A stretch of DNA of 34,563 nucleotides from an uncultured Ectothiorhodospiraceae bacterium (lineage in GTDB: Bacteria; Pseudomonadota; Gammaproteobacteria; S012-40), in the NCBI GenBank assembly GCA_945787125.1, contig CALZHW010000021.1, forward strand, positions 1 through 34,563, in the 5' to 3' direction. Shown piece after piece: positions 1 through 34,563 of this stretch; the first letter of the stretch is position 1, and each line of letters begins with the position of its first letter. Under the pieces are notes generated by a model. It saw nothing but the letters and a program-made list of their open reading frames with translations, had not been told where the DNA came from and ran no database searches. The translations under genes were made by a program, and so were the position numbers.

Positions 1-113
1 AGCTCAATAGCCGACCCAGAAAATGTTTGGGATATAGAACGCCATACGAAGCTTTTGAAGAGTTGACTGGCATCAAAGAAAATACATTAACCGGTTATGC
101 ACTTATGACTTGA
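1..113 (+). pseudogene. IS30-family transposase, C-terminal end (cut by window edge)
   Basis: An open frame runs from base 3 to a TGA at 111-113. It reads LNSRPRKCLGYRTPYEAFEE near its start, which is the typical end of the integrase core in IS30-family transposases (the LN.RPRK.LG..TP motif). IS30 transposases move small insertion sequences by DDE chemistry. Only about 36 residues are visible, so I cannot tell whether the full gene upstream is intact. An imperfect inverted repeat follows at 123-195 and may mark the edge of the element or a terminator. Confidence 0.75.
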
Positions 114-122
114 ATGCAGGAA

Positions 123-195
123 GGTTAAACTCTTGGCTTTAGTCAGATAGAATTAAATTTCAACAAAAAATAAAATCTGAACCAAGAGCCTAACC
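123..195. repeat. Imperfect inverted repeat after the IS30 transposase
   Basis: GGTTAAACTCTTGG (123-136) is mirrored by CCAAGAGCCTAACC (182-195): 12 of 14 positions pair around a 45-base AT-rich loop. It lies directly after the transposase stop, so it may be a terminal repeat of the insertion sequence, a terminator-like hairpin, or the target scar. Without the upstream end of the element I cannot decide. Confidence 0.4.
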
Positions 196-212
196 ATGAT
201 CCATAATATAAC

Positions 213-401
213 TCAAGTTTCGGGGTTCAAACTATTCCCCGCAATCAGCGCTCGTAGAGGCAATACATTATTGAAGAGTGTTAGCAGCAGGGATGCTGCC
301 TTCAAGCCTACAAGAACGTATTCACGGCGTCTCTCGATAAGGTGTTGCCGCTGCGGGTGCTGGAAGGTGGCGCTTTTGTCATTTTGACCGCCGAAACTTG
401 A
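213..401. repeat. Dispersed palindromic repeat (MITE/REPIN-like), copy 1
   Basis: This 189-bp non-coding element begins with TCAAGTTTCGG (213-223) and ends with the exact complement CCGAAACTTGA (391-401). Inside are the landmarks shared by all copies: a CGTAG..GGCAA block, a GGGATGCTGCC hairpin half near 290-300, CGGCGTCTCTCGATAAGG near 327-344, and GGGTGCTGGAAGGTGGC near 355-371. Short frames that cross it are shadows. Other copies are near 5.8, 7.1, 12.3, 27.9 and 33.3 kb. Confidence 0.8.
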
Positions 402-795
402 AATATAAATATCCATCCAACAACAAATACAATCCTTCAAAAACATCATCTTGCAATCGCAGGGGTTATCTTTCTCGGATGTTTTATCGACGGATTGTTT
501 GCAACAACTTATTAATGATTCGCCCCGCAAAAGAGATCGGATTTTCACCTGTCTGTTGCGAATTCGTAAATTAAGCAGCAACTGGTGTTTGAAAAAGTCC
601 ATGGTAGTGTTTTTTCCATCGATAGTTAGTGATCAAGGTTTGCAACATTTTCGATAATATTTACAAAAGTGACTTACGGTTTCGCAACACACAGGCTACT
701 TTTTTATACTTTCATAAAGACAGGAATGTAACACTATCGGTAATAATGTTATATTCTGATAACGCTCATTATTTAAACAAATTCTTACATAATAT
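402..795. other. Intergenic region, no gene recognised
   Basis: About 390 bases lie between the first repeat and the ParD leader. Short frames exist on both strands but none has a recognisable domain, and I see no convincing ribosome-binding site. The last 100 bases are very AT-rich and probably hold the promoter of the ParD-like gene. Confidence 0.5.
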
Positions 796-801
796 ACATT
801 T

Positions 802-845
802 GGTGGTATTATAGAGGTATATAAAACACCTATTGGAGGTATTAT
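802..845 (+). promoter_or_regulatory. Direct repeat over the ParD start (possible operator)
   Basis: GGTGGTATTAT (from 802) and GGAGGTATTAT (from 835) are near-identical direct repeats spaced by 33 bases, with a related AGAGGTATAT between them. The second copy contains the ribosome-binding site. ParD antitoxins are ribbon-helix-helix repressors that bind repeats in their own leader, so these could be operator sites. That role is inference. Confidence 0.4.
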
Positions 846-1137
846 GGCAATTAGAAAAACAACCCTAAGTCTTACAGATCATGACCGCGAATGGATGGAT
901 GGAATTATCACAAGTGGTGAATATGTTAGTAATAGTGAATATGTGCGTAGTCTTATCCGCAGAGACAAGGAGCAAAGGACAGAGACACCTGAGAAAATAG
1001 CCTATATTCGTGCCAAACTTATAAAAGCTGAACAAAGTGGTTTTACGGACTTAAGTCGTGATGAAATCCTAGCAAAATCAAAGGATGAGTTGCGGAAGAA
1101 TGGGGTCGGCCTGAGCACCTGTATTTTTAAGTATTAA
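844..1137 (+). CDS. ParD-like (CC2985-type) antitoxin, orphan
   Basis: This 97-residue protein resembles the ParD/CC2985 antitoxin family: an N-terminal ribbon-helix-helix DNA-binding part (IRKTTLSLTDHDREWMD, then SGEYVSNSEYVRSLIRRD) followed by a toxin-binding tail that includes GFTDLSRDEILAKSKDELR. The start ATG has a strong GGAGG five bases upstream. Family members normally sit just ahead of a parE toxin gene. Here no ParE is encoded downstream; a transposase scrap begins 17 bases after the stop. The last ten residues (VGLSTCIFKY) look unlike the usual short end after the ELR.NG segment, so the 3' end was probably altered when the toxin was lost. It may still repress its own promoter or neutralise a ParE elsewhere. 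Confidence 0.75.
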   Translation: MAIRKTTLSLTDHDREWMDGIITSGEYVSNSEYVRSLIRRDKEQRTETPEKIAYIRAKLIKAEQSGFTDLSRDEILAKSKDELRKNGVGLSTCIFKY

Positions 1138-1153
1138 TTACTATACTTCCCTC

Positions 1154-1294
1154 ATGGTACGTAAACCACGATTACATATCCCTGGCGGTCTTTACCATGT
1201 CATCCTGAGCGGCAATGGAGACGACAATATTTTCTTTGATAATGAAAACAGGTGCCCGAAGAAAAAAACAAGAATTTCGAGAAAAAATAATTAA
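1154..1294 (+). pseudogene. RAYT (REP-associated tyrosine transposase), N-terminal remnant
   Basis: The frame from ATG 1154 encodes VRKPRLHIPGGLYHVILSG followed by NGDDNIFFDNENR, which matches the start of the Y1/HUH REP-associated transposase family (usual form R.PR...PG..YHV...GN....IF.D..D). It then turns into a lysine-rich tail and stops at 1292-1294. The HUH motif and catalytic tyrosine, which lie further along in intact proteins, are absent. The next 100 bases stay open in another frame to 1397 (ending EGKDCEKFIREM) but match nothing I recognise. This remnant is notable because REP-like repeats are scattered through the window. Confidence 0.65.
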
Positions 1295-1397
1295 TTATTG
1301 TGAAGCCCAGGAAGCAAAAGATGAGCCCGCTCATATTCCGACACTGTCCAGATTATTAGAGGGAAAAGATTGCGAAAAATTTATTCGCGAAATGTAA

Positions 1398-1671
1398 CCG
1401 CACAATCCAACACTAAGCGACAACGAAAAACAAAAAATATTGGTCGATAAAAAAGTTTAAAACGTTATGTGAAATTTTCAGGACATGACAAAGACCTTTC
1501 ACTCACATTCTCGACGAATCAATTCAATGTCAGCATTTTCTTTGATTAAAAGACCGGCACGCTGGTTATTATGAGCATTCCGAAATCAATAAATAAGCAG
1601 CTACAATCACATCTAATAAAGTTGAATCCTAAGAGTCTATCGATCTTAGGAAGTTGTACCGAAGGGAAAGT
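1398..1671. other. Intergenic, decayed
   Basis: No recognisable gene, repeat or RNA. The region lies between two gene remnants and has stops in all frames. Confidence 0.5.
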
Positions 1672-1722
1672 ATGACAAAAAAATTCTATGCTGTATGGGT
1701 TGGTCGAAAAAAAACCAGGTAA
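1672..1722 (+). pseudogene. Ribonuclease HI N-terminal (viroplasmin-like) remnant
   Basis: ATG at 1672, preceded by GAAGGGAAAG, encodes MTKKFYAVWVGRKKTR and a stop. The pattern KKFYAV.VGRK is the hallmark start of the viroplasmin-like hybrid-binding domain found at the N-terminus of many RNase HI enzymes, normally followed by PGI(Y/F)..W. A run of eight A follows GRK, and the frame one base over continues KKPG, so a frameshift in the homopolymer seems to have broken the gene. The following sequence no longer matches the family. Only this short motif supports the call. Confidence 0.5.
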
Positions 1723-1898
1723 CTGTCAGATCAAGTCGAGACTAATACAAATAACTCAGCAAGAATCCGATTTCTGCCGGTACTCCGGCCCGCTCGATGT
1801 ACCAAAATTATTAGCCTTTAAGTCGGTCTAATATTTTTCACTAATAAGTTTATCCATAGTCGTACGATAACTCGCTCATAAAAAATCCCTTATAATCC

Positions 1899-1930
1899 AC
1901 ACCACATCACCTTTTGAGGTGATGTGGTGT
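1899..1930 (-). terminator. Terminator-like hairpin after the tyrosinase-VWA gene
   Basis: A perfect 14-bp stem, ACACCACATCACCT / AGGTGATGTGGTGT, with a TTTG loop lies 33 bases beyond the stop of the minus-strand gene. Reading on that strand, a run of six T follows about 12 bases after the stem. The stem is strong enough to end transcription, though the T-run is not directly adjacent. Confidence 0.65.
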
Positions 1931-1962
1931 AAAGTGCCTACAGGTTCTAACCGAAATACCGC

Positions 1963-4900
1963 TTAATCTGATTTCTTTTTGACAGTAACGCTCTTACCAT
2001 CATTGACTATTGATTTCGCATAGAAGTCGCTGTCAGAAATCGACTTAATATTCTCGTCAGCGAGACGCTCAACCTCTACTTTCTTCTGCTTAGTTCGAGC
2101 TATAACTAATTTAGTTTCCGCAATATCATGGTCAATAACGAATTCAGTGATGATTTTTTGCAAATCGTCAAATTTTCTCAATGCAGTTAAATCTGCTTCC
2201 GACAGATTTGTGAGACGTGGTTCCCTAATAGCTTTCGGCGGAACACCCGGTTCGAACATGGTTGAACTTGATACCCTTCTTTTGGTCTCGCAATATGCTT
2301 TGACACAATGCCGCATGGCATCAATATTAATACCAAGTTTCTTTAGCTTTTTCTCAAACTCAGGTTCAATAACTTTTCTATTCATGATGCACTCCAACAA
2401 GTGACATAAGCGTTCATTGGCATCGTCGCGATCATCAAGCGGCCCGACAGGCGTCAAGTCAGCTCCTACATGAACAGCCGCTGATACTACTTGCTCGCGT
2501 GTGAACGGTTTGCCATAAAGGGTTCGACCTGCCGCTTGAACACGGCTCGAATAGATGCCCGCAACGCCTGCCACGAGGGATGCACGGTAACGTCCCGGTT
2601 CATACTCCGTAAATGAGAGCGTCTTAATGCTTCCATCCGGACGAGTCAGCTCAGCCACTATCCTCGCACGGCGATCGACAGGTTGATTGTATTCAGTCAA
2701 TTGAACATAAAAATCAAGTTTTGCACCTGGCTCATGACTGCTTTGCTGCACTACTGCCTTCATATTCAAGTTTGAACGCGCTTGGATGATCAGGTCATAT
2801 GAAAGATAACGACGCTGCATTTTAAGGAATTCAATGACTTCCTGTCTTTCTTTTTGTAATAACTCTTTAAGTCGTTGTTGATCGAATTTCAAAACTACAT
2901 GCCAACGCCCCGCATGGCTGCCATTCGAGTTAACGGGTATTGCCGGTAAATTAACTCTATAGAAACTTACTCTACGTCCTTCAACGTAAGTGAGGTTGGT
3001 AACCGTCGACACGTCGGCGCGTTGAAAAAGTGTTCCATCGGGAGTCTCCAGACAGAAATCCAGCAGTGCCGGAAAGCGGCACAGCACAATGACATCGACA
3101 TCGACGTCCGCTTCCGTCACATCAAAAGGAATGCGGTGTTTGCTATCTAGTATTAGATGGCCTCGCGGATCGAGAATAATGTCTTGATTGGTTACACCGG
3201 CTAGCGCTTGAACAAACAGCTTAGTGAGAAAGAACTCTTGCACCGAACTGCTCATATCGCCGGTGATGAGCAAGTCACCATTATTGTTCTTGGTAATCTT
3301 TTCCAATGCAACTTCACTGACGTTACCAGCAGTCCCGAGACCTATGGCAAACGTATTTGCCGAGATAGAATCGGACACATTGTCAATGGTTGGCGACTGA
3401 TTTTCATTGCCATCAGTCATGACGACCATAGCTAGAACATCGTAAGGATCAGGAGGTATGAGTGCATTGGCAGCAACCTGCCCATCGGCAAGTGCACTAT
3501 TGCCTTCTAGAATACCGGCGCCTATTCCGGTTAAGCCCCGTGGGTCAAGATTAGAACCAGCTAAAATAGTGTTGATGTTATCACGGCCGGAGCCGACGAC
3601 TATCGGCGAGTAAGGCCCCATCTCAGTGACATTTAGTAGACGATCGACTATTTCGTCATAACTGACAACGCTAATACCATCTTCAGGGCGCATCAGAACG
3701 GAGAATACTGATACAGCATCTTTCAACAGTTCAGCCTTAGTGACCGGGGTTCCAGTTGAACTAGTGGTTGCCGTGCCCGCCATGCTACCGGAACGATCAA
3801 GCACTAGCGCTACTGCTGTCTTCTGCACTGGAACTGGCGTAGCAAGCAGATCTATCTGCGTGATCAATAACGAATAATCACTGCCTTGGTTTGCTGCATA
3901 AAAACCTTCAACATCGGTAAAATATGCTTCAACTGTTACACTACTGTTCTCCGTTGGGCCAGCAATTCCGGGTGCCGTGTAGGCAACGAAAACATAACCA
4001 TAAATGAATGATTCACCGCACACTGGGGTAGCAGTGAAATTCGTGACCGGTGTCTGTGAAAAATTGCCAGACGGGCCCGCAGTAATACGAAATTGGACTT
4101 GCCGAGCGGTCTCAACACGAAATCGGATTGCGTGGTAAGTTGTCATTCCTACCGGCACATTTCCGAAATCCACACTCGGAGTCTCGAGCGTGACAGAAGG
4201 AATATCCGTGTCATACATATAACCACCGGCCTTGTGATCTAAAACACTATCAATGGTGTATTCGGAACCAAAATGAGTACCAAACAATACCATATTGTCA
4301 CCAAGACGGTGGCCTGCAAGTGTAGCTGATTCGCCGCCTCCAGGCACATAAGGTTCGAAGGGGTGCTTCTGTTGCCAAACCGCCCATAACCTATCTACGT
4401 TTGCATGATGGATAAAAAATACTGGATCATTTGGCGAACTGCTGGGAAGCATAGAACCACCGACATAAACATGACCAGCATTGTGGAAGCGTACTGCTTG
4501 ACCAGAGAACCAGCCTTCAAGTCGATTTCGAAAAGCGTCATTGGAACCCGCATCGTTCCAATTAGATTCATCCAACGGCGTAGCATCTAGTAAGGTGAGT
4601 GTGTCATCATGATCGCCCAACACTTCACCACCGAGAGTTCGTTGCAGATAGGCGCCAGCAGCCCCGCCAGTGTCGACATTAATATTCCAGTTTCCGGCAG
4701 AAAATGCGAACGCTCCAGTGGTAACTTGATTGTCAAGGCCATCACCATCACCACCCAGAAAATCAGTGGTAAAAGGATTGCTACCAATCAAATCAGACCA
4801 ATCCCAATATGGAAGTGCTAGGTGGGGTTTGCTGGATATGTCTTGTAAATCCTTCTCTAGCAAGTCCAAAAACTTACGATGCCACGCTAAAAAACCAGGA

Positions 4901-5091
4901 CGCCTGTGGGCTCCAGTGCCCACCTGTGTATGTAACCAAACATAGTCATCGTACCGACTGTTTGCCCCGTCAGATTGCGCGGCAGGAATTTGACTAGGTG
5001 CTTTAGCTGGATTTTTAAGATCAAGAAAAGCTTGGACAAGTTCACTTTTCTCGGCTTGACTCAAATTTTTAACATTCTTTCTACAGTTCAT
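1963..5091 (-). CDS. Tyrosinase domain fused to a von Willebrand A domain
   Basis: This 1042-residue protein starts with a type-3 copper domain (about 30-290). The CuA site looks like His54, His62 and His71 (within AHRRPGFLAWHRKF); the CuB site like His203 and His207 (HNAGH) and His229 (NDPVFFIHHANVDRLW). Such domains oxidise phenols to quinones with O2. A beta-sandwich segment follows (305-415, begins VDFGNVPVG, like ASH/choice-of-anchor D domains). Then comes a VWA domain (about 424-630) with a complete MIDAS: D432-R-S-G-S436, Thr521 in the LTGIG segment, and Asp560 in VVMTDG. Residues 630-850 are beta-rich and Ig-like; the rest is charged and helical. No signal peptide or membrane segment is visible. 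GGAGA precedes the ATG. It stands alone, with a 1-kb leader. Copper ligands and fold are family knowledge; the combined function is unknown. Confidence 0.85.
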   Translation of the reverse strand: MNCRKNVKNLSQAEKSELVQAFLDLKNPAKAPSQIPAAQSDGANSRYDDYVWLHTQVGTGAHRRPGFLAWHRKFLDLLEKDLQDISSKPHLALPYWDWSDLIGSNPFTTDFLGGDGDGLDNQVTTGAFAFSAGNWNINVDTGGAAGAYLQRTLGGEVLGDHDDTLTLLDATPLDESNWNDAGSNDAFRNRLEGWFSGQAVRFHNAGHVYVGGSMLPSSSPNDPVFFIHHANVDRLWAVWQQKHPFEPYVPGGGESATLAGHRLGDNMVLFGTHFGSEYTIDSVLDHKAGGYMYDTDIPSVTLETPSVDFGNVPVGMTTYHAIRFRVETARQVQFRITAGPSGNFSQTPVTNFTATPVCGESFIYGYVFVAYTAPGIAGPTENSSVTVEAYFTDVEGFYAANQGSDYSLLITQIDLLATPVPVQKTAVALVLDRSGSMAGTATTSSTGTPVTKAELLKDAVSVFSVLMRPEDGISVVSYDEIVDRLLNVTEMGPYSPIVVGSGRDNINTILAGSNLDPRGLTGIGAGILEGNSALADGQVAANALIPPDPYDVLAMVVMTDGNENQSPTIDNVSDSISANTFAIGLGTAGNVSEVALEKITKNNNGDLLITGDMSSSVQEFFLTKLFVQALAGVTNQDIILDPRGHLILDSKHRIPFDVTEADVDVDVIVLCRFPALLDFCLETPDGTLFQRADVSTVTNLTYVEGRRVSFYRVNLPAIPVNSNGSHAGRWHVVLKFDQQRLKELLQKERQEVIEFLKMQRRYLSYDLIIQARSNLNMKAVVQQSSHEPGAKLDFYVQLTEYNQPVDRRARIVAELTRPDGSIKTLSFTEYEPGRYRASLVAGVAGIYSSRVQAAGRTLYGKPFTREQVVSAAVHVGADLTPVGPLDDRDDANERLCHLLECIMNRKVIEPEFEKKLKKLGINIDAMRHCVKAYCETKRRVSSSTMFEPGVPPKAIREPRLTNLSEADLTALRKFDDLQKIITEFVIDHDIAETKLVIARTKQKKVEVERLADENIKSISDSDFYAKSIVNDGKSVTVKKKSD

Positions 5092-5422
5092 ATTCCATCT
5101 CCTATGGTGTCTTCAGTTTTTTTACTGCATACGAAGGGGCTAGCTCAGGGCTGTAACCCATGTTAATGAAGCATCCAGTGAGACGCCCGCAGCGTTCAGT
5201 CAGACACCATTAGAATTTCCAGCCATGGCATGTGGTTTAAATACATTAATCAATTCTCCAAATATTTTACGATTAATGCCCTGTACTATTATTCGAGATC
5301 CTATTTCATTCTTCGTTAGTGAATGGAGCCTTCAGTTTATCTACAGAAAGACACTTTTAAATATGACTTAATACCGAAATTTATGTGATTTATTCACTAT
5401 TTTGGGAGCATCAATATTTGTA
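5092..5422. other. Upstream region of the tyrosinase-VWA gene
   Basis: About 330 bases with no gene. The minus-strand gene start lies at its left edge, with GGAGA as ribosome-binding site near 5098-5102. Promoter elements should lie here, but I cannot assign them with confidence. Confidence 0.5.
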
Positions 5423-5466
5423 GGGTCAGTCTCGATTGATAATGCCATTCCAATCGAGACTGACCC
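5423..5466. repeat. Perfect 16-bp hairpin in the 1-kb intergenic region
   Basis: GGGTCAGTCTCGATTG (5423-5438) and its exact complement CAATCGAGACTGACCC (5451-5466) flank a 12-base loop. No T-run follows on the plus strand and no gene ends nearby, so a simple terminator role is unlikely. It may be a regulator site, a non-coding RNA stem or the relic of a mobile element. Confidence 0.7.
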
Positions 5467-5780
5467 TCGATAATAATTCACTCGGATTATTTTAGATTCC
5501 GCAGACAGCATCATTCACTCTACAAACGGGACAGCGTCGTCACAGTAAAACGCTGTTTGAGTGGCTATAGATTGAATAATTTTTTGCTTCTCAAACTGTG
5601 AACTTTTTACGGCGACTAACGTTCGCTGCTGAAAAAAACCAACGATACATCGCAATTTCCTAAGTTAACCGCTTCTTCAAAATCTCATCGATCTAAGCAT
5701 TTATCAACTTTATTCAACACTGCTCTCAGCACATAAAGTGCTTAGGCAACGCTGATTAAATCTATCATAGCGTGTTGGTA
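5467..5780. other. Intergenic, no gene recognised
   Basis: All frames are broken and nothing recognisable was found. The block near 5740-5775 (TTAGGCAACGCTGATTAAAT) resembles the kind of sequence found at insertion-sequence ends, but I cannot name a family. Confidence 0.4.
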
Positions 5781-5781
5781 T

Positions 5782-5849
5782 TACTCACTATTAGATCCAA
5801 ATATTCCCCCAAAATCAGCGGCCGTAGTGGCAAAATTTTATTGAGAGTG
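5782..5849. repeat. Dispersed palindromic repeat, truncated copy
   Basis: The stretch CAAATATTCCCCCAAAATCAGCG, then GTAGTGGCAAAATTTTATTG, then AGAGTG follows the same order as the left third of the element seen at 213 and 7052 (ATTCCCC..AATCAGCG, CGTAGTGGCAA, TTATTGAGAGTG). The rest is missing. After the break comes GATGACTGCATG, a 12-mer that also occurs near 7261, just beyond the 7.1-kb copy. Confidence 0.55.
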
Positions 5850-6102
5850 ATGACTGCATGTAAAAATAGTTGAAAAGCCACAAACCCCAACAACAATTGG
5901 AACAATTCAGTGCACGAATTGTTGGCTAAATTTGCTGGGATTCACAAAAAGACACTCACCCCAGCCTACGAAATGGTGTATGCATATCCCCATTCCAAAA
6001 TCCATAAGGGCATTGTTTAACTCTTCACCGCTTATCCCTCCCAATTCCGGTACTACTGTTGCATCGATAATGTCTATGTAAAATATTAGCTAATGCTTAT
6101 AA
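5850..6102. other. Intergenic with a possible coding scrap
   Basis: Between about 5895 and 6020 one plus-strand frame reads HELLAKFAGIHKKTLTPAYE and then MVYAYPHSKIHKGIV before a stop. It has no start signal and I do not recognise it; it may be a gene remnant or chance. The final 40 bases hold the leader of the DHH gene. Confidence 0.3.
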
Positions 6103-6114
6103 ATGGAGTTCTTA

Positions 6115-7044
6115 ATGACCGACAACAAATTCCGCCTGATTACCCGTAGCGACTTTGACGGCCTGGTCTGTGCGGTGCTACTGAAACATCTTAATATGAT
6201 CAATGGCATAAAATTCGTGCACCCGAAAGATATGCAAGATGGAAAAATTGAGGTATCAAGCAACGATATTTCGACCAACCTGCCTTATGTAACGGGCATA
6301 CATTTAGCGTTTGATCACCATTCATCTGAAATCTTACGCAATGAAAAACATGATAATCATATTATTGATCCAGATGCGCCCTCTGCTGCCCGTGTTGTTT
6401 GGCAACACTACGGTGGTCATACGGCTTTCCCGGCTGAGTGGGACGAAATGATGGAGGCCGTTGATCGGGGTGATTCCGCACAGTTCAATAAGGAACAGGT
6501 ATTAAATGCTCAAGGTTGGGATCTGCTCAATTTTCTGATGGATGCGCGAACAGGCCTTGGGCGTTTTAGAGAATTTAGAATATCTAACTACAATCTAATG
6601 ATGGATCTGATCGACTATTGTAAAAATCATAATATCGACGAAATTATGCAGTTGCCTGACGTTAAAGAGCGCATAGACCTGTATCATGAACAAGATCTCT
6701 TGTTCAAAGAACAACTAAAACGCTGCGGTACGGAACATAATAATCTGGTGGTGTTAGATCTACGAGATGAAGAAGTCATTCATGCCGGCAATCGCTTTGT
6801 AATATATGCACTCTATCCAAACTGCAATATTTCAATTCATGTGATGTGGGGTTTTCAAAAACAAAATACCGTATTTGCCACTGGTAAATCAATTTTTGAT
6901 AAATCATCAAAAACCAATGTCGGTGAGTTAATGCTTAAATATGGCGGCGGTGGTCACCATGCAGCGGGCACATGCCAGATAAGTCATGATCAATCAAATG
7001 ACACATTAAAAGCGCTTATCCAGCAAATCAATCAGGATGGTTAG
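6115..7044 (+). CDS. DHH-family phosphoesterase
   Basis: The 309-residue protein has the DHH layout: motif I near the N-terminus (ITRSDFDGLVCAVLL, metal-binding Asp pair), the signature motif AFDHH near residue 65, and a C-terminal DHHA1-type substrate-binding end with the glycine-rich GGGGHHAAGTCQI. Members cleave phosphodiester or phosphoanhydride bonds (oligoribonucleotides, cyclic dinucleotides, polyphosphate) with two metal ions, usually manganese, in the cytoplasm. The exact substrate cannot be read from the sequence. I chose ATG 6115 because GGAG lies six bases ahead; an in-frame ATG at 6103 overlaps that ribosome-binding site. The gene stands alone and is followed within ten bases by a dispersed repeat. 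Confidence 0.85.
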   Translation: MTDNKFRLITRSDFDGLVCAVLLKHLNMINGIKFVHPKDMQDGKIEVSSNDISTNLPYVTGIHLAFDHHSSEILRNEKHDNHIIDPDAPSAARVVWQHYGGHTAFPAEWDEMMEAVDRGDSAQFNKEQVLNAQGWDLLNFLMDARTGLGRFREFRISNYNLMMDLIDYCKNHNIDEIMQLPDVKERIDLYHEQDLLFKEQLKRCGTEHNNLVVLDLRDEEVIHAGNRFVIYALYPNCNISIHVMWGFQKQNTVFATGKSIFDKSSKTNVGELMLKYGGGGHHAAGTCQISHDQSNDTLKALIQQINQDG

Positions 7045-7051
7045 TAACTAA

Positions 7052-7240
7052 CTCAAAATCGGAGTTCAAACTATTTCCTATAATCAGCACTCGTAGTGGC
7101 AAGGCCTTATCGAGAGTGTTGCCCTGTGTGCCACATAAATGCTGCCGTCAAGCCAGGGACGTATTTACAGCGTCTCTCGGTAAGGCGTTGCCACTAGGGT
7201 GCTGGAAGGTGGCACTTTACAACGTTGAACGCCTAATTGA
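7052..7240. repeat. Dispersed palindromic repeat, copy after the DHH gene
   Basis: The left end TCAAAATCGGAGTTCAAAC begins eight bases after the DHH stop, and the right end GTTGAACGCCTAATTGA forms a degenerate terminal inverted repeat with it. Inside, CCTTATCGAGAG (7105-7116) pairs with CTCTCGGTAAGG, and GTAGTGGCAA with TTGCCACTA, giving a long hairpin. Same orientation as the copy at 213. Confidence 0.8.
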
Positions 7241-7640
7241 TTTATCAGAACCAGATTGGAGTGATGACTGCATGCAGGAGGTACAAGCCCATACACGTTC
7301 CTAGATAAGTCGCATTATGGCGCGTCTCCCACCACACTAGCGAAACCCACAATCGTCCCAAAAACTCAGTTCTCATTGATAAACGAGCAGGAAAGAAACT
7401 CCAGGAAAGCCAGAGATTTATGGTGCATAAAACGCACCCTACGGTGACGTAAAAACCCGTTGAAGATAGGATGTTTTGTAACGCTACAATACGAAGCAAG
7501 CTGGCGATTACCAATAAATCAATTAATTCTACCAACAAAGATATGGCATGAGATGTACCGTTATATTAATCTGTATCACTAAATAATACATCCTAACGGG
7601 GTGTTTATTTCGATCGATCAATGCGTTACTCAAATTGTAC
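7241..7640. other. Intergenic, no gene recognised
   Basis: About 400 bases without a recognisable gene. It starts with GAGTGATGACTGCATG, shared with 5846-5860. A minus-strand open frame across it has no known domain and is probably chance. Confidence 0.4.
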
Positions 7641-7765
7641 TGATTAATTTAACGTTTACCGAGAAATAGCTTTTTATGACGAAAAAGACAGTTATTGTCA
7701 AGCATTGGGTTTTTCCAATTTTTCTTGGATTGGTTTTAGTAATTTATTCATTGGAAGGAGTTTCC

Positions 7766-8185
7766 ATGTCTTTGTTTAAAGGTGAAGAGGTCTGTGTTTT
7801 CTCAGCGATAAATGGTGTGATTACCTATGAAGGAAAACCGGCGGCCGGAGCGAAAATTATTCGTAAAGTACGCTGGAAGGATAAAGAAGGTGAATCGGAC
7901 TCCACTATGGTTGGTGAAAATGGCGAGTTTAATTTACCGGTGATGAATCGAACAATGCGACAGTTCTTGCCGACGCAATTTGTTGCCCACCAGAGTATCT
8001 ACGTTCATTTCAATGGTCAGGAATATCACATTTGGGAGATGGGAAAGCCTACTAAAGTGGAAAATGGTGAGCTAGGTGGAATTCCTTCAAATTTTCGTTG
8101 CGAATTAACAGATGAACTTATGGCAGTTCGGATAAAGCGAGGCACTTTAGTTACATCATGTATTTGGGACTCAATAATTAATTAG
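7766..8185 (+). CDS. DUF6795-like small protein, partner of a lipase-like gene
   Basis: From ATG 7766 the product is 139 residues. It opens MSLFKGEEVCVFSAINGVIT followed by YEGKPAAGAKIIR, a beta-strand pattern like the start of a transthyretin-like or carboxypeptidase-regulatory fold, and resembles the DUF6795 family as I remember it. I chose this start for its strong GGAAGGAG five bases ahead. The frame is also open from ATG 7676, which would add a 30-residue hydrophobic N-terminal helix (membrane anchor or signal) but has a poor ribosome-binding site. It ends 13 bases before the broken lipase gene, so the two were probably one operon. Similar pairs may be effector and partner of a secretion system; that is inference. 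Confidence 0.6.
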   Translation: MSLFKGEEVCVFSAINGVITYEGKPAAGAKIIRKVRWKDKEGESDSTMVGENGEFNLPVMNRTMRQFLPTQFVAHQSIYVHFNGQEYHIWEMGKPTKVENGELGGIPSNFRCELTDELMAVRIKRGTLVTSCIWDSIIN

Positions 8186-8198
8186 GAATATTTTAAAA

Positions 8199-8922
8199 AT
8201 GTATTCGAGGGTTTCACCGAGTATTGCGGCTTCTCTAGCAGAAGGAATATATACCGTTCAAAACGAAATGTTATTGAAAGGTTTTATGGCCAACGAAATT
8301 TTTTCTGTCAATTCTCAACACAGGGTTAGTCTAAAAGCCGAAGTCGATTCTAGACTAATCAACACTGAAAATGCATTTGCAGTTTGCACCAGAGGTGGCA
8401 CTGGATATGAGAACGATTTATCCATTTACTCATGCACCAGTGCCGGGCAATTCTTATTATTTGCACCCTTCCGAGCCTATGCTCTTTGTTAAGACACATT
8501 TTATGGACAGCTACATAAACACCATTGGTGATTCACAATGGCAACAGTTGGGCGACCCGTTACCGGCTTCAAGCAATGAGAAACTGATTGAGCGTTGGCT
8601 GGCATCTGATCGCTCGGTGAACCCTTTCAATCCTAAAACTTGGGATTGGATTAATGCGGGTCTGCAATGGGTGTTGAAGAAAGTTATGGCGGGTGCCGGT
8701 GCAGCTCTCCAGTCGCCTTTTGTCATGGGGTTTTCACTGGCGGACAAAATTGCCTGGTTATTACGCAAAGGGATTGATGCTACAAAAGTGGCTGGCAACT
8801 GGGTACTAAGACTAATGCGGAAAATTATGCAAGCATTACGAATTGCAGTGGTGAATACTGTCAAAGAATTAACCCATGCCTTTATGCGTCGAGTTTTGGA
8901 GCAACTTATGCAAAAGGATTAA
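8199..8922 (+). pseudogene. Lipase-like gene with internal deletion and frameshift
   Basis: The first frame (from ATG 8199) encodes SPSIAASLAEGIYTVQNE, then LKAEVDSRLINTENAFAVCT and RGGTGYENDL. This looks like the start of a class-3-lipase-like alpha/beta hydrolase, where (FLI)FRGT normally follows. Here the match stops at about 8430. Sequence resumes in the next frame as YPFTHAPVPGNSYYLHPSEP and runs to 8922, ending in a helical, basic C-terminus. The middle of such proteins, including the GxSxG nucleophile elbow and the Asp/His of the triad, is missing from both frames. A deletion that also shifted the frame explains this best. A short separate C-terminal protein from ATG 8371 or 8506 might still be made. 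Confidence 0.6.
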
Positions 8923-9036
8923 CAGTGAAGCAGAAATATCCATCAGACATATTACCCGTCAGTAGTTCTTTGTATTAATAGAGATCAATGCCATTTACCT
9001 AAGTAGATAATGATTTATTCACCGCACATTAGGCTA

Positions 9037-9094
9037 ATGAGCCGATTACCACACTTATTCGGCTCATATTTCCATTGAATATGAGCCGAATAAG
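9037..9094. promoter_or_regulatory. Palindrome plus extra half-site upstream of fic
   Basis: CTTATTCGGCTCATATT (9054-9070) and its exact complement (9078-9094) form a 17-bp stem with a 7-base loop; the right arm ends 15 bases before the Fic start codon. A third copy of the core, ATGAGCCGATTA, lies at 9037-9048 in direct orientation to the right arm. No T-run follows, so this is more like an operator or a leader hairpin that hides the start region than a terminator. Confidence 0.65.
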
Positions 9095-9109
9095 CTCTAT
9101 ATTCAACTC

Positions 9110-10228
9110 ATGAAGTATAATTGGCAACAAAAAGACTGGCTTGATTTTAAATACGATGTTTCTGACATTCAGGATATCTTATTCGCGTTTGCCGAAAAAA
9201 CCGGTCACGTTAGTGGCGTTCTAAAAAGCCTTCCTGACTCCACTCAAACTGAAACAATTATTGACCTCATGGTTGCAGAGGCCATTAAAACGTCGGAGAT
9301 TGAAGGAGAGTATCTTAGCCGCTCCGATGTAATGTCTTCAATCCGCCATAATCTGGGGCTAGACTCAGACAAACAACATTTCATTGATCAACGCGCCAAA
9401 GGCGTTGCCGACCTAATGGTCGATATTCGCAATAGCTTTAAACTTCTCCTTACAAAAGAAAAACTCTTTGATTGGCACAGAATGTTGCTAGGTGGACAAA
9501 GCACCCGTATAGCCGTTGGCATCTGGCGAACACACCAAGAACCTATGCAGGTTATATCGGGTGCTATTGGGAAGTGGAAAGTACATTTTGAAGCTCCTCC
9601 TTCGGATAGAGTTCCAGAGGAAATGGTGGGTTTTGTTAATTGGTTTAATAAAACAGCGCCTGGTGAAAAAGATGACATCAAAAATCCTATTCTACGCTCG
9701 GCAATTGCACATTTGTATTTCGAAAGCATACACCCTTTTGAGGATGGCAATGGCCGCATAGGGCGCGCAATCGCTGAAAAAGCATTGTCACAAGGCCTTA
9801 GCCGCCCTGCTCTTTTAAGTTTATCCGAGACTATAGAGGCTAATAAAAAAGCGTATTATCAAGCTTTAAAGATTGCACAAAGCTCTAATGAAATAACGGG
9901 CTGGATTGTTTATTTCTCTGATATCGTTTTGCAAGCGCAAACCAACGCAGAAGAAAATATTGAGTTCGTCCTTAAGAAAACAAAATTCTTTGATCATTTC
10001 AACACTCAACTAAACGAACGCCAATTGAAAGTTATCCGCCGTATGTTTGAACAAGGCACAAAAGGGTTTGAAGGGGGTATTAGTGCTAAAAAATATGTGG
10101 CGATAACCGGAACATCAAAAGCATCAGCCACTCGTGACTTGCAACAATTATCAGCGATAGGCGCGTTGAAACAAGTAGGCGGTGGTCGCAGCATTAGATA
10201 TGAAGTTAATTTTTCTTATGAAAAATAA
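9110..10228 (+). CDS. Fic-family protein (AMP-transferase) with built-in inhibitory helix and winged-helix tail
   Basis: The 372-residue protein opens with a DUF4172/Fic_N-like domain. Residues 61-66 (TSEIEG) fit the inhibitory helix [ST]xxxE[GN] of class II Fic proteins, whose Glu blocks ATP until released. The active motif is complete at 208-218: HPFEDGNGRIGR, with His208 as the catalytic base. Residues about 300-368 form a winged-helix-like DNA-binding end (ITGTSKASATRDLQQLSAIG, then GGGRSIRYEV). Fic enzymes transfer AMP, or sometimes other phosphate-containing groups, to hydroxyls of target proteins. The DNA-binding tail suggests it also controls transcription, perhaps through the palindrome just upstream. 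I see no clear ribosome-binding site before ATG 9110. An EamA transporter gene follows 18 bases later and may be cotranscribed. Confidence 0.9.
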   Translation: MKYNWQQKDWLDFKYDVSDIQDILFAFAEKTGHVSGVLKSLPDSTQTETIIDLMVAEAIKTSEIEGEYLSRSDVMSSIRHNLGLDSDKQHFIDQRAKGVADLMVDIRNSFKLLLTKEKLFDWHRMLLGGQSTRIAVGIWRTHQEPMQVISGAIGKWKVHFEAPPSDRVPEEMVGFVNWFNKTAPGEKDDIKNPILRSAIAHLYFESIHPFEDGNGRIGRAIAEKALSQGLSRPALLSLSETIEANKKAYYQALKIAQSSNEITGWIVYFSDIVLQAQTNAEENIEFVLKKTKFFDHFNTQLNERQLKVIRRMFEQGTKGFEGGISAKKYVAITGTSKASATRDLQQLSAIGALKQVGGGRSIRYEVNFSYEK

Positions 10229-10246
10229 AGATAAAAATGAAAAGTA

Positions 10247-11125
10247 ATGAAAAATGATACGAAGGGAATGTTACTGGGTTTGCTAGGCGTCGGTGCTTTT
10301 GGTTTAACATTACCGGCAACCAAATTTGTCATTCCTTATTTAGACCCGATATTTATTGGGCTGGGAAGAGCCGTATTAGCGACATTAGTTGCGGCGTTAC
10401 TTCTGCTTTGGTTTCGACAGAAAATCCCTGGCAAGAGACAAATCGGTAGATTAGTAATCGTCGCACTTGGTGTAGTCATCGGCTTTCCGGTTTTTTCAAC
10501 ATGGGCAATGTTACATGTTCCCGCGTCACATGGTGCCGTGGTTTTTGGTGTTTTACCCTTGGCCACTGCGCTAGTTGCGGTATTGGTAGGCAATGAAAGG
10601 CCCAGCATCGCCTTCTGGGCAGTGGGTTTCGCCGGATGCTTGACGGTTATAACTTATGCTTTCCTACAGGGCGCAGGCTCATTTCATCTAGCAGATCTCG
10701 CTTTAGTGGCTGCATTAGTTTCCGCCGCTATTGGTTATGCAGTGGGCGCAAAACTTTCAAATGAACTGGGAGGCTGGCAAGTTATCTGTTGGGCGCTAGT
10801 ATTATCATTCCCCGTTATTATTTGGCCAACCATAAACCATGCTCCTCATACATTTCCCAATTTACCCGCTAGCGCCTACGCGAGTTTTTTGTATCTAGCC
10901 CTGATCAGTCAACTATTGGCGTTTTTTGTATGGTATAAAGCACTGGCACTTGGCGGCATATCAAGAGTTAGCCAAACACAATTACTTCAACCTTTTGTTA
11001 CAATCCTTGCTTCTGTATTATTTCTCGGCGAAGTTATCGATATCACAACCACAGCATTTGTAATCATCGTCGGTAGCCTGGTTTGGTTTGGTAAACGCAT
11101 GCCGATTAATACAGTCGCTCGATAG
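10247..11125 (+). CDS. EamA-family drug/metabolite transporter
   Basis: This 292-residue integral membrane protein has about ten hydrophobic segments arranged as two EamA repeats, with the small, glycine-rich helices typical of the DMT superfamily. The second repeat carries the usual ending ISRVSQTQLLQPFVTILAS followed by LGEVI. Such proteins export metabolites or toxic compounds across the inner membrane; the substrate cannot be inferred. The ATG lies 18 bases after the Fic stop, with only a weak purine-rich signal ahead, so translation may be coupled to fic. An AlkC-type gene starts 31 bases downstream in the same direction. Confidence 0.85.
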   Translation: MKNDTKGMLLGLLGVGAFGLTLPATKFVIPYLDPIFIGLGRAVLATLVAALLLLWFRQKIPGKRQIGRLVIVALGVVIGFPVFSTWAMLHVPASHGAVVFGVLPLATALVAVLVGNERPSIAFWAVGFAGCLTVITYAFLQGAGSFHLADLALVAALVSAAIGYAVGAKLSNELGGWQVICWALVLSFPVIIWPTINHAPHTFPNLPASAYASFLYLALISQLLAFFVWYKALALGGISRVSQTQLLQPFVTILASVLFLGEVIDITTTAFVIIVGSLVWFGKRMPINTVAR

Positions 11126-11156
11126 CAGTACGGCACATTATTTTTTGAAGGCAAAC

Positions 11157-12269
11157 ATGAGCACTTTATTTAAAGACATTTATTCAGCCGAATTTTATGA
11201 TAGATTTTCTAAAGTACTTGAAAAGACGATACCCTCGTTTGATAAAAATAAATTTATCGGCCTTATTTTTGATGATCAATTTGAGTCTTATGAGCTTAAA
11301 GAACGAATGGCACATACGGCAAAAGTCTTAGGGAAATTTTTACCCGATGATTTTGCCGAAGCAACAGACACTTTAAAGCTGATCATAGACAATTTGCGCA
11401 AAGAAAATATTAAGGAAGACAGCATTGAGTTTATGTTTTTCCCGGAATACATTGTCATGCATGGGCTTGATGATTACGAAAACTCTATTTCGACTATTGA
11501 ATTTGTCACTCAGTTTACCAGTTGCGAATTCTCGGTAAGACCTTATATTCTAAAATATGAAGAAAAAATGTTGGCGCAAATGCTTGTGTGGTCCAAACAT
11601 GAAAACTACTGGGTGAGGCGACTTTCTACCGAAGGCTCCAGACCCAGACTGCCTTGGGCAATGGCTATACCCAGCCTTAAAAAAGACCCTCTGCCAATTT
11701 TACCTATCCTGGAAAATCTCAAAAACGATGAGAGCGACACTGTCAGACGCAGTGTTGCCAATAATCTCAATGATATATCGAAAGACAACCCTGAGATTGT
11801 CATAAATATTGCGAAAAAATGGAAAGGCTTGGACAAACAAACGGATGCCTTGGTGAAACACGCCTGTAGAACGTTATTGAAACAGGCTAACCCTGAGGTT
11901 CTCAAGCTTTTTGGGCTTGATAGTCGGCATATAAAATTATCAGATTTCCGTATCTTAACGCCTCGCGTTAGCATCGGTGACAAGTTGGAATTTGCGTTTT
12001 CAATATTGAATAAAAATACTCGCTCGCAATTGGTAAGACTGGAGTATGGTCTTTATTACATGAAGAAAAATGGCGAGCTTGCAAAAAAAGTATTCAAAAT
12101 TAGTGAACGTGAGATTGAGCACAATAAGTTATTTGAAATAGAAAGAAAACAAAGTTTTAAACTAATAACGACCAGAAAATTTTATCCTGGAAAGCATCAG
12201 CTTTCAATTATTATCAATGGACAAGAAAGTCAACAACAAGAATTTGAGCTAGTAGACAAAGATTGCTAA
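11157..12269 (+). CDS. AlkC-type DNA alkylation repair glycosylase with Ig-like C-terminal domain
   Basis: The 370-residue protein matches the HEAT-like-repeat alkylpurine glycosylases of the AlkC type. The diagnostic block is YWVRRLSTEGSRPRLPWAMA at residues 151-170, followed by further helical repeats (SDTVRRSVANNLNDISKDNP). These enzymes remove 3-methyladenine-type lesions from DNA without deep base flipping. Residues about 262-370 look like an Ig-like beta domain, which is known in some AlkC proteins and helps embrace DNA. I chose ATG 11157, with GAAGG six bases ahead; the frame stays open upstream into the EamA gene but lacks a good start. It is followed by a dispersed repeat 13 bases after the stop. 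Confidence 0.85.
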   Translation: MSTLFKDIYSAEFYDRFSKVLEKTIPSFDKNKFIGLIFDDQFESYELKERMAHTAKVLGKFLPDDFAEATDTLKLIIDNLRKENIKEDSIEFMFFPEYIVMHGLDDYENSISTIEFVTQFTSCEFSVRPYILKYEEKMLAQMLVWSKHENYWVRRLSTEGSRPRLPWAMAIPSLKKDPLPILPILENLKNDESDTVRRSVANNLNDISKDNPEIVINIAKKWKGLDKQTDALVKHACRTLLKQANPEVLKLFGLDSRHIKLSDFRILTPRVSIGDKLEFAFSILNKNTRSQLVRLEYGLYYMKKNGELAKKVFKISEREIEHNKLFEIERKQSFKLITTRKFYPGKHQLSIIINGQESQQQEFELVDKDC

Positions 12270-12282
12270 TGCTTTTAATAAT

Positions 12283-12469
12283 TCACAATCGGAGCTCAAG
12301 GTTGTAAAAGTGCCACCTTCCAGCACCCGTAGCGGAAAAACCTTATCGAGAGACGCCGTGAATACGTCCATGTAGGCTTGTTGGCAGCATCCCTGCTGCC
12401 AACACTCTCGATAAGGGCTTACCACTACAAGCGCTGATCACGGGAAATATATTTGAACTCCGATTGTGA
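12283..12469. repeat. Dispersed palindromic repeat, copy after alkC
   Basis: This is the best-preserved copy: TCACAATCGGAGCTCAA (12283-12299) pairs with TTGAACTCCGATTGTGA (12453-12469) at 16 of 17 positions. Inside are CCTTATCGAGAG / CTCTCGATAAGG and the tight hairpin GGCAGCATCCCTGCTGCC, which is preceded by GTAG. It lies in the opposite orientation to the copies at 213 and 7052. Confidence 0.85.
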
Positions 12470-12559
12470 GTTATTACTCCCATAAAAGTCTCTTCTTCCC
12501 AAAGCATATTTACGCTAATATACACTAAATATTTATGCAAACACCATTAGAGAGACGTA

Positions 12560-13474
12560 ATGCTTGTTAACAAGATTAAAAACCGAGAAAGTGGGATTGT
12601 CGTTTATGGAATTACCCCACCCAAAAAAGGTACAAATCCAGAGAAAATTAAAGAAATTTCATCTCAACAAATAAGCAGACTGCAATCTCTCAATATTGAT
12701 GGCTTAATACTTTATGATATTCAGGATGAAAAATCTCGAACATCTGAAGAGCGGCCATTTCCATACATGCAAACATTGGATGCCTTTGCCTATTGTGAAG
12801 AATATCTTGGTGATTTACCAGTTCCTAAGATTATTTACCGCGCTGTTGGAAAATATAATAAAGCAGAGATCTCACAGTTTCTAACGAATGCATCAGCAAC
12901 AGACAATTTAACCGTATTTGTTGGCGCATCATCAAAAACTCAAGAAGTAAACCTCTCCATGAATGATGCTTACCAGCTAAAAACAGACATGAACAGTAAC
13001 ATTCTATTAGGCGGCGTCACCATTCCAGAGCGGCATCAAAATAAGGGTGACGAGCACCTAAGAGTGTTCAATAAGATGTCTCAAGGCTGTAGTTTTTTCG
13101 TCTCACAAGGGGTTTATGACGTAAATGCATCAAAGAATTTTTTGTCTGAGTATTACTACTATGGACAAGAACATAATATCCCCCTCGTACCAATACTCTT
13201 TACCCTGACCCCTTGTGGTTCCTTGAAGACATTGCACTTTATGAAGTGGTTGGGCATTAGCATCCCCAAATGGCTGGAAAATGATCTAATCCATTCGCAA
13301 GATATCCTACAAAAATCCATTAATTTTTCAGAGAAAAACTGGCTGGAACTAAAAAGTTTTGCCGACGAAAAAGGCATCCCCGTCGGTTGCAATATTGAAA
13401 GCGTTGCCATCAGAAAAGTTGAGGTTGATGCGTCCATTGAACTGCTGCAAAGAGTCACCGGCAGTTTAGTTTAG
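12560..13474 (+). CDS. Methylenetetrahydrofolate reductase-like protein, atypical active site
   Basis: The 304-residue product has the size and overall pattern of the MTHFR TIM-barrel (PF02219): the early PPKKGTNPEKI segment, GGVTIPERHQNKGDE in mid-chain, the FFVSQGVYD strand, and the late domain with WLGISIPKWL. MTHFR enzymes use FAD to reduce methylene-THF for methionine synthesis. In MetF the N-terminal signature reads FEFFPPK, with Glu28 needed for catalysis; here the equivalent stretch is YGITPPK, so Gly17 appears to replace that Glu. The protein may therefore bind folate or flavin without the classic reaction, or act in another one-carbon step. GAGAG lies ahead of the ATG. It converges with the deformylase gene, ten bases apart. 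Confidence 0.7.
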   Translation: MLVNKIKNRESGIVVYGITPPKKGTNPEKIKEISSQQISRLQSLNIDGLILYDIQDEKSRTSEERPFPYMQTLDAFAYCEEYLGDLPVPKIIYRAVGKYNKAEISQFLTNASATDNLTVFVGASSKTQEVNLSMNDAYQLKTDMNSNILLGGVTIPERHQNKGDEHLRVFNKMSQGCSFFVSQGVYDVNASKNFLSEYYYYGQEHNIPLVPILFTLTPCGSLKTLHFMKWLGISIPKWLENDLIHSQDILQKSINFSEKNWLELKSFADEKGIPVGCNIESVAIRKVEVDASIELLQRVTGSLV

Positions 13475-13483
13475 TGAAGCGAA

Positions 13484-14023
13484 TTACTCTTCTATTTTAG
13501 GAATAGTACCTGCCGCTTGCAATTCACTGATCAACCCAAAGTCTTTAAGATCTTTAATTCTTTGTGGATACAATATGCCATCCAGATGATCAACTTCATG
13601 CTGCACAACACGCGCATGAAAATCACTGACAACCCGATCAATTATATGACCATTTTCGTCTAAACCGTGATACCGAATATTTTTATAACGCGGCACTAGC
13701 CCACGAAAACCAGGCACACTTAAACAACCTTCCCATGCGGATTCTATCTCAGTTGATAATACTTCAATCACAGGATTGATCAACACCGTGGTGGGCACTG
13801 GCTCCACATCCGGGTAGCGGGGATTTTTCTCTATACCAAAGATCACGACTCTAAGAGATTCGCCAATTTGTGGTGCAGCTATACCGGCACCGTCTTCCGC
13901 GACCATTGTATCTAACATATCCGCAATCAACTCTTGACGCAGATTATGATCAATACTTTCAACTAACGCTGATTTTTCAACCAGCAGTGGATTACCAATT
14001 TTTATCACTGTGCGAACGGCCAT
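13484..14023 (-). CDS. def: Peptide deformylase
   Basis: The 179-residue enzyme carries all three deformylase motifs: GAGIAAPQIG (45-54), EGCLSVPG with metal ligand Cys100, and QHEVDHLDG with His142, Glu143 and His146. It removes the formyl group from the N-terminal methionine of new proteins using a ferrous or zinc ion. I chose ATG 14023 (MAVRTVIKIGNPLL) because GGAGA lies five bases upstream and family members start here; an open frame continues to 14098 but adds residues unlike the family. It is not next to fmt, the usual partner, so it may be a second deformylase. Confidence 0.93.
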   Translation of the reverse strand: MAVRTVIKIGNPLLVEKSALVESIDHNLRQELIADMLDTMVAEDGAGIAAPQIGESLRVVIFGIEKNPRYPDVEPVPTTVLINPVIEVLSTEIESAWEGCLSVPGFRGLVPRYKNIRYHGLDENGHIIDRVVSDFHARVVQHEVDHLDGILYPQRIKDLKDFGLISELQAAGTIPKIEE

Positions 14024-14265
14024 TGAATCTCCAATATTTATACGTTGCACATTATAATAACTCAAATTTTGAAGTTCAACGTCTTCTAAAGGCGCCACCT
14101 TGCATTGCCCGCAGCGAGAAATCCAGGCTAAGTTCTTCAGTACACAACAAGCGGTATCTTTTTAATAGTGAATAGCTTACAATTCCGTTTAGCTATTTGC
14201 TTGGTAATCAATCGATTGCAGTGTCTTGATATAGGCTAACCACCCCAACCGTCGTTGCGTAAAAA

Positions 14266-15438
14266 GTGATCAAATCTATCATTCAATACTCCCCTTATCG
14301 AACACTTCGATTTTTTCTGTTCGCCGCTGCGATTCTAAGCAGTGCGGTGTTGCACTCGCAAGAAACCGAAGATTCCCAAGAAAAACTTTACGAAGTTGAC
14401 ACCATCGTGTTTGCTACAACAACTAACAATGACGCTAATGCCAAAACAATCGAGCATTGGGCAGATAAAGTGCAATTTCCTGCTTTCATAAACAGCCTTG
14501 AGATTCTGCCGCATGCAAAGTATTTGGCTTTGCAAGAGCAGTCAGAACGAGATAAATATCTTGCTAAGCCTGCTATTGCCAGTCCAGATGATCTCAGTAA
14601 ATATGTCAATGTGCTGGAGAAGTCAGAAAAGTACCGGGTACTGTTTCGTCAAACCTGGCACCAGCCAATGAAACTTGAGAAAGAAAGCATTGCCATATAC
14701 CTGAGCGACACTGATGAGAAAGATCTCTACCAACATGTCGATCCACAATTAGCAAAACTGCTTCAGCAAGAACAGCAAGCCCTAAAACCATCAGTAATAA
14801 GTGATGAACAACAATTCCTAGATGACTTATTGGTTGAACCCGAAGAAAAACGATTAAACCAGCTCATGCAAACTCAGCAAGACATCGCTACTCAGCAAAA
14901 GACATTGGCGACTATTGAGCAGGCTAAAAATGCGCTAACGGAAGATCGAAAAATTCTATTGAGTGAAGGTCCACCGGAACACAAAATATTTGGATTAATT
15001 AAAATATTTAAAGCTCGCTTTCCACACGTTTCATTGGATTTATTTTATAAAGACAAATATTTAGAAGATAAACAAGAGGTCAACCCTGAAGAATTAACTG
15101 GCACACTTGAAGTGAAATCTGAAGCGTTAAACAGCGCAGCTAGCAAAGAAACTGCAGCAGTAACGCCAATAGTTGGCGTGGCAAAAACCGAAGATGGCGA
15201 TACTAACTTGCCCCCGGTGATTAACGCCGAAGAAGTGGAACATGCTGAAAGCCTAGAACTAGAAACAGGCATTTTAATACCGCAAAAACCGCCCCGTTCC
15301 GCCTATCATTTACATATTTCATCGCGTATCAGGCTGAATGAGATTTATTACTTTGATCACCCAAAGTTCGGTGCCATTTTAAGAATCCGAGCTTACGAGC
15401 CACCCATCGAAGATGTCGAGGATGACTCGTCCAGCTAA
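14266..15438 (+). CDS. CsiV-like periplasmic protein
   Basis: The 390-residue protein has a signal peptide (basic start, hydrophobic core about 14-29, ending near SSAVLHSQ). After it comes YEVDTIVFATT, which fits the (Y/W)..E.IVF start of the CsiV family (PF10972), then TWHQPM in the middle and the closing pattern RIRLNEIYYFDHPKFGAILR, typical of that family. CsiV was described as a peptidoglycan-linked periplasmic protein that affects polysaccharide-degrading activity at the cell surface; its precise role is uncertain. The middle (about 160-320) is long, acidic and low in complexity. The start is a GTG with a poor ribosome-binding site, so the true start may differ slightly. It converges with the phosphorylase gene, 15 bases apart. 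Confidence 0.7.
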   Translation: MIKSIIQYSPYRTLRFFLFAAAILSSAVLHSQETEDSQEKLYEVDTIVFATTTNNDANAKTIEHWADKVQFPAFINSLEILPHAKYLALQEQSERDKYLAKPAIASPDDLSKYVNVLEKSEKYRVLFRQTWHQPMKLEKESIAIYLSDTDEKDLYQHVDPQLAKLLQQEQQALKPSVISDEQQFLDDLLVEPEEKRLNQLMQTQQDIATQQKTLATIEQAKNALTEDRKILLSEGPPEHKIFGLIKIFKARFPHVSLDLFYKDKYLEDKQEVNPEELTGTLEVKSEALNSAASKETAAVTPIVGVAKTEDGDTNLPPVINAEEVEHAESLELETGILIPQKPPRSAYHLHISSRIRLNEIYYFDHPKFGAILRIRAYEPPIEDVEDDSSS

Positions 15439-15453
15439 ACTAGACAAATAGTA

Positions 15454-16203
15454 TTATTGATGAAAGCTCTTAATGGAATGTGCCAGTATTTGGCGAACAT
15501 TCTCCATCGCCAAGTTCAAGTTTTGCTCAATCATATCCATTGTCAAGATCTCATCGGACTTACCTGCAGCAAGGTTAGCAACAACACCCAGGCAACTGTA
15601 ACAAAGCTCCAACTCTCTCGCTAAGCTTGCTTCCGGCATGCCCGTCATTCCTACAATATCACAGCCATCTTTTTCCAGCTTTTTGATTTCAGCGGCAGAC
15701 TCCAGCCTTGGCCCTTGCGTCGCGGCATACGTGGCCTGGGTTGCTGCGCTTACGTCTAATGCACGGCAACTGTTAATCAGAATTTCTCGCAATGACTGAC
15801 AATACGGGTGGGTAAAATCAATATGTGTGACCTGCGTTAATCCTTCTTCAAAGAAAGTATTAATGCGTGAATAAGTATAATCAACGATTTGGTCGGGAAC
15901 CACAATTTTCATGGCTTGCATGTCACTGCGAATACCGCCCACCGCTGCCACGGCAATAACATCGGTTGCACCAGCTTCTTTAAGTGCCCAGATATTTGCC
16001 CGATAATTAATTTTATGGGGTGGAATAGTGTGCCCATAACCATGCCGCGGCAAAAATAAAATACCTTTACCGTCAATCTCGCCACGCGCTAATGGTGCGG
16101 AGGGTTCACCATACGGTGTTTGCACGACTTCACGCTTAATTATAGTTAAATTTTTCAGGGTGGTTAAACCCGTCCCACCAATCACTGCTAATAATTTACT
16201 CAT
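15454..16203 (-). CDS. S-methyl-5'-thioinosine / methylthioadenosine phosphorylase family
   Basis: The 249-residue enzyme belongs to the purine nucleoside phosphorylase class that includes MTA phosphorylase. It opens with LAVIGGTGL, has RHGYGHTIPPHKINYRAN (phosphate and nucleoside binding), ATQGPRLESAAEI, and GMTGMPEASLARELELCYSC, where the substrate-binding Met lies. In gammaproteobacteria close homologues are methylthioinosine phosphorylases, which split the product of deaminated methylthioadenosine into hypoxanthine and methylthioribose phosphate. The gene overlaps the end of the upstream hypoxanthine phosphoribosyltransferase gene by eight bases, so the hypoxanthine released can be recaptured by its partner. 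That coupling supports the MTIP reading. Confidence 0.85.
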   Translation of the reverse strand: MSKLLAVIGGTGLTTLKNLTIIKREVVQTPYGEPSAPLARGEIDGKGILFLPRHGYGHTIPPHKINYRANIWALKEAGATDVIAVAAVGGIRSDMQAMKIVVPDQIVDYTYSRINTFFEEGLTQVTHIDFTHPYCQSLREILINSCRALDVSAATQATYAATQGPRLESAAEIKKLEKDGCDIVGMTGMPEASLARELELCYSCLGVVANLAAGKSDEILTMDMIEQNLNLAMENVRQILAHSIKSFHQ

Positions 16204-16756
16204 CTATTTCACTCGCGGCATAAATGCCTGTTGCGTTACGTAAATACTGTTTGTAATCCATTCCATAACCAAATACGTACCTGTCAGGCACTTCCAGGCC
16301 TGTGAAATCTGCCTTTTCAAATCCTTTTTCCATCGTATGGTTTTTGTGTACCAGCACCGCGGACAATGTTTCTTTTGCGCCTTGCTGATCACAATAGTCA
16401 ATTATTTGAGCCAATGTATGGCCTCGGTCGAGAATATCATCAACAATCAATACCGTACGATCCTGCAAAGACTTTGCCGGCTTTGCGCGCCACTTAAGGT
16501 CTTTGCCGACAATTTCATCACCGTAGCGTGTAGCGTGTAAATAATCGACTTCCAACGGGAAATCCATTCGCTTGAGCAGTTCGCTAGTGATAATAATTCC
16601 ACCAGTAAGCACACAAATCACTAATGGATTTTTATCCTGCAATTGCTTATTAATCGCTATTGCCATGGTATCAATTGCACTTTGTACTGCCGCGTTATCA
16701 TAGAGACAATCGGCACGTGCAAGCACCGCTTTTGCGTATTCTGTTGTAATTGGCAC
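16196..16756 (-). CDS. Hypoxanthine(-guanine) phosphoribosyltransferase
   Basis: The 186-residue protein has the purine phosphoribosyltransferase fold with the PRPP-binding loop VLIVDDILDRGHTL (two acidic residues followed by the G.T) and the earlier VLTGGIIITSELLKR and DYLHATRYGDE segments. It converts hypoxanthine and perhaps guanine plus PRPP to the nucleotide in the cytoplasm. The start is a GTG with an excellent GGGAGG seven bases ahead. It overlaps the phosphorylase gene, forming a salvage pair for the by-product of polyamine or methylthioadenosine metabolism. A small open frame ends 27 bases upstream. Confidence 0.9.
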   Translation of the reverse strand: MPITTEYAKAVLARADCLYDNAAVQSAIDTMAIAINKQLQDKNPLVICVLTGGIIITSELLKRMDFPLEVDYLHATRYGDEIVGKDLKWRAKPAKSLQDRTVLIVDDILDRGHTLAQIIDYCDQQGAKETLSAVLVHKNHTMEKGFEKADFTGLEVPDRYVFGYGMDYKQYLRNATGIYAASEIDE

Positions 16757-16783
16757 AGTTGCCCTCCCGAATTTTCCAAGACG

Positions 16784-16978
16784 CTATGATAACTCAATTT
16801 GTACATTTTCGATAATTTCAGGAAGATAAATCGGCCTGTTATCGAACACAGCATTTAAGTTTTCACGAAACTTTGTCGATAAACCATCCATAAGTGCAAA
16901 GTTTAATAACGAGGAAGCAAGCTGCCCAATGCGTACGTGAAAAATACTGGATTTATTGGTTGAATCACGCTTTATCAC
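16784..16978 (-). CDS. Possible small protein ahead of the salvage pair
   Basis: A 64-residue frame from GTG 16978 ends 27 bases before the phosphoribosyltransferase start on the same strand. It contains HVRIGQLASSLLNFALMDGL and DNRPIYLPEIIENVQIEL, which look protein-like, but I know no family. GGGAAA lies six bases before the GTG. The frame stays open to GTG 17071, inside the divergent VWA gene, which I think is too long. It may be a real leader gene of the operon or chance. Confidence 0.35.
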   Translation of the reverse strand: MIKRDSTNKSSIFHVRIGQLASSLLNFALMDGLSTKFRENLNAVFDNRPIYLPEIIENVQIELS

Positions 16979-17017
16979 ACTGATTTCCCAAGGTAATACG
17001 CAATATTGACACACACT

Positions 17018-19018
17018 ATGAATACTCCAACGATCTACCAACAAAAAGCACTCAACAATCCGCTTGCTCACCTAATCACATGGTTAATGGTCGCATGGTT
17101 AATGATCGCATGTGCCATTTGCACACCACTTGCTGCGGATGAAAATGACATTGATGTTGTGTTGTTACTGGATGCCTCAGGCAGCATTAACACCAATGAT
17201 CCATTTCGCATGAGAATCGCAGCAGCGAAAATGTTTGTTTCGCTATTGCAACGTAATGACCGAGTAGCAGTCATTAGTTTTGATGGCCGCGCCTACCCAG
17301 TAACCCCCCTGCTTAAACTAGATTCTAAAAAGAATGAAAATATCATTTTGCAGAGTATCGATAAAATAGTAGCAAAAGGGAAATATACCAATGTTCATGA
17401 TGCCCTGTCTTTGGGATACGATACCTTAAAAACAAGCAATAATACTGGGCGTGAAAAACATATCATTTTGATATCAGATGGGAAAATGGATTTAGGAAGC
17501 AATGAGCGCAATGTGAAATTACTGGAAAAAACATTGCAAGACCTTACCCCAAAATTTGTCCAAAAAAAAATAAAAGTGCATAGCATCACTTTCAGCAAAG
17601 ACTCCTACATTCCTTTACTAAAACTCACCGCTGAAGACACAAATGGACACTTTGCGTTACTAACAAATGCGAAAAACATTCATCAGATCATAGATCACAT
17701 TTATTTACGAACCAAAAAACCGGATGAAATACCACTGACCGAAGACAGTTTTGTGGTGGATAATAATGTTAATGAACTAACTGTTGTTGCCTCGAAATAC
17801 GATGCAGATTCCATAATCACACTAGAAAACCCTAATGGCACAGATATCTCACAGGCATCACACAGCAACAATGTGCAATGGCAAAATAGCGAAAAATACG
17901 ATCTAATTAGCATCAAAAAACCTAAACCAGGATACTGGTTAATTAAATTTTCCGAAGGTGGCAACAAAGCCTACATACTGTCTGATCTAAATTTAAATAT
18001 CAAAGCCACAAAAGAAATAGCGGAACCGGGCACACCACTACATATACGGGCGTATTTAGCTGAAAATGGTAAGCTAGTCAACAATAAAGCCTTATTGAAA
18101 ACCTCATCATTTCAGATCAAAGTCACCTCACCCACCGGCACGGAGCTCAGCAATCAACTGCTTGATGATGGGTCAGAAATCGGTAGCGAACGGCATGATG
18201 GCATTTATGGTATTAGTTACGCATTTGATAATGAAGGCGTCTATAAAATAGAAGTTACGCTAAGCAATGAAACCTTTGATCGCAAAAAAACATTGTATGT
18301 TACCGTTAAATCATATTCACCCAAAGAGCCATTCGATAAAACAAACCAAACAACTACACAGCCTACGAATGCACAAGAGGCAGAAAAACAGACAGAAGTC
18401 GAAAAGATGATTGCCGAAAAGAGTGAAAATTCACTTGCAGCACACATTAAGGAACACCATGCTCCCGCAACTCTTGCAGATACCAATGCACTGCAAGCAG
18501 ATCACAATCAACATGGCAGCAGCCCAATCGCAGAACATACAGAACATACAGAACATACAGAACATACAGACGAGCATACAAACCCTGAAAATATAGATGC
18601 CGACGATGGGGGGTATTCTCTCACCGAAGCACTTATATTCTTTGTTTTGTTAAATATGATACTAGCGGCCTCAGGCGCCGCTTATTATTTCTTTTATTAC
18701 AAAAAACAACAAGAAAAGTCGAAAGAAAAATTAGATCCGCAAGAAGTTATTGTCGATTCAGAGCCGAGCACCAATTCAAACGAGCAAAATGAAACACCGC
18801 AAAGTGAGGCTAATGATACTGATGAGGAAAAAGAATCTGCGGCAAGTCAGCTAATGAGTCAAGCAATTGCCTCCGATATAGAAAGCGCAGAAAACAGCGA
18901 AACCGATAATTATAGCTTATCAGACGCCGTAGATGATTTATCGGAGATAGACCTTGCCGCCGAACTTTCTTCCATATTGGATAGCGAAGATAGCAAAATC
19001 ACCAAGAAAGACATTTAG
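17018..19018 (+). CDS. Membrane-anchored von Willebrand A protein
   Basis: The 666-residue product has a hydrophobic N-terminal segment (about 17-38, signal or anchor), then a VWA domain (44-240) with a complete MIDAS: D52-A-S-G-S56, Thr124 in KYTNVHDAL and Asp154 in ISDGKMD. Residues 250-440 look beta-rich and Ig-like, with PGYWLIKFSEGG and a later DDGSEIGSERHDGIYGISYA, as in eukaryotic CLCA-type and bacterial VWA proteins. A low-complexity linker follows, with four EHT repeats at 506-517 coded by four perfect 9-base units, then a membrane helix (about 535-560) and a 100-residue, strongly acidic cytoplasmic tail. The coiled-coil gene begins 12 bases after the stop. ATG 17018 is preceded by a weak site; a TTG at 17006 is an alternative. 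Confidence 0.85.
   Translation: MNTPTIYQQKALNNPLAHLITWLMVAWLMIACAICTPLAADENDIDVVLLLDASGSINTNDPFRMRIAAAKMFVSLLQRNDRVAVISFDGRAYPVTPLLKLDSKKNENIILQSIDKIVAKGKYTNVHDALSLGYDTLKTSNNTGREKHIILISDGKMDLGSNERNVKLLEKTLQDLTPKFVQKKIKVHSITFSKDSYIPLLKLTAEDTNGHFALLTNAKNIHQIIDHIYLRTKKPDEIPLTEDSFVVDNNVNELTVVASKYDADSIITLENPNGTDISQASHSNNVQWQNSEKYDLISIKKPKPGYWLIKFSEGGNKAYILSDLNLNIKATKEIAEPGTPLHIRAYLAENGKLVNNKALLKTSSFQIKVTSPTGTELSNQLLDDGSEIGSERHDGIYGISYAFDNEGVYKIEVTLSNETFDRKKTLYVTVKSYSPKEPFDKTNQTTTQPTNAQEAEKQTEVEKMIAEKSENSLAAHIKEHHAPATLADTNALQADHNQHGSSPIAEHTEHTEHTEHTDEHTNPENIDADDGGYSLTEALIFFVLLNMILAASGAAYYFFYYKKQQEKSKEKLDPQEVIVDSEPSTNSNEQNETPQSEANDTDEEKESAASQLMSQAIASDIESAENSETDNYSLSDAVDDLSEIDLAAELSSILDSEDSKITKKDI
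18533..18568 (+). repeat. 9-bp tandem repeat inside the VWA gene
   Basis: Four perfect copies of GAACATACA encode EHT-EHT-EHT-EHT. A diverged copy (GACGAGCATACA) follows. Changes in copy number keep the reading frame, so the His/Glu/Thr-rich linker could vary in length between strains. Confidence 0.95.
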
Positions 19019-19030
19019 GGAATTCACAAC

Positions 19031-20146
19031 ATGATCAAATTGAATTTTATAGTTTTTCTCGGACTAATCCAACTAACGGTAATTCTACTGGTTGTTGCTA
19101 TTGTCCAATTCTATTACATAAAAAAATATCAACCTTTTTATCAGGCCAACACAACACCACAGCTACTGCTCAGAAAAATCTTTCAACGACTCATTAAACA
19201 AACACAAGAGTTCGGTAAAAGCCTTAAGCAGGATGCATTAGCCGGTGACGACAGCGCCATAGACATGCGCCGAAATTTAACGGCACGGCTAAACTGGCTC
19301 ATTATAGAGCGCGATTTTGCAACAACTCACCAACCTGATGCCGGTTACTGGCAAGATATTAACAAGCGTATAAAAAATATGTTAAGCCGGTGGCTAGAGA
19401 TAAAAACTATTCTTGCACCACCTGACATCCAAAGTATCAAACTCGCGATTGACAGTGATGAACAGGATTTCATTGATTTTGATGAGATGGACATTGAAGA
19501 AGTCGCCAAAGAACGAATTACCACACTTACCAAGCGTGTAGAGGTTATGTCCGATTATGAAAAGATGTACCTTGAAATGGAGTATACCTACAAGGCATTA
19601 GAAGCCAGTTACAACGAGTTAATGAAAGGTATCAGAAATCTTGAACTTGAAGCAAAGGAGGCAGAAAAACTTCGCATTTTAACCAAGCAGCAAAAAGTGA
19701 ATGAAGAAAAACTCAACGAATTACTCAGAGAGATTCAAAAATCTAAAGACAGGCTAGTTCAAGAGCTGGAGCAGTTGGAAACGGCTTATCTTATCCTTGA
19801 AAGCGATGCAAATGAAAATGAGAATGAAAATGAGAATGAGAATGAGAATGAGAATGAGAATGAGAATGAGAATGAAAATATTCTGAGTGAAAGTAGTAAC
19901 CCTGATACCAAAGAACTGCAAAATATATTGAGTAATCAGGACGATCTTCTACTTGAGCTAAAAAAGGCTCTCGCCAAAGTTAAAATGGAAGCCGAAGAAA
20001 AAGATATCATCGACAAACACACCAGCAATATTTCCAAAACCAACAAAGAAGTTAATCATTGCTTACAAATGCTTGAGCTTGAACGGGAGCGCCTGACGGA
20101 GGAACTCGCCCAATTACAGGCTCCTAGTGATTTTAGCTCGCAATGA
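19031..20146 (+). CDS. Membrane-anchored coiled-coil protein
   Basis: The 371-residue product starts with one hydrophobic helix (about 5-27, FIVFLGLIQLTVILLVVAIV) followed by a short basic segment, so the rest is probably cytoplasmic. Residues 90-170 are mixed and helical; from about 165 to 258 heptad-like Glu/Lys/Leu patterns suggest a long coiled coil. Residues 261-282 are eleven Asn-Glu units, and a second coiled coil (about 295-360) ends the chain. I do not recognise a family. AATTCACAAC separates it from the VWA gene, so the two are surely cotranscribed and may form one membrane complex. The stop codon lies inside a degenerate copy of the dispersed repeat. Confidence 0.75.
   Translation: MIKLNFIVFLGLIQLTVILLVVAIVQFYYIKKYQPFYQANTTPQLLLRKIFQRLIKQTQEFGKSLKQDALAGDDSAIDMRRNLTARLNWLIIERDFATTHQPDAGYWQDINKRIKNMLSRWLEIKTILAPPDIQSIKLAIDSDEQDFIDFDEMDIEEVAKERITTLTKRVEVMSDYEKMYLEMEYTYKALEASYNELMKGIRNLELEAKEAEKLRILTKQQKVNEEKLNELLREIQKSKDRLVQELEQLETAYLILESDANENENENENENENENENENENENILSESSNPDTKELQNILSNQDDLLLELKKALAKVKMEAEEKDIIDKHTSNISKTNKEVNHCLQMLELERERLTEELAQLQAPSDFSSQ
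19811..19876 (+). repeat. Hexanucleotide tandem repeat coding for (Asn-Glu)11
   Basis: Eleven units of AATGAR (eight AATGAG and three AATGAA) run without a break inside the coiled-coil gene. Copy-number change would lengthen or shorten an Asn-Glu linker without shifting frame. Confidence 0.95.
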
Positions 20147-20221
20147 CAGAACGGTAGCAGGACTAACATTCCCGCCAAGATTTGTCACTGCGAACGATGA
20201 CTCATGCACTCCGATTGCGAG
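20138..20221. repeat. Degenerate short copy of the dispersed repeat between two stop codons
   Basis: CTCGCAATGACAGAAC at the left and CACTCCGATTGCGAG at the right form an inverted pair like the ends of the 190-bp element (compare CTCCGATTGTGAG at 12458-12470). The inner landmarks are missing. It supplies the stop of the coiled-coil gene and abuts the stop of pepN on the other strand. Confidence 0.45.
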
Positions 20222-22864
20222 TTAATTTTTCAACGTTTTATCGATAATCTCAAAAACATCGTTAGATAAATTATTTTTCGCTAAAATATCGTTCAGCACC
20301 ACATGTATTTTGTCCTGTCGGTCTTCATCAAGCCGCTTCCAACTTGAAAAAGCGTTAGCGATTCTTGCTGACATTTGTGGATTAAGGTCGTTAAGTTTTT
20401 TGACATAATGCGCGATAAACTCATAAGCTTCACCATCTTTGCGATTAAAAACCACCGGATTGCCGAACGCGACACTGCCTATTACAGCTCTAACCTTATT
20501 GGGATTTTTAATATCGAAAGCTTCATGCTGCACCAACAATTGAGCACGTATGAAGGTATCTTTTGTTCTGGCACGGGCTTGAACTGTCAGCCATTTATCG
20601 ACAACTAAGGGATCGTGTTTCCAGTTTTCATAAAAATCCTTCAAGACATAATCCCTTTCATCACATTCTGTATTGGCAAAACAGGTTAACGCTGCCATTT
20701 TATCCGTCATATTGTTGCTGGTTTCATATTGCTGCATGGCCAATTGACGAATTTCCGGCGTATTAAGTCGCATCAAATAGGACAAGCAATGATTTTTTAA
20801 CGCCCGCCGCGCAACCGCATTATAGTTAAATTCATAAGCTTCGTTCGAATGCTCGGCATGATAAAGCTCCAACAACGTGAGCTCCAATGCCTTCGCCGTA
20901 GTCTGACAAATAAACTCTCTGGCTTTATGTATCGCATCGGGGTCGATGCGCTGATACGCCTCCGCAAGTAATACTTCATTAGGCACTGTTGTTGCCTGAG
21001 CACGAAATATTTTATCCGCGGTTTCATCGAGTAATACGTTGCTAAACGCTTCAGTGATACCCACATACATGCCTAAAGGGTGCTGTGCCTTCATGTCTTC
21101 TAACAGCTCTTTCACCACAATATTGCATAATCTTTGCCCTGCTTCCCAACGATTAAATTCATCGGTATCGTGTGATACAAGAAACCTTAAATCGTATTTT
21201 TCGTAGTCATAAAAAACTTTAACGGGCGCTGAAAAACCCCGTAAGAGTGATGGCAATGATCCCTCTGGAATATTATTGAAAACTAACTCAGTTTCTGTTT
21301 CTTTTATATCAAAAACCTGTGGTGCAACCGGCACATTGTCACCGACCAACGTCAAAGGCAACTCATCGCCTTCAGGTGATATAAAGCCCATCGCCAGTGG
21401 GATATGAAAGGGTTTTTTAATCTCCTGTCCTGGGGTTGCTGGACAACTTTGAGTGATTCTCACACTCATGGTATTTTTTTCTGCATCGTGTTTAGAGCGA
21501 ATATGTAACTCCGGCGTACCGGCTTGACTGTACCAAAGTCTGAACTGTGACAAGTCCACACCCGTGGCATCTTCCATCGCAATTACAAAGTCTTCAGTGG
21601 TGACCGCTTGGCCATCATGCCGCGAAAAATACAGATCAGTGCCTTGACGAAATTTCTCAACACCCAGGATATGGTGCATCATGCGCACAATTTCTGCACC
21701 CTTGTTGTACACCGTAACCGTATAAAAATTAGATATATCAATAAACGATTCTGGCCGAATGGGGTGAGCCATTGGGCCTGCATCCTGCGGGAACTGCGCA
21801 GAACGTAATACATTGACATCACTTATACGCTTTACCGAACGCGAACCCATATCCGAAGAAAATTCCTGATCACGAAATACGGTAAAGCCTTCTTTCAAAC
21901 TCAGTTGAAACCAATCCCGGCATGTCACTCTGTTGCCGCTCCAGTTATGGAAATATTCGTGTCCTATGATGCTTTCAATCGTGTCATAGTCAGAATCAGT
22001 AGCGGTTTCCGGGTTAGCTAATACACAGGCGGAATTGAAAATATTTAAGCCTTTATTTTCCATAGCACCCATGTTGAAGTCGTTGACAGCGACAATCATA
22101 AAAATATTCAGATCGTATTCTCGACCGTAAACTTCTTCATCCCAACGCATGGACTTTTTTAGCGAATCTAATGCGTGATCACACTTGGTTTTATTCGCAG
22201 CTTCTACATAAATCTGTAATATTACTTCATTACCTGATTGCGTGGTAAATGTATCTTGTTGACAGTATAAATCACCCGCCACTAATGCAAATAAATAACT
22301 GGGTTTGGGAAATGGGTCGTGCCATTTGACCCAATGTCGGCCATTATCCTCCTCGCCACTCGCCACACGATTGCCGTTTGATAACAACACTGGATAATGT
22401 TTTTTGTCTGCGTCAATCGTTGTCGTAAAGACTGTCATCACATCAGGACGATCAGGGAAATAAGTGATACGACGAAAACCTTCTGCTTCACATTGTGTGC
22501 AATACATACCACCGGATTTATAAAGACCTTCAAGTGCAGAGTTTTCTTGTGGTTTGATTTCTGTCACTATTGTCAGGCTGAAGACATCAGGCACCTTAGG
22601 GATTTCAAGCGAGTCTTCTGTTAAATCGTATGTATTCTCAGCCAGTGCCTTACCATCCATTAGCAACTGCACGAGTTTTAATTCCTGGCCATTCAGAGAC
22701 AAAGAATGTGTATTGGTTTGAGCATTTTTGTTACGTTCAAATTTTATGTGTGAGGTAACTGTAACAACTTCTTCATTTATCAGAAAATGTAAATCAACAG
22801 ATTCAATGAGATATTCTGCTGGTTTATAATCTTTTAAATAAATTACGTCTGGTTTGCTATTCAT
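20222..22864 (-). CDS. pepN: Aminopeptidase N (M1 family)
   Basis: At 880 residues it has the length of gammaproteobacterial PepN. The exopeptidase motif GAMEN is at 266-270, the zinc site HEYFH at 302-306 with the third ligand Glu325 in LKEGFTVF, all intact. An N-terminal beta domain, a catalytic thermolysin-like domain, a small beta domain and a helical C-terminus fit the order. It removes N-terminal amino acids from peptides in the cytoplasm. Its stop meets the coiled-coil gene tail-to-tail across a degenerate repeat, and the yjgA gene lies 39 bases upstream on the same strand. Confidence 0.95.
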   Translation of the reverse strand: MNSKPDVIYLKDYKPAEYLIESVDLHFLINEEVVTVTSHIKFERNKNAQTNTHSLSLNGQELKLVQLLMDGKALAENTYDLTEDSLEIPKVPDVFSLTIVTEIKPQENSALEGLYKSGGMYCTQCEAEGFRRITYFPDRPDVMTVFTTTIDADKKHYPVLLSNGNRVASGEEDNGRHWVKWHDPFPKPSYLFALVAGDLYCQQDTFTTQSGNEVILQIYVEAANKTKCDHALDSLKKSMRWDEEVYGREYDLNIFMIVAVNDFNMGAMENKGLNIFNSACVLANPETATDSDYDTIESIIGHEYFHNWSGNRVTCRDWFQLSLKEGFTVFRDQEFSSDMGSRSVKRISDVNVLRSAQFPQDAGPMAHPIRPESFIDISNFYTVTVYNKGAEIVRMMHHILGVEKFRQGTDLYFSRHDGQAVTTEDFVIAMEDATGVDLSQFRLWYSQAGTPELHIRSKHDAEKNTMSVRITQSCPATPGQEIKKPFHIPLAMGFISPEGDELPLTLVGDNVPVAPQVFDIKETETELVFNNIPEGSLPSLLRGFSAPVKVFYDYEKYDLRFLVSHDTDEFNRWEAGQRLCNIVVKELLEDMKAQHPLGMYVGITEAFSNVLLDETADKIFRAQATTVPNEVLLAEAYQRIDPDAIHKAREFICQTTAKALELTLLELYHAEHSNEAYEFNYNAVARRALKNHCLSYLMRLNTPEIRQLAMQQYETSNNMTDKMAALTCFANTECDERDYVLKDFYENWKHDPLVVDKWLTVQARARTKDTFIRAQLLVQHEAFDIKNPNKVRAVIGSVAFGNPVVFNRKDGEAYEFIAHYVKKLNDLNPQMSARIANAFSSWKRLDEDRQDKIHVVLNDILAKNNLSNDVFEIIDKTLKN

Positions 22865-22903
22865 CCTGAGTATCCTGGTTGTCTACTAACTAATGGTTAT
22901 CTA

Positions 22904-23416
22904 CTAACTTTTCAATTGCTTTAAATATTGAAACAATTCACGCTTAGCTTTTATGCTCATTTTTTCATTTTTGATATTTTTCGCATTTCGCACAAGTTGA
23001 CGTAAATGCTGTAGATCAATAGCAGGGAATTCCTGCATGATATCCTCCAAGATATCATCACCCTCTTCGATTATTCGATCGCGCCATTTTTCTAATTTAT
23101 GAAAAAAGCTATTCGCTTCATGTACCTGGTTATCAAGCTGAAGAAAATACGCATCTATGGCCTCAGCATCATAGTTTCTCATGAGCTTGCCAATATATTG
23201 CAATTGTCGCTTAAGGCCGCCACGAGATTTTATTGATTTGGCGAGCATTACAGCGTCAGCCAGAACTTCTGGCAAATCAACTTCTTTCAATTGTTTGTTA
23301 GTCAAGGTCAACAAACGCTCACCCAATACTTGCAGTGCATCGGCCTCCCGCTTTCTTTGACTTTTGCTAATTTCTATTTCTGGGTTTGTTTCATCTGGGC
23401 TCATAGGTTCGTTCAT
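22904..23416 (-). CDS. yjgA: YjgA/DarP ribosome-biogenesis protein
   Basis: The 170-residue, highly charged helical protein matches the DUF615 family: SKSQRKREADALQVLGERLL near the N-terminus, ADAVMLAKSIKSRGGLKRQL with the typical (G)LKRQLQYIGKLMR, and a C-terminal KAKRELFQYLK. E. coli DarP/YjgA binds late 50S ribosomal precursors and helps their assembly. It lies 39 bases upstream of pepN and may share its transcript. No strong ribosome-binding site is visible at ATG 23416; the ATG four codons later is possible. Confidence 0.9.
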   Translation of the reverse strand: MNEPMSPDETNPEIEISKSQRKREADALQVLGERLLTLTNKQLKEVDLPEVLADAVMLAKSIKSRGGLKRQLQYIGKLMRNYDAEAIDAYFLQLDNQVHEANSFFHKLEKWRDRIIEEGDDILEDIMQEFPAIDLQHLRQLVRNAKNIKNEKMSIKAKRELFQYLKQLKS

Positions 23417-23570
23417 TACATATCTAGCTAAGTTGGAATTACATGAAAATAGTGAATCAAGGTTGATATACTACAGGAATTCAATTATATATAACGCTGG
23501 TATTTTTTCTTTTAGGAACAGAAAAAACGCAGTTTAAGGTTTTGTAACACGCTTCACAATAGGGGAAACA

Positions 23571-23855
23571 ATGCATCAAATACGTAATATTAACGACATT
23601 CATTGTAACGATTGCCAATATGAAGGTCCGGCTAAAACTAACAGTGCCAATTCATTCATTATTTTTTTCATCATGCTGTGCAGTTCGGTGGTCTTGCTAC
23701 CAATGATTGTTGTCGCCTTGGGGTTCATGGCCTGGATAATTGCAACCCCTGCAAAACTCAGCTGCCCACAATGTAAATCAAAGAATATTGTTGAATTAAC
23801 CGATGAACAAATGAAAGCCCTGAACGAGCCGAAAAATGAAAATACACCTGAATAA
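23571..23855 (+). CDS. Small zinc-ribbon membrane protein
   Basis: The 94-residue protein begins with IHCNDCQYEG (a CxxC pair), then has a hydrophobic stretch (about 28-61, possibly two short membrane passes), then LSCPQCKSKNIVEL (a second CxxC pair). The two knuckles on each side of the membrane segment look like a split zinc ribbon facing the cytoplasm. Its function is unknown. AGGGGAAACA lies just before the ATG. Confidence 0.7.
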   Translation: MHQIRNINDIHCNDCQYEGPAKTNSANSFIIFFIMLCSSVVLLPMIVVALGFMAWIIATPAKLSCPQCKSKNIVELTDEQMKALNEPKNENTPE

Positions 23856-24014
23856 TACATGGTTTTATGCGTATGTTTTTTAACGAAATTAAAGGAAAAC
23901 TGTTGACGAAAAGCCAATAGTGATGTGGAATATGCATCATTCGCCAAACAGATCGATGAACAAAACCGAATTGATCCAGCGAACATTACGAATAAACCTT
24001 GAGGGAGGCTAAAC

Positions 24015-24371
24015 GTGAAAATCAAATCAATTGCCGTTGTTATGGCATCAGTAGTATCACTCTTTATCATCGCGCAAGCATCTGCTGCAAGTGTCAACCT
24101 AAATTCTGCACAATGGCTTGGCCCATTAAAACTCGAAGAAAAACAATTGACTCCCATTAAAAAGGCGTTTGAAAAAGCCCTTTCTGCACCTCTCGACGCT
24201 GAACAACAATGTGGTGAAATATTTTCAGACTGCGTGATACGTGCAGCAAGAGAGTGGCAAGTTGATGGAGATACCTATCGCGAAATGGTTATACATATCC
24301 ACACAAAAGGACATGCTTCACGCGCTGTTGGCCAGTCTGGTGGTAAGTGGCCAAGCATCATTATAAAATAA
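24015..24371 (+). CDS. Small secreted protein
   Basis: The 118-residue product has a clear signal peptide (MKIKSIAVVMASVVSLFIIA, cleavage near ASA-A). The mature part is mostly helical with one Cys pair (QQCGEIFSDC) that may form a disulfide, and a basic C-terminus. I do not recognise a family. The start is GTG with a strong GGGAGG seven bases ahead. Just upstream (about 23910-24002) another frame reads SDVEYASFAKQIDEQNRIDP before a stop, perhaps the remnant of another gene. Confidence 0.7.
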   Translation: MKIKSIAVVMASVVSLFIIAQASAASVNLNSAQWLGPLKLEEKQLTPIKKAFEKALSAPLDAEQQCGEIFSDCVIRAAREWQVDGDTYREMVIHIHTKGHASRAVGQSGGKWPSIIIK

Positions 24372-24388
24372 AATCATAATCAGTTCTC

Positions 24389-24512
24389 AAGCGAGCGAAA
24401 CATTTAGTGCTTCAGAAATGTGGAGCAAGGCGGTACAAAGAAATATAAGAAGCTTAGTGGAGGGGGCTCCACACAGAATAAGAAGTACTTACATTTTTCG
24501 CTCGCTTTTTAA
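24389..24512. ncRNA. Candidate structured RNA or attenuator ahead of the DAHP synthase gene
   Basis: AAGCGAGCGAAA (24389-24400) and TTTCGCTCGCTT (24497-24508) pair perfectly over 12 bp and the plus strand continues with a T-run, as in an intrinsic terminator. Inside are ACATTT/AAATGT (24400-24421), and TGTGGAGC (24419-24426) with GCTCCACA (24466-24473). GTGGAG at 24458 can instead pair with CTCCAC at 24467, so two folds compete. This could be a small RNA, an attenuator for the aro gene, or a large terminator of the secreted-protein gene. The element is also foldable on the minus strand. Confidence 0.5.
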
Positions 24513-24554
24513 TGACTTTATATTCCTTTTCCCCCCATGCCTTGAATTTTCGCG

Positions 24555-24560
24555 TATAAT
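24555..24560 (+). promoter_or_regulatory. Possible -10 box of the DAHP synthase gene
   Basis: A perfect TATAAT lies 63 bases upstream of the start codon. No good -35 box is seen at the right distance, but a GCG directly before it is partly extended-type. It sits downstream of the structured segment at 24389-24512, which argues that the aro gene can be transcribed independently of that element. Confidence 0.35.
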
Positions 24561-24623
24561 TGAACCCTGCCGCTAACACAGTCGCTTATTATTTGTTCAA
24601 ACCAGCCTGGATCCGCATTTCCA

Positions 24624-25706
24624 ATGACCGAATACCCTATTACTAATCTTAACGTAATATCTCAAGAGCTATTACCGACGCCAAGTGAAATAAAAACTCG
24701 CCTTCCGCTGACGGAAGAAATTGAGCAATTTGTGCTTAGTGGTCGCGAAACAATACGCAATATCCTCGATCATAAAGATCACAGGTTATTTGTGGTCATT
24801 GGCCCTTGTTCAATCCATGACCCGGTTGCAGCAATGGATTACGCCCATCGTCTTAAAAAACTGTCTGATGAAATTCAAGACACGATCTACATCGTCATGC
24901 GCGTCTATTTTGAGAAACCACGCACCACGGTGGGCTGGAAAGGGCTCATCAATGACCCTAAAATGGACGATTCTTTTGACATAAAAACAGGTCTTTTTAC
25001 AGCACGAAAATTACTCTTAGACATTGCAAAACTCGGCTTACCCACCGCGACTGAAGCCTTGGACCCAATAACACCACAATATATTGCCGATCTCATCAGC
25101 TGGACCGCCATTGGCGCCAGAACTACCGAATCACAAACCCATCGTGAAATGGCCTCAGGCTTATCAACCCCGATCGGTTTCAAGAATGGCACTGACGGTA
25201 GTTTGGAAGTTGCGATCAATGCACTGCATTCTGCATCCAGTCCACATCACTTTTTGGGCATAAATCAGGATGGTGCTTGCGCAGTCTTTCGCACCAAGGG
25301 CAATCAACATGGGCATGTCGTATTGCGCGGCGGTGGCGGTAAAACAAATTATGATTCGGTTGGGGTAAAGCTTTGCGAAGAAGAGTTGAAAAAAGGCAAT
25401 CTGGCACCCAGCATTTCGATCGATTGCAGCCATGGAAACTCACAGAAAAAACCTGAGCTACAAGCACTTGTGGTTGAAAACTGTGTAAATCAAATACTCG
25501 AAGGCAATAAATCCATTGTCTCATTGATGCTGGAAAGTAATATTGGCTGGGGCAACCAGGCAATACCGACTGATCTAAGCCAGTTGAAATATGGCGTATC
25601 GGTTACTGATGCCTGCATAGACTGGGAAACGACTGAAAAAGTGTTGCGTGAAGCACATAACAAACTGAAAACTGTACTGCCAACCCGCTTTTCAGCGTCA
25701 GCCTGA
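24624..25706 (+). CDS. 3-deoxy-7-phosphoheptulonate (DAHP) synthase, AroF/G/H type
   Basis: The 360-residue enzyme matches the class I DAHP synthases: FVVIGPCSIHDPVAAMDYA near the start, RVYFEKPRTTVGWKGLINDP, the HVVLRGGGGKTNYD metal and phosphate site, and IDCSHGNSQKKP. It condenses phosphoenolpyruvate with erythrose 4-phosphate in the first step of aromatic amino acid synthesis. The N-terminal arm that binds the feedback inhibitor is present, but I cannot tell Phe, Tyr or Trp sensitivity. No clear ribosome-binding site is visible. The rlmKL gene begins six bases after the stop. Confidence 0.95.
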   Translation: MTEYPITNLNVISQELLPTPSEIKTRLPLTEEIEQFVLSGRETIRNILDHKDHRLFVVIGPCSIHDPVAAMDYAHRLKKLSDEIQDTIYIVMRVYFEKPRTTVGWKGLINDPKMDDSFDIKTGLFTARKLLLDIAKLGLPTATEALDPITPQYIADLISWTAIGARTTESQTHREMASGLSTPIGFKNGTDGSLEVAINALHSASSPHHFLGINQDGACAVFRTKGNQHGHVVLRGGGGKTNYDSVGVKLCEEELKKGNLAPSISIDCSHGNSQKKPELQALVVENCVNQILEGNKSIVSLMLESNIGWGNQAIPTDLSQLKYGVSVTDACIDWETTEKVLREAHNKLKTVLPTRFSASA

Positions 25707-25712
25707 CAGCGG

Positions 25713-27878
25713 ATGCCAGATACTAGTTTCCCATTATTTATCAGCTGCGCCAAAGGTCAGGAAGATCTGATCAACAATGAACTAACCGCCCTGGAACTCG
25801 ATGATGTACAAATCAAAATGGGTGGCGTGTCCTGCACAGCAACGTTAAAGCAAAGTCTGCAAATCTGCCTTTGGTCAAGAATCGCCGCACGGGTTTTATT
25901 GAGCCTCAAAGCTTTTGACGCCGAAGACGAAACCCAGCTTTACAATGAACTGGTTGACTTTCCATGGTCAGATGTCATCGATGTCACTCAATCATTTGCG
26001 GTGGATTGCAAGCTCAATGGCAGCAATATTACTCACAGCAAATTCGCCGCACTGCGAACAAAGGACGCTATTGTTGATTATTTTCGTCAGCAGCAAGATC
26101 AGCGTCCCAATGTAGAAACACAGCAACCCGAATTACAATTCAGCTTATATATCAATCGAAACCAGGCAACGCTTTACCTGGATTTATCCGGCGAAAGTCT
26201 GCATAAACGTGGCTACCGGGTCAGTGGAGAACGCGCCCCATTAAAAGAAAATCTTGCTGCCGCCATTTTAATGCGTTGCAAATGGCCCGAACGTGCGCGA
26301 GAGAAACAAGCCTTGGTCGACCCTATGTGCGGCTCAGGAACCTTACTGATTGAAGCAGCACTGATTGCCTCGAATACAGCGCCGGGGTTAAATCGAACCT
26401 ATTACGGTTTTCTCGGCTGGAAAAAATTTGATGCGTCACTGTGGCAATCCATCCTGGCGAATGCAAAAGAACAACAAGATTTTTCGCAAATGCCATCGAT
26501 CACGGGTTACGATAATGACAAACATGCGATTTATTCCAGCAAGCAAAATATTCAGGCTGCTCAACTGGATGAATATATCCATATTGAAAGACGCGAAATA
26601 GATCAAGCCTCACCTCGCCTGGCATCTGATCGCGGCATTATTGTGGTCAACCCGCCCTATGGCGAGCGCATTGGGGAGTCGGAAGAACTGTCGGAATTAT
26701 ATTCCCAGATGGGTGAACAGTTTAAAAACCAATTTCTGCACTGGGATGCCTTTGTTTTTACGAATAGCGAGACACTCGGCAAAGCAATTCCGCTACGCGC
26801 TTATAAGAGCAACTCACTCTATAATGGCGCCCTCGCCTGCAAATTGCTGCATTTTCACATCGAACCAAACTGGTTTTTTGAAGCCAGCGATGGCTTTCGC
26901 TATATCCCGCTTGAAGCACGCGATAATGGCTGCCAAATGTTTAGCAACCGTTTGCAGAAAAATCTGCGCCACCTCCGCAAATGGGCTAAGCGAGAAAACA
27001 TAGATTGTTATCGAGTATATGATGCGGATATGCCTGAGTATGCAATTGCCATTGACCTTTACCAAAGCGAGCAAATATTAATCAATGTGCAAGAGTATGA
27101 AGCACCGAAAGACATTCCGGAAAAGGTCAGTAAAAAACGCTTGAATGATGCCTTAAGTACTATTCTAGATGTGTTTGCAGTTGAAAAAAACCAGATATAC
27201 TGGAAAACACGCAAACAGCAAAAAGGTCTGGCGCAATATGAAAAACAAGAACAAAATGTCGCTTATCATATAATTCATGAAAGCAATCTGCAATTTCTCG
27301 TCAGTTTGAATAACTACCTGGATACCGGCATTTTTCTTGATCACCGCAAAACTCGGCGATTGATTGCTGATCTTGCATATAACAAATCTTTTCTTAATTT
27401 GTTTTGTTACACTGGCGCCGCCAGCGTTTACGCGGCTCAAGGCGGAGCAACTTCCACGCTTTCCGTAGATATGTCTAAAACCTACCTCAACTGGGCGAAG
27501 CGTAATTTTTCCCTCAACCAGCTTACCGATGACAATTATTTATTTGAACAAGCAGATTGTTTACAATGGATAAAACAATGTGAACAGACCTTTGATTTAA
27601 TTTTTCTTGATCCACCGAGTTTTTCTAACTCCAAACGTATGGATTCCCATTTTTCTGTGCAAGACAATCATGAGACATTGATTCAAGACTGCATGCAATT
27701 GCTGGATAAAAATGGCATATTAATTTTTTCCAATAACTATCGACGTTTTAAAATGTCAGCATTAGTTATGGAGAGTTTTAACGTAGAAAACATTTCAAAT
27801 AAAACCCTACCCGAAGATTTCAAACGCAACCCCAATATTAACAATTGCTGGAAAATAACACACAAGCTTGTAAGTTAA
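25713..27878 (+). CDS. rlmL: Fused 23S rRNA methyltransferase RlmKL
   Basis: At 721 residues this is the fused enzyme found in gammaproteobacteria. The N-terminal half has a THUMP domain (about 45-155) and the RlmL methyltransferase with VDPMCGSGTLLIEAAL and the catalytic NPPYGE near 312. The C-terminal half, RlmK, has FLDHRKTRRL, LFCYTGAASVYAA (SAM site) and LDPPSFSNSKRM near 632. It makes m2G2445 and m7G2069 in 23S rRNA. The ATG lies six bases after the DAHP synthase stop, so the two genes share a transcript. A dispersed repeat begins directly after the stop. Confidence 0.95.
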   Translation: MPDTSFPLFISCAKGQEDLINNELTALELDDVQIKMGGVSCTATLKQSLQICLWSRIAARVLLSLKAFDAEDETQLYNELVDFPWSDVIDVTQSFAVDCKLNGSNITHSKFAALRTKDAIVDYFRQQQDQRPNVETQQPELQFSLYINRNQATLYLDLSGESLHKRGYRVSGERAPLKENLAAAILMRCKWPERAREKQALVDPMCGSGTLLIEAALIASNTAPGLNRTYYGFLGWKKFDASLWQSILANAKEQQDFSQMPSITGYDNDKHAIYSSKQNIQAAQLDEYIHIERREIDQASPRLASDRGIIVVNPPYGERIGESEELSELYSQMGEQFKNQFLHWDAFVFTNSETLGKAIPLRAYKSNSLYNGALACKLLHFHIEPNWFFEASDGFRYIPLEARDNGCQMFSNRLQKNLRHLRKWAKRENIDCYRVYDADMPEYAIAIDLYQSEQILINVQEYEAPKDIPEKVSKKRLNDALSTILDVFAVEKNQIYWKTRKQQKGLAQYEKQEQNVAYHIIHESNLQFLVSLNNYLDTGIFLDHRKTRRLIADLAYNKSFLNLFCYTGAASVYAAQGGATSTLSVDMSKTYLNWAKRNFSLNQLTDDNYLFEQADCLQWIKQCEQTFDLIFLDPPSFSNSKRMDSHFSVQDNHETLIQDCMQLLDKNGILIFSNNYRRFKMSALVMESFNVENISNKTLPEDFKRNPNINNCWKITHKLVS

Positions 27879-27880
27879 TA

Positions 27881-28071
27881 CTCTCAATCGACGTTCAATA
27901 ACTGCTGCATCGCGCCACCTTCTAGCACCAGTAGCGGCAATGCCTTATCGAGAGACACCGTGAATACGTCCCTGTAGGCTTGGCGGCAGCATCCATGCTG
28001 CCAACGCTCTCGATAAGGCATTTTGCCACTACGGGTGCTGGTTATGGAGAATAGTTAAACTCCGATTATGT
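27881..28071. repeat. Dispersed palindromic repeat, copy after rlmKL
   Basis: It begins with CTCTCAATCGACGTTCAATA three bases after the rlmKL stop and ends with TTAAACTCCGATTATG. Inside are CCTTATCGAGAG / CTCTCGATAAGG, GTAGCGGCAA / TTGCCACTAC, and the REP-like GTAGGCTTGGCGGCAGCATC followed by CATGCTGCC. Same orientation as the copy at 12283. Confidence 0.85.
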
Positions 28072-28111
28072 ATATTAAGTCTTTTCCCATAAACCACTTT
28101 GCTATTAACGC

Positions 28112-28304
28112 AGAATTGATTTAAATTTACCCCGGATATTTCATGAATTCACGAGATTATCGCAAAGAGATTTGATTTTACAGAAGATTATCTGATTGAG
28201 CGCCATACCCGTGCGTACGGTCGATTGAAGATAATCTTCTGTAGAATCAAAGATCAAGCGAGAAATCGTGTAATTCATGAATTATCCGGGTTAGATTCAA
28301 TTCT
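28112..28304. repeat. Large foldback (about 190 bp) forming the leader of the AGCS gene
   Basis: Almost the whole segment is an inverted repeat around a center near 28207. The best-paired block is TTTGATTTTACAGAAGATTATC (about 28170-28192) with its complement at 28230-28252, one mismatch in 22. Outer blocks also pair: AGAATTGA with TCAATTCT at the tips, CCCGGAT with ATCCGGG, TTCATGAATT with AATTCATGAA. It shares nothing obvious with the dispersed repeat next to it. The right edge is 28 bases before the symporter start. Confidence 0.85.
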
Positions 28305-28332
28305 CGAAATATACGGCAATAAGGTAAACAAT

Positions 28333-29676
28333 ATGGATTTCATTACGGATTTTTTCAAATCGGTTAACGGCATCGTTTGGGGTGCGCCAATGCTAGTCGC
28401 CATTTTAGGCACCGGCATATTCCTTACAATCGGTTTAAAATTTGTCCCTATTAGAAAAATTGGCGCAGGTTTCAAACTCTTGTGGCAAGGACGAACAGCG
28501 GAAGGTGAAGGCGATATCTCAGCCTTTAACGCATTAATGACCTCATTGGCCGCAACTATTGGAACCGGTAACATCGCCGGTGTCGCCACCGCGATTTTTA
28601 TTGGCGGGCCAGGCGCATTGTTCTGGATGTGGTGTACTGCGCTAGTCGGCATGGCAACAAAATATGCAGAAGCCGTTTGCGCAGTGCATTACCGCGAAAC
28701 AGACGAACGCGGCATGCATGTGGGTGGCCCGATGTACTACATAAAAAACGGCCTTTCCAGTAAATGGACGTGGCTCGGCACAGTATTCGCTATTTTCGGT
28801 GCTATTGCCGGTTTTGGTATTGGCAATACCGTGCAGGCTAATTCAGTGGCCGCAGTCTTACACAGCAATTTCAACATTCCGATTTGGTTAACTGGCTTAG
28901 TCTTAATGGTATTAGTGGGTGCGGTGTTAATCGGTGGTATAAAACGTATATCAAGTATTGCAGCTAAACTAGTACCGGTGATGGCGATCGCTTATATCAT
29001 CGCTGGCGTGATCTTTATCTTATTGAATCTGCCGGCCTTGCCTGGTGCAATATTACAAATTATCGAAAGCGCTTTTACCCCGGTCGCCGCGCAAGGTGGA
29101 TTTGCCGGTGCGGCAGTATGGGCAGCGATTCAATTTGGTGTTGCACGTGGAATATTTTCCAACGAAGCAGGGTTAGGTAGTGCACCAATCGCCCATGCGG
29201 CGGCGAAAACAAATAGCCCGGTCAAACAAGGTTTAGTTGCCATGTTGGGCACATTTATCGACACACTGATTCTTTGTTCAATCACCGGGTTGGTTATCGT
29301 CATTTCAGGTGCATGGACCAGTGGCGAAACCGGCGCAGCACTTTCTTCACTGGCATTTGCCTCATCATTACCCGGCGGCAATTATGTTGTTGCCATCGCG
29401 CTCAGTGTATTTGCGTTTACTACCATCCTGGGGTGGAGTTATTACGGTGAACGCTGCGTGGAGTATCTATTCGGTGTGCGCTCAATAATTGGCTTTCGAG
29501 TACTGTGGATACTTGCTGTGCCCATAGGCGCCATGGCGCAACTTGATTTTATCTGGCTAATGGCAGACACCTTAAATGCACTCATGGCGCTACCGAATTT
29601 AATCGCCCTGCTGCTGCTATCACCCGTGGTCTTTAAACTCACTAAAGATTATTTTCAGAAACTGGAGAGCAAGTAA
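28333..29676 (+). CDS. AGCS-family sodium (or proton):alanine/glycine symporter
   Basis: The 447-residue integral membrane protein has about eleven hydrophobic segments and the family landmarks: NALMTSLAATIGTGNIAGVA, the ALFWMWCTALVGMATKYAE block, RGIFSNEAGLGSAPIAHAAA, and GTFIDTLILCSITGLVIV. It imports small neutral amino acids with sodium. I chose ATG 28333, with AAGG seven bases ahead and the family's usual N-terminus; a longer open frame from TTG 28225 would read through the foldback element. A bidirectional terminator follows 14 bases after the stop. Confidence 0.92.
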   Translation: MDFITDFFKSVNGIVWGAPMLVAILGTGIFLTIGLKFVPIRKIGAGFKLLWQGRTAEGEGDISAFNALMTSLAATIGTGNIAGVATAIFIGGPGALFWMWCTALVGMATKYAEAVCAVHYRETDERGMHVGGPMYYIKNGLSSKWTWLGTVFAIFGAIAGFGIGNTVQANSVAAVLHSNFNIPIWLTGLVLMVLVGAVLIGGIKRISSIAAKLVPVMAIAYIIAGVIFILLNLPALPGAILQIIESAFTPVAAQGGFAGAAVWAAIQFGVARGIFSNEAGLGSAPIAHAAAKTNSPVKQGLVAMLGTFIDTLILCSITGLVIVISGAWTSGETGAALSSLAFASSLPGGNYVVAIALSVFAFTTILGWSYYGERCVEYLFGVRSIIGFRVLWILAVPIGAMAQLDFIWLMADTLNALMALPNLIALLLLSPVVFKLTKDYFQKLESK

Positions 29677-29690
29677 AAAAAGTAAGCAAA

Positions 29691-29720
29691 AATAGGGGCG
29701 AAATATATCTCGCCCCTATT
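29691..29720. terminator. Bidirectional terminator between AGCS and SulP genes
   Basis: AATAGGGGCGA and TCGCCCCTATT form a perfect 11-bp stem with an 8-base loop between two convergent genes. On the minus strand it is followed by TTTTTGCTTACTTTTTTTAC, a clear T-rich tract; on the plus strand the tail is only moderately T-rich. Confidence 0.9.
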
Positions 29721-29754
29721 CAGGTTTAGTCTTTAATAACTGATTTTGCCGGCG

Positions 29755-31284
29755 TTAAGCGTGGCGATCGTCGGCAATAAAATATTTCGGATCTTCCATG
29801 ATGTTTACTTCGACCAGATTGCCCGCTTTGTCCAACAACTCCAAACATTCTGGACTGAGATGTCTTAAATGCAGTTTTTTACCCAGCGCCAGGTAGCGAT
29901 CAGCTAACGCATCAATTGCTTCAATCGCCGAGTGGTCATAAACCCGTGAACGGCGAAAATCAATGACCACTTCATCAGGATCGTCGTGTGGAGTAAATAG
30001 GTTTGAAAAATTATGGACTGAGCTGAAAAATAAAGGGCCATTCAGGAAATAATGTTTAGCGCCCTTTTCATCAATTTCAGAATCGACATAAATATTTTTC
30101 GCGTGCTGCCAGGCAAATACCAAGGCAGATACGATTACACCAACAATGACTGCGACGGCTAAATCTGTCGCGACGGTAACGCCTGACACCAGAATAAGTA
30201 CAAATGCATCCGACTTAGGAATTTTACCGAGAATACGAAAACTCGACCATTCGAAGGTCCCTATCACCACAATGAACATCACCCCAATAAGGGCAGCAAC
30301 AGGAATCATCTCAATCAATGGGGATGCAACCAAGATAAACAATAATAAAAACAACGCTGCCGAAATACCGGATAAACGCCCACGACCACCAGAATTAACA
30401 TTAATCATACTCTGACCAATCATCGCACAACCACCCATGCCACCAAAGCAACCTGTGACGGTATTTGCCACACCCTGACCAATACATTCTTTGTTACCAC
30501 GGCCCCGAGTTTCGGTCAGCTCATCGATCAGTGACATTGTTAACAATGACTCAATAAGTCCAATTGCGGCAAATACGATGGAATACGGCAAAATTATCCA
30601 CAAGGTTTCCCACGTCAGTGGCACTCCAGGAATATGGAACTCAGGAAAACCGCCTGCAATTGATGCCACTTCCCCAACAGTTTTTGTGTCAAGTCCAAAT
30701 ACAACAACTAAACCCGTCACCACGATAATAGCCGCAAGCGATGACGGTATGGCGCGTGTTAAGCGAGGTAGAAACTGGATGATGATCATCGTCAAGGCAA
30801 TGAGACCCAGCATCAAATATAGGGTGAAGCCACTCATCCAATCCATCACGCCATCTTCGCCAGGGGTTTGAAAACTTTGCAACTGCGCAAGAAAAATCAC
30901 AATAGCCAGACCATTCACAAAGCCCAACATGACAGAGTGCGGCACCATGCGAATAAATTTCCCGAGCCGAAACACCCCAGCGGAAATCTGGATAATGCCC
31001 ATGAGCACCACAGCAGCAAATAAATATTCAACCCCGTGATCCGCCACCAAGGCGACCATAACCACGGCTAACGCGCCAGTAGCACCTGAAATCATGCCTG
31101 GGCGGCCACCAATTGTTGCGGTGATTAACCCCACCATGAACGCCGCATACAGTCCAACCAACGGGTTGACTCCGGCAACAAAAGCAAACGCCACAGCCTC
31201 CGGCACTAACGCAATTGCCACCGTGAGACCCGATAAAACATCGTCTTTCGTACTGGCGAACCGATTTACAAACAGGGAAATCAT
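29755..31284 (-). CDS. SulP-family anion transporter with STAS domain
   Basis: The 509-residue protein opens with the SulP signature ([32 protein letters not shown]), has 10-12 membrane segments including [19 protein letters not shown] and the [11 protein letters not shown] loop, and ends in a cytoplasmic STAS domain (about 405-500, [20 protein letters not shown]). SulP proteins carry sulfate, bicarbonate or other anions. The sequence resembles the bacterial SulP group with a short STAS domain, for which bicarbonate or sulfate are both possible. I chose ATG 31284, preceded by GGAAAGAGAAATAC; the frame stays open further upstream but lacks a better start. Confidence 0.92.
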
Positions 31285-31763
31285 GTATTTCTCTTTCCTT
31301 ATATATTTAACCGCAGAAAAAGCGGCGCACTCTAACAAAATGTTGATTTTATGTCAAAAATACGACACTTGAAGCACCCATCCACACGGAATTGCGCGAC
31401 AAACTAAATGTCCAATTTAGTGGAGGGTAATATTTTGATGAATAATAGGATCTAATTTTACGAGTTCATACACGTTCTAAAGTCTCGTTTGATCGTTGAT
31501 TCTACAATAGGTTTTGTGTTCTTTCGTATATACAATAAATATTCCGTTTAGGCAGAAAAGTGATACCTAAAATAAGTCTCGGTATAATTTGTAGCGCCTC
31601 CATACGGAAATCGGCCTAGCGATTGCTTAATAAATAGAAATAGGAATTAAAATAGAAATAGGCTCATTAAATTTTTCAGTACATTCAGTACATTAGTTTT
31701 TAAGTTTTTAGAGCCCTGTGGCGACATATTTACTACACAGTCAGCATCTAAAGGAGAATTCTC
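31285..31763. other. Divergent intergenic region with a partial foldback copy
   Basis: No gene is seen. ACTAAAT/ATTTAGT form a small hairpin at 31403-31421. From about 31448 to 31510 the sequence aligns with the complement of the right arm of the foldback at 28112-28304; the best stretch is TCTCGTTTGATCGTTGATTC (31483-31502) against TCTCGCTTGATCTTTGATTC, two mismatches in 20, then CTACA in both. The remaining 250 bases hold the leader of the DUF2892-like gene. Confidence 0.5.
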
Positions 31764-32003
31764 ATGGCACAACCATATCACGTGGCATTTAGCGGGTTTG
31801 AACGTGTATTACGCGGCTGCCTCGGCACTATATTGTTATTATTGGCTTTCACAGTTGCATTAACGATTAGCACTACATGGTTTGCAACCATGAATTTCAT
31901 CGCGATGTACCCATTATTTACCGCACTTGTTGCTTGGGATCCGATATATCTCAGTATTGAAACAATGAAACAATACAGCGCCGACATCCGGGTTTTTAAT
32001 TAA
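31764..32003 (+). CDS. Small DUF2892-like membrane protein
   Basis: The 79-residue protein has RVLRGCLGTILLLLAFTVAL, a second hydrophobic segment, then YPLFTALVAWDPIYLSIETM. The pattern (R.LR...G..L......, then P.....W.P.Y) resembles the DUF2892/YgaP transmembrane domain family, which forms a two-helix membrane hairpin, in some proteins attached to a rhodanese domain. The Cys-Pro of the usual end is Asp-Pro here. AAGGAG lies eight bases before the ATG. No partner gene is adjacent. Confidence 0.65.
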   Translation: MAQPYHVAFSGFERVLRGCLGTILLLLAFTVALTISTTWFATMNFIAMYPLFTALVAWDPIYLSIETMKQYSADIRVFN

Positions 32004-32211
32004 TTATTCAGAATATTACTGCCAAAAGCCAGAATGTAGTCAAGATAGGCAGAAATTGTAGCGTCATCCTTTCGCCAGGGTCGGATTTTAACTGATTTTG
32101 ACCTGCAAACATAACACTTTTCGGTTTTTCCCAATTCACCTGCAGCACTCTTCAATAAGTCCATAAACAACGTCGAGAGACGAGCCTCTAACTGAATGTG
32201 AAAGCTTGAGG

Positions 32212-32251
32212 TATAATAAGCAGAAATAGAGGCAATCTTTACCTTATTGCC
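32212..32251 (+). promoter_or_regulatory. Possible hisC promoter -10 box and leader hairpin
   Basis: A TATAAT at 32212-32217 lies 65 bases upstream of the hisC start; no good -35 box is seen. Just downstream GGCAAT (32231-32236) and ATTGCC (32246-32251) can form a small hairpin in the leader. Confidence 0.35.
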
Positions 32252-32282
32252 AGAGTCTGGTTATTGTCCTAGAGAAGAATTA

Positions 32283-33323
32283 ATGAATAAATATTGGAGC
32301 ACGCTCTGTAAAAAATTATCCCCATACGTGCCTGGGGAACAACCACAAGATCAACAATACATAAAACTTAATACCAATGAAAACCCCTTCCCCCCCTCAG
32401 CGTCTACATTGCAAAAGATTCAGCAAAAACTTTCTGCAAGCCTGCGCCTTTATCCTGACCCTGAAGCCAGTGTTTTAAAAAATGCATTAGCGACCCACTA
32501 TGGGCTGCAGCAAGATGAAGTTTTTGTCGGCAATGGCTCTGACGAAGTTTTAGCATTCAGTTTCATGGCATTTTACAAAGATAAGACAGTGACTTTTCCA
32601 GATATCACTTATAGTTATTATCCTGTTTATTGCAATTTATTTGATATTAATTCTATAACCTTCCCACTCAATGAGCGTTTTGAAATAGATATTACTAATA
32701 TTCCAGAAAACGCCGAAGGCATCATTTTCCCTAACCCCAATGCACCCACGGGAATTGGCCTGGCAAGAAATGTTATTGAAAAAATATTGATAAAGTACCC
32801 CGACAAAGTGCTGATCGTTGATGAAGCGTACGTCGATTTCGGTGGGGAAAGCAGCATCCCGTTAGTTTCGAAATATCCGAATTTACTCGTTGTGCAAACT
32901 TTTTCCAAATCCCGCTCACTCGCCGGTTTACGCGTCGGCTTTGCTGTGGGAAACCCAGCACTCATAGAAGGCTTGAACCGAGTAAAAGATTCGTTCAATT
33001 CATACCCCTTAGATAGCCTGGCGATTTGTGGCGCGGTAGCCGCTATCGAGGATCAAGCGTATTTCGAGCACTGCTGTAGTGAAATCATGGAGACGCGTGA
33101 ATGGGTTCGCGAACAATTATCAACATTGTCATTTGAGGTATTACCCTCCCAGGCGAATTTTTTATTTGCCAAACCCACGCATAACGATGCAGAGTCTGTT
33201 TATCAACAACTAAAACAGCGAGGCGTATTGGTACGTCACTTCAAAAAACCAAGAATCAATGAATATCTACGTATAACCATTGGCACCAAAGAAGAAATGC
33301 AAAAATTCATTGATAAACTTTAA
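32283..33323 (+). CDS. hisC: Histidinol-phosphate aminotransferase
   Basis: The 346-residue protein is a fold-type I PLP enzyme. It starts with the family's IKLNTNENPFPPS, has YPDPEASVLKNALATHYG, NPNAPTG (substrate-binding), VDEAYVDF with Asp180 contacting PLP, and TFSKSRSLAGLRVGF with the PLP-binding Lys209. It converts imidazole-acetol phosphate to histidinol phosphate; related enzymes also act on aromatic amino acids. ATG 32283 has AGAGAAGAA just ahead and gives the normal N-terminus. It is not in a his operon here. A truncated dispersed repeat starts at the stop codon. Confidence 0.93.
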   Translation: MNKYWSTLCKKLSPYVPGEQPQDQQYIKLNTNENPFPPSASTLQKIQQKLSASLRLYPDPEASVLKNALATHYGLQQDEVFVGNGSDEVLAFSFMAFYKDKTVTFPDITYSYYPVYCNLFDINSITFPLNERFEIDITNIPENAEGIIFPNPNAPTGIGLARNVIEKILIKYPDKVLIVDEAYVDFGGESSIPLVSKYPNLLVVQTFSKSRSLAGLRVGFAVGNPALIEGLNRVKDSFNSYPLDSLAICGAVAAIEDQAYFEHCCSEIMETREWVREQLSTLSFEVLPSQANFLFAKPTHNDAESVYQQLKQRGVLVRHFKKPRINEYLRITIGTKEEMQKFIDKL

Positions 33324-33430
33324 CAATCGAAGTTCAAATGCATTCCCCGTAATCAGAGCTCGTAGTGGCTCCCTGCGGCAAAGCTTTATTGAGAGTGTTG
33401 GCAGCAGGGATGCTGCCGTCAAGCCTGGGT
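33323..33430. repeat. Dispersed palindromic repeat, truncated copy after hisC
   Basis: AACAATCGAAGTTCAAATGC begins at the hisC stop, followed by the family blocks ATTCCCCGTAATCAGAGCTC, GTAGTGGC, TTATTGAGAGTG and GGCAGCAGGGATGCTGCC, then TCAAGCCTGG. After that the match is lost, so only the left half survives. Between GTAGTGGC and GGCAAAGC there is a small insertion (TCCCTGC). Confidence 0.8.
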
Positions 33431-33931
33431 TACACATAGACTATGCGTAGCAATGTAATCTCTTTTCTTAGGCACATTTATCACAAAGGTGAAAAAATAA
33501 ACATCGTCAACTGCCTGGCTACAAACAAAGCAAACATGTCAAAGTGGACAAGTACCTAGCTTCACTTGAAAATATTGAGAGAGAAACTCATTCGAAAGCG
33601 ATGAGATTTTGATTTATTTCGGAAACAGTAAAGCTCCTTCCGGCACAAAGCAGTCCTTTAGAAAATACTTATATTTATCATGCCAAATAGAAAAAGCGGA
33701 CGTTCAATTTAAAACGTCGAATATTATATTTTTCCAAAATCTTCGGTAAAGAACCAATTTAGGCATGACCGCTAGCACCCTGTAGCAGCCTTTTGTAAGA
33801 TAAAGCTTAACTAAAGGTTTGTCGCGTTAGTAGACTTTGAGGTTACTCCCTAAAGGTGGCCGCTGTTGGGCGGATAGCGAAACTAAATCGGCCCGATCAT
33901 TTACTCTGCTTTGTGCAAAGAAATGATATTT
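33431..33931. other. Intergenic, possible gene scrap
   Basis: About 500 bases with no recognisable gene. One plus-strand frame near 33497-33612 reads LPGYKQSKHVKVDKYLASLE and then NIERETHSKAMRF before a stop; it has no start and matches no family I know. Confidence 0.4.
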
Positions 33932-33956
33932 GGTGCGATGCACAAGCTATCGCACC
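33932..33956 (-). terminator. Terminator hairpin of the Mrr-type gene
   Basis: GGTGCGAT and ATCGCACC form a perfect 8-bp stem with a 9-base loop, eight bases beyond the stop codon of the minus-strand gene. The downstream tail on that strand (AAATATCATTTCTTTG) is moderately T-rich. Confidence 0.7.
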
Positions 33957-33964
33957 CTATCTCG

Positions 33965-34423
33965 TTAATCGCCCCAACCTTTAAAAGCCACGTTAGCCAT
34001 TTCTAATATTCTTTTTAATCCCATAACAGTAATATTTTTCCCCCTACAGAAATCAAACGCCCCTTTTGTAAAACCCGATGGACACACTATAAATGCATAT
34101 TTATATTTTCCATGTGTCATTGTTCCATATAAATCTCTAATTGGACCAGGCCCTACCTTATTTTTATATCTTTTACACTGGACTATTCCTAGTTCTCCGT
34201 CTTTTTCCAATTTGATGTCCACCCCACCATCCCCACTACCTTTTGTTACATTAGCGATATAGCCATTCAATTTAAATAATTCGGCGATTTCTGCTTCAAA
34301 CTCATAAGGGTCCAAAGACATCCAATAATTGTATTGTTTTCTTTTATTTTTCTTTTCCACCAGAACTTTTGCATTTTCTTCTTTAATACGTACTAATTCT
34401 TGTCGTTTTTCATACTCGCGCAA
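33965..34423 (-). CDS. Mrr-type restriction endonuclease domain protein, probably 5'-truncated
   Basis: After a charged helical segment (1-33), residues 36-145 form an Mrr_cat-type PD-(D/E)xK domain: MSLDPYEFEAEIAELFKLNG, then GSGDGGVDIKLE (catalytic Asp) and GIVQCKRYKNKVGP (the QxK part), then an ending like FTKGAFDF. Such domains cut DNA, often modified or foreign DNA. The frame has only a TTG start at 34423 with a stop ten codons upstream, and no ribosome-binding site. Related proteins usually have one or two membrane helices before this coiled segment; they are missing here, so the gene may have lost its front. ATG 34321 is an alternative start. A hairpin terminator follows. Confidence 0.7.
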   Translation of the reverse strand: MREYEKRQELVRIKEENAKVLVEKKNKRKQYNYWMSLDPYEFEAEIAELFKLNGYIANVTKGSGDGGVDIKLEKDGELGIVQCKRYKNKVGPGPIRDLYGTMTHGKYKYAFIVCPSGFTKGAFDFCRGKNITVMGLKRILEMANVAFKGWGD

Positions 34424-34511
34424 ATTAATGTTGTATAAATATTGAGAATACCCAAATTATCTGCCGGTTTTAACCTGGTTTCTAATCAAATTATCTAATG
34501 GATAAGTAAAA

Positions 34512-34548
34512 ACCCCCTCAAATAACTTGAAAATTATTCAAGGGGGGT
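34512..34548. terminator. Terminator-like hairpin near the right edge
   Basis: ACCCCC and GGGGGT pair across a partly paired AT-rich loop (AATAA/TTATT inside). On the minus strand TTTTTACTT follows, typical of an intrinsic terminator; on the plus strand the tail CTTCTATTTTT is also T-rich. It probably ends a gene lying beyond the window. Confidence 0.65.
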
Positions 34549-34563
34549 GTCTTCTATTTTTCG

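Follow-up and report, generated by a model that had tools for sequence, protein, structure and literature searches.

Chains that combine an enzyme with a VWA domain are known chiefly as animal metalloproteases (CLCA). In this family, an enzyme is followed by a VWA domain with a MIDAS, a galactose-binding-like or DUF1973-type domain and an Ig/FnIII domain; its prokaryotic distribution is patchy and the enzyme is reported to be replaced by unrelated peptidases, the M10 or CHAP types that occupy the place of the metalloprotease in the prokaryotic CLCA layouts described by Lenart et al. (2013; PMC3650047). The protein analyzed here shares these traits, but carries a copper oxidase (tyrosinase) where CLCA proteins have an N-terminal CLCA_N zincin with HExxH, lacks a signal peptide, unlike the extracellular CLCA proteins, and additionally possesses an ASH-like domain before the VWA domain and a conserved two-cysteine tail. 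Oxidase and VWA domain are also joined in one chain in two actinobacterial LodA proteins (Campillo-Brocal et al., 2015; PMC4417212). With the bacterial tyrosinases (Streptomyces MelC2, Priestia megaterium TyrBm, Marinomonas PpoB1) our protein has in common PF00264, six histidines, the water keeper and the HisB1+1 Asn, and PpoB2 adjoins its close relatives; however, it is 750 residues longer and no MelC1-like caddie gene was seen (no plausible ORF within 1 kb upstream). Tyrosinases fused to lectins or propellers (Methylobacter, Streptomyces NBC_00868, Variovorax, Rhodococcus plasmids) belong to the same signal-less branches and also end in a binding-type module, and in some of them a small gene lies upstream, as beside some of the genes described below, but Fungal_lectin, FG-GAP, ricin or unassigned repeats replace the VWA half. 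In the literature searched (mostly non-subscription), we found neither a bacterial tyrosinase-VWA protein nor a copper oxidase in the CLCA slot. The statement of the earlier note that no function had been described for this combination holds in so far as we found no tyrosinase-VWA paper, but it overlooks the CLCA-like enzyme-VWA precedent for peptidases (PMC3650047). A copper oxidase in the enzyme slot of a CLCA-like layout is a variant of a known enzyme-VWA kind, in which peptidase replacement has already been reported.

The window (the whole stretch of 34,563 nucleotides that was analyzed) makes up contig 21 of a genome of 4.15 Mb, in which we counted one tyrosinase. The gene and its parts are as follows.

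5099..5103, minus strand: AGGAG, likely ribosome-binding site, separated from the downstream ATG by 7 bases (from the sequence)
1963..5091, minus strand: whole gene, tyrosinase-VWA chassis protein of 1042 aa (ORF, Pfam and the same architecture in homologues)
4207..5091, minus strand: tyrosinase (type-3 copper) domain, residues 1-295 (PF00264, structure matches, conservation)
4932-4930, 4908-4906, 4881-4879, minus strand: putative copper ligands H54, H62, H71 (conserved in 7/7 fused homologues)
4485-4483, 4473-4471, 4407-4405, minus strand: putative copper ligands H203, H207, H229 (conserved in 7/7 fused homologues)
3847..4206, minus strand: ASH/HYDIN-like beta domain, ~residues 296-415, start of the chassis (conserved block in the chassis alignment; modelled strands)
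3232..3822, minus strand: VWA domain, ~residues 424-620 (sub-threshold in Pfam; CLCA1 VWA by profile and fold)
3798-3784, 3531-3529, 3414-3412, minus strand: MIDAS residues D432/S434/S436, T521 and D560 (invariant in 16/16 chassis proteins)
2782..3174, minus strand: beta domain after the VWA, ~residues 640-770 (aligns with the hemicentin galactose-binding-like domain of ORF 17006-19018)
2467..2769, minus strand: Ig/filamin-like domain, ~residues 775-875, ending in a conserved F-[TSN]-R motif (Filamin E 0.013, weak)
2266..2436, minus strand: two-cysteine helical tail, residues 886-942, LCxLLxCLL...ECxKxYC (C901 and C929 invariant)
1966..2199, minus strand: window-specific helical extension of low confidence, residues 965-1042 (pLDDT ~30-58; not conserved)

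Only ~7 open codons precede the ATG in frame, too few to encode a signal peptide; the protein has none, as the earlier note had stated. Elsewhere in the window, a ParD-type antitoxin is encoded at 844-1137 (plus strand), with no adjoining ParE toxin gene recognized, and a REP-associated transposase considered at 1154-1397 found no support in Pfam.

Residues ~296-942 form one conserved unit, hereafter the chassis, composed of the ASH-like, VWA, galactose-binding-like and Ig domains and the two-cysteine helical tail. Of these, the earlier note had named the ASH-like and Ig-like domains; the former agrees with the ASH, HYDIN Ig and Cep192_D4 matches that stand ahead of the VWA domain in distant relatives and the latter with the weak Filamin match, while the galactose-binding-like domain and the tail had been missed. 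In the window protein VWA_2 and VWA (residues 427-618) remained below the Pfam gathering cut-offs (22.2 vs 27 and 17.4 vs 23.8 bits), whereas several homologues exceed them, e.g., L004 at 51 bits; hence, the expected Pfam recognition of both halves was obtained for PF00264, but for the VWA domain only in homologues. Moreover, the chassis profile matched the CLCA1 VWA domain (E 3e-11), the AF2 model adopts the VWA fold (pLDDT mostly 70-87), and CLCA1 VWA superimposes on it with TMt 0.71-0.76, though other VWA folds match it as well. As previously claimed, the MIDAS (DRSGS, Thr, Asp560) is complete by sequence, and the same residues are unchanged in all 16 chassis proteins, as are Cys901 and Cys929. 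The Ig/filamin-like domain is modelled at pLDDT 85-91 and is conserved in the chassis alignment. TIGR00868 was weakly reached by one chassis relative (E 1.6e-6; cut-off 900 bits) and was not among the matches listed for the window protein.

The window encodes a second CLCA-like VWA protein (17006-19018, plus strand), which lacks an enzyme domain and comprises VWA, hemicentin galactose-binding-like (PF23560) and Filamin domains, with TIGR03503 in its C-terminal part. Because the profile alignment of the two proteins (hhalign, probability 97.6) covers 351 columns and spans the VWA, galactose-binding-like and Ig domains, we equate the chassis layout with that of CLCA (VWA, DUF1973, FnIII).

Five N-terminal enzyme types were found on the chassis: tyrosinase, LodA-type oxidase (a planctomycete, L073), M14 carboxypeptidase (Caballeronia insecticola, Burkholderia peredens), S8 subtilase (Paracoccus, Saprospiraceae, Aureibaculum) and DUF7689 (a Bathyarchaeota and a Phycisphaerales genome; weak match, E 0.0042). 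The non-tyrosinase carriers align with residues ~296-942 along the entire length, and more distant relatives bear trypsin-like or M64 peptidases, or ASH repeats. The chassis tree requires three changes of enzyme type, the smallest number possible for the four types included; it groups the window protein with those of Mesorhizobium and L028 (support 100/100) and does not reject a single clade of tyrosinase carriers (AU p 0.10). On the tyrosinase-domain tree, a single clade of chassis-fused proteins was strongly rejected (AU p 1.4e-37), so that fusion or swapping took place more than once. Since different fused tyrosinases lie nearer to stand-alone ones or to those that carry Fungal_lectin (Methylobacter), FG-GAP (Variovorax) or ricin-type modules (Rhodococcus), all of them without the chassis, we conclude that exchange has affected the enzyme as well as the binding module. 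Given that a CLCA-like layout accommodates several proteases as well as a copper and a quinoprotein oxidase, our collective results suggest that the chassis, rather than the enzyme, defines the system. The combination described in the earlier note is thus no isolated pairing of two domains but one example of an enzyme on a CLCA-like VWA chassis, and the exchanged enzymes offer a direct handle on the unsettled role of the CLCA-type VWA half.

On balance, we lean towards the reading that the window protein is a signal-less phenol oxidase that a CLCA-like chassis tethers to a partner or surface in a MIDAS-dependent manner. Copper would load into the N-terminal tyrosinase domain, which would oxidize phenols or tyrosyl residues to ortho-quinones, while the chassis (ASH-like domain, VWA with MIDAS, galactose-binding-like and Ig domains, tail) would bind a partner via the MIDAS metal and thereby hold the enzyme beside its substrate. 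The chassis would serve as a general holder, with proteases or a LodA-type oxidase placed on the same unit in other lineages. By analogy, metal-dependent partner binding through the MIDAS is probable, as are the linker and binding roles of the chassis domains, and the docking target presumably lies outside the cytoplasm. Such a chassis would be a natural scaffold by which phenol oxidation or cross-linking could be directed to a surface of choice. The earlier suggestion that the VWA domain may bring the oxidase to a specific target finds indirect support in the fact that this half carries other enzymes elsewhere and that lectins and propellers replace it in related tyrosinases. How the protein would reach an external target is hard to account for, since none of the close chassis proteins carries an export signal (signal peptide or other). 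Counted against docking are also the absence of PpoB2 from the window genome, of the small upstream gene and of a conserved neighbourhood partner, together with the sub-threshold VWA match of the window protein and the low-confidence interface between enzyme and chassis in the model. Tentatively, we speculate that the VWA chassis with its two-cysteine tail is a common signal-less prokaryotic carrier, onto which oxidases and proteases were grafted repeatedly and which is exported by an unrecognized route to a MIDAS-bound target; this broader proposal we hold to be possible, though doubtful. The tail itself was considered as a general sorting signal and rejected because it is essentially restricted to chassis proteins, with one copy per genome.

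Alternatively, the protein could be a cytoplasmic phenol oxidase similar to Streptomyces MelD2, with its own C-terminal half acting as a scaffold for assembly or as a lid that controls the copper site. The missing signal peptide would fit this, MelD2 provides the precedent of a protective polyphenol oxidase acting intracellularly (PMC2758597), and the active site of many PPOs is shielded by C-terminal domains or caddies (PMC11608171). However, proteases and LodA reside on the same chassis, which is thus not specific to a copper site, and a lid would not suit these enzymes; we favor docking for this reason. Moreover, a lid needs no complete MIDAS, yet all 16 proteins have one, and lectins and propellers stand in for the chassis in related tyrosinases. 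We consequently judge the lid or scaffold unlikely, albeit deserving real weight.

A fixed carrier with exchanged enzymes, a patchy horizontal distribution and the plasmid location of some copies could also point to an antagonistic effector that is freed by contact or lysis, its chassis binding competitor or host surfaces and its swappable enzyme causing the damage; LodA, one of the enzymes swapped in, is an antimicrobial oxidase that acts in the medium (PMC2855505). Nevertheless, no adjoining secretion system or immunity gene was recognized, the small upstream genes are unrelated across enzyme types, and there is one copy per genome, unlike in typical effector repertoires. An effector role is, in our opinion, quite improbable.

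The tyrosinase half was examined with regard to its copper site. PF00264 matches residues 45-242 (E 7.7e-40; 138 bits vs a cut-off of 22.6), and the best NCBIfam match of the protein is the MelC2 model (E 1.6e-59), whose equivalog cut-off is missed (201 vs 450 bits). The six copper histidines that had been proposed earlier (54, 62, 71, 203, 207 and 229) are all conserved in the seven fused homologues, which is consistent with their predicted role as ligands. Among the positions described for polyphenol oxidases as water keeper and first activity controller (PMC11608171), Glu192 (water keeper) is kept in 6/7 and Asn204 (HisB1+1) in 5/7 aligned fused homologues. The AF2 full-length model (mean pLDDT 67, pTM 0.51; enzyme-chassis interface of low confidence) resembles polyphenol oxidase 6z1s. 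Five of the histidines (H54, H71, H203, H207 and H229) lie on helices in it and H62 lies in a loop directly after a helix end, a predicted arrangement similar to that of type-3 copper proteins; when the tyrosinase domain was modelled by itself, the result was poor (pLDDT 48). Judging from these conserved residues, the domain is probably a catalytically active phenol oxidase. The tyrosinase domain is also found in mollusc hemocyanin units, so that the site might instead be an O2 carrier or a structural relic with no oxidase activity. Yet the solved single-domain structures that come closest are tyrosinases from Streptomyces (E 1e-49) and of the Bacillus type, with E values of 1e-49 to 1e-39 overall, the water-keeper Glu192 and Asn204 are present, and a PpoB2 copper chaperone gene adjoins the closest relatives, which makes the carrier or relic very improbable.

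DUF1326 and PpoB2 genes directly follow the fused gene in L027 and L028, the two relatives that are closest; in Marinomonas, PpoB2 transfers copper to the tyrosinase PpoB1 (PMC2855505). We found no PpoB2 in the window's genome, while the positive controls (G764 and G765) were detected. A small gene (66-93 aa, GHxIxL...ELxIDG) abuts five other tyrosinase genes regardless of their C-terminal module:

L024, 6063-6296: small gene abutting a tyrosinase gene
L008, 9800-10000: the same
L009, 9372-9626: the same
L059, 2897-3178: the same
L079, 3748-3999: the same

Low pairwise scores (E 5e-7 to 0.04), together with position, point to homology of these small genes; the family reached no Pfam family above cut-off and is absent at the window locus. 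This small gene may be a copper helper distinct from MelC1 and PpoB2. Apart from pairs of close relatives, the loci compared have no conserved gene neighbourhood or partner. On plasmids, tyrosinases with no visible signal peptide were noted at L059 3180-4991, L079 4001-5743, L080 3983-6052 and L081 3983-5728, their C-terminal modules being Fungal_lectin, unassigned repeats, FG-GAP repeats and a ricin-type lectin, respectively.

The fusion is not confined to the window. Full-length fused relatives with 33-40% identity occur in gammaproteobacteria (L003/L024, L004/L019/L020), on plasmids of the archaeon Haloarcula sp. JP-L23 and of Microvirga ossetica, and in Mesorhizobium sp. YC-39, another pseudomonadote and a Burkholderiales genome (L074); the architecture of the window protein was seen at L003/L024, L004/L019, L008, L009, L027, L028 and L074. 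Hence, a homologue search proposed earlier returned the same tyrosinase-VWA architecture in independent proteobacterial genomes and in Haloarcula, with the halves in one full-length chain and not separated, as an assembly error would have it. Although the window is one contig of a genome fragmented into 321, the possibility that assembly or binning joined two genes into 1963-5091 is practically negligible, since the reading frame is uninterrupted and the full-length fusion reappears in several genomes assembled independently, with complete plasmids among them; the ORF encodes tyrosinase and VWA in one chain, as first proposed, and this fusion recurs in many independent genomes. A phage origin was rejected, as there was no match in phages or viral contigs. 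The distribution is sparse: strong chassis matches were obtained in 4/369 gammaproteobacterial genomes and in 1-2 genomes per other sampled group, counts that are not unbiased frequencies because some matched genomes seeded the profile. Moreover, the census is incomplete, given that the scan was seeded with three sequences and missed divergent members, e.g., the window, Haloarcula and Microvirga proteins. The strong chassis type was present in one copy in each genome checked.

Several other arrangements of enzymes and VWA proteins were observed. In the window's genome, contig 146 (L056 4115-8473, minus strand) encodes a membrane-anchored enzyme-VWA chain in the order S8 subtilase, PPC, VWA, galactose-binding-like, Invasin_D3 and outer-membrane beta-barrel. 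In a single case (G178), tyrosinase and chassis are encoded as separate proteins: the gene of a TAT-signal tyrosinase follows that of a distant chassis protein on the same strand, 199 bp downstream. The planctomycete locus (L073 1444-12497) contains a cytochrome/VWA protein with a TM end, the LodA-chassis fusion and then a second, stand-alone LodA, while L058 5572-13781 brings close together a TAT-signal tyrosinase, a secreted haem-motif VWA protein and a PF00141 peroxidase. Finally, a zincin that has the motif HEIGHAMGL but lacks a visible signal peptide (L010 5894-8014, minus strand) adjoins an M14-chassis gene and is kept in L023 (96% identical).
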